Of a stretch of 64,000 bases of DNA, positions 1 through 64,000 are shown one piece after another; the first letter of the stretch is position 1; every line of letters starts with the position of its first letter. Below the pieces are notes generated by a model. The model was given only the letters and a program-made list of their open reading frames with translations. It did not search any database and was not told the origin of the DNA. A program made the position numbers and the translations under genes. The stretch comes from an uncultured Pseudomonadales bacterium (lineage in GTDB: Bacteria > Pseudomonadota > Gammaproteobacteria > Pseudomonadales > Pseudohongiellaceae), in contig CALTDI010000021.1 of the NCBI GenBank assembly GCA_943842505.1, positions 25,722 through 89,721 on the forward strand, in the 5' to 3' direction.

Positions 1-728
1 TTAGTGGCGCCAGTCCCTGCGTTTATATTCGAGATCTGAAAGCTGGTCGCGGGAAACGCGTCATTGCCAGTGTCCCATGTGGTATTCGTTAGTTCGGCCA
101 GTGCGGGCAGGACCTTGTGAATAGGGTTGCGGGCGAGTTGTGGGTAGGCGACGTGACCTTGTATTCCTTGGACGCTAAGTTTCGCGCCCAGAGAGCCGCG
201 GCGACCAATCTTGACCGTGTCACCCAGTTTTTTACTGCTGCTAGGTTCTCCTACCAGGCAGTAGTCGATAGCCAGATTTCTTCTCGCCAGTTCCTGCATA
301 ACCCTTTGCGTGCCATCGATGGCAACGCCTTCCTCATCGCTGGTAATGAGAAAACCGATGCGGCCGCTAAGCGGCGCCTTCTCAAGAAAGTCTTCCACGG
401 CGGTAACCATCGCGGCAAGGCTTCCCTTCATGTCCGCGGCGCCTCTGCCATGCAGGTAGCCATCTGCAACCGTGGCGCTAAAGGGGGGATATTGCCACTG
501 CTCCTGTGGCCCTGTGGGTACCACATCGGTATGGCCCGCGAACACAAACAACGGTCCGCTTTCACCTAGGGTTGCCCAGAGATTTGTCACATCCCCATAC
601 TTTAGGGTCTCGATAGTGAAACCTAAGGCGGCCAGGCGCTGCGCTATTATCTGCTGACAGCCAGCGTCATCAGGAGTCTCTGAGGGACACTGTATAAGCT
701 GCTGCGCGAGTTTCAGGGTTTTACTCAT
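1..728 (-). CDS. dapE: Succinyl-diaminopimelate desuccinylase, 3' end truncated by window edge
   Basis: Reverse-complement reading from ATG at 728: [37 protein letters not shown]...[12 protein letters not shown]...[14 protein letters not shown], typical DapE/M20 peptidase motifs; adjacent to dapD. Confidence 0.93.
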
Positions 729-774
729 AATATTTTCTTTTTCTGCTTAAGCTGGCATCTGCTCAGCTAGTTCT

Positions 775-1818
775 TTAGTTATGGCTGTGTAAGTCGTCGT
801 TGAGACTAATGAAAGATTTAAGAGGAACGCATTCTACCGTGCCGGAAAGCGAGTTGCGGCGGTAGAGTAAATTTTCTACACCCACCATCTCCTTAGCCTT
901 AACAGTTTTCTGCAGAGCTCCATCGTGTGCAAGCACACTTAGCTTGGTGCCGGCGGTGAGATACAGACCCGCCTCGACCGTGCAGCCGTTCGCCAGGGGT
1001 ATACCGATACCGGCATTGGCGCCTATGAGGCAATTCTCGCCTACGGAGATAATCTCGGTGCCACCTCCAGAGAGAGTGCCCATCGTGCTGCAGCCACCGC
1101 CAAGATCGCTGTTAGCGCCGATCATGACGCCTGCGGATATGCGTCCTTCAACCATCGCCGGGCCTTCGGTGCCCGCATTGAAGTTCACGAAACCCTCATG
1201 CATGACTGTGGTACCGGCGCCTAGATAGGCCCCTAGGCGAACTCGTGCCGTATGCGCAATACGCACACCGGCGGGAACTACATAATTGGTCATCTTGGGA
1301 AATTTATCCACGGAAGCCACTTCCAGAGTTTCTCCGCGTAGCCTCGCACTAAGTTGTCGCTGTGGAAGTTCATCGAGGTCGATAGCGCCTTCACCGGTCC
1401 AGGCTAAATTGTGTAACACCGCAAACATTCCATTCAGGTTTAGGGAATGAGGCTTGGTGAGTCGATGCGAGAGTAGATGTAGCTTAAGGTAAGCTTCCGC
1501 AACACTTGCTGGTGCGCTGTCGGTGTGCAGCACACAGGCAATGACCTGCCCCTTGCCTGCAGCCATCTGCGTTAGCTGTTCGGCATGATCGGCAAAGCCT
1601 GCTTCTGAGAGGCCTGAGGCTAGCGTAGTCGTCGTGTCTGCATCCAACTCTACAACACTATTCTCATTCGGCGAGATAGCGCATGACTGCATAAGTACAC
1701 TGCTGAGCGCCGGGTCGGGGCTGAGTAGTGGTTGCGGATAGTAGACTTCAATGATCTGTTGCTTGGCATTGTGTGTTGCCAGCCCGATGCCCAGGCTATG
1801 TACTGCTGTATCGTTCAT
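775..1818 (-). CDS. dapD: 2,3,4,5-tetrahydropyridine-2,6-dicarboxylate N-succinyltransferase
   Basis: 347 aa ORF with left-handed beta-helix repeats (VRLGAYLGAGTTVMHEGFVNFNAGTEG...MIGANSDLGGGCSTMGTLSGGG); next to dapE. Confidence 0.93.
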   Translation of the reverse strand: MNDTAVHSLGIGLATHNAKQQIIEVYYPQPLLSPDPALSSVLMQSCAISPNENSVVELDADTTTTLASGLSEAGFADHAEQLTQMAAGKGQVIACVLHTDSAPASVAEAYLKLHLLSHRLTKPHSLNLNGMFAVLHNLAWTGEGAIDLDELPQRQLSARLRGETLEVASVDKFPKMTNYVVPAGVRIAHTARVRLGAYLGAGTTVMHEGFVNFNAGTEGPAMVEGRISAGVMIGANSDLGGGCSTMGTLSGGGTEIISVGENCLIGANAGIGIPLANGCTVEAGLYLTAGTKLSVLAHDGALQKTVKAKEMVGVENLLYRRNSLSGTVECVPLKSFISLNDDLHSHN

Positions 1819-1838
1819 TTGATCAGGGTCCTTGTAGT

Positions 1839-2186
1839 TCAGCCTTGCACTAATTCTTGAATTTTTTCTTTATCGAATCCTAGCAGCCAGTTGCCACCGC
1901 TTTCTATGATGGGGCGTTTAATTAGCGAAGAGTTCTCACACATCAACTTGATCGCGGATGCCTGATTCAAACTTTTTTTGACTGAATCCGGCAGTTTACG
2001 CCAGGTAGTGCCACGAGTATTAACCAGAGATTCGTAGTCAAAATGTTCTAGAAATCTCTGTATAAGCGCTTCGTCGCAGCCTAGCTTCTTGTAATCGTGG
2101 AAGTGATACTCGATGCCTGATTCCTGGAGTAGGGCGCGGGTCTTCTTGATGGTATCGCAGTTGTTGATTCCGTATAAAGTAGTCAT
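1839..2186 (-). CDS. ArsC/Spx-family thioredoxin-fold reductase (YffB-like)
   Basis: 115 aa, MTTLYGINNCDTIKKTRALLQ...LVNTRGTTWRKLP; ArsC-like family signature and dap context. Confidence 0.85.
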   Translation of the reverse strand: MTTLYGINNCDTIKKTRALLQESGIEYHFHDYKKLGCDEALIQRFLEHFDYESLVNTRGTTWRKLPDSVKKSLNQASAIKLMCENSSLIKRPIIESGGNWLLGFDKEKIQELVQG

Positions 2187-2217
2187 ATCGAGTGCACAAA
2201 ATTACTTGCTTAGAAGA

Positions 2218-4953
2218 TTAGGTATTGAGTCGCTGCTCTAGCTCTGCTTTCAACTCGGCGGTAATTTTGTCAATGGTTTCCTGTTTATCGATTGGCTTGT
2301 TGCTATGATCGGTTACGAAGAATAAATCCTCGACTCGTTCCCCCAGGGTAGTAAGGCGCGCATCCTTGAGATTGATTGCGTTATTGGCAAAAACCTTGCC
2401 GATGCTGGCAATAATGCCGGACTGGTCCGGACAGTTTATCTCGATGGTCGAATAGTCTCGCTCGGGTGAATTAAGCCAGTTTATTTCTATTCCGTGGCCA
2501 AAATATTTGTCCTTACGACTTTGGCGAACGTGTGCCGGAGAAATTGCCGTCATGTCGGAGTTGAGGTAATCGGTGACCACTTTCTGAATCTCGGCGAGGC
2601 GTGTCGGGTTGTTTCCCACGGGTTTTCCCGAGGCCTCTAAGACCATATAGGTATCCATGCAGTAATCGTTATCTGAGGTAAAAATTCGTGCGCCCTGAAT
2701 ATTCAGGTTTAATTTTTCGAATGCGGCCGCACTCTTGGCAAACAGGAAATTGCTGTTCTTCGTGTAGATAAATATCTGGGTGGCACCCTCTACGGCGTTC
2801 TGCAGTAGATCATTCGATACCAGTGGCCCGGAACCTGCGAACCTCGCGATGGCTTCGGTATGCCAGATAATGTTCGCCGCAGATTCCCGCAAAAAATACT
2901 CATCGTTGGCGTTCGTCCAGATCTGCTGTACGCGCTCTTCATCAATGCCGTGCTCTGTCAGCTTGGTGAGGGCCGTTTCTTTCTTGTCGGCGATGCGCTC
3001 CTCGCGGTCACGGGGGTTCTCAAGGCCAAGGCGTAAGGCGCGCTTGGTATTGAGATAGAGCTGCTTCATCAGGCTCGCTCGCCAGCTATTCCATAACTCT
3101 GGATTCGTGGCGCGAATGTCCGCAACCGTCATGGTGTACAGATAATCCAGGTGCAGCTTGTCACCCATCGCGGTTGCGAATTCATGGATAACTTCGGGGT
3201 CACTAATATCCTTGCGTTGAGCCGTCATGGACATGAACAGATGTTTGTCCACCAGCCAAACCACTAGCTTGGTGTCCCAGCTGCTGAGCCGGTGCCTCTT
3301 ACAAAAATTTTCGGCGTCTACCATGCCTAGCGTGGAGTGATCGCCGCCGCGTCCCTTCGCAATATCGTGGTACAGGCCGGCGATGTAGAGAAGCTCCACC
3401 TTGGGAAGGTTCTTGAATATATGCGCAGCTACCGGATATTTTTCGACCGCATCAGGCAATCGGAACAGGCGCATATTCTCAACCACCTGCAGAGTGTGTG
3501 CATCCACCGTGTAAATATGAAATAGATCGTGTTGCATCTGCCCGGTAATCTGCTCGAACTCTGGAAGGTAGCGCCCCAGGATTCCATAGCGCGCCATGCG
3601 ACGAATCTGCAGGGTCATATAATGCGGCGAACGTATTAGCTCCATGAATAGAGTGACGTTGCGAATATCGTGCCGGTACTCCTCATCTATTAGGCGCCGG
3701 CTATCGCGCAACAGACGAATCGTCGATGCGCGAATGGCTTCGATCTGCGGGTTCTGTCCCATCAGCACAAAGATCTCCAGAAGTGCCGAGGGGTAGCGCT
3801 TAAACACTTCCGGATAAATAACTTCGATGTAGCCGTTACGGATCTGGAAGCGATTGTTTATCTTCTCAATCTTGACCCTTTCACCCTCGCGAAGAATCGC
3901 CTCGTCGAAGTGTTGTAGGAGAACATCGTTAAGTGCGCGCAAATTTGCCACGGCACGGTAGTACTGTTTCATGAGCTTTTCGACGCCAAGACTCTTCTCG
4001 TCATCGGCGTAGCCAAAAAGTTTGGCGAGCTCTCTCTGTTTGTCGAATAACAGGCGGTCTTCCCTGCGGCCTTCTAGCAGATGCAAACCGTAGCGCAGTT
4101 TCCACAGAAACTGCTGTCCCTTGTTGAGCATGGTCATCTCGGACTCTTTCAGGAAGCCCAGATCAACCAGGTCTTGAAACGAACTCGCAGCGAAGTGTCG
4201 CTTAGCCACCCAGGCGATGGTTTGAATGTCTCTGAGGCCGCCTGGCGAGGTTTTTACATTCGGCTCCAGTGCGTAGTCGACATCGTGATATTTCTCGTGG
4301 CGCGCGTTCTGTTCGTCCCATTTCGCACGCAAAAACTGCTTGATTGGCCAGACCCGCTTACCGGTGGTCAGGGCGTACATCTCTTTCTGTAGTTCGACTG
4401 GCCCGACTATCGTGCGCGATTCCATCAGGGCGGTGGCTACGGTAATGTCATTAACCGCTTCACTCTTGCATTGCTTGATGGAGCGAACACTCTGACCAAT
4501 CTCCAGTCCAATGTCCCACAGCAGGGTAAGGAAAGTGCTAATGCAGCCCTTATAGCGAGTGGCGTTATCTTTGCGCGTGAGAATCAGGATGTCGATGTCG
4601 GAATGGGGTAGGAGTTCCCCGCGGCCATAGCCACCCACGGCGACCAGGCTAATATTCTTTTCATCGGGCCAGGGCTGTGCCTGCCAGGCCAGTTTTAAAA
4701 TCTGGTCCACGACCCACGCGCGGCCCGAAACGATCTCGGTAATACTCAGGTTAGCCTTATAACGCTCATCCAGAATATTGCTTGCCGTCTCCATGGCCTT
4801 CTTAAACGGCTTTATCTTATTGCTTGAGTTAGCCAGTTCGACTTCGAGTGCTGCAACGTCGAGCAGGGCGGTGCCCAGCTCGAAATCATCGTCGCTGAAT
4901 TGCTCATCGATAGCGAGGGTATCCGGGGTCAAGGCTAGAGTATCCGGATTCAA
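2218..4953 (-). CDS. glnD: [Protein-PII] uridylyltransferase / uridylyl-removing enzyme
   Basis: 911 aa; nucleotidyltransferase GGYGRGELLPHSDIDILIL, HD domain (YHDIAKGRGGDHS), C-terminal ACT domains. Confidence 0.97.
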   Translation of the reverse strand: MNPDTLALTPDTLAIDEQFSDDDFELGTALLDVAALEVELANSSNKIKPFKKAMETASNILDERYKANLSITEIVSGRAWVVDQILKLAWQAQPWPDEKNISLVAVGGYGRGELLPHSDIDILILTRKDNATRYKGCISTFLTLLWDIGLEIGQSVRSIKQCKSEAVNDITVATALMESRTIVGPVELQKEMYALTTGKRVWPIKQFLRAKWDEQNARHEKYHDVDYALEPNVKTSPGGLRDIQTIAWVAKRHFAASSFQDLVDLGFLKESEMTMLNKGQQFLWKLRYGLHLLEGRREDRLLFDKQRELAKLFGYADDEKSLGVEKLMKQYYRAVANLRALNDVLLQHFDEAILREGERVKIEKINNRFQIRNGYIEVIYPEVFKRYPSALLEIFVLMGQNPQIEAIRASTIRLLRDSRRLIDEEYRHDIRNVTLFMELIRSPHYMTLQIRRMARYGILGRYLPEFEQITGQMQHDLFHIYTVDAHTLQVVENMRLFRLPDAVEKYPVAAHIFKNLPKVELLYIAGLYHDIAKGRGGDHSTLGMVDAENFCKRHRLSSWDTKLVVWLVDKHLFMSMTAQRKDISDPEVIHEFATAMGDKLHLDYLYTMTVADIRATNPELWNSWRASLMKQLYLNTKRALRLGLENPRDREERIADKKETALTKLTEHGIDEERVQQIWTNANDEYFLRESAANIIWHTEAIARFAGSGPLVSNDLLQNAVEGATQIFIYTKNSNFLFAKSAAAFEKLNLNIQGARIFTSDNDYCMDTYMVLEASGKPVGNNPTRLAEIQKVVTDYLNSDMTAISPAHVRQSRKDKYFGHGIEINWLNSPERDYSTIEINCPDQSGIIASIGKVFANNAINLKDARLTTLGERVEDLFFVTDHSNKPIDKQETIDKITAELKAELEQRLNT

Positions 4954-5723
4954 AGTGATTCGTCAGAACGACGAGTAAAGACTTCGCAGCCATCACTGGT
5001 GACAGCCATCGTGTGTTCCCACTGGGCGGAGAGCCTGCGATCCTTCGTAGTTACAGTCCATCCATCCTTCTTGGACAGTTTCGTGTAGCGAGTGCCCGCA
5101 TTGAGCATCGGTTCGATAGTAAAAGTCATGCCCTCGACCAGCGTAGTGCCCGTGGCAGGTCTGCCAAAATGCAGTACCTGTGGCTCTTCATGAAAGATGC
5201 GTCCAATGCCGTGGCCGCAATACTCTCTAACGATGGAATAGTTATGTGCCTCGCCATGCTGCTGAATAATATGACCGATATCACCGAGGGTGATGCCGGG
5301 CTTAACAAGTTCGATAGCCTTGTAGAGACATTCCTGAGTCACTTTGATCAGGCGCTTCGCATGGTCTGGCACGTCGCCGACACAGAACATCTTGCTGGTA
5401 TCGCCATGGAAACCATCCTTGATAACAGTGACATCAATATTGATGATGTCTCCGGATTTCAGGGTCTTGCCGTCACTGGGGATGCCGTGACAAATCACGT
5501 GATTAACCGAAGTACAGACGGATTTAGGAAAGCCATTGTAGTTAAGAGGTGCAGGAATAGCCTGCTGCACGTTAACGATATAGTCGTGGCAGATTTTGTC
5601 GAGTTCGCCAGTGCTTACTCCAGGCTGCACATGAGGGCCAATCATTTCCAGAACTTCAGAGGCCAGTTTGCCAGCCACGCGCATCTTCGCAATATCGTCG
5701 GCCGTTTTAATGTGAATTGTCAT
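4950..5723 (-). CDS. map: Type I methionine aminopeptidase
   Basis: 257 aa; MTIHIKTADDIAKMRVAGKLASEVLEMI...CHGIPSDGKTLKSGDIINIDVTVIKDGFHGDTSKMF; divergent from rpsB as usual. Confidence 0.96.
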   Translation of the reverse strand: MTIHIKTADDIAKMRVAGKLASEVLEMIGPHVQPGVSTGELDKICHDYIVNVQQAIPAPLNYNGFPKSVCTSVNHVICHGIPSDGKTLKSGDIINIDVTVIKDGFHGDTSKMFCVGDVPDHAKRLIKVTQECLYKAIELVKPGITLGDIGHIIQQHGEAHNYSIVREYCGHGIGRIFHEEPQVLHFGRPATGTTLVEGMTFTIEPMLNAGTRYTKLSKKDGWTVTTKDRRLSAQWEHTMAVTSDGCEVFTRRSDESL

Positions 5724-5902
5724 CGATTTGCCAGTTGTTCTCTGTAGGGAATGCCGCTAACGGCAAAAGCTGGCTATTGTAATGCAGGAGTTGTCTTTGT
5801 AACAGAGGAGTAACAGGGGTTTCCGGCTCAGACCAGGCCATGAGAGTGGCGCATAATGGGGCATACAGGACACATACTTGTCTGCGGGGGTGTGAGATTT
5901 TC

Positions 5903-5939
5903 TTTCAGTACCGGCGTCATTGTGGTATAAAGCGGCGCG
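5903..5939 (+). promoter_or_regulatory. Candidate sigma70 promoter for rpsB operon with GC-rich discriminator
   Basis: TTTCAG (5903-5908), 17-nt spacer, TATAAA (5926-5931), then GCGGCGCG; leaves a ~200-nt leader before rpsB. Confidence 0.45.
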
Positions 5940-6140
5940 TTTTAGTGGTTGCTGCCTCTTATTTCCGTATCTTGGTTGCGGGATTCCAAGGGTGAGTAAT
6001 CCTCTTAGGCGTAAAAATTAACTTTAACTAACGTCGCACATGCACCGTCACATGAGTTCTGGGTGCCTCTCTGAAGACAGTTTTCAGATTGGTTGAGCCA
6101 TGGGGTGTATGGAGGCCTAACCCAAACCGAAGGAAACATT

Positions 6141-7166
6141 ATGACTGTAAGTATGAAAGAGATGCTCCGCGCAGGAGTTCATTTCGGGCACCAGTGTCGC
6201 TACTGGAACCCCAAAATGGAGCAATATATCTTTGGCTCCAGAAACAAAATTCACATCATCAACCTCGAGCACACCGTTCCCGCACTTAATTCCGCGCTGG
6301 AAGAAGTTGCCTATCTTTCTGAAAAGAAAAGGAAAATTCTTTTTGTTGGAACCAAGCGAGCTGCAGGCAAGATCATCAAGCAGGAAGCAGAACGCGCAGG
6401 AATGCCGTATGTAAATCATCGCTGGCTCGGTGGTATGTTGACAAACTACAAGACGATTCGTGGCTCTATCAAGCGCCTGAAGGATCTTGAGCAACAAGAG
6501 ACAGACGGTACATTGAGCCGCCTGACCAAGAAAGAGGCGCTAATGCGCACTCGCGCTAAAGAGAAGCTGGAACGCAGCATCGGCGGGATTAAGGATATGG
6601 GCGGTCTTCCAGACGCACTATTCGTAATCGATGTCGATCATGAGCGTATCGCGGTTACAGAAGCTAATAACCTGAAGATTCCGGTGATTGGTATCGTTGA
6701 TACGAACAGCAACCCAGACGGCGTGAACACCGTCATTCCGGGTAACGATGACGCGATACGTGCGATTCAGTTGTATGTGACTGCTATAGCCGATGCCTGT
6801 GTAGAGGGACGCGAGAAGAATGGTTCTGCCGCAAGCAATAGCGAATTCATCGAGATCGATGAAGACGTAGTCGCTGAGACAGCCGAAGCGGCGCCAGCAG
6901 AAACTGAAGCTGCACCTGTTGCAGAGGCCGCGGTTGAGACTGCGGAGCCGGCTGCTACTGAAGCGCCAGCTGCTGAACCTGAGCAAGCGGAAGCTGCTCC
7001 TGCCGAGGAAGCAGAAGCTGCTCCTGCAGAAGAAGCAGAGCCTGAGGCGGTTGAGAAGGCGCCAGCAAAGAAGGCGCCTGCTAAGAAGAAGGCTCCAGCT
7101 AAGAAAAAAGCCCCTGCTAAGAAGAAAGCTCCAGCCAAGAAGAAGGCTGATGAGGCTGACTCTTAA
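6141..7166 (+). CDS. rpsB: 30S ribosomal protein S2 with long Ala/Glu/Pro then Lys-rich C-terminal extension
   Basis: [32 protein letters not shown]...; start assigned at 6141 (AAGGA upstream) rather than 6093. Confidence 0.97.
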
Positions 7167-7226
7167 TAGACGCTTATTCCTGCTAACAGAATTCCCTGCT
7201 TGGCAGTAGTGAAAATAGAGTTGGAC

Positions 7227-7251
7227 AAAGGGGGCTAGTAGCCCCCTTTTT
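7227..7251 (+). terminator. Intrinsic terminator/attenuator between rpsB and tsf
   Basis: AAAGGGGGCT-AGT-AGCCCCCTTTTT: perfect 10-bp stem, 3-nt loop, T run. Confidence 0.9.
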
Positions 7252-7309
7252 ACAGGCGATTTAATAGAAGAGTTTGCTCTTCGAAATGATTAGAAAGAGG
7301 CATTAAGAG

Positions 7310-8188
7310 ATGGCAAATATTACAGCGGGCATGGTTAAAGAGTTACGTGAAAGAACCGGCTTGGGCATGATGGATTGTAAGAAGGCGTTGACCGAAGCCG
7401 ATGGCGACATGGACAAGGCGATCGAAGACTTGCGCAAGGCGAGCGGCGTCAAGGCGGCGAAGAAGGCCAGCCGAGTGGCGTCCGAAGGCGTTGTGCTGAC
7501 CAAGATAGCCGAGGACGGCAATTACGGCGTTGTTATTGAGATTAACGCCGAGACTGACTTTGCGGCCAGAGACGATAACTTTTTGGATTTCGCACAGAAC
7601 GCATTAGAGCTGGCTTACGCGAATAGCGAAGCTGATGTTGCCGGGCTGTTAGATGCAGGCCTGGAAGATACCCGTCAGGCACTGGTGCAGAAGATTGGTG
7701 AGAATTGCAACGTGCGCCGTATAGAGCGCCTGCAGTTTGCTGCGGATGATAAGGGCGTTGTAGAGAGCTATGTACACAGCAATAACCGCATCGCCGTTCT
7801 GATCTCTATTTCTGGTGGCGATGAAGCGCTTGCCCGTGATGTAGCCATGCATATTGCAGCGGTCAATCCGCTGGTAGTCAGGGCAGAGGACGTACCTGAG
7901 GAAGAAATAGCGAAAGAGACAGAGATCTACTCTGCCCAGGCCAGAGAGAGTGGCAAGCCAGAAGAAATCATCGAAAAAATGATCAGTGGTAGATTGCGAA
8001 AATTTGTCGCTGAAGTAAGCTTGCTAGAACAGCCTTTTGTCAAAGACCCCGATGTTACTGTTGGTGAATTGCTTAAGGATGCCGATGCGAGTGTCGTGCA
8101 ATTTATCCGCTTCGAAGTGGGTGAGGGTATCGAGAAAGAAGAAGTAGACTTTGCCGAGGAAGTAGCGGCTCAAGTTAAAGGCTCCTAG
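7310..8188 (+). CDS. tsf: Elongation factor Ts
   Basis: MANITAGMVKELRERTGLGMMDCKKALTEADGDMDKAIEDLRKAS. Confidence 0.98.
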   Translation: MANITAGMVKELRERTGLGMMDCKKALTEADGDMDKAIEDLRKASGVKAAKKASRVASEGVVLTKIAEDGNYGVVIEINAETDFAARDDNFLDFAQNALELAYANSEADVAGLLDAGLEDTRQALVQKIGENCNVRRIERLQFAADDKGVVESYVHSNNRIAVLISISGGDEALARDVAMHIAAVNPLVVRAEDVPEEEIAKETEIYSAQARESGKPEEIIEKMISGRLRKFVAEVSLLEQPFVKDPDVTVGELLKDADASVVQFIRFEVGEGIEKEEVDFAEEVAAQVKGS

Positions 8189-8220
8189 GAGCTCAATGAT
8201 AGAGCGGATATCCCTGAAAA

Positions 8221-8940
8221 ATGCCAAATAAAGAACGTAAGTACAACCGTATTTTGTTGAAGCTAAGCGGTGAGGCTCTCACCGGAGATGGCGATTTTGG
8301 CATTGATCCTAAGGTGTTGGATCGAATGGCTGTGGAAATTGGGCAGCTAGTCGGTCTGGGGGTTCAGATTGGGCTGGTCATTGGTGGCGGCAACCTTTTT
8401 CGCGGCGCGGCCTTGCACGCCGCGGGAATGGAGCGAGTAACCGGCGATCACATGGGTATGCTGGCTACGGTGATGAATGCGCTAGCCATGCGAGATGCGT
8501 TAGAGCGTGCAAGCATTCCAACCCGTGTTATGTCCGCTATACCGATGAGCGGCGTGGTGGAGCACTATGACAGGCGCACCGCAATTCGCCACCTGGAAGC
8601 CAGCGATGTCGTTATATTCTCCGCCGGCACGGGAAACCCGTTCTTCACAACCGATACCGCCGCCTGTTTGCGCGGCATTGAGATCGACGCCGATCTGATC
8701 TTAAAGGCGACGAAGGTCGATGGTGTCTACTCGGCAGATCCGGAGCTAGATGCTAGCGCGGTTAAGTTCGATCGTCTGACCTATGACGAAGTCATCGAGA
8801 AGAAGCTGGGTGTTATGGACTTGACGGCTATCTGTCTAAGCCGCGATCATGAGGTGCCTATCAAGGTGTTTAATATGAACACACCAGGTGCTTTATTGAG
8901 CAATGTGATGGGTAAGCCCGACGGCACACTGATTGAGTAA
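8221..8940 (+). CDS. pyrH: UMP kinase
   Basis: 239 aa; [24 protein letters not shown]...[10 protein letters not shown]. Confidence 0.98.
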
Positions 8941-8969
8941 TGCTCGCGCCAGAAATTAGGAGTTAGAAA

Positions 8970-9527
8970 ATGATCGATGACATTATCGCCGACGCAGATG
9001 AGAGGATGCAGAAGAGCCTTGTCTCTTTAGATGACGCATTCAAGAAAATTAGAACCGGTAGAGCCCATCCAGCAATTTTGGATAGCGTGATGGTTTCTTA
9101 CTACGGCACCGATACACCCCTGAACCAGCTAGCGAATGTTACGGTTGAAGAGGGGCGTTCTCTGATCGTCTCTCCCTGGGAGAAGCCCATGATCGGTGAG
9201 GTTGAGAAGGCCATCATGAAATCCGACCTGGGCCTCAACCCTTCAAACAACGGTGACACAATTCGTGTGCCTATGCCGGCTCTTACGGAAGAGACGCGCA
9301 AAGAATATACCAAGCAGGCCAAGGCCGAAGCTGAGAATGCGCGCATAGCGATACGCAATATTCGGCGAGATGCGAATTCTGACATCAAAGATCTAGAGAA
9401 AGAAAAAGAAATCAGTGAAGATGAGCAGCGCAGAGCGGAAGAGCAGATACAGAAAATCACCGACAAACATATTGCGACTGTCGAATCCTCCTTCCAGACT
9501 AAAGAAGCGGACCTGTTATCCTTCTAA
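8970..9527 (+). CDS. frr: Ribosome recycling factor
   Basis: 185 aa; MIDDIIADADERMQKSLVSLDDAFKKIRTGRAHPAILD. Confidence 0.98.
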   Translation: MIDDIIADADERMQKSLVSLDDAFKKIRTGRAHPAILDSVMVSYYGTDTPLNQLANVTVEEGRSLIVSPWEKPMIGEVEKAIMKSDLGLNPSNNGDTIRVPMPALTEETRKEYTKQAKAEAENARIAIRNIRRDANSDIKDLEKEKEISEDEQRRAEEQIQKITDKHIATVESSFQTKEADLLSF

Positions 9528-9600
9528 ACCGGCTTTCAGTTAACGGGTTGCTCAACGTTGGCTCTAGGTCGTCCAGGCGCTGGGAATGTGATAACAAACA

Positions 9601-10344
9601 ATGACAGCTGCTAGCAAATCAGAAATGCCGCAACATATTGCCATCATCATGGATGGCAATAATCGCTGGGCTAAATCCAATCAGCTTTCAGTTAAAGTCG
9701 GTCACCGCCATGGTGCCGAGGCGGCGCGAGAGATCGTCAATTCCTGTCTCTCTCGAGATATCAAATACCTTACCCTATTCGCCTTTAGTAGCGAGAACTG
9801 GCTGCGTCCCCGGCAAGAGGTGCAGGGGCTGATGGCGCTGTTTCTAAGTGTTCTCAAACGCAAAGAGATCAAGCAGTTGCATCAGCGCAACGTGCGTTTG
9901 CAGTTCATCGGAAATCGCAGTAGTTTCTCTGAGAAGCTGCAGGAGAACATGCGCGAGGTCGAAGAGTTGACCTGCAATAATACCGGCACTACGGTTGTGG
10001 TAGCGGCCGACTATGGGGGTCGTTGGGATATAGCGAATTCGGTTTCCCAGATTGTCGACAAGGTTGCCTCCGGTGAGCTGGATAAAGACGCCATCGATGC
10101 CGATCTTGTGCATAAATACACGGCGATCAGCGAATATCCCGACCCCGATCTTTGTATTCGGACCGGTGGTGAACACCGTATAAGCAATTTCCTTCTTTGG
10201 CAGTTCGCCTATACTGAGCTCTATTTCACCGATTGTTATTGGCCTGATTTCGACGACCTGCAGTTTCAGCTGGCACTGGATGATTTTGCGAAACGTCAGC
10301 GTCGTTATGGCAGTCATGACGATCAAGCGTATATGGACGCCTAG
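9601..10344 (+). CDS. uppS: Isoprenyl transferase (undecaprenyl diphosphate synthase)
   Basis: HIAIIMDGNNRWAK...HRHGAEAAREIV. Confidence 0.97.
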   Translation: MTAASKSEMPQHIAIIMDGNNRWAKSNQLSVKVGHRHGAEAAREIVNSCLSRDIKYLTLFAFSSENWLRPRQEVQGLMALFLSVLKRKEIKQLHQRNVRLQFIGNRSSFSEKLQENMREVEELTCNNTGTTVVVAADYGGRWDIANSVSQIVDKVASGELDKDAIDADLVHKYTAISEYPDPDLCIRTGGEHRISNFLLWQFAYTELYFTDCYWPDFDDLQFQLALDDFAKRQRRYGSHDDQAYMDA

Positions 10345-10345
10345 C

Positions 10346-11209
10346 GTGTTAAAGCAAAGAATCATAACCGCTGTATTACTCCTGTTGGCATTGATTGCCG
10401 CGACTACTCAACTGCCTTCTTTTTATTTTTCAGTCCTGATTTTTTTTATTATTCTCATCGCAGCCTATGAGTGGGCCGGGCTCATCAGCCCGCAACATAC
10501 AGCGGCGAAGCTGCCCTATATCCTCAGCGTCGGCTCTATGCTGCTTGGCTGCTTCTTTCTGCTGGGAGTGTCTCCCGATGCCCAGGGCGTAGATATTTTT
10601 CGAGCGAGCCTCGTGTTGATTCTTGGGCTCTTGTTCTGGCTAATTTCTCTGTTCTTACTTGCGGGCTATCCTGAGAACAGCAGGCTGTGGAACGATGAGT
10701 CGAAAATAGCTTTGATGGGTGTATTAGTTTTGGTTCCAACCTTTGTGGGTGTCGTTGTCTTGAAATACCTTCTGCCCTCGGGCTTTCTGGTTCTTGCTCT
10801 GGTTATCCTGGTCGCCGCCGCCGATGTGGGCGCCTATTTCGTCGGAGTAAATTTCGGCTCCAGAAAGCTAGCTGCCAGTCTTAGTCCCAAAAAATCCTGG
10901 GAAGGTGTCTGGGGCGGATTGGCTCTGAGCCTTCTTGTGGCCGCAGGTTTTATCTGGGCGATGCATAATTATCTGATTGCGCTGTCTACAATCCAGGTGC
11001 TGTCTCTATTGGCCTTGTCCGTAGGGGTTACCTTCTTTAGCGTCGTTGGCGATCTTATAGAGAGCATGCTGAAACGAAACTGTGGAGTGAAGGACAGTGG
11101 GGCGATCCTGCCAGGTCATGGCGGGGTGTTGGATAGGGTAGACGGTCTCGTGGCCGCTACGCCGGTTTTCGTTCTCGCGATGATGCTGGTTCTTAGTAGC
11201 GAAACCTAG
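10346..11209 (+). CDS. cdsA: Phosphatidate cytidylyltransferase
   Basis: Hydrophobic protein with the GDLIESMLKRNCGVKDSGAILPGHGGVLDRVDG signature; likely GTG start at 10346 (VLKQRIITAVLLLL), the ORF track starts at 10280. Confidence 0.95.
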   Translation: MLKQRIITAVLLLLALIAATTQLPSFYFSVLIFFIILIAAYEWAGLISPQHTAAKLPYILSVGSMLLGCFFLLGVSPDAQGVDIFRASLVLILGLLFWLISLFLLAGYPENSRLWNDESKIALMGVLVLVPTFVGVVVLKYLLPSGFLVLALVILVAAADVGAYFVGVNFGSRKLAASLSPKKSWEGVWGGLALSLLVAAGFIWAMHNYLIALSTIQVLSLLALSVGVTFFSVVGDLIESMLKRNCGVKDSGAILPGHGGVLDRVDGLVAATPVFVLAMMLVLSSET

Positions 11210-11222
11210 GTGAACTGTTAAC

Positions 11223-12431
11223 GTGTCACGCAACAATCTCCAGATCAGTGTTCTTGGCTCTACCGGCTCAGTCGGTTGCAACACGCTTGCCGTTATCGAT
11301 GAGAATCCTCAATACAGCGTCTTCGCGTTAACGGCTCATAAGAACGCAAGATTATTGTTCGAGCAATGCCAGAAATACACGCCGGTATTTGCCGTCATCG
11401 GTGACGACGCCGCTGCGGAATTCGAAGCGTTATTGAAAGAGGGCGGTCTTGCGACCAAATTGCTAGTGGGTAAATCCGCGCTAGTCGAAGTTGCGAGTCA
11501 CCCCGATGTCAATATTGTTATGGCGGCAATCGTTGGTGCGGCTGGTCTCGAGTCGACGCTTGCAGCCGCCTCAAACGGCAAGAGACTGCTGCTGGCTAAC
11601 AAGGAGTCTGTGGTCATGACCGGAGACTTGCTGAAGCAGGCGGCAACCAAGTCCGGAGCAGAAATTTTACCGATCGATAGCGAACACAATGCAATCTTTC
11701 AATGCCTGCCGATCACCGGCAGCAGCCTGCAGGCAACAGACCATAATGGCATCGAGAAGGTAGTTCTTACTGCTTCCGGTGGTCCGTTCCTTAATACTTC
11801 GCTTGAGCAGCTTGAATCGGTAACGCCGGAGCAAGCCTGTCTCCACCCCAAATGGTCTATGGGCAGGAAGATATCTGTAGATTCTGCGACGATGATGAAC
11901 AAGGGGCTGGAATTTATCGAGGCCTGTTATCTCTTCGATCTAGAGCCTTCTCAGGTCGATGTGTTGATTCATCCCCAGAGCATTGTCCATTCCATGGTGC
12001 ATTACGCCGACGGTTCGGTGATCGCCGAATTGGCGAATCCCGATATGCGCGTTCCCATTGCCTATGGTCTGGCCTGGCCAGAGCGTATTAGATCCGGCGC
12101 CGCAGTGCTGGACCTGACGGCGCAGGAACCGCTACAGTTCTTCAAACCGGATTTGCAGCGATTTCCCTGCCTGCGGCTGGGCATGGAAGCGGCGGCGCAG
12201 CGAGGCAGTGCACCGGCGGTGCTTAATGCGGCCAATGAAGTTGCTGTCGAGGCATTTTTGAGTGGCGAAATCGGCTTTACGGAAATTCCCTTAATAATAG
12301 AGGCAGTTAGGTCGAAAATACCTTGTGAAGCAACGCCTAGTCTCGCTATTATTCGAGACCTTGATCGACAAGCAAGAACACTATCTAAAGAATTGATATT
12401 AAAGGAATTCTGCCGAGGTGCCGGGGCCTAG
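11223..12431 (+). CDS. dxr: 1-deoxy-D-xylulose 5-phosphate reductoisomerase
   Basis: ISVLGSTGSVGCNTLAVID...DSEHNAIFQCL...SMGRKISVDSATMMNKGLE. Confidence 0.98.
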   Translation: MSRNNLQISVLGSTGSVGCNTLAVIDENPQYSVFALTAHKNARLLFEQCQKYTPVFAVIGDDAAAEFEALLKEGGLATKLLVGKSALVEVASHPDVNIVMAAIVGAAGLESTLAAASNGKRLLLANKESVVMTGDLLKQAATKSGAEILPIDSEHNAIFQCLPITGSSLQATDHNGIEKVVLTASGGPFLNTSLEQLESVTPEQACLHPKWSMGRKISVDSATMMNKGLEFIEACYLFDLEPSQVDVLIHPQSIVHSMVHYADGSVIAELANPDMRVPIAYGLAWPERIRSGAAVLDLTAQEPLQFFKPDLQRFPCLRLGMEAAAQRGSAPAVLNAANEVAVEAFLSGEIGFTEIPLIIEAVRSKIPCEATPSLAIIRDLDRQARTLSKELILKEFCRGAGA

Positions 12432-12458
12432 CCTGGGTATCTTGTGTAACTATTTATC

Positions 12459-13847
12459 ATGTTGGATGTATTAATCAGCATAATCGCTCTCCTGGTGACT
12501 CTGGGTATACTGGTGACGATCCACGAGTTCGGCCATTTCTGGGTCGCCCGCCGCTGTGGAGTGAAGGTATTAAGGTTCTCGATTGGCTTCGGCAAGGCAG
12601 CCAAGACCTGGATTGGAAAGGATGGCGTGGAATACGTAATCGCACCAATTCCTCTGGGTGGCTACGTAAAGATGCTGGGTCAGGAAGATACTACGGTCAC
12701 GGATACAAGCAGTGTCCCGGCTAGCCAGCGGCAGTATTCGTTCGCCTGTAAGCCTCTGTGGCAAAGGATGGCCATCGTCGCCGCAGGCCCCATCGCCAAC
12801 TTCCTGTTGGCGATTTTCGTATTCTGGTTGATTAATATTTCCTATGGAGTTTCCGGCATCGCACCGGTGGTAAATAGTGTGATCGAAGATTCTGTCGCCG
12901 ATAGGGCGGGCCTTAGAGCCGGTGATGAGATTCTCGCCGTGGATGGAGCCGAGACCATCATCTGGCAGCAGGTAACGCTGCAGTTGCTCGCACGTCTGGG
13001 CGAGACCGGAGACGTCACGTTAACTGTAGACCCAGCCGATTCGAATCGCCCGCGAGATATTCGCCTGCCCATCGATGCCTGGATGGGGTCCGAGACGGCG
13101 CCAAACCCGGTTAACGACCTCGGAATAATACAGTTCGAAATCCCTGCCGATATTGCAGGTATCGTCCCCGGAGGAGCGGCCGAGGCTGCGGGCCTTCGAG
13201 CTGGCGATAAAATCGTCTCCGTCGACGGCAGACCGATTCGCGGATGGACACACTGGGTTGAGGTAATCCGTGCCAATCCGGAACTCACGCTGAATGTCGT
13301 GGTCAAACGTGGTGGAATCGATAATGTACTACTGATGCAACCGGCACGGGCGACCCTGGATGATGGCACCGTAATCGGCAGCATCGGTGCGTATGTAGAA
13401 GAAACGACTCTAGCCGAGCTGCTGCCACCGGAGATGCAGCGACAGGTAGACTACAATGTCGTGTCGGCGATTAAGCCGGCGCTATATGAGACTTGGGATA
13501 AATCCCTATTTGTATTGGATTCTGTGAAGAAGATGGTCATCGGTTTGATCTCGGTGAAGAATATTAATGGGCCAATCACTATTGCCCAAGTCGCCGGAGA
13601 GACAGCCACTTACGGCCTCGATGTGTATTTAGGGTTTCTAGCACTTTTGAGTATTTCTCTGGGGGTGCTGAATTTGCTGCCGATACCCGTTTTGGACGGT
13701 GGGCATCTGCTGTATTACGCGATCGAAGCTGTCATCAGGCGGCCTGTACCGGAAAGAATTCAGGCCTTCGGTCTGCAGCTGGGTTTGCTGCTGATTTCAG
13801 GGATCATGGTATTAGCTATTTATAACGATGTTAATCGTCTGTTGTAA
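12459..13847 (+). CDS. rseP: RseP-type site-2 protease
   Basis: HEFGHFWVARRCGVKVLRFSIGFG; two PDZ domains; LDGGHLLYYAIE. Confidence 0.97.
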   Translation: MLDVLISIIALLVTLGILVTIHEFGHFWVARRCGVKVLRFSIGFGKAAKTWIGKDGVEYVIAPIPLGGYVKMLGQEDTTVTDTSSVPASQRQYSFACKPLWQRMAIVAAGPIANFLLAIFVFWLINISYGVSGIAPVVNSVIEDSVADRAGLRAGDEILAVDGAETIIWQQVTLQLLARLGETGDVTLTVDPADSNRPRDIRLPIDAWMGSETAPNPVNDLGIIQFEIPADIAGIVPGGAAEAAGLRAGDKIVSVDGRPIRGWTHWVEVIRANPELTLNVVVKRGGIDNVLLMQPARATLDDGTVIGSIGAYVEETTLAELLPPEMQRQVDYNVVSAIKPALYETWDKSLFVLDSVKKMVIGLISVKNINGPITIAQVAGETATYGLDVYLGFLALLSISLGVLNLLPIPVLDGGHLLYYAIEAVIRRPVPERIQAFGLQLGLLLISGIMVLAIYNDVNRLL

Positions 13848-13928
13848 GAAGACAAAAATAGCAGAATAAAATAGAAGAAGATGTAAACTCGCCGCCAAGT
13901 AACACAATAATTTGAGAATGCAGCGCAA

Positions 13929-16604
13929 ATGAAAAAACTCCTTTTTTGTTTGTTGGTGGCTTTTGGAATTTCAAAGTCCCTCAACGCTCAGGAATTTGTA
14001 ATAGCCGACATCATCGTCGATGGCTATCAGCGTATTTCGCCCGGAATAATCTACAATCTGTTGCCAGTAGGTATAGGTGACACAGTGGGTGCTGGAACCT
14101 CGGCGCAGATCATCCGCGAACTCTCGGAGTCCGAATACTTCGACGAGATTGAGGTGGCACGGGAAGGCAATATCCTCGTTGTAACCGTATTGGAGAGACC
14201 ATCGGTTGCCGAGATTACCATCGACGGTAATAGTATTCTCGAGACAGAGGCCATTCTCGAAAACATGGCGACCGCAGACATTGCGGAAGGCCAAATCTTT
14301 ACGCGAGCTGCCCTGGAAGTTATTCGTCAGGGTATTCAAGACGTCTATTCTTCCCGGGGTCGCTATGGCGCTGCCGTAGAAATCGAAGTAGAAGAGTTGC
14401 CGAGAAATCGCGTGTCCATCGAGTTGAACATCAACGAGGGGGAAGAGTCTCGAATACGCCACATCAATATAGTAGGCAACGAGGCATTTAGCGAAGAAGA
14501 ACTGTTAGGTTTGTTCGAGCTGGGCACCAAGCCCTTTTATCTGCTCCTTAGTCGCAAGGATAGATATTCGCGCGAGCAGTTCTCAGGTGATCTGGAACGA
14601 CTTGAATCGTACTATCTCGATAATGGCTACGTAGAATTTAACATTGACTCTACGCCTATCTCTATCACCCCGGATCGCAAAGAAGTCTATATAACAATCA
14701 ATATAAACGAAGGTGATCTTTATACTATCAACGAGGTAGACCTAGCTGGCGATCTCGTCGATGCCGAGGCCCTGTTAAGAGCGGCGGTATTTGTTCGGCC
14801 TGGTCAGATCTATTCCCAGGGTCTGGTCACTGGCACAGAAGAAATCATGGTGCAGTTTCTCGGTAATCTTGGCTATGCCTTCGCTGAAGCTACAGGTGTG
14901 CCAGAGGTCAACGAAGAAGACGAGACCGTCGACGTGACCTTCTTCATAGAGCCCGGTAACCGCACCTATGTGAATCGAATTAACTTCGCCGGCAACACAT
15001 CGACGGCCGATGATGTGCTGCGCAGGGAGATGCGTCAGTTGGAGTCAGCACCTGCCTCAAGTTTACAAATAGAGCAGTCCAAGATACGCCTAGAGCGGCT
15101 AGGTTATTTCGAAACAGTGGAAGTCGACACAGTGGAGGTGCCAGGCACCGAAGATCAGATCGATGTTAACTATGACGTTCTGGAGCAAAACTTCGGCGCC
15201 ATCAGTTTTCAGGTCGGAACCGGTGGTGGCGGTAATTTCTTTATCTCCTCAAGCCTGCAGGCGCAGAATTTTCTCGGCACAGGCAAGACCCTCGCAGTCG
15301 GGGTTAACAAGAGCCGTTTTCAGACGGGTCTAAACTTTCAGTATCTTGATCCCTATTTTACTCCCGATGGTGTTAGCAGGGGGTTTAACCTGTTCGCACA
15401 GAAGATCGATTCACCCTTTAATGTTTCCGATTTCAATACGTCTTCCTTCGGTGGCTCCCTGAGTTTTAGCTATCCGCTGAGTGAGATCGAATTGCTTGGA
15501 TTCGACTTTGGTTACACTCATACGGAGTTGAGTGCCGGTCTCGGTTCCGTGCAGGAAATCATATCGAGCCCCACGTTCTTCGAAGGTGTCGACAAGTATG
15601 TAATTACGCCAGCTAACGGTAATGTATTTGATGGTCCGGTGACCGACGCGGTATTGGGGGATGTGTCATCACTGAGCCCCGCGCAGCTTCGCTCGAATAC
15701 GGACAAGGGCTTTGTTGACAAGTTTGGCGATACCTTCGATAACTTCACTGTCAGTGCTAATTGGTTTCGCAATACCCTAAACCGTGGGCAGATGGCGACT
15801 AGCGGCAAGCTGCATAATGTCTCCGTAGAGATCACCCTCCCGGGCAGTGACCTTCAGTACGGCAGCATCAATTACAATAACCAAATGTATTGGCCCCTCG
15901 ATGGCCAGCAGACCTGGGTTGTCGGTCTTAGAACGAACCTGGGCTATGGCATAGGCTATGGTGATACCGAAGAGCTGCCTTTCTTTAACAACTATTTCGC
16001 CGGCGGCCTGAATTCCCAGGGAGTCTTGCGCGGGTTCGAAGAGAATAGTCTGGGCCCCCAGAGCACACCAGGTGCGCGTTATTTGACCGAATTTGGTCTC
16101 ACTCTGGCGCGCGATGAGAATGGCGAAATCCTGCGCAACGAAGACGGCTCTGCGGCCAGTTTTAACCGAGATGTAGGCTACCAAACGGAACCTCTGTTCG
16201 ATGCAAATGGCCGGCCGGTGCTGGATGCGGATGGGAACCAGCAGGTGGCGCTGGCCGTACAAAATTTCTTCCTGGACGAGGATTTTGACAGTTTTGGTGG
16301 TAATATACTCGCCACTGCGACTCTGGAGCTGTTATTTCCCATTCCATTTGTCGATGATTCAAATCGAGTAAGGTCGGCTTTCTTCATCGATGCTGGAAAC
16401 GTGTTCTCGTCCCATTGTACGGAACGGCAGACACTTCTTAAAAATTGCACAGATTTCGATCTGGGTGAAATGAGATATTCTGCAGGAATCAGTGTTACGT
16501 ATCTTTCGCCATTTGGTCCGCTCAGCTTTTACGTGGCAGCGCCATTCGGTAAGGAAGGCGACGACACGAAGAGTTTCGATTTTACCGTTGGAAATGGTTT
16601 CTAG
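13929..16604 (+). CDS. bamA: Outer membrane protein assembly factor BamA
   Basis: 891 aa; POTRA repeats, C-terminal Omp85 barrel; rseP-bamA-skp-lpxD context. Confidence 0.97.
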   Translation: MKKLLFCLLVAFGISKSLNAQEFVIADIIVDGYQRISPGIIYNLLPVGIGDTVGAGTSAQIIRELSESEYFDEIEVAREGNILVVTVLERPSVAEITIDGNSILETEAILENMATADIAEGQIFTRAALEVIRQGIQDVYSSRGRYGAAVEIEVEELPRNRVSIELNINEGEESRIRHINIVGNEAFSEEELLGLFELGTKPFYLLLSRKDRYSREQFSGDLERLESYYLDNGYVEFNIDSTPISITPDRKEVYITININEGDLYTINEVDLAGDLVDAEALLRAAVFVRPGQIYSQGLVTGTEEIMVQFLGNLGYAFAEATGVPEVNEEDETVDVTFFIEPGNRTYVNRINFAGNTSTADDVLRREMRQLESAPASSLQIEQSKIRLERLGYFETVEVDTVEVPGTEDQIDVNYDVLEQNFGAISFQVGTGGGGNFFISSSLQAQNFLGTGKTLAVGVNKSRFQTGLNFQYLDPYFTPDGVSRGFNLFAQKIDSPFNVSDFNTSSFGGSLSFSYPLSEIELLGFDFGYTHTELSAGLGSVQEIISSPTFFEGVDKYVITPANGNVFDGPVTDAVLGDVSSLSPAQLRSNTDKGFVDKFGDTFDNFTVSANWFRNTLNRGQMATSGKLHNVSVEITLPGSDLQYGSINYNNQMYWPLDGQQTWVVGLRTNLGYGIGYGDTEELPFFNNYFAGGLNSQGVLRGFEENSLGPQSTPGARYLTEFGLTLARDENGEILRNEDGSAASFNRDVGYQTEPLFDANGRPVLDADGNQQVALAVQNFFLDEDFDSFGGNILATATLELLFPIPFVDDSNRVRSAFFIDAGNVFSSHCTERQTLLKNCTDFDLGEMRYSAGISVTYLSPFGPLSFYVAAPFGKEGDDTKSFDFTVGNGF

Positions 16605-16721
16605 TTGGTCACGATCTAAAGAGCCGGCACTGCTCAATGATCATAGAATTTAAGTGGCGTGTTTTTGATACGCGTGTATGTGCAAAAATTGGTTTAGCTT
16701 GTTGAGTGACTGCTCAACAGT

Positions 16722-17258
16722 ATGAGTAAGAATTGGAGAATTACCGTGAAAATATTTAAGAGTCTAATCGTCTGTTTAGGTTTGGTGCTTGTGTCTCAGG
16801 GCGCCGCTGCTCAGGATACCAAGATAGGTGTGCTGAATGCATTGCAGGCATTGTTTAACTCGGATGCGGCGCGTGTCGTGCAAGAAGAATTAGAGCAGGA
16901 ATTTAACTCCGACGAGGTTAGAGCTCAAGAGCTTACCGATCAGCTAAATGCGCTACGTGAAGAATTCCAACAGAACGAAGCTGTTATGAGCGAGCAGGAA
17001 ATCAGTCGCATGAACTCCAATGCGCAAGACTTACAGGTTCAGCTGCAGCTGATTCAGGAAAGAGTGCAGACTGCGCTTCAGCAAAAGAATCAGCAATTTT
17101 TAGAGAGCATGCAGGCAGACCTGGCTGCTGCCGTTACCGATGTTGTGGCAGAAGGCGGTTACGACCTTATACTCAATTCAGATACCGCGCCTTATTTCGC
17201 GCCAGTTCTGGATATTACCGCCAAGGTTACTGCCAAGCTCAATGAGAACGTTCAGTAG
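16722..17258 (+). CDS. skp: OmpH/Skp family periplasmic chaperone
   Basis: Signal peptide, DTKIGVLNALQALFNSDAA... coiled coil; between bamA and lpxD. Confidence 0.92.
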   Translation: MSKNWRITVKIFKSLIVCLGLVLVSQGAAAQDTKIGVLNALQALFNSDAARVVQEELEQEFNSDEVRAQELTDQLNALREEFQQNEAVMSEQEISRMNSNAQDLQVQLQLIQERVQTALQQKNQQFLESMQADLAAAVTDVVAEGGYDLILNSDTAPYFAPVLDITAKVTAKLNENVQ

Positions 17259-17290
17259 TAGCGGGGGTCTTCCTATCAGGTTAGTGTCAG

Positions 17291-18322
17291 GTGACACATA
17301 AACTAAATTACACATTGGCGGAGCTAGCGAAGTTGCTGGACGCCGAGCTCGTTGGCGATGGCCAGGTTATGATATCTGGCCTGGCTACGCTCAAGAATGC
17401 CAGCTCTGGCCAGCTAAGTTTTTTCAGTAATCCCTCCTATGCAGATCAGTTAAAGACTAGTCAGGCATCTGCAATTCTTGTCGAAGAAAAATACCTCGAT
17501 CGCTGTAGCGGCAATAAGCTCGTTACGGAAAAACCCTACGTTGCCTTTGCGCTGGCAACTCAATTATTTGATAACTCCCCAAGACAGGTCGCTGGTATTC
17601 ACGACTCTGCCTGCGTGGATGCGTCTGCTCAGTTAGGAGAGAACGTAAGTATTGCGCCAAATGTCGTCATAGAGGCGAATGTAAAACTGGGCAACGATGT
17701 CGTTATCGGAGCCGGTTGCATGATTGGCCAGAATTCGATTCTCGGTGATGGCTGCAAGCTGCATCGCAACGTGACCCTTTATCACCGTGTCACCCTGGGG
17801 GAGAATGTCGAGATCCACTCTGGAGCGGTACTAGGTGCCGACGGTTTTGGCTTTGCCTTCGACGGAAGTAAATCTGTTAAGATTCATCAGCTGGGCGCAG
17901 TCAAAATTGGTGACGATGTCGAAATCGGTGCGTGTACCTCTATCGACCGAGGTGCGCTGGAAGACACCGAAATAGCTAATGGCGTGAAGATCGATTCTCA
18001 GGTGCAGATAGCTCATAACTGCAAGATAGGCGAGCACACGATTATATGCGGCTGCGTAGGCCTGGCTGGCAGCGTGACCATCGGTAAGTACTGCATAATG
18101 GGAGGCGGCTCAGGGGCCGTAGGCCACATAACTATCGCCGATAAAGTGCAGGTAAGCGCGATGTCACTGGTGAGTCAGTCGATCCCGGAGGCAGGCATGT
18201 ATTCCACAGGGACAATTCAGGCGAAGACATCCGAGTGGAAGCGCAATGCGATTCGTTTTCAGCAATTGGACAGTATTGCCAAGAGATTGAAAGAAATCGA
18301 GAACTCTACCGATAAGAACTAG
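17291..18322 (+). CDS. lpxD: UDP-3-O-(3-hydroxyacyl)glucosamine N-acyltransferase
   Basis: Hexapeptide repeats; GADGFGFAFDGSKSVKIHQLGAVKIGDDVEIGACTSIDRG. Confidence 0.97.
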   Translation: MTHKLNYTLAELAKLLDAELVGDGQVMISGLATLKNASSGQLSFFSNPSYADQLKTSQASAILVEEKYLDRCSGNKLVTEKPYVAFALATQLFDNSPRQVAGIHDSACVDASAQLGENVSIAPNVVIEANVKLGNDVVIGAGCMIGQNSILGDGCKLHRNVTLYHRVTLGENVEIHSGAVLGADGFGFAFDGSKSVKIHQLGAVKIGDDVEIGACTSIDRGALEDTEIANGVKIDSQVQIAHNCKIGEHTIICGCVGLAGSVTIGKYCIMGGGSGAVGHITIADKVQVSAMSLVSQSIPEAGMYSTGTIQAKTSEWKRNAIRFQQLDSIAKRLKEIENSTDKN

Positions 18323-18384
18323 ACAGAGATATCCCTACAGCAAAACTAACAAGCCTACAGCGCACCAAAGGGTGTGCCTGATCG

Positions 18385-18849
18385 GTGAGAGAACATCAGA
18401 TGCTAATGACCGTCGAAGAAATTAAAGAGTACCTTCCCCAGCGCTATCCCTTCTTGCTGGTGGATAGGGTCGTAGAGATGGAGTTAGGGAAATCCATCGT
18501 GGCGTATAAGAATGTGACTGTTAACGAGCCATTCTTCAACGGTCACTTTCCCAGCCAACCAATCATGCCCGGCGTGCTCATAATCGAAGCTCTGGCTCAG
18601 GCAGCTGGTGTGTTAGGTTTTAAGAGTCAGGAGAAGAAACCGAAAGACGGTTATCTCTATTATTTCGTGGGTGCAGATAATGTGCGCCTGCGCAGACCGG
18701 TTGTGCCCGGTGACTGCCTCACTCTGGCGGCAGAAATTGTCACCAACAAGCGTGGCATCTACAAATTTGCCTGCCGCGCCAGTGTAGGCGAAGAACTGGT
18801 GGGTACAATGACTATTATGTGTGCAGAGAGGAAGGTGGATGTCGATTGA
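18385..18849 (+). CDS. fabZ: 3-hydroxyacyl-ACP dehydratase
   Basis: [13 protein letters not shown]...[29 protein letters not shown]. Confidence 0.98.
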
Positions 18850-19612
18850 TTCCAGTGCCAGGATTGATCCTAAAGCTGAAATAGATTCCGATGTAACGAT
18901 AGGGCCCTGGACTATTATTGGCCCCAATGTGCAAATTGGTTCGGGTACGGTTATTGACTCCCATGTCATGATTCGCGCTAACACAAAGATTGGCAAGAAC
19001 AATCGAATTTTCCAGTTTAGTTCTGTCGGTGAAGACCCCGCAGATAAGAAATTTCATGGCGAAGAAACCTGGCTTGAGATTGGCGATAACAATGTCTTGC
19101 GCGAAGGGTCTAACCTGCATCGCGGCACCGAGTCCGGCGGCGGGCTGACGCGAGTTGGCAGCGACAATCTGTTCATGCCCTATGTGCACATTGCCCACGA
19201 CTGCATGGTGGGAAGCAATACGATTTTCGCCAACAATGTCGGTATCTCCGGTCACGTCGAAGTCGATGACTGGGCTATTCTCGGTGGCTATGCTGGGGTA
19301 AATCAGTTTCTGAAGATCGGCGCTCATGCGATGGTCGGCGGTGTGACACACATCGATCACGATGTGCCTGCCTACATGATCGTCAGCGGTCAGCCTGCGG
19401 CGGTAAGAGCGATTAATAGCATCGGTCTGGAGCGTCGTGGCTTCGATAAGCCAACAATCAAACAGCTACGCACGGCGTTCAAGATTATCTATCTGCGCGG
19501 TCGCGGCTTGTCCGAGGCGATAGCGGAATTAAAAGTACTGCGCGAAGACTGCGAGGCTATGCAGGTTCTTATCGACTCGCTGGAGAGTTCTTCGAAGGGA
19601 ATACATCGCTAG
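18839..19612 (+). CDS. lpxA: UDP-N-acetylglucosamine acyltransferase
   Basis: [45 protein letters not shown]; start at 18839 overlapping the fabZ stop. Confidence 0.97.
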
Positions 19613-19648
19613 CAGTTCGGCAGTCCTTCAACTCAAGTTCACCTATGT

Positions 19649-20848
19649 GTGGGCAATGAAAGCCAAATTGCCTCGATACCTCAAATTATGAGCGAAGCTC
19701 CTTTAATCGGCATTGTTGCAGGCGAAAAGTCGGGGGATATTCTCGGCGCTGGCCTGATCGCGGCGTTACGTAAAAAATACCCCGATGCTGAGTTCGTTGG
19801 AGTCGGCGGCCCCGACATGATTGCCCTGGGTTTTACCTCTCTGGCCGATATGGAGCGACTCTCGGTCATGGGCTTCGTCGAGCCACTGGGTAGGTTGCCC
19901 GAGCTATTCGCGCTGAAGAGACGACTCAAGGAATATTTCATCAAGCGGCGACCACTCGCCTTTATTGGAATCGATAGCCCGGATTTCAACCTGCGTCTGG
20001 AAGAAGAACTAAAGCAGGAGGCTATTAAAACCGTTCACTACGTCAGTCCCAGCCTGTGGGCCTATAGAGAGAAGAGAATCCACAAGGTTAAACGCGCCGT
20101 GGACCTGATGCTGACACTGTTCCCGTTCGAGACGGCGGTTTACGAGCAGCATGGGGTGGCGGTTAAGTGCGTGGGCCATCCTCTCGCCGATAGTCTGGGT
20201 TTTGAAGACCACAAGTTACGCTCGCGGCAGAAATTTGAACTAGGCGAAGATGACAGCATAGTCACACTGATGCCCGGTAGTCGCGGCGGCGAGATCAAGC
20301 GTCTCGCGCCGGTGTTTCTGGATGCCGCGGTGGAGTCGCTAATAGATTGCCCGAATCTAAAGTTTCTTATCCCCTATAGTAGTGCCGCAAACCACGCCCA
20401 GATCAACGCGCTGCTGCGAGAGAAGTCGCTCTTTCGCGGGGATCAATTTATCCTGGTCGATGATTCCCATGGGGCGATCAGTGCGGCAGATCTGGTGGTT
20501 CTCTCCTCGGGTACCGCTACACTTGAGACACTGCTGCTAAGGCGGCCAATGATCGTAGGCTACAAGCTTGCTGCCATCACCTTTGCGATCGCCTCTCGTC
20601 TGGTTAAGATTCCCTATGTGGCGCTGCCGAATCTTCTCGCCGGACGCCAGCTGGTTCCCGAATATATTCAACACGATCTCACGGCCCAAAAGGTGCGCGA
20701 CGGCATCGTTAGTCATATCTCCGGTGCCGAGGATCATGCGGGCTTGATGCAGGAGTTCGAGAAGATACACCGCAGTCTGCGTCTCGATGCCTCGGCACAG
20801 GCTGCCGCAGCCGTTGCAGGCTTGATCGAAGACAGTGTGGCTCAGTAG
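19649..20848 (+). CDS. lpxB: Lipid-A-disaccharide synthase
   Basis: IGIVAGEKSGDILGAGLIAALRKKYPDAEFVGVGGPDM; start may be the internal ATG at 19688. Confidence 0.97.
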   Translation: MGNESQIASIPQIMSEAPLIGIVAGEKSGDILGAGLIAALRKKYPDAEFVGVGGPDMIALGFTSLADMERLSVMGFVEPLGRLPELFALKRRLKEYFIKRRPLAFIGIDSPDFNLRLEEELKQEAIKTVHYVSPSLWAYREKRIHKVKRAVDLMLTLFPFETAVYEQHGVAVKCVGHPLADSLGFEDHKLRSRQKFELGEDDSIVTLMPGSRGGEIKRLAPVFLDAAVESLIDCPNLKFLIPYSSAANHAQINALLREKSLFRGDQFILVDDSHGAISAADLVVLSSGTATLETLLLRRPMIVGYKLAAITFAIASRLVKIPYVALPNLLAGRQLVPEYIQHDLTAQKVRDGIVSHISGAEDHAGLMQEFEKIHRSLRLDASAQAAAAVAGLIEDSVAQ

Positions 20849-21466
20849 ATGGCAGGGCAATCCAGTTTAGGGAAGACTGTCGTCACGGCGAGATTGATAG
20901 CGGGTACCGATGAAGTCGGCCGAGGGCCGTTGGCAGGGGACGTGGTTGCCGCAGCCGTAATACTGGATCCCTTAAAACCAATTGCTGGTCTTGCCGATTC
21001 GAAGAAGCTGTCTGCGAAGCAGCGCCAGCGATGTTTCCAGGACATCCTTAGCAATGCCCGCTGCTTTGCCGTAGGTCGTGCCTCGGTGCAAGAGATCGAG
21101 CAAATAAATATTCTGCATGCGAGCATGTTGGCAATGCACAGGGCCGTCGAAGCTTTGCAGGTGCAACCCGATTTCGTCTACGTAGACGGCAACCGCTGCC
21201 CGAAGTGGCAATACGCCGCCGAGGCCATCGTTAAAGGCGACTCGCTGATACCGGCTATCTCTGCCGCATCGATAATTGCAAAGGTGACTCGCGATACCGA
21301 GATGCAGGAGCTGGATAGACAGTTCCCGGGTTATGGCTTTGCGCAGAACATGGGCTATCCAACGCCGGCGCACCTGGCTGCGTTAAAATCTCTGGGCCCG
21401 ACGCCGGTTCACCGGCGCACATTTGCACCGGTGGCACGCATTCTGGAAGCTGGGTTAAGTCGCTAA
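20849..21466 (+). CDS. rnhB: Ribonuclease HII
   Basis: [23 protein letters not shown]...[12 protein letters not shown]. Confidence 0.97.
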
Positions 21467-21538
21467 ACTTTTGTCCCGTTTTCAATCAAAAAAAGGTATA
21501 TTGGAAACTCGTTCACTGCTAAATAATTAGATTCATAC

Positions 21539-24500
21539 ATGTCTGAAAATTCGCCTAATCAGCCCTTCGCGCATCTACGATTACACACAGAATTTTCGAT
21601 CAATGATGGCATCGTTACCATCAAGCCACTCATCGCGAAGTTGCGCGAACTTTCCATGCCGGCGGTAGCTATTACCGATCTGGCAAATATGTTCTCCCTG
21701 ATTAAGTTCTACAAGGCAGCCTTAGGGGCTGGCATCAAGCCGGTCTGTGGTTGCGATGTTCTGGTAGAGAGTGACGACCGATCGAAGCAGACCCGTCTCG
21801 TGCTGCTGGTAAAGAATGAAGTCGGCTACCTAAGCCTGACCAAGCTCATCTCCGAGCTGTACACAGAGAATCCAAACCAGAGTGAGCCGGTGGTGCGTAA
21901 GTCGCAACTCCAGGGGCGCGTCGATGGTCTGATAGCGTTATCCGGTGCGCAGAACAGCGACATTGGCATGGCGCTGCTGGCAGAAGAGACGGACCTGGCA
22001 TTTGAGCTGCTCGGAGAATGGAAGCAGCTGTTCCCGGACAGTTTCTATCTCGAGCTGCAGCGAGTGGGCAAGGCCGAAGAAGAAGACTACATCGAGGCCG
22101 CAATCGCTCTCGCGCTGAAGGCTGATTGCCCGGTCGTCGCGACAAACGATGTGCGCTTCATCGATCAGGAAGACTTCGATGCGCATGAGGTTCGAGTCTG
22201 TATCAACGAGCGTCGCACTCTGGATGACTCGCGCCGGCCCCACAATTACACCGACCAACAGTACCTGAAGACCGTAGCCGAGATGAACGAACTGTTTAGC
22301 GATATTCCCGAGGCGCTGGAGAATGCCTGGGAGATCGTGAAGCGCTGTAATCTGTCGCTGGTGCTGGATAAGCCCAGTCTGCCCAACTATCCCGTGCCCG
22401 AGGGCATGACCATGGATCAGTTCTTCTCCGATCTTAGCTCCGAGGGGCTGAGAGAGCGTCTGTGCAGTCTCTACGGCGACGACTACGAGAGCAAAGACGT
22501 TGAGAAGCCTTACTGGGAGCGTCTGCAGTTTGAGCTGAACGTAATCAATCAGATGGGTTTCGCTGGCTACTTCCTCATCGTGATGGAGTTTATTCAGTGG
22601 TCGAAAGACAACGGCATTCCGGTAGGCCCCGGACGTGGTTCCGGTGCCGGTTCCATAGTGGCCTATGCGCTACGCATCACAGATATCGACCCGCTTAAGT
22701 ATGACCTGCTGTTCGAACGTTTCCTGAATCCAGAGCGGGTATCGATGCCGGATTTCGACGTCGACTTCTGCATGGAAGGTCGCGACCGTGTGATTGCGCA
22801 TGTTGCCGAGCTGTATGGCAAGGATGCGGTATCGCAGATCATCACCTTCGGTACCATGGCGGCGAAGGCCGTTGTGCGTGATGTGGCCAGGGTGCAGAGC
22901 AAGCCCTATGCCCTGGCCGACAAGCTGTCGAAATTGATTCCCTTCGAACCGGGCATGACGCTGAAGAAGGCATTCGAGGTAGAGCCCTTGCTTGGCGAAT
23001 TCGTCGACTCCGATGAAGACGCGCAGGAAATCATGGAGATGGCCTACAAGCTGGAGGGCATCACCCGTAACGTAGGCAAGCACGCAGGTGGCGTAGTCAT
23101 CGCGCCCACCAAGCTGACCGATTTCACCCCGCTGTACTGCGATGAATCGGGGCAGGGCCTGGTTACCCAGTTCGATAAGAACGATGTGGAAACAGCCGGG
23201 CTGGTTAAGTTCGACTTCCTGGGGCTGCGTACGCTGACGATTATCGATTGGGCAGTGAAGATGATCAACGAGAGGGCGGGCGAGGGTGTAGAGCCGGTGG
23301 ACATCACCAATCTGCCGCTTACCGACGAGCGTGTCTACCGACTGCTACAGAAGGCAGAAACTACCGCCGTGTTCCAGCTCGAATCCCGCGGCATGAAGGA
23401 TCTCATCAAGCGCCAGGTACCGAATTGTTTCGAAGACATCATCGCCCTGGTGGCGCTGTTTCGACCCGGCCCGCTGCAGTCGGGCATGGTTGACGATTTT
23501 ATCGATCGCAAACACGGGCGCACTCAGGTGGTCTATCCCCACCCTGAACTAGAGCCGGTACTGAGTAACACCTACGGTGTCATTCTCTATCAAGAGCAGG
23601 TGATGCAGATAGCCCAGGTTCTCGCCAACTACTCTCTGGCAGGCGCGGACATTCTGCGTAAGGCCATGGGCAAGAAGAAGCCCGAGGAGATGGCGAAGCA
23701 GCGCAAATTGTTTATGGAGGGTGCCGGTGAGAGAGGGATCGATGCCGATCTGTCTGCGTCTATCTTCGACCTGATGGAGAAGTTTGCCGGCTACGGATTC
23801 AACAAGTCGCACTCCGCGGCCTATGCTCTGGTGTCTTACCAGACCGCCTGGCTGAAGACGCATTATCCAGCCTGCTTCATGGCGGCGGTGCTCTCCGCCG
23901 ATATGCAGAACACCGATAAGATCGTAACGCTGATCGACGAATGTCGCTCGATGAAGCTGGCCATCGTGCCGCCAGATATTAATCGCGGCCAATTCAATTT
24001 TACCGTCAACGATCAGGACGAGATCGTGTATGGCCTGGGCGCCATCAGGGGCCTGGGTGAGGGCCCCGTCGGCAGCATACTCGCCGCAAGAGCGGACGGG
24101 CCGTTTACCAATCTGCTGGATATCTGCCAGCGGGTGGATAAGCAGAACGTGAACAGGCGCACCATGGAGGCACTGATTCGCTCCGGCGCGCTGGATAATA
24201 TGGTGGAGGGGAACCTGGACTATTCCCGGGCATTACTCTCGGCGATGTTGCCGCAGGCCATGCAGGCGGCAGAACAGTCCAGCCGCAATCAGGCCAGCGG
24301 CGTAGACGATATGTTCGGCGAGATAGCGCCTGCGGGAACCGAGGATGCAGATCTTAGCGCCTCCAACATCAGCGTACGTGCCTGGGCGGAGCAGCATCGG
24401 CTCAATGTTGAGAAAGAGACCCTAGGCCTGTGGCTGTCGGGTCACCCCATCGATGAATTCCTCGATGAGATTTCCCATATCGCTAAGGATAGGCTGGTTA

Positions 24501-25162
24501 ACCTGCGGCCCGAACGGGCGCCGCAGACTATCGCCGGAGTCCTGCATAGCATTCGTACTATGAAGAATAAGGCCGGGGACACCATCGCCTTTCTGGTGAT
24601 GGATGACCGCAGTGCGCGTTTCGAGGTCTCCCTGTTCGCCAAGGAGTACGAGAAATACCGAGAGGTGCTGCAGAAAGATGTGATTATGGTCGTGGAATGT
24701 ACCGTAAGCATAGATGACTACAGCGGTGGCATGCGCGGCCGTGGCAAGAGTGTGATGACGCTGTCGACGGCGCGCAGACGCAATGCTCACCGGGTAGCGC
24801 TGAACCTCGAGGCCGAGTCACTGGGCAGCGATTTCTGTGAGCACCTGGCACGTATTCTGGAGCCCTACCGCAAGCCGGTAGAGGTCGCAGAGGTTGAGGG
24901 TTCAGCCGTTGCCATGACCGCGGAAGCAGGTGCCACGGCGCCCAATGGCGCCCGTCATGCCCACCCAATGGCGAATGGCCACGGGCCTGCCATGGTGCTG
25001 GAAGAGGGAGAGGGCTGTCAGGTCATGGTGCGCTATCGGCGCTCAGACTCTATTGGGTGTATAATGTTAGGCCAAGAGTGGACAGTATCGCCTGCCGATG
25101 ACTTGATACAGCGTCTGCGGATTGAGTACGGCAAAGACAAGGTTGTATTGAGCTACAAGTAG
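21539..25162 (+). CDS. dnaE: DNA polymerase III subunit alpha
   Basis: 1207 aa; PHP domain (HLRLHTEFSINDGIV), GPGRGSGAGSIVAYALRITDIDPLKYDLLFERFLNPERVSMPDFDVDFC. Confidence 0.98.
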   Translation: MSENSPNQPFAHLRLHTEFSINDGIVTIKPLIAKLRELSMPAVAITDLANMFSLIKFYKAALGAGIKPVCGCDVLVESDDRSKQTRLVLLVKNEVGYLSLTKLISELYTENPNQSEPVVRKSQLQGRVDGLIALSGAQNSDIGMALLAEETDLAFELLGEWKQLFPDSFYLELQRVGKAEEEDYIEAAIALALKADCPVVATNDVRFIDQEDFDAHEVRVCINERRTLDDSRRPHNYTDQQYLKTVAEMNELFSDIPEALENAWEIVKRCNLSLVLDKPSLPNYPVPEGMTMDQFFSDLSSEGLRERLCSLYGDDYESKDVEKPYWERLQFELNVINQMGFAGYFLIVMEFIQWSKDNGIPVGPGRGSGAGSIVAYALRITDIDPLKYDLLFERFLNPERVSMPDFDVDFCMEGRDRVIAHVAELYGKDAVSQIITFGTMAAKAVVRDVARVQSKPYALADKLSKLIPFEPGMTLKKAFEVEPLLGEFVDSDEDAQEIMEMAYKLEGITRNVGKHAGGVVIAPTKLTDFTPLYCDESGQGLVTQFDKNDVETAGLVKFDFLGLRTLTIIDWAVKMINERAGEGVEPVDITNLPLTDERVYRLLQKAETTAVFQLESRGMKDLIKRQVPNCFEDIIALVALFRPGPLQSGMVDDFIDRKHGRTQVVYPHPELEPVLSNTYGVILYQEQVMQIAQVLANYSLAGADILRKAMGKKKPEEMAKQRKLFMEGAGERGIDADLSASIFDLMEKFAGYGFNKSHSAAYALVSYQTAWLKTHYPACFMAAVLSADMQNTDKIVTLIDECRSMKLAIVPPDINRGQFNFTVNDQDEIVYGLGAIRGLGEGPVGSILAARADGPFTNLLDICQRVDKQNVNRRTMEALIRSGALDNMVEGNLDYSRALLSAMLPQAMQAAEQSSRNQASGVDDMFGEIAPAGTEDADLSASNISVRAWAEQHRLNVEKETLGLWLSGHPIDEFLDEISHIAKDRLVNLRPERAPQTIAGVLHSIRTMKNKAGDTIAFLVMDDRSARFEVSLFAKEYEKYREVLQKDVIMVVECTVSIDDYSGGMRGRGKSVMTLSTARRRNAHRVALNLEAESLGSDFCEHLARILEPYRKPVEVAEVEGSAVAMTAEAGATAPNGARHAHPMANGHGPAMVLEEGEGCQVMVRYRRSDSIGCIMLGQEWTVSPADDLIQRLRIEYGKDKVVLSYK

Positions 25163-25195
25163 ATACGGCTAGATACGATCGACAATCAAACAAGT

Positions 25196-26167
25196 ATGAG
25201 TAGTGAGTGCAGCATGGATCCTAATTATCTGGAATTTGAACAGCCCATCGCGGAGCTGGAAGCCAAGATCAGTGAGCTGAGACTGGTGGGTAGCGACAAT
25301 GAGCTGAACATCGGTGAAGAAATTCAGAACCTGAAGGACAAGAGCACCAAGCTCACCGAGAAAATATACGCTAATCTGTCCTCGTGGCAGATCTCTCAGG
25401 TCGCCAGACATCCGCTGCGTCCGTATACGCTGGATTACCTCGAACATATCTTCACCGACTTCGATGAGCTACACGGAGACCGTCTGTTCGCCGACGATCA
25501 GGCCCTGATTGGTGGCCTTGCCAAGATCGATGGCAGGCCGGTGGTCGTCATCGGGCATCAGAAGGGAAGAGGCACCAAGGAGAAAGTACGACACAATTTT
25601 GGCATGCCGCGACCGGAAGGTTACAGGAAGGCACGCCGACTCGTGCTGCTTGCCGAGCAGTATCGACTGCCGGTATTGAGCTTTATAGATACACCTGGCG
25701 CTTATCCAGGCATGGATTCGGAAGAGCGTGGCATCAACGAAGCTATCGCGCAGAACATGGCGATAATGTCTAGAGTAAAGACGCCATTGATCGCAACGGT
25801 AACTGGCGAGGCTAACTCCGGTGGGGCTATCGCTATCGGCGTCTCCGACCAACTCAATATGTTGCAGTATTCAACCTACACGGTGATCACGCCAGAAGGC
25901 TGCGCGACTATACTCTGGAAGTCCTCGGATCATGCGGCTGCGGCAGCGGAGGCGATGGGTGTAACTTCGAAGCGCCTGGAGGAGCTAGGCATAGTCGACC
26001 ATACTATCTCCGAGCCACTGGGTGGCGCCCATAGAGATGTGCCGGCGACGGCGGCAAGCATCAAGGCGGCGTTGATCGAGCAGCTGGATCGTCTCACTGC
26101 GATGGATCCCGATGATCTGGTAGAGCGACGCTATAAGCGTCTGATGAGTTACGGCATATCTAGCTAA
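25196..26167 (+). CDS. accA: Acetyl-CoA carboxylase carboxyltransferase subunit alpha
   Basis: [15 protein letters not shown]...[12 protein letters not shown]-type motif ([19 protein letters not shown]). Confidence 0.98.
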
Positions 26168-26279
26168 GCAAGCTTCATGAGACCCGTTGTTGTCATGTCC
26201 CTTGGATGACAGCGAGAGAGTCGCGGCTTAACCCTCTGCGCCCTATTATCAACACGCAGCACTGCTAAAGAAGCAGGCC

Positions 26280-27698
26280 ATGAACAATTCTGTGCAACAA
26301 CTCCTAGCCAAGATAGATGCCGCCCTCAATGAGCAGGCTCGCTCGCGCCATTTTTTACTGGGGCTTAGCGGCGGGCTGGATTCGGTAGTGCTACTCCACG
26401 CCATGACGCGGCTCAGGGAGCGCTCCGGCGGCTCACTGCAATTGCGCGCGCTACACATCAATCATCAGCTGCAAGAGCAGTCCGCAACCTGGGCTGAGGG
26501 CTGCGCGAATCTGTGTGAAAGTCTCGCCGTCGAATTCAGTAGCGTCGAGGTGACGATCAATGCCAGCGCGGGTATCGAGAATGCCGCAAGACAGGCCAGG
26601 TACGGTGAGTTTGAGTCGGCCCTGCGCGAGAATGAAGAGCTATTGCTGGCTCACCACCGCGATGACCAGATGGAAACCCTGCTGCTGCGCCTGATTCGAG
26701 GCTCTGGCAGTCGCGGCCTCAGCGGCATTCCTGCTAGCAGAGAATTAGGTGGAGGGCAGGGTAGAGGATTGGAAAGCGAGCCGGGAAGCGAGCAGAGTAG
26801 AGAGCAGGGCAGGAGCCGCCTGGTAAGGCCGCTGCTTGAGATCGATAGGGAAGAGTTGCTCCGGTATGCCGAGGCGGCAGAGCTTTCCTGGGTCGAGGAT
26901 AGCTCGAACGAGGACGAGAGTTTCGACAGAAACTATTGCCGCCATACTCTGCTGCCCCTGATCGAGGCGCGCTGGCCGGGCTACAGGGAGAGTTGGTCGA
27001 AGTCCGCCGCACTGGCCCGCGAAAGCGAGGCGCTGCTGCAAGAGTTGGCGGCGATGGATTTAGCGGATATAGCCACCGCATCGAGATCGGTTGTAAGACG
27101 CGACAAGCTGTTAGCCTTGTCGGCCACTAGGCGTCGCAACGTGCTGCGTTTCTGGCTTGAGGGCCTGGGTGTCGAAGAGCTGGGCTGGCATCAGCTGCAC
27201 CAGTTGAGCGACGAGGTGATTCCCAGTAGCACCGCTTCGGTTCTGATTGGGGGCTGTCAGCTGCATTGCTACCGCGAGACGCTGCATGCTCTGTCTGCGA
27301 GCGCGCTGGAGACTGATGTCGCGATCGAGGAACTCTCCGTGCTCTCTCCGTTGATAACAATACCCAGCGAAGTCGAGCTGACTAATAACGGCAGTCTTGG
27401 TTTTACAGAAGCGTTGGGTGAGGGTGTCGCCATGGACAAGCTAGGCGCTATGACGATTCGCTATAGGCAGGGTGGCGAAGCCTGTCGTCTGCTGGGGCGC
27501 CCGAACAAGAGCCTCAAGAAAATCTTGCAGGAAGTCGAGATGCAGCCCTGGCTGCGCAGTCGAATTCCCTTGTTGTACAGCGGCGATGAACTGGCCTGCA
27601 TCCCGGGCATCGGTGTGAGCGAGGCATGGGCGGCTAAAGACGGAGAGGCCGGTTGTCTGATCGATTGGCAGCAGCCCGATCTCGCCCTGCGCCCTTAA
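26280..27698 (+). CDS. tilS: tRNA(Ile)-lysidine synthase with a low-complexity insertion
   Basis: HFLLGLSGGLDSVVLLHAM PP-loop; LAHHRDDQMETLLLRLIRGSGSRGLSGIP. Confidence 0.95.
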   Translation: MNNSVQQLLAKIDAALNEQARSRHFLLGLSGGLDSVVLLHAMTRLRERSGGSLQLRALHINHQLQEQSATWAEGCANLCESLAVEFSSVEVTINASAGIENAARQARYGEFESALRENEELLLAHHRDDQMETLLLRLIRGSGSRGLSGIPASRELGGGQGRGLESEPGSEQSREQGRSRLVRPLLEIDREELLRYAEAAELSWVEDSSNEDESFDRNYCRHTLLPLIEARWPGYRESWSKSAALARESEALLQELAAMDLADIATASRSVVRRDKLLALSATRRRNVLRFWLEGLGVEELGWHQLHQLSDEVIPSSTASVLIGGCQLHCYRETLHALSASALETDVAIEELSVLSPLITIPSEVELTNNGSLGFTEALGEGVAMDKLGAMTIRYRQGGEACRLLGRPNKSLKKILQEVEMQPWLRSRIPLLYSGDELACIPGIGVSEAWAAKDGEAGCLIDWQQPDLALRP

Positions 27699-27782
27699 GC
27701 GCAAAAACTTTTTCGAGCGAATTTTAAACCAGTAAAAGAACATTTCAGTTTGTTCTATCGAGGGGCTTCTGGTAGGCTGTAA

Positions 27783-29522
<1,740 letters not shown>

Positions 29523-29528
29523 GCGGTT

Positions 29529-29564
29529 AGGGACTAGTTAAGGGACAAGTTAAGGGACTAGTTA
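29529..29564 (+). repeat. 12-bp tandem repeat, 3 units, just after the pyrG stop
   Basis: AGGGACTAGTTA AGGGACAAGTTA AGGGACTAGTTA, followed by partial AGGGAA. Confidence 0.95.
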
Positions 29565-29589
29565 AGGGAACAGGATCGGGTATCGGGTC

Positions 29590-30435
29590 ATGACAGCGAA
29601 GCAAATCAAGCTTGGGAATTTCACCATTGCTAACGATCAGCCCTTCGTCCTCTTCGCGGGGATGAACGTGCTGGAGTCTCGGGATTTGGCGATGACCGTC
29701 GTCGAACAGTTTCATGCCGTTACTACCGAGCTCAACATCCCCTATGTATTTAAGGCCTCCTTCGACAAGGCGAATCGTTCGTCGGTAGATTCCTATCGTG
29801 GGCCTGGTCTGGACGAGGGCCTGAAGATACTCGCCGAGATCAAGGCGCAATTCTCCGTACCGATCATCACCGATATACACGAGATAGGGCAGGTGGCAGC
29901 AGCTGCCGAGGTGGCGGATATCTTGCAGCTGCCGGCGTTCCTGTCCAGACAGACGGATCTGGTGGTGGCTATGGCCAAGAGCGACGCCATCATCAACATC
30001 AAGAAGGCGCAGTTTCTCGCCCCGCAGGAGATGGGACATATTCTCAAGAAGTTTGAAGAGGCGGGCAATGAGCGCCTGATCCTGTGCGAGCGCGGCAGCA
30101 GCTTCGGCTATAACAACCTGGTGGTAGACATGCTGGGCTTCTCGGTCATGAAGCAATTTAACTGCCCGCTGATGTTCGACGCGACCCATGCACTGCAGAA
30201 GCCAGGTGGACTCGCCGCCGCCGCCGGCGGTCGCCGCGCCGATGTCACCGCGCTGTCCCGGGCTGGCCTGTCCCAGGGAATTGCCGGTCTGTTCATAGAG
30301 GCCCACCCCGACCCGGACAAGGCGCTATGCGATGGTCCCTGTGCCCTTCGCCTGGATAGTGTCAGGCCCTTCCTGCAGCAGATGCGAGACCTGGATGCAT
30401 TGATCAAGTCCATGCCCCAGCTGGATACAGCGTAG
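29590..30435 (+). CDS. kdsA: 3-deoxy-8-phosphooctulonate synthase
   Basis: [17 protein letters not shown]...[30 protein letters not shown]. Confidence 0.97.
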
Positions 30436-30483
30436 TATCTGTACCAAATTAACCTAATTTTTAGATTTAAGTAATATTCATAA

Positions 30484-31791
<1,308 letters not shown>

Positions 31792-31886
31792 GTAGTTACT
31801 GCCTCTGATGAATGCGATTTGTTAATGAGGCAGTATAAATAGCTGAGCACCCTCCTCGAGAGGAGTCGGGTTCGGCAGAAAGGCTT

Positions 31887-32165
31887 ATGAAGATACTATA
31901 CGGATTTCTGGGGTTTGCGTTCATCGTGCTGCAGTACAAACTGTGGCTCGGCGAGGACAGCGTGCGCACCCTAAATATGCTCGAGGCAGAGGTTCAGGCG
32001 CAGCGCGAACTGAATGAAGGCCTGGAGCGGCGTAATAAATTAGTCGAGATCGAAGTGCTGGATCTTAAGAATGGCCTCGAAGCCGTAGAAGAGCGGGCGC
32101 GATCCGAGCTCGGCATGATAGAGAAGGGCGAGACCTTCTATCTGCTAGTGCCGCAAAAGAAATAG
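31887..32165 (+). CDS. ftsB: Cell division protein FtsB (septum formation initiator)
   Basis: 92 aa, N-terminal TM plus coiled coil, LQYKLWLGEDSV; between eno and ispD. Confidence 0.93.
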   Translation: MKILYGFLGFAFIVLQYKLWLGEDSVRTLNMLEAEVQAQRELNEGLERRNKLVEIEVLDLKNGLEAVEERARSELGMIEKGETFYLLVPQKK

Positions 32166-32266
32166 AAAGAAAAATAGAAAGAGAAATAGAAATAAAGAGA
32201 GAAGTGGGAAGAGCAGTGCAAGAGCAGAAAAATAGAAAGAGCAGAAAAATAGAAAGAGAAGTAATT
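32154..32266 (+). repeat. Purine-rich degenerate repeat (AAATAGAAAGAG-like)
   Basis: aagaaatagaaagaaaaatagaaagagaaatagaaataaagagag...agcagaaaaatagaaagagcagaaaaatagaaagagaag directly after the ftsB stop. Confidence 0.85.
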
Positions 32267-32318
32267 TACCATCCGGGCTGATCATTAGCCTCGAACCCCG
32301 CACAAAGAAGACACAACT

Positions 32319-33047
32319 ATGACAATTTGGGCTGTCCTGCCTGCTGCCGGCATCGGTCGTCGCATGGGGTCTACAATCCCGAAGCAGTATCTCACAATCA
32401 ACAGTGAGCCTCTGCTGCTGCATTCGCTGCGCCGTTTGAGTTCGGTGTCCGCAATCCAAAAGATAGTCGTTGTCATACACCCCGAAGATGCGCACTGGTC
32501 CCAGCTCGAGGCATCCATTGAGCCAGAGATACAAAACTGTATTATAACTGTTATAGGTGGCGACGAGCGCTACCAGTCCGTATTAAACGGACTCGGCGCA
32601 TTGATCGACCTGGCGCAGGCGGACGACTGGGTATTAGTGCACGATGCCGTGCGACCCTGTGTGCGCGCGGCGGACATAGAGAGGCTTGTAGAGAAACTGG
32701 CCGAGGGGAACGATCCTAATTCCATAGGCGGCCTGTTAGGGTCTGAGGTCGACAACACGCTGAAGCGGGTAGATGAGAATCTGACCGTAGTGAAAACCGT
32801 CGACCGAGCGCTGTATTGGAATGCGCTAACCCCACAGATGTTTCGTTTCTCCCCGTTAAAACAGGCTATAGAGGCAGTCGTCGCTAGCGGCGAGCAGGTG
32901 ACCGATGAGGCGGCGGCGATGGAAAGCGCTGGCCATAGGCCTATAATGGTTCCAGGCAATAAAGACAATATCAAGGTGACCCGCGAGGCGGACTTGATTC
33001 TCGCCGCGCAGATACTGGAAGCACAGCACTCGGAGACTCTGGTTTAG
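32319..33047 (+). CDS. ispD: 2-C-methyl-D-erythritol 4-phosphate cytidylyltransferase
   Basis: WAVLPAAGIGRRMGSTIPKQYLTI...VLVHDAVRPCV. Confidence 0.97.
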   Translation: MTIWAVLPAAGIGRRMGSTIPKQYLTINSEPLLLHSLRRLSSVSAIQKIVVVIHPEDAHWSQLEASIEPEIQNCIITVIGGDERYQSVLNGLGALIDLAQADDWVLVHDAVRPCVRAADIERLVEKLAEGNDPNSIGGLLGSEVDNTLKRVDENLTVVKTVDRALYWNALTPQMFRFSPLKQAIEAVVASGEQVTDEAAAMESAGHRPIMVPGNKDNIKVTREADLILAAQILEAQHSETLV

Positions 33048-33127
33048 CTAGCTGAACTAATCTAAGCCAGACAAAAAAATAAACAAACGAAAAAGACAAA
33101 CGAAATTGAAAACAGCGGTCGAACAAG

Positions 33128-33631
33128 ATGAATGTTAACAGCATGCGCATCGGGCACGGTTACGACGTACACCGATTTGCCAACGAGTACAGTGAGAGCA
33201 AGCCGCTAATCCTGGCGGGTGTGCCTCTGCCAGATAAGATGAGCCTGCTCGCGCACTCCGATGGCGACGTAATTCTGCATGCGCTGTGCGATGCTATTCT
33301 GGGCGCACTGGGTGCCGGGGATATAGGCCTGCATTTTCCCGATACCGATCCCCAATTCGCCGGTGCCTCCAGTGGCGATCTGCTTAAGCATGTACTTGAC
33401 CTGATGGAATCGCAGGAACGCTATCTGATCAATGTAGATATCACGGTCATCGCCGAGGTGCCGAAGTTGAGCCCCCATCGTGTCAATATGATTTCGAGTC
33501 TGGCCTATTTGCTGGAGCTGCCCGAACAGCAGCTTAATCTGAAGGCAACTACGACGGAAGGTCTGGGTGCGATTGGCAGGAAGGAAGGGATTGCCTGCGC
33601 GGCAGTAGTCCTTCTGGCCGGCAATGCCTGA
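33128..33631 (+). CDS. ispF: 2-C-methyl-D-erythritol 2,4-cyclodiphosphate synthase
   Basis: MRIGHGYDVHRF...HSDGDVILHALCDAILGALGAGDIGLHFPDTD. Confidence 0.98.
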   Translation: MNVNSMRIGHGYDVHRFANEYSESKPLILAGVPLPDKMSLLAHSDGDVILHALCDAILGALGAGDIGLHFPDTDPQFAGASSGDLLKHVLDLMESQERYLINVDITVIAEVPKLSPHRVNMISSLAYLLELPEQQLNLKATTTEGLGAIGRKEGIACAAVVLLAGNA

Positions 33632-34820
33632 TAATTCGTCTGCATCCGATTCAAGCTCCGCTATCGAGACCTTCAACAGTATCGATAGTCTGGCCTACGC
33701 CAACGGCAAGACCGAGTTAAGCGCGACACTGAAGCAGGAGTTCGCGGACTTTCAGGTCGACGAACAGCTGGGCTTCAAGCCCACCGAGAAGGGCGAGCAT
33801 CTGTATCTGCGCATCGAGAAGACAGATCAGTCTACCGTCGATGTTGCCAAACGGCTGAGCGAGATATCTGGCGTGCACGGATCCGAGATCGGCTACTCCG
33901 GCATGAAAGACCGGCGCGCCCAAACCCGGCAATGGTTTAGCATCAAGCTACCCCCAAGCAGAGATGGCGAGCTGGCAGCTCTGGAGAGCGAATCGCTACA
34001 TATCCTCGAGAGCCATAGAAACTCACGCAAGTTGAAGATTGGCAGTCATCGCAGCAACCATTTTAGGGTAGTGCTGCGCGACTGTAATGGCGCCCCAGAG
34101 GAGTTCGAGGAGAGACTGCGGCAGATTGAGCGTACCGGTGTGCCGAATTACTTCGGCTCCCAGCGTTTCGGCAGGCAGTTGAGCAATCTCACCCAGGTAC
34201 AGGCCTGGATGAGTGCCGAGCTGGACCCCACTGCTGCGGCCGTCAATAGCCAAGCAATACCCAAGCAGCGGTTTAAGCGCAGCATGCTGTTCTCTGCCGC
34301 CAGATCCTATCTATTCAATCAGCTGCTCTCTAAGCGGCTGGAGCTAGGCAGCTGGAACCGTTACGTAACGGGCGATGTGCTGAATCTGGACGGCACAGAG
34401 CGCTGCTTCGCGCTGCAGCAGGGTCTGGAATGGGATGAAACCCTGCAGCGCAGGCTGCAGCAGTTCGATATTCATATCACCGGCCCACTGCCGGGTGAGA
34501 TCGATTCTAAAGATAAATATGTAAGCTACGGCGAAGCTGCCGATATTGAAGATGCAGTGTGCAAAGAATTTTCTACGCTGATGGCGGGTCTTAAGCATTT
34601 TGGATTAAAGGCTGCGCGCAGGCCGCTTCGTTTTCGTCCCATCGATCTTTGCTGGGAATGGCGGCAGAGCGAGAGCGAGAGTGCGGGCACAAGCTCGACT
34701 TATCCGTCGTCTGAGCGGCCAGAAGGGTCGGCTGACCTAATATTGGACTTCTCCCTCGGTAAGGGGGCCTACGCCACGAGTTTGCTGAGAGAGCTTTGTG
34801 TGACTAAAGAGCATGCATGA
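33624..34820 (+). CDS. truD: tRNA pseudouridine(13) synthase
   Basis: KQEFADFQVDEQLGF...GYSGMKDRRAQTRQWFSIKLP...VPNYFGSQRFG. Confidence 0.96.
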   Translation: MPDNSSASDSSSAIETFNSIDSLAYANGKTELSATLKQEFADFQVDEQLGFKPTEKGEHLYLRIEKTDQSTVDVAKRLSEISGVHGSEIGYSGMKDRRAQTRQWFSIKLPPSRDGELAALESESLHILESHRNSRKLKIGSHRSNHFRVVLRDCNGAPEEFEERLRQIERTGVPNYFGSQRFGRQLSNLTQVQAWMSAELDPTAAAVNSQAIPKQRFKRSMLFSAARSYLFNQLLSKRLELGSWNRYVTGDVLNLDGTERCFALQQGLEWDETLQRRLQQFDIHITGPLPGEIDSKDKYVSYGEAADIEDAVCKEFSTLMAGLKHFGLKAARRPLRFRPIDLCWEWRQSESESAGTSSTYPSSERPEGSADLILDFSLGKGAYATSLLRELCVTKEHA

Positions 34821-34866
34821 GCCTGAGCAATAACATCATAGAAGCAGAACACATAGGACTTTAGAC

Positions 34867-35550
34867 TTGAGTAGCAGCGGAAACGGTAAACCAAATCTGA
34901 GCGGCATTGGGATGACATCGCAGCGCACGCGGGAAAGACTGTTAGGCAGATTGATAGATCAGGGCATAGACAGCATGGAGGTGTTGGATATTATCCGCTC
35001 CACGCCGCGCCATATATTCCTCGACGAGGCGCTCTCCCATAGAGCCTATGAGGACGTGGCCTTGCCCATCGGTCACAGCCAGACGATTTCACAGCCCTAT
35101 GTGGTTGCGAAGATGACCGAGGCGTTGCTGAAGAGCGGCCCTCTGGACACGGTGCTGGAGATTGGCACCGGCTGCGGATACCAGACCGCGGTGATGGCAC
35201 AGCTGGCGAAGACGGTTTACACGGTCGAGCGCATCAAACCCCTGCTCGATAAAGCCAAGAGAAACTTAAAGCTGCTGAAGCTACGCAATATTAATTTCCG
35301 CCACGGCGATGGCAGTGCAGGCTGGGCTAACAACGGCCCCTATGATGCAATCATCACCACGGCTGCACCACAGCAGGTTCCCAGAGAGTTGTTCGAACAG
35401 CTTAAAGAGGGTGGTCGTCTGGTCATTCCCGTCGGCGGCGACGATCAGCAGGAGCTGCAACTGATCACGCGTCACGGTAGAGAGTTTACCGCCGAGGTTT
35501 TGGAGGCGGTTCGCTTCGTACCCCTTTTAGTGGGTCAGTTGCAGCACTAG
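34867..35550 (+). CDS. pcm: Protein-L-isoaspartate O-methyltransferase
   Basis: [17 protein letters not shown]...[17 protein letters not shown]. Confidence 0.96.
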
Positions 35551-35632
35551 GAAATTCCTGTCCTGGATTAACTCTGTTCTAGAATAGCTCTTTTCTAAAA
35601 TAGTTCTGTATTAAAGTAACGGATGCAATGGC

Positions 35633-36551
35633 TTGATCATGTCTGACAACTCAAGCGGGCGGCAGCAGAATAGCGACAGTAACGACAGTTCTATCGCAAC
35701 GCCGCGCGGCAAATTTATGCTGTACCTGAAAGGTGTCGCCATGGGCCTGGGTGATTCCGTGCCCGGTATTTCCGGTGGCACCATCGCCGTTATCACCAAA
35801 ATTTATGATCAGCTGGTGTTTTCTATTCGCGCCGTCGATCTTCGCGCCTGTGCCTTGTTGTTCACCGGCAAGTTTGCCTTAGTCTGGCAACATATTAATG
35901 GCAGCTTTCTGCTTATCCTCGCGGCGGGCATATTATCCGGCCTGCTAATTTCCGCGAACACCGTATTGTTTCTGTTAGAAAATTATTTTGCGCCACTCAT
36001 GGCCTTTTTCATTGGCATGGTACTGGCATCTACCTGGTTGTTGCGCCATGAATTTTCATCGCTGCCTGGCAGAATGTTCTGGCATTACTACTGGGCCTGG
36101 CACTCGCGGTGTCTATAGGATTGATCAGTCCGCGATCGGCGGAACTGTCGCTGTGTATGTCTTCTTTAGCGGCGCCATCGCCATTAGCGCGATGATATTG
36201 CCCGGCCTGTCCGGCGCCTTTATTCTCCTATTGTTCGGCGTGTATGAATTTATCCTCAATGCGCTGATTGGCTTCGACTGGCCCTATATTCTAGTGTTCA
36301 TGATGGGCTGCGCTACGGGCCTGCTTATCTTTACCCGCGTCCTCTCCTGGATGCTGCGCGATCACCATCAACTCAGTTACGGCTTCATCAGCGGCATGCT
36401 GCTGGGCTCGGTAACGGCACTCTGGCCCTGGCAGGGGGAGGAAGGCTTCACCATGGTTCTGCCTTCGTCACTGACTCTTGTATTAGGTGTCGTAGTTGTT
36501 GTATCACTGCAGATGGTGTTTGCCGCAAAACCAACACAGCACAGCGATTGA
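35633..36551 (+). pseudogene. DUF368 family membrane protein, frameshifted
   Basis: GVAMGLGDSVPGISGGTIAVITKIYDQLV (frame of ORF 35633..36118) and FFSGAIAISAMILPGLSGAFILLLFGVYEFIL (ORF 35988..36551); the intervening NVLALLLGLALAVSIGLISPRSAE lies in the third frame, so two 1-nt shifts near 36070 and 36150. Confidence 0.8.
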
Positions 36552-37512
36552 TATGCGCACTTCACTCACACAGCTTAGCAAGATTCGACGCCTGTCATTG
36601 GCAGGCGTGGTGCTGCTCAGTGCCTGCGCCGGGGGTTATCAGGCGCCGATTTCGGAGCAGAGTGAACGGCAGGTGCTCACCGCGCCAATCATTGTCGATA
36701 GCTCTACGCCTGAGAGTAGCTTTCGACTCGAAGACTCGGGGCCAGCTAGCGTGTCTTCCAGCACTGGTGGAGGCAGTTCGAGGACAGGCAGTACAGCGTC
36801 GAGTTCGCAGCGCAGCGTTACTGAATCCAGAGCGGCGCAAAGTACTGCCGCACCATCTACGCCCCGGATACACCGTGTGCAACCTGGCGATACCCTGTTC
36901 TCCATCGCCTTCCAATATGATCTGGATTTTAGGTCGCTGGCGATAGCGAATGGCTTGAACCCGCCCTATACCATCTTTGTCGATAGAGAGATTAACCTGG
37001 ACCTGAATAATATCGTGGCGAATGGCGCCGGCGTGTCGACGTCGAATCTTGGCACCGCTGTCGGCAATAATTCTGTTGCCAGAGCAAGTGCAGGGAGCTC
37101 GCCTTCGGGCTCGGTGTTGCGGCAGCCGGTGTCGCGAACGCCGCTAGCGGTTTCCTGGCAGTGGCCTCATTCTGGTCGTGTGATCAGAGGGTTTCGCTCC
37201 GGGGTTAGCAAGGGGCTGGATATTTCGGGAAGTGTCGGTGATCCAGTGTTGGCGGCAGGCGATGGCGACGTAGTCTATTCCGGGCGTGGCATACAGGGTT
37301 CCGGTGATCTGATCATCATTCGTCACAGCGATCGCTACCTGAGCGCCTATGCACACAATTCGCGTATGCTGGTGAATGAGGGTGTCAGGGTTCGCGGGGG
37401 AGAGAAGATAGCCGAGGTGGGGGAGAATTCTTCGGGCGTGCCTATGCTGCACTTTGAGATTCGTGAAGCAGGTGATTCGGTGGACCCGTCGAGGCTGTTA
37501 CCAGCTAAATGA
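36496..37512 (+). CDS. nlpD: NlpD-like LysM/M23 peptidase-domain lipoprotein
   Basis: Lipobox-like LLSACAGG, LysM (HRVQPGDTLFSIAFQYDLDFRSLAIANGL), M23 domain lacking some zinc ligands; true start likely 36553 (MRTSLTQLSKIRR). Confidence 0.92.
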   Translation: MLYHCRWCLPQNQHSTAIDMRTSLTQLSKIRRLSLAGVVLLSACAGGYQAPISEQSERQVLTAPIIVDSSTPESSFRLEDSGPASVSSSTGGGSSRTGSTASSSQRSVTESRAAQSTAAPSTPRIHRVQPGDTLFSIAFQYDLDFRSLAIANGLNPPYTIFVDREINLDLNNIVANGAGVSTSNLGTAVGNNSVARASAGSSPSGSVLRQPVSRTPLAVSWQWPHSGRVIRGFRSGVSKGLDISGSVGDPVLAAGDGDVVYSGRGIQGSGDLIIIRHSDRYLSAYAHNSRMLVNEGVRVRGGEKIAEVGENSSGVPMLHFEIREAGDSVDPSRLLPAK

Positions 37513-37551
37513 AGCCCCTGTTAATGAAGCCCCTGTTAATGAAGCCCCTGT
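37509..37551 (+). repeat. 15-bp tandem repeat (2.9 units) overlapping the nlpD stop codon
   Basis: ATGAAGCCCCTGTTA ATGAAGCCCCTGTTA ATGAAGCCCCTGT. Confidence 0.97.
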
Positions 37552-37608
37552 GCGTGCAATATCTCTAAGAGTCCCTGCGCTGCGTTCGTCTAAGGCTAGA
37601 GCGCCAGG

Positions 37609-37932
37609 CTAGCGCTCCAGAAATTCCAGTTTGTTCTTCTTGTCAGTCCATTCCTCTGCATCGGGCAGGGCATCTTTCTTCTCGGTGATGTTCGGCCAGA
37701 CTTCGGCTAACTCGGCGTTCAAGGCAAGGAAATTCTGCTGATCTTCTGGCAGTTCGTCTTCCGCGTAGATCGCATCAACTGGGCACTCCGGCTCGCATAG
37801 CGCACAGTCGATGCACTCGTCGGGGTGGATTACCAGAAAGTTAGGTCCTTCGTAGAAACAGTCTACGGGGCATACTTCAACACAGTCAGTGTGCTTACAG
37901 CGAATACAGTTGTCACCTACTATGAATGTCAT
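37609..37932 (-). CDS. fdxA: Seven-iron (3Fe-4S/4Fe-4S) ferredoxin FdxA
   Basis: [55 protein letters not shown]. Confidence 0.97.
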
Positions 37933-38135
37933 GTTATCTCCAACCCTTAAATTCTGGTAATTCTGGCTAATCTTTGCAATTGCGCCAATCTGGCTTGTCG
38001 CTAGCTCTCGTCACCTTTGGGCGCCTTTTAGCGGCTAATGGCGTGGCTTCGCGGCGTGCATTCTATCAGTTTTTTTCGGCAGTTTTCCATTCGGCTAGAG
38101 GATTTATTGGCTTAGTCTCTAGTTTGGACCCACAT

Positions 38136-40758
38136 TCAGCTATCTGCTTTCTGTTTCAGCTCATAAAGAATTTTAAGCGCTTCTTTCGCGGTGATCTCAT
38201 CGACTTCCAGCCTCTGCAGAAAGTCCACGGCAGGATGGGGCACGGTGGCAAACATCTCACTCTGAAATGGCGAGTCGGCTTCAGCTGCGGGCACCGATGA
38301 GGATGTGGAGGGGCTCACCGCAGTTGTTGCTTGAGCCGGCGTGTCGATCTCCAATTGCTGCAATTTCTCTCGGGCCTTCTCGATGACGGCGCGGGGTATA
38401 CCCGCCAGCTGGGCTACCTGCAGGCCATAGCTCTGGTTGGCGGGCCCCGCCTTGACGGCATGCAGGAAGACGATGCCATTGTCGTGCTCGATCGCATCCA
38501 GGTGCACGTTAACGATCGCAGGATAAGTCTCCGGCAGAATGGTAAGTTCGAAATAGTGAGTGGCGAATAGGGTGTAGGCCTTCACGTGTTCTGCGATATA
38601 CACCGAGGCGGCCCATGCTAGGGATAGGCCATCGAAGGTGCTGGTGCCTCTGCCAATCTCATCCATAAGCACCAGGCTGTTTTCTGTGGCGTTGTGCAGG
38701 ATATTCGCCGTCTCGGTCATTTCCACCATGAAAGTAGAGCGGCCACCGGCGAGATCGTCGGATGAGCCGATACGAGTAAAGATTCTATCGATGGGGCCTA
38801 AGGTAACTGCTGTAGCCGGCACGTGGCTGCCACACAAGGCGAGCAGGGTGATCAATGCGGTCTGCCGCATATAGGTCGACTTACCGCCCATGTTCGGGCC
38901 GGTAATGATTAGCATCTTCTGCGTGAGGTTTAGACAGACGTCGTTAGCAACGAATGTGTCGGCAGTGACTTTCTCCACAACCGGGTGTCTGCCGCCTTCG
39001 ATAGTTATGCCCGGCTCATCGCTTAACACCGGCTCACAGTATTCAAGATTCACCGCGCGCTCGGCGAAGCAATTCAGCACATCCAGCTCGGCGAGAGCCT
39101 CGGCGCTGGTGATCAGTCGCGTGAGCTCCGTGGCGAGCTCTTCAATCAAGGCGTCATACAAGGCCTTCTCGCGGCTCAGCGATTTGCTGCGTGCGCTCAA
39201 TACCTTGTCTTCGAATTCTTTTAACTCGGGGGTGATGAAGCGCTCGGCGTTCTTCAGTGTCTGGCGGCGCACATATTCTGCGGGCAATTCGGCACCGGCC
39301 TGACCCTTGCTGATTTCTATGTAGTAGCCGTGCACACGGTTGTAGCCGACCTTGAGCGTGGCGATGCCGGTGCGCTCCTTCTCTCGAACCTCAAGATCGA
39401 TTAGATACTGGCCGGCGTTGCTGCTGAGGTTGCGCAGTTCGTCGAGCTCGGCATCGAAGCCTGTGGCGATCACGCCTCCCTCGCGGATAACCACCGGAGG
39501 GTTCTCCTCAAGGGAGCGAGTCAGCAACGCGCTCTGCTGGGGAAACTCGCCTATGCGCTGCGCTATCTCGGTAATGTAGGTCGCCGTCATCGACGACAGC
39601 TGCTGTTGCAGTTGCGGAAGCTGAGCTAGACCGTCGCGCAGCTTCGCCAGATCCCGTGGGCGCGCCGAACGCAGCCCCAGGCGCGCGATGATGCGCTCCA
39701 AGTCGCCTATGTTCTGCAGCACCTCATGCAGGGCCTCGAAGTGATAGTCACTCTTCAGTGCGGCGACCGCCTGTTGTCGCAGCAGCAACTGGCTGCGCTG
39801 CCTAAGTGGTCGATTGATCCAGCGCGATAACAGGCGGCTGCCCATGGCCGTCGCTGTGCGATCGATCACCGACAGCAGGGTATTGTCCTTGCCGCCGGCA
39901 AGATTACTATCCAGCTCCAGGTTGCGGCGGCTAGCAGCGTCGAGGATGACGCTGTCTTCCTGACGCTCTACCTGTATCCCCTGAATATGGGGCAGGTCCG
40001 ATTTCTGCGTCTCCCGCGCATACTGAATGAGGCAGCCGGCAGCCTGGAGGGCGGCGCTCAGATCTTCGCAATCGAAGGCGGATAGATCGCGGGTATTGAA
40101 AATGTTCGGTGAGGATTCGGTTCGCGTTCTCCAGCTCGAATTCCCACACCGGTCGCCTGCGTTTCGCAGGATGATTCAGTGCGGCTTCCACCTCGGTTAA
40201 TTCTTCCTGAAACAGAATCTCGGCAGGCTGGATGCGACCTATCTCGGAAGTCAGCGCGTCCAGGCCTTGCATCTCGCTAAGCACGAATCTGCCGCTGCTG
40301 ATATTCATGAAGGCGATGCCATAGGTTTTCTGCGCGGCAGTCTTGCCTGCGCTAGCGCTGATGGCGAGCAGGCAATTATCGCGGCGCTCGTCCAGCAGGG
40401 CTTCATCGCTCACCGTTCCCGGTGTGATGATTCTAACAACCTGTCTCTCTACCGGGCCCTTGCTGGTAGCCGGGTCGCCGATCTGCTCACAGATGGCGAC
40501 GGAGATACCGGCCTCGACCAGCTTCGCCAGATAGCGATCCGCCGCATGGTAGGGGATGCCGCACATGGGAATAGGCTCGCCGCCGGATTTACCGCGGGCG
40601 GTGAGAGTAATGTCCAGAACATTGGCAGCGCTCTTGGCGTCTTCAAAGAACAACTCGTAGAAGTCGCCCATGCGATAAAACAGCAGACTGTCTTGGTGCT
40701 GTGCCTTGATGCGCAGAAACTGCTGCATCATCGGAGTGTGTGTTTTTGCGTCGGTCAA
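38136..40758 (-). pseudogene. mutS: DNA mismatch repair protein MutS, interrupted by a 1-nt frameshift
   Basis: N-terminal ORF 39931..40758 ([32 protein letters not shown]) and C-terminal ORF 38136..39869 ([17 protein letters not shown]). Removing one base from the AAAA run at 40099-40102 restores [28 protein letters not shown] and joins the frames. Confidence 0.9.
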
Positions 40759-40937
40759 TTGGCTAACTGCTGAGTCGATTGAATGCTGTGAGGAATGGTT
40801 TTCGTTTGTAATTGTTGGTCAGAATTCTACACGGTTTGACGAGCGGGGGGCATTGCTAATTGGCTTGGGGTAGTGTGTGTTTTTAGCCGTGGTTATTTAC
40901 GGTTCACTTCAATCAATGAAGCCGTTAACATGAGGCC

Positions 40938-41438
40938 ATGTCAGACTCTCTCAGCAACTCCATCCCCGAACTGGTTCAACAGCTGGCTGACCAACTCCTC
41001 GCAAAAAAACTCATCATCTCCACGGCCGAATCCTGTACCGGTGGCTGGGTCTCTCAATCCCTAACGGCGCTCGCTGGCAGTTCCGTCTGGTTCGATACCG
41101 GCTTCGTTACTTATTCGAATGAGGCGAAGCAGCGTCTGCTGTCTGTGCCCGCCGCCATCTTCGACAGCGACGGCCCGGGTGCCGTAAGCGAGGCGACGGT
41201 GCTGGCCATGACCGCCGGTGCGATTCAAAACAGTAGAGCCAATCTGGCGGTGGCCGTCAGTGGCATCGCCGGCCCCGATGGCGGCAGCGAAGAAAAACCT
41301 GTGGGTACGGTCTGGATCGCCTGGCAGTGGGAAAGCAAAAGTCTCGCGCGATGCTTCCATTTCAGCGGCGACCGCGAGTCTGTGCGCAGGGCAACGGTGC
41401 TCGCCGCCCTCGATGGCTGTCTATTGTTAGTTGATTAG
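40938..41438 (+). CDS. pncC: CinA C-terminal family nicotinamide-nucleotide amidase
   Basis: ISTAESCTGGWVSQSLTALAGSSVWFDTGFVTYSNEAK...VSGIAGPDGGSEEKPVGTVWIA; upstream of recA. Confidence 0.95.
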   Translation: MSDSLSNSIPELVQQLADQLLAKKLIISTAESCTGGWVSQSLTALAGSSVWFDTGFVTYSNEAKQRLLSVPAAIFDSDGPGAVSEATVLAMTAGAIQNSRANLAVAVSGIAGPDGGSEEKPVGTVWIAWQWESKSLARCFHFSGDRESVRRATVLAALDGCLLLVD

Positions 41439-41476
41439 ACAGAAAAACTAAAGGAATTCGATTTTTTGCCAATATA

Positions 41477-41492
41477 CTGGTTGTATATACAG
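41477..41492 (+). promoter_or_regulatory. LexA (SOS) box 1
   Basis: CTGGTTGTATATACAG matches CTG-N10-CAG with TATATA core. Confidence 0.88.
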
Positions 41493-41514
41493 TAATAATT
41501 TGTTTAAATTTCCA

Positions 41515-41530
41515 CTGGTCGTATATACAG
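41515..41530 (+). promoter_or_regulatory. LexA (SOS) box 2
   Basis: CTGGTCGTATATACAG, 38 bp downstream of box 1. Confidence 0.88.
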
Positions 41531-41634
41531 TAGTTTAGAAATTGGGCCCGGGTGCAAAGAAAGAGCAGCTAAAGCCCGCAGGAAAAGGCCACATAGACAA
41601 CTTATCGGAATCTTTTAGGAAACAGGTGTACACA

Positions 41635-41904
41635 ATGCAGATCACAACGAGCGCTGTAAGCAACAAATTATCAACCAGATTGGCGCCAGCGGAGTCTGCT
41701 AACACAGGGTCATACGATTTATGGCTGAACTCGATGTTACCTACCGTGAGTCCATCGATGGTCACGGGAGTGACTTCGAGTTCGAGCCACCAGATTGCGG
41801 GTCAGATTGTGAACCTGAGAATTGACAGCGAACGTCTTGCCGAAAAGCTCATGCAGCTAGGCTGCGATCAAATGCCAACGGGCATGGCTAAGGAAAGATT
41901 GTAA
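41635..41904 (+). CDS. Small protein with a FlgM-like C-terminal motif; putative SOS-regulated gene
   Basis: Internal ATG at 41635 (MQITTSAVSNKLSTRLAP...); C-terminus RIDSERLAEKLMQL closely matches KVDSDRLAEKLMEL of the FlgM ORF at 57408..57719; immediately downstream of two LexA boxes. Confidence 0.65.
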   Translation: MQITTSAVSNKLSTRLAPAESANTGSYDLWLNSMLPTVSPSMVTGVTSSSSHQIAGQIVNLRIDSERLAEKLMQLGCDQMPTGMAKERL

Positions 41905-41939
41905 GAAAGACTGAAAGAAAGACTGAAAGAAATTTAGCA

Positions 41940-41984
41940 AGTAGCCGGGGACAGGCTACTATTTAAAACTCAGGAGACTGAGTT
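41940..41984 (+). promoter_or_regulatory. Two consecutive hairpins in the recA leader
   Basis: AGTAGCC-GGGGACA-GGCTACT (41940-41960) and AACTCAG-GAGA-CTGAGTT (41967-41984, GNRA-type loop) followed by TATTTAG. Confidence 0.6.
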
Positions 41985-42060
41985 ATTTAGGGGCAACCCG
42001 ACAACTGCTTTACTCACGGAACCAGGCTTCAGTTGTGAATGTAAACACAAGGAAATTAAG

Positions 42061-43149
42061 ATGATTGAAGGTAACGACAACAAAGAAAAGGCACTCGCAG
42101 CTGCGCTAACGCAAATCGAGAGACAGTTTGGCAAGGGTTCCATGATGCGGCTCGGCGACACCGATCGCGAGCCAATACCGGCCATCTCTACTGGGTCGCT
42201 GGGGCTGGATATAGCCCTTGGCATAGGCGGTCTGCCACGGGGCCGAGTGGTTGAAATCTACGGGCCAGAGTCCTCGGGTAAGACTACCCTAACGCTTCAG
42301 GTTATCGCCGAGGCACAGAAGGCCGGCGGCAGCTGTGCGTTCATCGACGCAGAACACGCGCTGGATCCTATCTATGCGGGCAACCTGGGTGTCGATGTCG
42401 ACAACCTGTTAGTGAGCCAGCCGGATACCGGTGAGCAGGCGCTGGAAATATGCGACATGGTCGTACGCTCAGGTGCCTTGGATGTCGTTGTCATCGACTC
42501 CGTAGCGGCGCTAACGCCGAAGGCTGAGATCGAAGGCGACATGGGCGACAGCCACATGGGTCTGCAGGCCAGACTGATGTCTCAGGCACTTAGAAAGATG
42601 ACAGGCAACATCAAGAATTCCAATACTCTGGTTATCTTCATCAATCAGATTCGTATGAAGATCGGTGTCATGTTCGGCTCGCCGGAAACAACGACGGGCG
42701 GCAACGCACTGAAGTTCTATTCGTCGGTAAGGCTGGATATCCGCCGCATCGGTTCGATCAAAGAGGGCGACGAGGTAGTCGGCAACGAGACTCGAGTCAA
42801 GGTCGTCAAGAACAAGGTGGCACCACCTTTCAGACAGGCTGAGTTTCAGATCATGTACGGCAAGGGTATTCATCATTTGGGCGAGGTTGTTGATCTGGGT
42901 GTTAAGCAAGGCCTGGTCGAGAAGTCCGGTGCCTGGTATGCCTATAAGGGTGAGAAGATTGGCCAGGGTAAGAAGAACGCCAGCCTGTATCTAGAAGAGA
43001 ACCCGCACATCGCCGAGGAAATCGAATTGCAGATTCGCGCACAGCTATTAGGTGGCGATCTGATCGAAGAGGCAGCCAATTCTGAAGAAGAAATACCTGC
43101 CAACGATGACGATGTGGTAGTGCTAGCCGATGCCAAGAAGAGCAGCTAG
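42061..43149 (+). CDS. recA: Recombinase RecA
   Basis: [19 protein letters not shown]...[26 protein letters not shown]. Confidence 0.99.
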
Positions 43150-43207
43150 CGAGTAATAAACGGAAAGGCGCGACACACGTAGTGAGAATACAGCGAGAGC
43201 ATAAGAG

Positions 43208-43798
43208 ATGAGCTTGCTATCACAGAAAATACGTTCAGTTGATAGCGAGAACATCGCCGAAAACGCTGGGTGTGTCGAAAGCCGAAAGAATTACAAAAAG
43301 AATCACAAAGCTACTCAAGTGTCTGAGACAGCATCTTGTAACGATGTCCCTGTTCTCCGGCGGGCCGCAATGGACTATCTGGCTCGCCGGGAACATTCTT
43401 TTTATGAGCTCGCTCAAAAGCTAGGCAAGAAGTTCCCCGATACTGACAGCGAATTACTCACCGAAGTACTGGACGTGCTGCGGGCGGAGAATTTGCAATC
43501 CGATGAGCGCTTCACCGAATCCTATGTACGCTATCGCAAGTCCAGAGGCTTCGCCTATCTGCATATCCGTGGCGATCTATCCGCAAGGCGGGTGAGCGAA
43601 GAGCTGATTAACGAGCACCTGTTGATCGACGACGAACACTGGCAGATTATGGCGGACGAACTGGTAGTAAAGAAGCTGCGCAATCAAGAGCCCCTCGTCT
43701 TCGGTTCCAAGTTGCACAGGAAGCTGACTAGATTCCTGGAATCCAGAGGTTTCTCCCCACAAGAGTCCCGAAAGGCACTCGATAAGCACCTCGCCTAA
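43208..43798 (+). CDS. recX: Regulatory protein RecX
   Basis: MDYLARREHSFYELAQKLGKKF...ENLQSDERFTESYVRYRKSRGFA; downstream of recA. Confidence 0.9.
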   Translation: MSLLSQKIRSVDSENIAENAGCVESRKNYKKNHKATQVSETASCNDVPVLRRAAMDYLARREHSFYELAQKLGKKFPDTDSELLTEVLDVLRAENLQSDERFTESYVRYRKSRGFAYLHIRGDLSARRVSEELINEHLLIDDEHWQIMADELVVKKLRNQEPLVFGSKLHRKLTRFLESRGFSPQESRKALDKHLA

Positions 43799-43884
43799 AC
43801 GGGATTTTATTAGGCCTAGGCTAGTGATTAATTAGCCAATAATGGACTATACTTTAGCTTCGCTCATTCAGCAGAAGCCATCGA

Positions 43885-44815
43885 ATGCAGTTCTCTCCTC
43901 TAATTAAGAGCCCTAGACTAGCCACAATCGTCTGTGCCGCGCTTCTATCATCGCTACCTGCTCTAACGCACGCCAACACCTTCTCACAGCTCGCCGTCAG
44001 CGCGGGCGAAGAGAGCAATGTTCCTAGGGCCCTAGACGGCCCCAACGAGAAAGAATCCAGATTCACGCAGCTGGAGTATTCCTTCGGCAAGCTCTATGAG
44101 ATGGGGGCGAAGAATACCCTGGTCCTTAGCGCTGCCGTAAGCTCTGCCAAGTTCACCGACCTGAGAGGTTTCGACAGGGTAGGCCTCAGCGTGGCTGCTA
44201 ACTACAATTACAAGTGGGCCGCTGGGCGCCTACGCGCCGGTAGTGTCTCTTAGTACGTCTTATGGCGTAGAGGAATATAAGGGAAGGGCGCGAGATAACG
44301 ATCTGCTCACCGTCGATGTGAGTTATCTGAAGAGACTGTCGCCTGCCTGGTTTCTGACACTGGGGGCAGACTATCGGAACAGCGGCGCAGACAGCCTGCC
44401 ATTTGATCCCATCATCAATGAATTCGGCTATGATCCGGTTCGCAGCCTTCCCTTCGATCTCTACGACTACGATTCGACATCCTTATATGCCGACCTGGAG
44501 TACGCCTTCGAGAATGGCGTGCTCCTCAATGGCGGCTATAGACGCGTCAATGGCTTTACGGTATCCAGCACCACGACGCCTACGCTCAAACTGTATAAGC
44601 TGGCCAGTGCACTGTATACCGACCCCGCATTCGACAGCGGCTGGGTAGCCTATCAGCTAGAGGCAGACACAAATGAATGGTCGCTAGGGCTTAGTGTGCC
44701 TAGTTCTCGAGACTCGTCGATAAATCTCGGATACAGCTTCTACGACATCAGGGCGGTTGGCAGAAAAACCTATACCAATAGAATCTTCTCCGTCAGCTAT
44801 GTGCACAATTTTTAG
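43885..44815 (+). pseudogene. Outer-membrane beta-barrel-like protein, apparently frameshifted
   Basis: Signal peptide (LATIVCAALLSSLPALTHA), amphipathic beta-strand pattern ending in F (ISVHN-like FSVSYVHNF). Overlapping ORFs 43885..44253 and 44243..44815; a shift near 44212-44245 gives ...YNYKW-GPLGAYAPVVSLSTSYGVEEY. Confidence 0.7.
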
Positions 44816-45534
44816 TGACTACGATTCTTATGAAAGCGATTGATAACTTTTTTCAATGTTCTTTGCAGAAAGCTGCGGGGTTTGTTTTTGCGGTAAGCGT
44901 TTCTTTTGCGTTGCTGACTTCATTCGCTTCTGCCCAGGGTGTTGTGCTGCGTCTGCAAGATAGCGACGGCGAGCCAGTAGTCGAAGCGGTGATGGAACTG
45001 CTCTCCGATTCGGCGAGCAGTTCAACATCGACTGCGCTGCAAGAGGTAGAGATAGATCAACGCGATAAGGAATTTATTCCAAGTGTAACTACCGTTGTCG
45101 CAGGGGGCAGTGCCAGCTTTCCCAACAGCGACGATATCCTGCACCACGTGTATTCGTTCTCGCCGGCAAAGACATTCGACACCCCGCTGTATGGAAGCGA
45201 TTTGGATAGTCAGTACAGAGAGGTGTTCGACGTGCCGGGGGTGATCGAGATCGGCTGCAACATACACGACTGGATGCTTGCCTATATCTATGTGGGTCAA
45301 TCTGAGTTGATGGCGATTAGCGATGAGCAGGGTGTTGTCTCTCTAACGGGCATGGCGCCGGGTTCCTATACCTTGCGAGTCTGGCACTCGCGATTGGACG
45401 CGCCACAGAACTACATGGAACAAGAAGTTATTATCGAAGCAGGGCGCACCGCAGAGCTGGAGATGACTATAGAACTCGCCAGAGACAGGCGAGTACGCAG
45501 AGCGCCCTCCGCAAACAGAAAACGCTATCGCTAA
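44815..45534 (+). CDS. Secreted cupredoxin-like ('methylamine utilization protein'-type) protein
   Basis: Signal peptide; VVAGGSASFPNSDDILHHVYSFSPAKTFDTPLYG...VIEIGCNIHDWMLAYIYV contains a His, Cys-x2-His-x2-Met arrangement typical of blue-copper sites; C-terminal carboxypeptidase-regulatory-like segment. Confidence 0.8.
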   Translation: MTTILMKAIDNFFQCSLQKAAGFVFAVSVSFALLTSFASAQGVVLRLQDSDGEPVVEAVMELLSDSASSSTSTALQEVEIDQRDKEFIPSVTTVVAGGSASFPNSDDILHHVYSFSPAKTFDTPLYGSDLDSQYREVFDVPGVIEIGCNIHDWMLAYIYVGQSELMAISDEQGVVSLTGMAPGSYTLRVWHSRLDAPQNYMEQEVIIEAGRTAELEMTIELARDRRVRRAPSANRKRYR

Positions 45535-45653
45535 TTCAGCGCCTTCCATTTGATGAGTCTAATGCTAATTAAGTGTCACCTCTCAGTACCTGTTAATGAG
45601 AGCGTCTCCTTCTCCTTTTCTTTCTCTTTTTTCATTGAAAGGATCTCCAAGTT

Positions 45654-47597
45654 ATGAGTTCGGCCGGCTCCGTCTTTTCATTCCGCAGTTTTAGATCGCG
45701 ACTCATCGTGTTCCTGCTGGGCCTGCTCATCCCGGTGCTCGGTGGTATCTTCTACTACGTCAACAGCAACAACACCGAGTACACCGAAGAGACTATCAAT
45801 ACCTATCTTGAGCTGGGCGCCGATGTCTTCGACTATACAAGAGAGCAACAGGCCTTCACCCTGCAGGCCATAACCAACAGTCTCACCTGGGACTTCGGCT
45901 TTCGCACCGCCTATGCGGCACAAGATCCGGCCACTCTGTTCGACGCGGCACTCAACGTGATGGACCGGTCCCTGGATAGCGCCGAGATGTTATTGATCGT
46001 CGATCTTGAGGGGCGCGTCATCATCGATACCGAGACCCAGGGTATGGAGATACTGAGCGGTTCCTGGCAACAACTGCTGTTTGATGCCGACGAGAGCGAA
46101 GAGGGGCGTTCCGAGATGATCATCGCCATCAATGGTCTGCCGTTTCAGGTGATTGCCTTACCCCTGTATCTGCCGCGTCAGGTTGCCTGGATAATCGGTG
46201 GCTTCGCCCTGGATCAGGAATTCGTCGATACAGTAAAAGAGACGACACTCTCCGATGTCAGCATCGTTAAGTTGGAACGAGGCGGCGATTCGTCCGCACA
46301 AGATCTTCAGGTCATAGTCTCCACCCTGGCCACAGAAGATCAGTCCGCGCTCGCCGCACAGATACAGTTTGATGATTCCACTATATCCGACCTGCAGCGC
46401 ATAAGAGCACCATCCCAGGATTACACCTCTCTGCTACGGCGTCTGTATGGCCAGAAGAGTGACCCTCTACAAGTATTCGCGGTTATCCAGCGCTCCTACG
46501 ATGAGAACAGTGAGAACGTTGTGCAGTTTCGTTCCCTGCTGATTCAGTTCTATCTGCTGGTGCTCGTCGTCAGCCTGCTCGCCGTCCTCTTCCTCGCGCG
46601 CTCCATTACTACCCCCATAACCAAACTCGCCGCCGTAGTAAAGAAGATAGAAGAGGGCGACTACGATCGCTCGGTGACGGTTCAGTCCGCAGATGAGATA
46701 GGCGAATTGGCAGACTCGGTTAATTCCATGGCCAGAGGCCTGGCGGAGAAGGAGAAGGTGCGCGACCTATTGGGCAAGGTCGTCTCACACCAGATCGCGG
46801 AGCAGCTGCTCAACAACCCTGTGGAGCTGGGTGGCGAAGAACGGGTGGCCACCATACTGTTCTCGGATATTCGCGGCTTCACCACCTTCTGCGAGGGCCT
46901 GCCTCCCAAGGAGGTGCTACAGGCTCTGAACAAGGTGCTCAGCACCATCAGCGATATCGTAGAGGCGCATCAGGGAGTCGTGGATAAATACAACGGTGAC
47001 GCGGTGATGGCCCTGTTCGGCGTGCCTATTAAGGGAGAGACGGATACCGACAACGCGATGCTCGCCCTGCTGGATATAGTTGCCGCTCTGGAGAAGATGG
47101 ATTCGGGTCTGTCAGCCTGCGTGGGGATCACAACGGGTGTCGTAGTCGCGGGTAACCTCGGTTCCAGCAATCGCATGAACTATTCGGTGATAGGCGACAC
47201 GGTAAACCTGGCTGCACGCTTGGAGGGCCTCACGCGCCTGTATGGCGTCTCCAATATTGTCAGCGAGGCGAGCAAGGATGATGCGCCAGGTTTTGCCTAC
47301 CGCGAGCTCGACATAGTCTGTGTGGCGGGCAAGTCGCAGTCGGTGCGTATCTTCGAGCTTCTGGGAGAGCCGGCGCAGCTAAGCGACGAGAAGAAAGAGG
47401 AGGTAGCCCTGTTCGCAGAGGCACTTCGTCAATACAGAGAACAGAATTGGAATGAAGCGGCCGAGATGTTTTCGCAACTCCAAACAAAATGCGACAATGC
47501 GCAACTGTGTCAGCTCTTTCTCGATCGCATCGAAAAATTTAGAGAAACCTCGCCCGGCCCCGATTGGCAGGGCGACTATGTATTTGATAGCAAATAG
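45654..47597 (+). CDS. Membrane adenylate/guanylate cyclase with extracytoplasmic sensor and HAMP domain
   Basis: Two TMs, HAMP (RSITTPITKLAAVVKKIEEGDYDRSV), class III cyclase core (ERVATILFSDIRGFTTFCEGL...VVDKYNGDAVMALFGVP). Confidence 0.9.
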   Translation: MSSAGSVFSFRSFRSRLIVFLLGLLIPVLGGIFYYVNSNNTEYTEETINTYLELGADVFDYTREQQAFTLQAITNSLTWDFGFRTAYAAQDPATLFDAALNVMDRSLDSAEMLLIVDLEGRVIIDTETQGMEILSGSWQQLLFDADESEEGRSEMIIAINGLPFQVIALPLYLPRQVAWIIGGFALDQEFVDTVKETTLSDVSIVKLERGGDSSAQDLQVIVSTLATEDQSALAAQIQFDDSTISDLQRIRAPSQDYTSLLRRLYGQKSDPLQVFAVIQRSYDENSENVVQFRSLLIQFYLLVLVVSLLAVLFLARSITTPITKLAAVVKKIEEGDYDRSVTVQSADEIGELADSVNSMARGLAEKEKVRDLLGKVVSHQIAEQLLNNPVELGGEERVATILFSDIRGFTTFCEGLPPKEVLQALNKVLSTISDIVEAHQGVVDKYNGDAVMALFGVPIKGETDTDNAMLALLDIVAALEKMDSGLSACVGITTGVVVAGNLGSSNRMNYSVIGDTVNLAARLEGLTRLYGVSNIVSEASKDDAPGFAYRELDIVCVAGKSQSVRIFELLGEPAQLSDEKKEEVALFAEALRQYREQNWNEAAEMFSQLQTKCDNAQLCQLFLDRIEKFRETSPGPDWQGDYVFDSK

Positions 47598-47778
47598 CGA
47601 GAGAAGAGCGGGAATAGGGCTAAAAAAGAGCAAGATAAGAACGAGAGCAGAACGAGACAGCGCAGAACGAGAATAGAACTACAGATTAACGAGAATATAA
47701 GGAACAAAGAACATGAGCAACGAGCTTGCTTAGCGAAATAGCCAAAGCCCGAGCGCTGCTTTTAAAATACTCATACAG

Positions 47779-49059
47779 TTGAACCCCAAACTTTTGGAAC
47801 CCGCAATGAAATTGATCAAACCCTTTCGAGGTCTTCGACCAAGTCGTGAACTCGCAGCGAAAGTTGCCTCACATCCCTATGACGTTCTCAATAGAGAAGA
47901 GGCGTTCGAACTTGCCAAGGACAATCCCCTCAGCTTTCTGCATATCAACAAGCCCGAGGTCGACATGGATGCCTCGGTGGATGTGCATGATCAATCGGTG
48001 TATGCGAAGGGCCGAGAGAATCTAGACAGATTTCAGGCAGAAGGCACGTTACAGCAAGACAGCGAAGAGACACTCTACGTCTACAAGCAGGTCATGGGAG
48101 ACCACGAGCAGGTGGGTCTGGTCGCGATAGCGTCAGTCGACGCCTTCGAGAACAACCTGATCAAGAAGCATGAGTTCACCCGCCCGGAGAAAGAAGACGA
48201 CAGGGTGAATCACATGGTCGCCCTGGATGCGCAGGTGGGCCCGGTGTTTCTAACCTATAAGGCGCACGCCGAGGTGGATGCCCTGATCGCCAAGGTAACC
48301 GCTACTGAAGCAGAATATGACTTCGTGGCGGACGACGGCACCCGACACGTATTCTGGGTAGTCGAAGACCTAACACTCTCCGCAGACATAGAGGCGGCGT
48401 TCTCCCAGGTGCCTCATCTGTATGTTGCCGACGGCCACCATCGCTCGGCCGCCGCCTCGCGGGTTAAACATCTGCGTCAGAAGCAGAATCCGGATCATAC
48501 GGGTGATGAATCCTATAACTACTTCCTGGTTGTTCTATTTCCGGACAACCAGATGCAGATTCTAGACTACAACCGTCTGGTTAAAGATCTTCACGGAGCC
48601 GACAGCGCGAGCTTCCTGGAAAAGCTGAGTGCCAATTTCGATATAGAGAAGTTGGATCTAGACGCGGCAAAGCCGGGCGTGGCCAGAGAGTTTGCGCTGT
48701 ACCTCGACAAGCAATGGTACAAGTTGCGCAGCAATGAAAACCTGGTCTCGAAGATAGACGAGCAGGATCCGGTGGGCAGTCTGGATGTGAGCATACTGCA
48801 AGACTTCGTATTCACGCCGCTTTTGGATATCGTAGATCAGCGTACAGATAAGCGTGTCGACTTCGTTGGAGGTATTAGAGGCTTTGCTGAGCTGGAGAAG
48901 AGGGTGGATTCCGGTGACTGGGCCGCGGCGTTTGCGTTATACCCAACTTCAATTGAAAGTTTAATGGCTATCGCCGATGCCGATGAAGTAATGCCACCGA
49001 AATCGACCTGGTTCGAACCGAAACTAAAGAGCGGCCTGGTAGTCCACAAGCTGGACTAG
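47779..49059 (+). CDS. DUF1015 family protein
   Basis: KPFRGLRPSRELAAKVASHPYDVLNREEAFELAKDNPLSFLHINKPEVD...LYVADGHHRSAAA. Confidence 0.9.
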   Translation: MNPKLLEPAMKLIKPFRGLRPSRELAAKVASHPYDVLNREEAFELAKDNPLSFLHINKPEVDMDASVDVHDQSVYAKGRENLDRFQAEGTLQQDSEETLYVYKQVMGDHEQVGLVAIASVDAFENNLIKKHEFTRPEKEDDRVNHMVALDAQVGPVFLTYKAHAEVDALIAKVTATEAEYDFVADDGTRHVFWVVEDLTLSADIEAAFSQVPHLYVADGHHRSAAASRVKHLRQKQNPDHTGDESYNYFLVVLFPDNQMQILDYNRLVKDLHGADSASFLEKLSANFDIEKLDLDAAKPGVAREFALYLDKQWYKLRSNENLVSKIDEQDPVGSLDVSILQDFVFTPLLDIVDQRTDKRVDFVGGIRGFAELEKRVDSGDWAAAFALYPTSIESLMAIADADEVMPPKSTWFEPKLKSGLVVHKLD

Positions 49060-49471
49060 CACTGCCTAGTCGGAAAAGGGGTTGCCTAGCCCTTGGCTGG
49101 GCAACATTCCTGCATGCAGAGCTCATTCGCCTTGAGGGGAAGGCCGTCCCTCCACGCACTGTTCCTGAAGTTCAGACGCAGGCAGAGGTAGTGCATAAAT
49201 GCTTCGGCCAGCTTCTGTTTGGTTTCGCTTAGAAATTTCATGCTTTCGTCTCTGTTTTGCTCAATTTCGTGTATTGCTGCTCTATGTGCTTATTAAACGC
49301 TCAAAGTTCTAAAAAGGTTTACAGGAACCCGAGCAATTACTTGAAAAGAATCCCAAATACGTTCCCAGGCTCTGCTTCTGACCTAAATTACCCACCGAAC
49401 TGCATAAAGCGATAGGGCTGCCGCCAGAACACTATCGTCTAGGCTGATTCTCATGCCTCCAAAACAAAACA

Positions 49472-49498
49472 GGGCGCCACGCTCAAGCAGTGGCGCCC
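49472..49498 (-). terminator. Intrinsic terminator of hsp20 (minus strand)
   Basis: GGGCGCCAC...GTGGCGCCC perfect 9-bp stem; minus-strand T-rich tail (TGTTTTGTTTTGG) at 49461-49471. Confidence 0.85.
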
Positions 49499-49552
49499 CG
49501 GAGTTACTCCTAGATGCCAGCTAATCAACGCTAGCGTCTATATAGAACGTCA

Positions 49553-50044
49553 TTAGGCGACATTCTGATTGTTCACATCGATAAGTGCAGCCTTCTCGCT
49601 GCCGATAGTGATCTTCTTCGGCTTCATGGCCTCCGGAATCTCACGAATCAGCTCGATATAGAGCAGGCCATTGGCCAGGCGCGCGCCAGTGACCTCGACA
49701 TGGTCGGCCAGCTGAAAGCGGCGCTCAAAATTGCGCGCTGCGATGCCCTGATGCAGGTAGTTGCGAGCGCCTGGCTCCTCGCCAGCCTTCTTGCCGACAA
49801 CCGTCAGCGTGCCTTTCTCGGTCTGAATATCCATCTCCTCTTCCAGAAAGCCAGCCACAGCCATAGTAATTTGGTATTTATCCTTATCCAGCAACTCGAT
49901 GTTGTAGGGAGGGTAGCTCGTCTGATTGGTATCGCCGCGATTTACAGAGTCCAGCAGCGAAGAGAGGTGGTCAAAGCCAACAGTGGAGCGGTATAGGGGT
50001 GAAAAGTCTAAAGTACGCATAGTCATATCCTTCCTTTTAAGCAA
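49553..50044 (-). CDS. Small heat shock protein (Hsp20/IbpA-like)
   Basis: MTMRTLDFSPLYRSTVGFDHLSSLLD...YPPYNIELLDKDKYQITMAVAGF...LHQGIAARNFERRFQLADHVEV; likely start is the internal Met (MTMRTLD). Confidence 0.95.
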   Translation of the reverse strand: MLKRKDMTMRTLDFSPLYRSTVGFDHLSSLLDSVNRGDTNQTSYPPYNIELLDKDKYQITMAVAGFLEEEMDIQTEKGTLTVVGKKAGEEPGARNYLHQGIAARNFERRFQLADHVEVTGARLANGLLYIELIREIPEAMKPKKITIGSEKAALIDVNNQNVA

Positions 50045-50203
50045 TATGTTTTAAGTGAATTCGCCCATCGAATCGATCGGGCGGCGAGCAAGCCTCGGTT
50101 GAGCGCCTGCTACAAGAATAAATATGGGGATGTGATTAGGGTTTTCAAGGAGTTAAGGGTGCTCAGCCGGAGTCTGCCCCTTACTAACTGAATATAAACA
50201 AGT

Positions 50204-50401
50204 TTATTGTATTTGTACGAAAGCGCTGCGCCCAATTGCATGGTAGTCGATGCCCAGAATTTCGAGGAGAGCAGGGTCGTAGAGGTTGCGGCCATCGAAG
50301 ATAAGCGGGTGATTGAGCGAAGGTTTGATGGTATCGAAGTCTGGTGCGCGGAAATGCTGCCATCCGTTACAGATTACCGTAGCATCGGCGCCTTGCTGCA
50401 C
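50204..50401 (-). pseudogene. C-terminal remnant of UDP-glucose/nucleotide-sugar 6-dehydrogenase
   Basis: GADATVICNGWQHFRAPDFDTIKPSLNHPLIFDGRNLYDPALLEILGIDYHAIGR matches the Ugd C-terminus; no remainder of the gene upstream. Confidence 0.85.
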
Positions 50402-50407
50402 ATTCTC

Positions 50408-51294
50408 ACAATTCTTCCGTGCTCTTGCAGGCTGGGCTGTGGCTCTTTTTAAGTGTAGGCCATTTGTTTTTGAACTCAGGGATATTTGGCCGGATTCTTC
50501 AGAGGCTGTTGGTGCCGCTAAGAACCTTCAGACTTATTAGAACGTTGGAGAAGATTGAGCTTCTTCTGCACCGTTGCGCGGCGTTGATGGTCTCGGTCAC
50601 ACATTCATGCAAGATTGAGTTAGTCGAAAGAGGCGTGCCGACTGAGATGATAGCAGTGATTCTTAACGGGGTTGGCTGCCACTCTATCTTCCACAAGAGA
50701 AAGATGACGCGCTAGCCGTTCAATATGACCTGCAGGATAATTTCGTAGTGGGTTATGTGAGTACCCGCAGGATGGCGCATGGGCTTGATAGGCTACTAGA
50801 GGCAAACACTATGCTCGAAGACGATGGTGTGTCTTTCTTTTCGCTGGAGATGGGGCGAGGGCTTAAAAGCTTGCCAGGAACGTGCAAGAAAGGAAACTAG
50901 GCAATGTTGTGATGATGGGGCGAGAACCCAAAGAAAAGGTGTCGGCCCTCTGATCGCTTTCCGATGTTTCTACTATACGCTTAAAGAGTACAGTGCTATT
51001 GAGTAAGGTTATCCCATCGAAGCTATTCGAAAGTTTCGCCATGGGCTTCCTGCTGCAACTGGAGTGCCCGAAGGTGAGGCAACATCCTTGGCGACTAAAT
51101 ATCAGGGCGGCATTGTCTCTGAGCCCGAGAATGCGCGGCAGCTCTGTGGGGTGATTGAGAAGCTCAATAGTGATCGTGACCTGCTGGGGCAGTTTGCCGG
51201 CAACTACGAAATAGTAGCCAAGGAGTTCGATCGGAAGAGCTTGTCACGTAAGATGTTCAAAGAGTTGCAGGGTTTGACTGTTAGCCAGCGATAG
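50408..51294 (+). pseudogene. Family 4 glycosyltransferase remnant with multiple frameshifts
   Basis: Fragments in different frames: FFRALAGWAVALFKCRPFVFELRDIWPDSSEAVGAAKN; RTLEKIELLLHRCAALMVSVTHSCKIELVERGVPTEMIAVILNGV; DNFVVGYVSTRRMAHGLDRLLEA; VIPSKLFESFAMGF; EGEATSLATKYQGGIVSEPENARQLCGVIEKLN. Confidence 0.8.
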
Positions 51295-51422
51295 ATAGAG
51301 GCATGATGGGGATTACATTCGTAGCTCATTCGGGCTTACGCTATACTTGTACCTTATTCACCAGCACGCTTCTGTTGCGCAAGCTGGGGGATTTAATTTG
51401 ATTTTAGATAGAGACTCAAACT

Positions 51423-52715
51423 TTGGCCTTTAATAAATTCCAAGACTTCCTGGGCGGCCTAGTCGCTCGCCAACGTGACCGTTTCTCCAAGAACGGTGCT
51501 CCCGATATTGATGACTTGCTGGATCGTCTAATGGGCAACATCGGCGAGGTGTCTGCCATCGTCGCCGCGCGTGAGTTGCTGGATGTGTATAAAGGTCTGG
51601 GCGATGAAGGTAAGAAGGAGTTTTTCTTCAACATAGAACAAAACTTCAATGCAGCGCCAGCCAGCGTTAAGCTGGCATTCGATACCTATGATGCTGACCC
51701 TAGCAGTACTAACCTGAATCGCCTCTATCATGCAGCTGAACCGCGCCGCGTAGAGTTGCTACGGCGCTTGAATCAGACCCCTGGTGCAACACACGACCTG
51801 GTGGGTATACGCAAAGATCTGCTTGGTCTGCTGCGCGATCACCCCGAGTTGTCTGCTGTTGATGAAAACTTCATGCACCTGTTTTGTTCTTGGTTCAGCC
51901 GGGGTTTCTTATTGCTGCAGACTATTGACTGGTCTACGTCGGCGGCTATTCTTAATCGCATCATTCGCTATGAGGCGGTGCACGCGATTAAAGACTGGGA
52001 CGACCTGCGTAGTCGTGTGGATAGGCCGAACCGGCGTTGTTTCGCTTTCTTTCATCCGGCACTGACGGATGAGCCGCTTATCTTTGTTGAGGTGGCGCTG
52101 AGTAATGAGATTCCTGGCTCTATCGATTCGATATTGAATGACGAGGCGGAAGGAGATGTCGACACAACAAAATTTACTACCGCTACATTCTATAGCATTA
52201 GTAACTGTCAGCCGGGCCTGAAGAATATCTCCTTCGGTAACTTCCTCATTAAGCAGGTGGTGCAGGAGCTGAAGGCGGACTTTCCGTCTATTAAGCAGTT
52301 TGTGACGCTGTCTCCTATCCCTGGCTTTAAACGCTGGCTGGATAGCGATACGGAAGAGGACAGTGCCGACCTGGTCGAGTTGAAGGCGCAGATGCGCTCT
52401 CTGGATATCGTTGTGGACAATGTGGCCGAGCACGAGGAGGCTATACGCAAGCTTGTGTTGAACTATCTGCTGTTAGCAAAGAGGGGGAAATATCCCCTGG
52501 ACCCGGTCGCTCGATTCCACTTAGGCAATGGAGCACAGGTGCATCAGATCCACGCATCGGCTGATTTAAGCGACAAGGGCCTCGCTCAATCCTATGGGGT
52601 GATGGTCAATTATCTCTATGATCTGGGTTATATAGAGCGCAATCATGAGCAGTACGTCACCGAGGGCAATATCGAGTTCAATGACAAGTTGAAGAGTTCA
52701 CTACTCAAAGGCTAG
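51423..52715 (+). CDS. Malonyl-CoA decarboxylase
   Basis: 430 aa; CFAFFHPALTDEPLIFVEVALSNEIPGSIDSIL...TTATFYSISNCQPGLKNISFGNFLIKQVV...TLSPIPGFKRWL. Confidence 0.93.
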   Translation: MAFNKFQDFLGGLVARQRDRFSKNGAPDIDDLLDRLMGNIGEVSAIVAARELLDVYKGLGDEGKKEFFFNIEQNFNAAPASVKLAFDTYDADPSSTNLNRLYHAAEPRRVELLRRLNQTPGATHDLVGIRKDLLGLLRDHPELSAVDENFMHLFCSWFSRGFLLLQTIDWSTSAAILNRIIRYEAVHAIKDWDDLRSRVDRPNRRCFAFFHPALTDEPLIFVEVALSNEIPGSIDSILNDEAEGDVDTTKFTTATFYSISNCQPGLKNISFGNFLIKQVVQELKADFPSIKQFVTLSPIPGFKRWLDSDTEEDSADLVELKAQMRSLDIVVDNVAEHEEAIRKLVLNYLLLAKRGKYPLDPVARFHLGNGAQVHQIHASADLSDKGLAQSYGVMVNYLYDLGYIERNHEQYVTEGNIEFNDKLKSSLLKG

Positions 52716-53023
52716 GTGCAGTCCTGGCCTTTTTCCTTTCCTGCTCTTTCTTTCTCCCTCCTCCCTCTGTTTTCCTGCCTATACCCATATTCCAGATACG
52801 TCGCTATTTTCTCACAGGCGGAGTAGACCCCTGTCCAATACCCTGTGTGCAAGATTCTAATAAAACCTTTATAAAACAGTATGATATCTAATATTCTTCT
52901 TTTCCTGATCGCAGCAGAGGGAAGACCTGGAGCTGCATCTTTTTGCACAGCGTAAAGCTGATATACTTCCGTCTCGGCATCTATCACACCAACTAACACA
53001 GCAACCTGCAGCGCCCCCAGACA

Positions 53024-54334
53024 ATGACGCCTGATGACAAGCCCACACAAACCACCCTCTCTCCACAGGACGTGTTCAGCTCCTCGGAGCTAGACCAGTT
53101 GTGCCAGCGGATTATCGCCAGCGGCATATTAGGCAGGTCCAAGCACTATTCGGCGATGCTGGAGTATCTGGTTAAGTGCTCTGCCCAGAACCGGCAGCCG
53201 AAAGAGATTGATCTGGCTACGGATGTTCTCGGTAAGGATGGTGATTTCGATGTGTCGGTGGACTCATCGGTGCGTGTCTATGTGCATCAGTTGCGTAAGA
53301 AGCTTAGTGCCTATTACGAGCAGAACGAACTGGATGCTGCCTACAGGTTAGTCATCCCTAAGGGGAGCTATTCGTTAGCAGCGATCGCCACTACTCCTGT
53401 GGTCAAGCCCGCGAGCTTCTCTTTTACCAAGTTTGGCGTGAGCAACTCCTTGCTGCTGGCGGTAGTCGTTCTGCTTGCGGCGAATCTCTTGTACATGTCC
53501 AGCAGACAGGGCGAGGAGAGCGGGGCGCCCTCACAAGTTGCCGCGACACACCCAGTCTGGGATACGGTGTTGGGCGACGATCAACCTATATTATTAGTTA
53601 TGGGAGATTACTATATCTTTGGTGAGCTAAACGCCAATGGCAATGTCGCCAGGATGGTTCGCGAGTTTAATGTGAACTCGCGTAGTGATCTGGAAGATCT
53701 GCAGTTTAGCGATATTGAGCATACCGAAAACTATCTGGATCTTGATTTGAGCTATATGCCGGAGGGTAGTGCCTATGCGCTGGCGAAGATAGTCCCGCTT
53801 CTGCAGAACGGTGGCAAGTCGGTAAACATAACGATGATGTCCGATCTAACCTCTGCGGATATTCGCAGCAACCACATCGTCTATATCGGTTATATCAGCG
53901 CGCTGGACAAGCTAACGAGCATGACCTTTGCCGGCTCAGGCCTGCGTATCGGTCGCAGCTACGATGAGTTATTCAATACCAAGACGGCAGAGTATTTCAC
54001 CAGTGATGCTGGGTTGCCAGAGGAAGGTGACCCGTTTAGGGATTACGGGATGTTTGCAACCTTTCCGGCGAGCATCGATACCCAGGTGGTTCTCATAGCA
54101 GGTATGCGCGATGCGGGCCTGATGCATACGGCGCAGGCGGTATCGAATACCTTGGCTCTCGATGAATTAGTCGTATCGATTGATAGCGATACAGATGAGG
54201 CTCTCGCGAGTTTCGAAGCGGTGTACGAGGTGTTTGGTGTGGACAGGCTGAATTTTGATGCGAATCTGGTTTACAGCAACTTGCTCGATGCGAAGCAGAT
54301 CTGGGCCTCGCCTCAGGCTAGCCGTTTAGACTAG
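53024..54334 (+). CDS. Membrane-tethered winged-helix-type regulator-like protein
   Basis: N-terminal SSELDQLCQRIIASGILGRSKHYSAMLEYLV...VDSSVRVYVHQLRKKLSAYYE...YRLVIPKGSYSL; TM SNSLLLAVVVLLAANLLYM; large C-terminal domain. Confidence 0.65.
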   Translation: MTPDDKPTQTTLSPQDVFSSSELDQLCQRIIASGILGRSKHYSAMLEYLVKCSAQNRQPKEIDLATDVLGKDGDFDVSVDSSVRVYVHQLRKKLSAYYEQNELDAAYRLVIPKGSYSLAAIATTPVVKPASFSFTKFGVSNSLLLAVVVLLAANLLYMSSRQGEESGAPSQVAATHPVWDTVLGDDQPILLVMGDYYIFGELNANGNVARMVREFNVNSRSDLEDLQFSDIEHTENYLDLDLSYMPEGSAYALAKIVPLLQNGGKSVNITMMSDLTSADIRSNHIVYIGYISALDKLTSMTFAGSGLRIGRSYDELFNTKTAEYFTSDAGLPEEGDPFRDYGMFATFPASIDTQVVLIAGMRDAGLMHTAQAVSNTLALDELVVSIDSDTDEALASFEAVYEVFGVDRLNFDANLVYSNLLDAKQIWASPQASRLD

Positions 54335-54345
54335 CTCTGATCTTT

Positions 54346-54385
54346 CCTTTTCCCTTTTTTTTTCTCTCTCTCTCTCTCTTCCTGT
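54346..54385. repeat. CT-rich microsatellite
   Basis: ttcctttttccctttttttttctctctctctctctcttcctg-type tract soon after the stop at 54334. Confidence 0.85.
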
Positions 54386-54425
54386 TCTTTGTCCTGATTT
54401 GCGCTTTAGGGCACTGTCAGGCTAA

Positions 54426-54860
54426 TCAGACGATCTTGTTCGCTCTAACGGCGCTGCGTCTTGCCTTGACTGCCTTCGCCTTGGCCTGATCGTCGCCGTA
54501 CTTGTTGATCGAGAAGTACGCATTCTTCTGCTTTCTCTTCACGCCTTTGCCTTCCTGCCAGGTTGCCACCCAGGAATGATCTTTCTCTGAATAGCTAACG
54601 CCGATCTCGCCGGAGCTGTTCAGTGGCGATACCTTGCGCGGGCTGAACTTCGCGTAGGGCCAGTTAGTGCCATAGATCTTCTTGCCTTCAATATCTCGCT
54701 TCTTCTTTGCTGCGGCTATGGCCTTGGTCTTGCCGCCATATTTCTTGAAGGGGAAGGACTGCTGGAAGCTCTTGCTGTCGTATTTAATACGAACCCAGGC
54801 GCAGTTTGTGCCGCGGGATTCGATGATGCTGATGTGGTGTAGTGCGCTTAGTCTTTTCAC
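54426..54860 (-). CDS. AP2-domain-like small basic protein (two repeats)
   Basis: GVSYSEKDHSWVATWQEGKGVKRKQKNAYFSINKYGDDQAKAKAVKARR plus a related upstream half NCAWVRIKYDSKSFQQSFPFKKYGGKTKAIAAAKKKRD. Confidence 0.65.
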   Translation of the reverse strand: MKRLSALHHISIIESRGTNCAWVRIKYDSKSFQQSFPFKKYGGKTKAIAAAKKKRDIEGKKIYGTNWPYAKFSPRKVSPLNSSGEIGVSYSEKDHSWVATWQEGKGVKRKQKNAYFSINKYGDDQAKAKAVKARRSAVRANKIV

Positions 54861-55147
54861 GAGAACCTCTCTTCGATCTAGTTTTTCCGTCGCATCGCAA
54901 TGACTGCTCAGAATGCTTTGTATCTAAACCTGAATAATAGTACAGCCGGAACAGCAGTGTTATGCCTTCAGCGGAAGGCTGTGACTCGGTTCTTATTGTC
55001 GGGCTCTGAAAACGCTGTAAAACACGAGTGACAATAAGGCAAGTGGGTAAAACCGGGAACGTATGAGCAAAGTGTACACCCATATTTAAAGGGCGGCTAG
55101 TTCAAGAGATTGTCATAAACGTTCGAGTCAGGACAAAGGATGGCTTG

Positions 55148-55375
55148 TTAGGCGTGGGACGCCATATGCTGGATTACGCCTGGCTTTCGACTCTCTACCT
55201 TGTCTATGCTGTAGTCGTAGTTGGCAGCGCTAGGGTCGATATCCTTGGCCTCATCGATCGCGGCGGACAGATCCGCCTGTGCGGCCTGCTTGGTGAGGTA
55301 AGGCCCCGAAATCTTGACCTGCAAGCTCGGCTCGTTTGGAGCGGTCGCTACGATGTAAAAATTCTTTGAATCCAC
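55148..55375 (-). CDS. Hypothetical protein
   Basis: 75 aa ORF MDSKNFYIVATAPNEPSLQVKISGPYLTKQAAQADLSAAIDEAKDIDPSAANYDYSIDKVESRKPGVIQHMASHA; weak coding evidence. Confidence 0.4.
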   Translation of the reverse strand: MDSKNFYIVATAPNEPSLQVKISGPYLTKQAAQADLSAAIDEAKDIDPSAANYDYSIDKVESRKPGVIQHMASHA

Positions 55376-55811
55376 TGTTTCTATTCCACCTGCCTGCTGG
55401 CAGATATATCAAACTATAATGATCTTGGTTCTGCTCCAGAGCTCGCTGTGGCACTGGCTGTAAGCACTATACGGGGTCTATCGGCCGCGTATTAAAAACC
55501 AAGAGTGCCTGTAATACAAGATCGGATGAATACTATTTTTCTTGCTCTCATTCCCGCTATTTTCCGCCAGGAATAAGACCAGAATCGCGAAGCATAAACC
55601 TCGACTCGCAAGGCTGTTGCGTCCCCCGTCACAAAACCGATCTTTAGCTGTAACAGGGCCTGTTGCCTATAAATACGCCCAAATAAGTCGGTTTGGATCT
55701 AGAATGAGTGCGCAGCTGCATTAAGCCCGAGCGCGGGCGCTGCATTTAACATAAAATGACGTAAATTCAATTAGCTACAGCGATTAGTTTATAACTCCTG
55801 ACAGGCGAAAG

Positions 55812-56522
55812 ATGTCTACAAACAAGTCAATTAGCATAGTCATGCCCGTGCGCAACGAGGCAGGGTGCATCGCGGCCCAGCTGCAGCGCCTGCAGGCCTA
55901 TCGACGCCGTGGGCATGAGCTTATCGTCGTAGATGGGGGCAGCACTGATGATACGGTTCAACTGACCGCAGGCCTGGTTGATAGCTGTGAAAGCGGCGAG
56001 AGCGGGCGTAGCAGGCAGATGAATCAGGGGGCCGCTAGTGCTGAGGCCGATGTGCTGCTATTCCTCCACGCCGATACTGAGCTTCCTGAGGATGCGGATC
56101 AACTTATAATCGAGGCCCTTGCAGCGCAGAGCAGCCGCTGGGGCTGGTTCGACGTGCGCCTCAGCAACTCAGGGCTTCCATATCGCGTGGTGGCGGGGAT
56201 GATGAACCTGCGCTCGCGGCTCACCTCGGTGTGCACGGGGGATCAGGCTCTGTTCGTCGAGAGGGCGCTATTTGAGGAGCTTGGTGGCTTTCCAGCGCTG
56301 GAGCTGATGGAGGATATCGCTCTGAGCAAGGTGCTGCGACGCGCGTGTAAGGCAGGGGCTAGGCCGGCGCGGCCCAATGGCGTGGCGGTGACGTCCAGCA
56401 GAAGATGGGAGCAGAATGGGCTGCTGGCGACGATACTGCTGATGTGGAAGCTACGATTGCTCTATTTCTTCGGTATTAAGCCCTCAAATCTTGTCAGGAT
56501 GTACTATCCACGTCATGACTGA
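55812..56522 (+). CDS. TIGR04283-type family 2 glycosyltransferase
   Basis: SIVMPVRNEAGCIAAQLQRLQAYRRRGHELIVVDGGSTDDT...GRSRQMNQGA...LLFLHADTELP. Confidence 0.88.
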   Translation: MSTNKSISIVMPVRNEAGCIAAQLQRLQAYRRRGHELIVVDGGSTDDTVQLTAGLVDSCESGESGRSRQMNQGAASAEADVLLFLHADTELPEDADQLIIEALAAQSSRWGWFDVRLSNSGLPYRVVAGMMNLRSRLTSVCTGDQALFVERALFEELGGFPALELMEDIALSKVLRRACKAGARPARPNGVAVTSSRRWEQNGLLATILLMWKLRLLYFFGIKPSNLVRMYYPRHD

Positions 56523-57174
56523 GCAGGCAACTTCAAATTCCCAATTGCGCCCCCGAATCGCCGTCTTCGCCCGGGAACCGCTTCTTGGCCATGTTAAGTC
56601 TCGCCTGGCCGACGAGATCGGTGAGACCTCAGCGCTGGCTGTGTACAGGGCGATGCTGGCTAGGGTGACTGGGCTGCTAGGCAGCGGTGAGATTGCAGAA
56701 TGGGATCTGTGGGTAACCTCGAATACTTCTCATAAAGACTTTATAACTAATTGTAATAAAACAAATATATATCCTCAGGAGGGCGCGGATCTAGGTGCCA
56801 AGATGAGCCGAACCATAGAGCTGACCCTACAGCGCAATGATGCGAATGCAGCTGTAGTGATAGGCACGGACTGCCCGGCGCTGACTGCCGACTATCTGCA
56901 GCAAGCCCTGGATGCCCTGATCTCGGGCGTCGATGTGGTGCTGGGGCCTGCGGAGGACGGGGGCTATGTGCTGATTGGCATGGATCAGCCTCACCCGGCG
57001 CTGTTTTCCGGTATCGATTGGGGTACGGACCGGGTAATGGCCCAGACACTCGAGGCCATAGGCGCTTGCGGCCTGAGTTATCAGTTGCTGGACACACTAT
57101 GGGACGTCGATAGGCCTGAAGACCTGAAGCGGCTGCGGCTATTGAAGCCGCCGTTAGACTGGGATGAAGGCTAG
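56491..57174 (+). CDS. TIGR04282/DUF2064-type glycosyltransferase
   Basis: IAVFAREPLLGHVKSRLADEIGETSALAVYRAML...IGTDCPALTADYLQQALDAL...LGPAEDGGYVLIGM; coupled to the preceding gene (Met near 56515 likely start). Confidence 0.88.
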   Translation: MSGCTIHVMTEQATSNSQLRPRIAVFAREPLLGHVKSRLADEIGETSALAVYRAMLARVTGLLGSGEIAEWDLWVTSNTSHKDFITNCNKTNIYPQEGADLGAKMSRTIELTLQRNDANAAVVIGTDCPALTADYLQQALDALISGVDVVLGPAEDGGYVLIGMDQPHPALFSGIDWGTDRVMAQTLEAIGACGLSYQLLDTLWDVDRPEDLKRLRLLKPPLDWDEG

Positions 57175-57265
57175 GAAAGGCCTGGTTACTTGAAACAGGG
57201 GTTAGTTGAAGGCCCGATCAACAGATAGATAGGCTGTCAGATAGTTGGCTAGTTAGATAGCTAGT

Positions 57266-57340
57266 AGACAGTTAGACAGTTAGACAGTTAGACAGTTAGA
57301 CAGTTAGACAGTTAGACAGTTAGACAGTTAGACAGTTAGA
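57266..57340. repeat. 8-bp tandem repeat, 9 perfect copies plus 3 nt
   Basis: (AGACAGTT)x9 at 57266-57337, then AGA; flanked by degenerate copies (57238-57265). Confidence 0.97.
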
Positions 57341-57407
57341 TAGGTCGATAGAAAGAAACCTAGATTGGAAGATAGTCTAGATAGTCTTGATTTGAAGATA
57401 GGGGCGA

Positions 57408-57719
57408 TCAGTCCCTATCGAGAGAGGCTTCCAGCTCCATCAGCTTTTCAGCTAGCCGGTCGGAGTCTACTTTATAGTCCCCATTGAAGATGCGGCGGTG
57501 CAGGGATACGACCTTTGTGGCATTGATCGTAGGCAGTTCATCCAGAGCCGCACGCAGCTCATCGAGATCTATAGCAGGCTCAGCCTGCTGCTTATCCCTC
57601 TGCCTATCTCTTAGCAGGCTTGTGACCACCGATCTAACTGTTTCCTGATTCAATCTCTGCTGGTTGCCAGAGGTCTTGGATGTTGGAGTCTCTTTTTTCA
57701 CAGGCGCAATTCTTCTCAA
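57408..57719 (-). CDS. flgM: Anti-sigma-28 factor FlgM
   Basis: C-terminal LPTINATKVVSLHRRIFNGDYKVDSDRLAEKLMELEASL is typical of FlgM. Confidence 0.82.
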   Translation of the reverse strand: MRRIAPVKKETPTSKTSGNQQRLNQETVRSVVTSLLRDRQRDKQQAEPAIDLDELRAALDELPTINATKVVSLHRRIFNGDYKVDSDRLAEKLMELEASLDRD

Positions 57720-58170
57720 TCCCTGATGGTAGCGGTTATTTCCCTAATCAATATCGTCTAGTAAGGCGGTTGGGTGTCTTAGAGGCGTGCTCTACTCACC
57801 ACTACCTGGGTCTGTCTACTGGCCGAATCTTAGTCTAATTCCGGGCTGGATCAGCTGCGGGTCTATCCTATAACGACAGCTGAATTGATATCTTTAAGAG
57901 GGCTAACGAAACGGCTACGGGCAGGATCGACGGGCGTCTGATTCGTAAAAATACTCTATAACTTATTGTAAAAAAACAAGATTTTATTCGGCGAAGAACT
58001 GTTGGGCCTGCTGCTTTTGATTCCAGCGTAGTGTTCACTACGGCTTAATCGTAGAAAATTCCATGGCCATTTTTCGCAAAAATTGTTGAATAAATTTTCA
58101 TTTCTGCGGCCAGGCTGCCTGTAGGCGAAGGTGCTAGCCTTTAAATCGCTAAGGCTTGCGGGGCGCTACT

Positions 58171-58668
58171 CTAGTCGATAGCGATCACGGCATTTCCATA
58201 GGCCTCGATGAACTCACTCGGCATTCTTGTCGCCTTGCCACTGCTGAGAGTCACGCAGATTACCTGCCAGTGGCCGCGCAGCACGGTCTTACCCGTGGCG
58301 ACGTTAATCATCTGAAAGCGTCGCTCTAGACGTAGCTTCCTATCGCAGGCGGTTATCCAGGTGCCGATTCTCAACTCCTCATTCTCGAAGGTAGGCAGAT
58401 AGTACTCGTAGCTCGCCTTGTGTATGGCAACGCCACGATCCAGCCGCTGATAGTCTGCAACCGTCAGGCCAAGAGACTGGGAATGACTCCACGCGCATTG
58501 CTCGCACCACACCACATAACAGGCGTTATTCGCATGGCCCATGCCGTCTATATCTGCCTCGGCTATCTGAATTGTGTGCACGTGAGGATCGGGATAGTCC
58601 CAATCGAACTGCGGATTAGTCATGTTCTGGTAGTGTTCCCGTTTCTTATTCGGTCTCAATGCGGCCAT
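58171..58668 (-). CDS. Acyl-CoA thioesterase (hotdog fold, 4HBT/YbgC-like)
   Basis: HTIQIAEADIDGMGHANNACYVVWCEQCAWSHSQSLGL...RGVAIHKASYEYYLPTFENEELRIGTWI. Confidence 0.88.
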   Translation of the reverse strand: MAALRPNKKREHYQNMTNPQFDWDYPDPHVHTIQIAEADIDGMGHANNACYVVWCEQCAWSHSQSLGLTVADYQRLDRGVAIHKASYEYYLPTFENEELRIGTWITACDRKLRLERRFQMINVATGKTVLRGHWQVICVTLSSGKATRMPSEFIEAYGNAVIAID

Positions 58669-59250
58669 TATTCCACATTTAGTTGAGATCCGATCACGCT
58701 ATATTGACCCAGACATTAGGCTTCAGCTGCTCAGGTCTGTCATTTCCACGACTTTTTGAGAACCGGTTCACAAATGTGGTGTGATGTGGGTCGCTGAACT
58801 GAAACACGCTGTGCACTATGCTAACAAACCCAAACCCCAATAATTGTGGGAAAGCGAAAACCAGATCTGAAAAGTTGCTCAGCAACTAGGTGGACGCTAG
58901 ATAACAAGGCGGTTCTGGGGCGGTGCTCCAGATATTTGCCCGCGACTACCCGTAGTTTTATCGACTTTTAGAGCAGACAACATCACTCTTAAAGCCTGAG
59001 TGCGTTATGCCCGGTCACAATGGGGCGGCTGCAGTGCGGCTCAAGTGCGGTTCCAGATAGTAGAGCGAGTTTTGTGTATTTTGATCGTGATCGTGATCGC
59101 GATTAGCTGGCTAGAGGCAGAATGATTTGTAAGAATAGTCCTTATCTCTAGACTGGACTGCATTTGTATTCACGGTTGGCGGCTATATCATTTAAGCCTT
59201 CAGGCAGTGCGCACAGCCAGTGTGCACAGCTAAATACCAAAGAGAATAAT

Positions 59251-60249
59251 ATGCATGCTGTAATCGAAAATTCAGATTCGGGCTTCTTCGGGTATTGGGA
59301 TAAGTTGTATGCAAATGATCCGGTGCAAAACCCGATCTATATGCAGCAGCGTGCCGACTCGCTAAAAATCGAAGACAGCGCTGCTCAGTTTACCGATCGA
59401 TCTTTTCTCGTCATGGCGTCAGAAGAGCCCGTGTTTGGCTGCAGCCTTACACTGCATCTCGATGAGCAGGGTAGAAAATGCATCGGTTACTTTGGTCGCG
59501 AAGCCTCCAGTCATATTAATCAATCCTCGATACAGGTCCCAACAAACAATTTTCGACCAGAAGTCGTTCGGTTGCTGCAGGCGCACATCGGTCAACTCAT
59601 CGAAGAGATTCAACCTCACTCTATAGAATATTTGGATCCGGTGTGTTGTGGAGTAATGTCTCCCATAACACAGGTGCTACTTAACCACGGTGGCAGGCCG
59701 GTTCCGCAGCGATCGCAGCTTATAGATATTTCTATCGCCGGGCGCGAGCTCCATCGCAATATGTCCAAGCGCTGTCGCGGCATGGTTGAGTGGGGAAGGC
59801 GGCACCTGGATATAGAGATCGTCCATAGTGGTTGCTTCGATGTTTCGACTAGCGATCATCCTCTTAGCAGTAATCTAGAAAAAGTTTTTACCGATAACGA
59901 TAAATTTATCTATGAGTCGCTTGTAAAAAGAGGGAACGGATTCTTAATGCAGGGCCGCTATAAAAATGAGTTGGTTGCCAGCAGTTTATTCGTTCACAAC
60001 AATAAGACCTGTCATCAGGTGTTTGCCGAAAATAAATCCGGCTCTTTAGACCGCCCGGTGCTGCATGCTCTGATCTGGGAGGCAATGCTTCACAGCAAGC
60101 GCGCGAGTTGCAGTCAATTCGATTTTGGTAGCACCGCTATCTGGTCGTCGAGCAAAAATAGCGTAAAACCCGATGATTTTAACGCGTCGAGTTTCGGTGG
60201 CGAGCGCCATGTCCAATTAAGAACTACCCTCAAGCGCGCTGCTGACTGA
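59251..60249 (+). CDS. FemAB/GNAT-like acyltransferase-fold protein
   Basis: MHAVIENSDSGFFGYWDKLYANDPVQNPIYMQQR...NMSKRCRGMVEWGRRHLDIEI...GNGFLMQGRYKNELVASSLFVHNNKTCHQVFAENK; start placed at 59251 rather than the upstream 59164. Confidence 0.65.
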   Translation: MHAVIENSDSGFFGYWDKLYANDPVQNPIYMQQRADSLKIEDSAAQFTDRSFLVMASEEPVFGCSLTLHLDEQGRKCIGYFGREASSHINQSSIQVPTNNFRPEVVRLLQAHIGQLIEEIQPHSIEYLDPVCCGVMSPITQVLLNHGGRPVPQRSQLIDISIAGRELHRNMSKRCRGMVEWGRRHLDIEIVHSGCFDVSTSDHPLSSNLEKVFTDNDKFIYESLVKRGNGFLMQGRYKNELVASSLFVHNNKTCHQVFAENKSGSLDRPVLHALIWEAMLHSKRASCSQFDFGSTAIWSSSKNSVKPDDFNASSFGGERHVQLRTTLKRAAD

Positions 60250-60463
60250 TCTGCTATTCCTGTTTCTATTTCTGTTCTTGTCCGTCTCCGTCTCCTATCC
60301 GTCTCCCTATCCAGCAAGCAACTTCCTGCCTTAGATTTCTTCCCTGACGATTAGCTCAGAATACCCGGCGTGGGCGTTTGACTAATGCCGGTTGAGCGGG
60401 TCTAATTGAGTGGCATGCAGCGCAAAACCCATCCTCTAATTCTCGGACTAGAATCGATCATAA

Positions 60464-62116
60464 ATGATTGAAAACGCCCAAATTCTTCTGATCGCCGATG
60501 ACCAAGACTTGAGCAAACACCTGGAGACCGTTCTCGAGTTTCTGGGGGAGTCGATTACCGTCTGCAATAGTGCGGCCTGGGTAAAGCAGGTAGAAGAGAG
60601 CGCTTTTAAGAGTTCGCAGTTTTGTGCGGCGATCGTTGCCCAATGCGATAAGCAAGACTCGGTCGTGGTGATTCAGGAACTTCACGCCTGGGAGAAAGGT
60701 CTGCCTTTCATTCTGGTAGGCGAGCATAGTCTGGAGACGATCACAGATTCACAACTGCTAGCCTGCATTACCGCCCAATTGCCAGAGCGATTGAATTATC
60801 AACCGCTGCTGGATGCCCTGCATAAAGCAAAGCTGTTTCATGAACACTTCAATCGCCTGCGCGATTTTGATGGCGTGCGCGACTTTACGATGTTTCGCTC
60901 TCTTGTTGGTGAAAGCGACGCCCTGCAGAAAGTGCGCTATATGATGGGGCAGGTCGCCAGCAAGGAAGTGAGTGTCTTGATTACCGGGGAGTCGGGTACC
61001 GGTAAAGAGGTGGTTGCGAGAAATCTACATCTGAACTCGCATCGCTCGGACAAGCCCTTCATCCCAATTAACTGTGGCGCGATACCGCGGGAGCTTTTAG
61101 AGAGCGAATTGTTCGGTCATGAGAAAGGTGCCTTCACCGGTGCAATTGCCTCGCGGGCGGGGCGCTTCGAACTGGCCGACGGTGGCACGCTTTTTCTCGA
61201 TGAGATTGGTGACATGCCGCTTAGCATGCAGGTGAAGTTGTTACGAGTTCTGCAAGAGCGCAGCTTCGAGCGCGTGGGCGGGGTGAATACGCTGCAGTCC
61301 GATGTCAGGATTCTGGCGGCGACCCACAAAGACCTGGAAGAGATGATAGCGAGCGGCGAGTTTAGACAGGATCTCTACTACCGAATTAATGTGTTTCCAA
61401 TCGAGATGCCATCCCTGCGCGAGCGTCCCGAAGACATACCCCTGTTACTCAACGAATTGATCACCATCATGGAGTCTGAGAGCCGCGGCTCGGTGCGTTT
61501 TAATTCTGCCGCGATCAAGACGCTGCGTGACTACGATTGGCCGGGTAATGTGCGGGAGCTGGCAAACCTTGTCGAGCGCATGGCCATTCTCTATCCCCAT
61601 GGCATAGTCGGTGTTGGCGACTTGCCAGAAAAATTTCGGCAGAAAGTGGATGCCACGTTAGCCGGCGGTTCTCCAGTTTCTTCTGATCAATCCCCGCAGG
61701 ATTCTAGCGTGGTTCCTCTGCCCAGGCGTTCGGGTCAGTTCGAGGCAGCTGCTGCTGACTCAACCAACGGACTGTTACCCTTAAGCGGTATAGACCTAAA
61801 AGAGTATCTTTCCAACTTGGAGAAGGACCTGATCGAGAAGGCGCTAAGCGATAGCGGCGGCATAGTAGCGCGAGCCGCCGATAGGCTGCAGCTTGGCAGA
61901 ACCACCCTGGTTGAGAAGATGCGAAAGTATAATCTGCAGAAATCCCAGGAGTTGGAGACTCAGCAGCAGTCTGAGCTTGGCGAAGGTGAGGGTGGAGCAG
62001 CAGGTGAAGGTAAAAGAGCAGGAGAAGGAGACAGGGAAGGAGGCAGAGAAGGAAACAGAGAAGAAGTTGCCAAGTCGGCAGATGTCATAGACGGGAACAA
62101 GACCGCCTCAAACTAG
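60464..62116 (+). CDS. FleQ/FlrA-like sigma54-dependent transcriptional regulator
   Basis: FleQ-type N-terminus (ILLIADDQDLSKHLETVLEFLGESITVCNSAAW), AAA+ domain (GESGTGKEVVARNLH, GAFTGAI), HTH_8; low-complexity G/E/R tail. Confidence 0.88.
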   Translation: MIENAQILLIADDQDLSKHLETVLEFLGESITVCNSAAWVKQVEESAFKSSQFCAAIVAQCDKQDSVVVIQELHAWEKGLPFILVGEHSLETITDSQLLACITAQLPERLNYQPLLDALHKAKLFHEHFNRLRDFDGVRDFTMFRSLVGESDALQKVRYMMGQVASKEVSVLITGESGTGKEVVARNLHLNSHRSDKPFIPINCGAIPRELLESELFGHEKGAFTGAIASRAGRFELADGGTLFLDEIGDMPLSMQVKLLRVLQERSFERVGGVNTLQSDVRILAATHKDLEEMIASGEFRQDLYYRINVFPIEMPSLRERPEDIPLLLNELITIMESESRGSVRFNSAAIKTLRDYDWPGNVRELANLVERMAILYPHGIVGVGDLPEKFRQKVDATLAGGSPVSSDQSPQDSSVVPLPRRSGQFEAAAADSTNGLLPLSGIDLKEYLSNLEKDLIEKALSDSGGIVARAADRLQLGRTTLVEKMRKYNLQKSQELETQQQSELGEGEGGAAGEGKRAGEGDREGGREGNREEVAKSADVIDGNKTASN

Positions 62117-62117
62117 G

Positions 62118-62855
62118 CTAGTCATTCGCCTCGATTTTCACGCCCCCTAACACCGCAGATTTCAATTCCAGTTCGATGCGCAGGCCAGAGTTGTTTAGCT
62201 GCTCCATGCGCACCAGTAGAAAATTCCAATCTGTCGCAAGCCAGATCTCGGTTACTCGTTCATCCGAGGCGTCCCGCACTCGTTCCAGCTTTACGGTAGT
62301 TAACTCACCTATTGGAGTGCTGAGAACCTCATTACCCGCGCGGCGGTATTCGTGAGTCTCTATCTCGTCGCCATCTATTATCTCGAATGAAAGGTTCGAT
62401 TCGATGCCCATATCAGCGATCAGTGCCTGTCTTATGGCGGTTTGGTAACTCAGCTCGTCCATGACGCCGCTGTGCAGTGGTATCTGCCAGCTCTCATCGT
62501 CTTCGCTGCTCATCGCCAGTGCAGCATCCCAGTTGAAGGCGATGGCATGGCTGGCGCGGCTGACGCCGGTGAGAGTATAGGAGTAGTTCTGGGGTTGGAT
62601 CTGATCATCCACTAGTTCGAATGTGCTGAGCTGATTCATTCGGGCAAGAGTCTGCCCGACAAGGCTAGCCTCCAATGAGTTGCTTAACTCATATGAATTC
62701 GCGCCGGTCTTTGTGAGGCTGCGGGTGCCGGTGGCGGCCAGGCCATTGGCGCTGGCCTCATAGGTCGCGGAGTACTCTGTTAGTGGTGTGGATTGTGAAT
62801 GGCTAGCGCTGTTGAAACCCAGCACTAAAACGGCGGCTAGTACGGCATTGTTCAT
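62118..62855 (-). CDS. DUF3108-type secreted protein
   Basis: Signal peptide; TEYSATYEASANGLAATGTRSLTKTGANSYELSNSLEA...; adjacent to purN as often seen in Gammaproteobacteria. Confidence 0.85.
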   Translation of the reverse strand: MNNAVLAAVLVLGFNSASHSQSTPLTEYSATYEASANGLAATGTRSLTKTGANSYELSNSLEASLVGQTLARMNQLSTFELVDDQIQPQNYSYTLTGVSRASHAIAFNWDAALAMSSEDDESWQIPLHSGVMDELSYQTAIRQALIADMGIESNLSFEIIDGDEIETHEYRRAGNEVLSTPIGELTTVKLERVRDASDERVTEIWLATDWNFLLVRMEQLNNSGLRIELELKSAVLGGVKIEAND

Positions 62856-62857
62856 GA

Positions 62858-63502
62858 TTAGCTCAGTCGCTCGCCGGATTCGGGAAGCAGGCGTTCGTTC
62901 AGGTAGGCGTCGTTCCCATCGAGGCGTAACCGGCCATCGGCGAACCAGGAAACTACCGTAGGATAAAGGATATGCTCCTTCTGATGGATCTTCTCGGCGA
63001 GGCTGTCGGCATCGTCAGACGGCTCTATAGCGATAGCTTCCTGTGCGATGACCGGGCCGCCATCGAGTTCTTCGGTTACGAAGTGTACGGAAACACCGTG
63101 TTGCTTTTCTCCGGCATCGAGAACCCGCTGATGAGTGTTAGTACCCGGGTAGGCCGGTAGCAAGGAGGGGTGAATATTGAGAATGCGGCCCTGATAGTGT
63201 TTGACGAAATCGGCGCCAAGAATGCGCATGAAGCCGGCGAGAACGATAAGGCCGGGATTGTATTCGTCTATTGCCTTGGTGAGTGCGTTATCGAATAGAT
63301 CGCGACTGGCGTACTGCTTGTGGTCTATTACCTGCGTAGCAATATTGCTCTGCTGCGCTCTGATTAATCCATAGGCGTCAGCCTTGTTAGAGATGACGCC
63401 GCTGATTCTATAGTTGCCATTGGCGCTGTTGTCCATGATGGCTTGTAGATTGCTTCCGTTACCGGAGATTAAGACAACTATTGAGCGATGATTGTTGTGC
63501 AT
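62858..63502 (-). CDS. purN: Phosphoribosylglycinamide formyltransferase
   Basis: IVVLISGNGSNLQAIMDNSANGNYRISGVISNKADAYGL...LAGFMRILGADFVKHYQGRILNIHPSLLPAYPG. Confidence 0.98.
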   Translation of the reverse strand: MHNNHRSIVVLISGNGSNLQAIMDNSANGNYRISGVISNKADAYGLIRAQQSNIATQVIDHKQYASRDLFDNALTKAIDEYNPGLIVLAGFMRILGADFVKHYQGRILNIHPSLLPAYPGTNTHQRVLDAGEKQHGVSVHFVTEELDGGPVIAQEAIAIEPSDDADSLAEKIHQKEHILYPTVVSWFADGRLRLDGNDAYLNERLLPESGERLS

Positions 63503-63520
63503 CTCGTAGTCTGTTCGTCT

Positions 63521-64000
63521 CTAGAGCATGACTACTGAGGCGTCGTCGGCAGTCTCGCGACTGGCTACGCTGCCTAGCAGAAAAGCCTGCTGCGATTCTT
63601 TGTTGAGAATCTCCAGTGCCAGCTCTGTCTGCTGCTGTGACACACAGAGAATCATGCCGATGCCGCAGTTGAATGTTCTTAGCATCTCGGATTCGGCGAC
63701 GTTGCCGTTCTCCTGCAGCCATTTAAAAATCTCTGGTCTGTCCCAGGCATCGGCTCTAATCTGCGCCTGCGCGTCTTCGGGCAATACCCGCGGCAGGTTC
63801 TCGGTAATGCCGCCACCGGTAATATGAGCAAGTGCATGGAGGTCGACGGACTCGGCCAAGGCGGCAATGGTCTTTACGTAGATCTTCGTGGGTTCCAGCA
63901 GGGTGTCCCCCAGAGTGCTATCGCCAAACGCCTGGTCGAGCCTGGCGCCACTGACTTCGATGATCTTGCGGATCAGTGAGTAGCCGTTGGAGTGTGGGCC
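63521..64000 (-). CDS. purM: Phosphoribosylformylglycinamidine cyclo-ligase, 5' end truncated by window edge
   Basis: Reverse-strand reading from the edge GPHSNGYSLIRKIIEVSGARLDQAFGDSTLGDTLLEPTKIYVKTIAALAESVDLHALAHITGGGITENLPRVLP. Confidence 0.95.
   Translation of the reverse strand, partial: GPHSNGYSLIRKIIEVSGARLDQAFGDSTLGDTLLEPTKIYVKTIAALAESVDLHALAHITGGGITENLPRVLPEDAQAQIRADAWDRPEIFKWLQENGNVAESEMLRTFNCGIGMILCVSQQQTELALEILNKESQQAFLLGSVASRETADDASVVML

Follow-up and report, generated by a model that had tools for sequence, protein, structure and literature searches.

A small ORF with a FlgM-type C-terminal helix in the structured recA leader of a Pseudohongiellaceae clade

Between cinA and recA of an uncultured Pseudomonadales bacterium (Pseudohongiellaceae; GCA_943842505.1), a small open reading frame (ORF) follows two LexA-type boxes and ends in residues resembling the anti-sigma28 factor FlgM, which raises the question whether DNA damage could reach the flagellar sigma factor FliA through a gene co-expressed with recA, or whether the region serves recA itself. 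The locus was analysed within a stretch of 64,000 nt (contig CALTDI010000021.1, positions 25,722–89,721; hereafter the window, to which all coordinates refer). The original prediction, made from the letters of the window, had read the ORF as a possible FlgM paralogue induced by DNA damage along with recA.

The recA operator and the position of the small ORF

Box 1 (TACTGGTTGTATATACAGTA, 41475..41494) overlaps a promoter-like site, TTGCCA (from 41466)-16-TACAGT (to 41493), and box 2 (CACTGGTCGTATATACAGTA, 41513..41532) lies 38 bp from box 1; the two CTG-N10-CAG boxes first described upstream of the ORF were thus found at that place and spacing. Upon screening of the whole 64 kb with the pattern TACTGNNNNTATATACAGTA at no more than 2 mismatches, two matches were returned, which were boxes 1 and 2; the expectation by chance was 0 and shuffled sequences yielded none. 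For comparison, 71 genomes belonging to the genus supplied their recA leaders (one contig being cut). Two boxes at a distance of 37–38 bp were present in 58 of the 71 leaders and a single box in 12, box 1 being near-invariant genus-wide, and the majority of these leaders were without the small ORF. While the boxes do stand upstream of the ORF, as had been claimed, they belong to recA (362 aa, 42061..43149, + strand; orthologues identified in the genus), and on this comparative evidence the tandem boxes form the operator of recA throughout the genus.

The same genome encodes lexA (TIGR00498, E = 4.4e-68) with a box of its own, CACTGTAATTATATACAGTT, just upstream, which suggests autoregulation; together with the retention of the promoter boxes in relatives, this argues for the LexA-type control that had been assumed. 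A perfect LexA-type box, TACTGTATATAAATACAGTA, was also noted elsewhere in this genome (G000 C8:217710, L144), directly before tag, a gene named from its sequence as 3-methyladenine DNA glycosylase I; around another perfect box, TACTGTATGTATATACAGTA (G000 C6:168311, L142), a clear SOS gene was absent among the ORFs listed.

No terminator-like site was found between box 1 and recA, and hence the small ORF lies inside the leader of the recA mRNA. With one promoter-like site in this position, ORF and recA would be served by a single promoter; the ORF probably sits within a LexA-controlled recA leader, which would make it inducible in the SOS response.

As a separate observation in the neighbourhood, mutS (window 38136-40758, minus strand) is broken by a frameshift near 39870-40150 into two ORFs, and an intact 873-aa ORF occupies this place in two close relatives, G020 and G093; the split may be a real loss (mutator) or an assembly error.

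Coding capacity and folded structure of the leader

The ATG of the ORF (41635..41904, + strand, 89 aa, ATG to stop) is preceded by an AGG at a distance of about 9 nt; both the ORF of about 90 aa from 41635 and the recA start at 42061 had been predicted correctly. Homologues were found in 12 genomes (12 species), every one between cinA and recA. These are the 12 genomes with the closest RecA, and they form one clade in the recA tree (support 95/97), so the cinA-ORF-recA arrangement proposed for checking in relatives is conserved but confined to that clade. Conservation extends over the full length of the ORF in 11 of the 12 homologues, which measure 73–108 aa and differ by in-frame gaps.

Across 11 species the conserved C-terminal stretch reads I-D/N-S-E-R-L-A-E-K-L-M/V-x-L, and over these last conserved 13 residues dN/dS is about 0.05. 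In the codons of this motif, 12 of 13 third positions vary as against one second position, with synonymous change near saturation, and no such pattern was displayed by the other two frames tested. From the low dN/dS and the third-position variation it follows that the ORF is translated and its product selected; judged by its codons, the ORF is protein-coding, and a non-coding leader with a chance ORF was ruled out by the same codon-position and dN/dS evidence. Two further candidates were rejected: the alternative frame MAELDV...EFEPPD, opened by an ATG in the stem of hairpin P1 (described below), contains a stop in leader L062 and, as a frame, displays no selection, and a Peptidase S24 match of the ORF (E = 0.16) recurred in no homologue and was treated as noise.

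Hairpin P1 (TGGCTGAACTCGATG...TTCGAGTTCGAGCCA, 41722..41789, + strand) lies inside the ORF, its 16 outer pairs carrying compensatory changes over the genus. It was alignable in 32 leaders, about half of those examined, with no clear counterpart found in the most distant ones, and it is also present, with different letters, in recA leaders of species that lack the ORF. At the 12 inner pairs, 95.8% of the cells were standard pairs (24 distinct sequences), and 8 of these 12 pairs had changed on both sides (45 cells vs. 18 in shuffles); as a control, partners were slid by 1–3 columns, upon which pairing fell to 27–43%. Over 16 pairs, G.U was counted 48 times and A.C 7 times, an excess from which it follows that the RNA of the + strand is what is kept; this asymmetry, and the better folding of the sense than of the antisense strand in about 28 of the 32 leaders, disfavour an inverted repeat at the DNA level. 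Within the protein, conservation is highest in YDLWLNSMLP...VTSSSSHQ, which the two arms of P1 encode. Synonymous change amounts to 0.16 inside P1 vs. 0.49–0.64 in the flanks, and the segment is thus constrained twice; as it overlaps a hairpin that covaries in species without the ORF, part of the conserved core of the ORF is imposed by the RNA.

Downstream of the ORF, three hairpins follow on the + strand. P2 (AGTAGCC-GGGGACA-GGCTACT, 41940..41960) exposes a GGA in its loop (41949-41951), which is retained in most leaders of the genus over a variable stem; the small P3 (ACTCAG-GAGA-CTGAGT, 41968..41983) was assigned from sequence and alignment; and P4 (ACAACTG-(CTTTACTCACGGAACCAGGCTT)-CAGTTGT, 42001..42036) carries an A-N-GGA at 42016-42020. 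TCANGGA was found in P4 of 67 of the 71 genus leaders, N being C in 27, T in 25, A in 8 and G in 7 with invariant neighbours, and P4 was absent from the recA leaders of seven other families. A second A-N-GGA, in ACAAGGA (42047..42053, + strand), lies at the recA ribosome-binding site, and in 64 of 71 leaders an ANGGA falls within the 25 nt that end with the recA ATG. A-N-GGA is the core site of CsrA/RsmA (PMC11882435); such sites thus occur in the loop of a hairpin as well as at the ribosome-binding site, and csrA is present in the genome. Motif and position suggest that recA may be translationally controlled by CsrA/RsmA; no paper among those searched described CsrA acting directly on recA. 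The covariance models of Rfam 15 gave no match at E ≤ 1 to the leader of the window or to 13 relatives. By alignment, the region is a new structured recA leader RNA, genus-wide and absent from Rfam, that combines several hairpins with A-N-GGA sites. Independently of any effect on FliA, a covarying recA leader with CsrA-like sites means that recA may be controlled post-transcriptionally besides LexA.

Such a leader could be all there is, i.e. a cis-acting recA leader RNA in which translation of the ORF opens P1 and thereby tunes recA, the peptide itself being inert. That P1 exists in other species of the genus where the ORF is absent, that the protein core is partly RNA-imposed and that P2 and P4, with their GGA, adjoin the recA start all speak for it. 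However, it is the C-terminal motif, beyond the bounds of P1 and with its saturated synonymous change, that is under the strongest selection at the protein level, and this motif is specifically FlgM-like, as would not be expected of a sequence-indifferent leader ORF. An inert peptide is regarded as unlikely.

The FlgM-type C-terminal helix

A small protein that binds FliA, the reading preferred here, would do so through the motif IDSERLAEKLMQL (codons 41821..41859, + strand), which is borne by the peptide QIDSERLAEKLMQLCIDQ and has FlgM as its best non-self match. The true flgM of the window lies at 57408..57719 (− strand; Pfam FlgM, E = 1.2e-8, over the cut-off), and alignment of the ORF end with the FlgM segment VDSDRLAEKLMEL confirmed the match reported earlier, with identity at 10 of 12 positions of DSxRLAEKLMxL. 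The FlgM of these species reads GDYKIDSERLAxKLxELE, and the same segment is carried by the solved FlgM chain 9wsf_B. According to Daughdrill et al. (1997), as cited in PMC3861889, it is in its C-terminal half that FlgM becomes ordered on sigma28.

The likeness was assessed by two rankings, both made without information about FlgM. A motif profile of 22 columns, built from the leader ORFs alone, was run against 84 whole genomes in six frames; after the ORFs themselves, the first six matches were FlgM (E = 7e-6 to 1e-3), and by coordinate comparison about 18 of some 46 non-self matches up to E = 1 were FlgM. Among 148,594 distinct 13-mers, taken from the ORFs of the window and of further loci, a set enriched in FlgM loci, the best 13 non-self matches were all the homologous FlgM helix, FlgM of other families included. 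With FlgM on top of both, the proposed resemblance was borne out; as far as sequence comparison can tell, the 13-residue motif is the C-terminal helix of FlgM, with a likeness beyond chance. Convergence of a generic amphipathic helix in a protein with another target would agree with the shortness of the match, the silence of the Pfam FlgM model, the wealth of common helix residues in the motif and the appearance of unrelated proteins from E = 0.002 in the 84-genome search; set against the first place of FlgM in two FlgM-blind rankings, with FlgM of other families near the top too, it is considered very unlikely.

A FlgM paralogue, as originally proposed, was not recovered. No Pfam match to FlgM (PF04316) was obtained at E ≤ 10 for the 10 ORF proteins tested, while flgM of the same genome passes; NCBIfam and PHROG scans gave no match in any member tested. 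When the ORF family was compared with the FlgM of the genus using hhalign, only about 15 columns were aligned, and the profile comparison revealed no equivalent of the preceding FlgM helix, VVxLHxRIxxGxY (segment VVSLHRRIxNGDY). Moreover, the ORF is not part of a flagellar gene cluster. The C-terminal motif would favour an SOS-controlled, complete FlgM paralogue, but such a paralogue is ruled out by these scans and the profile comparison and must be called extremely improbable.

Structure prediction with AlphaFold returned one long C-terminal helix (residues 53–78) for the ORF protein, and the rest was without confident structure, at a low overall confidence (pLDDT 57.7); the protein is predicted to be mostly disordered. 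No solved-structure relative of the whole ORF was found.

Possible action on FliA and comparison with known systems

FliA, presupposed by the original prediction, was found in this genome and in nearly the whole genus, namely in 78 of 84 genomes at E ≤ 1e-30, 76 of which pass the family cut-off. Two FliA-like sigma factors, in some cases with two FlgM genes, were observed in G020, G093, G059, G079 and G013, which suggests that some members of the genus possess a second flagellar system.

The proposed mechanism is as follows. LexA on the tandem boxes would repress a recA transcript with a long leader, and DNA damage would relieve LexA, so that leader and recA would be transcribed together. Genus-wide, the leader RNA folds into the long, variable P1 (in about half of the leaders), P2 and, just ahead of the recA ribosome-binding site, P4, and the GGA of the P2 loop and the A-N-GGA of P4 may place recA translation under CsrA/RsmA. 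In the one clade of 12 species, the leader also encodes the 73–108-aa protein, whose reading frame runs through P1. This protein would bind FliA (sigma28) via the FlgM-type helix I-D/N-S-E-R-L-A-E-K-L and, once DNA is damaged, alter the transcription of late flagellar genes, the simplest possibility being that it keeps this transcription low. That an SOS-co-expressed small protein with the sigma28-binding helix of FlgM, overprinted on a structured recA leader, binds FliA and alters late flagellar transcription is given an even chance. The wider proposal of an SOS-to-flagellum switch through a FlgM helix in a CsrA-type-controlled recA leader, with SOS, Csr and flagellar regulation meeting in one transcript, is more doubtful and is put forward tentatively.

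Several observations weigh against FliA binding. Full-length similarity to FlgM is lacking, the likeness being limited to about 14 residues; other FlgM helices also contact sigma28, and these are missing here. In G079 (leader L061) the ORF is kept without the motif; the DNA GCC GGA AAG CTG CGG CAG lies there in a different frame and has the look of a relic of the motif left by a frameshift. G101 bears the ORF, and the only FliA match there was no stronger than that of the main sigma factors (assembly 87% complete). The low confidence of the structure model counts on the same side.

The sign of the effect could also be reversed, the small protein binding FliA but competing with FlgM or shielding FliA, whereby FliA activity would be kept or raised in damaged cells. 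As the C-terminal helix alone is shared, it might fill the site of FlgM without blocking core binding, and a further role of FlgM is to guard FliA against proteolysis (review PMC3861889). Anti-sigma action is, however, the simpler expectation for a FlgM-like segment, and a competitor or shield is deemed quite unlikely.

If the protein does bind FliA, the SOS response would act directly on the flagellar sigma factor, by a route distinct from the known titration of CheW by RecA, and a working anti-sigma segment would have been added to a regulatory RNA already in place, a case of gene birth by overprinting. A literature search on SOS, LexA, FlgM and flagella together brought up no paper describing such a factor in its title and abstract.

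Like FlgM (PF04316), the ORF protein has the C-terminal helix motif I/V-D-S-E/D-R-L-A-x-K-L, predicted as a C-terminal helix in a small, mostly unstructured protein, beside a FliA system; unlike FlgM, it is without a Pfam match or the other FlgM helices, lies in a recA leader under LexA boxes and occurs in one clade only. With gammaproteobacterial LexA-controlled recA promoters, the locus shares a LexA box overlapping the promoter and the order cinA-recA-recX, but it differs from them in having two boxes 37–38 bp apart, a structured leader whose length from box 1 to recA reaches about 610 nt at most and, in one clade, an extra ORF. It resembles CsrA/RsmA-regulated leaders in its A-N-GGA in the P4 loop and at the recA ribosome-binding site, its GGA in the P2 loop and the presence of csrA in the genome, these being candidate sites by motif. 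In Salmonella, swarming is blocked in an SOS-dependent manner by RecA titrating CheW (PMC4718596). There, as is proposed here, DNA damage is linked to flagellar motility; the RecA-CheW system acts on chemoreceptor arrays via RecA itself, whereas at the present locus sigma28 would be addressed via a separate small protein.
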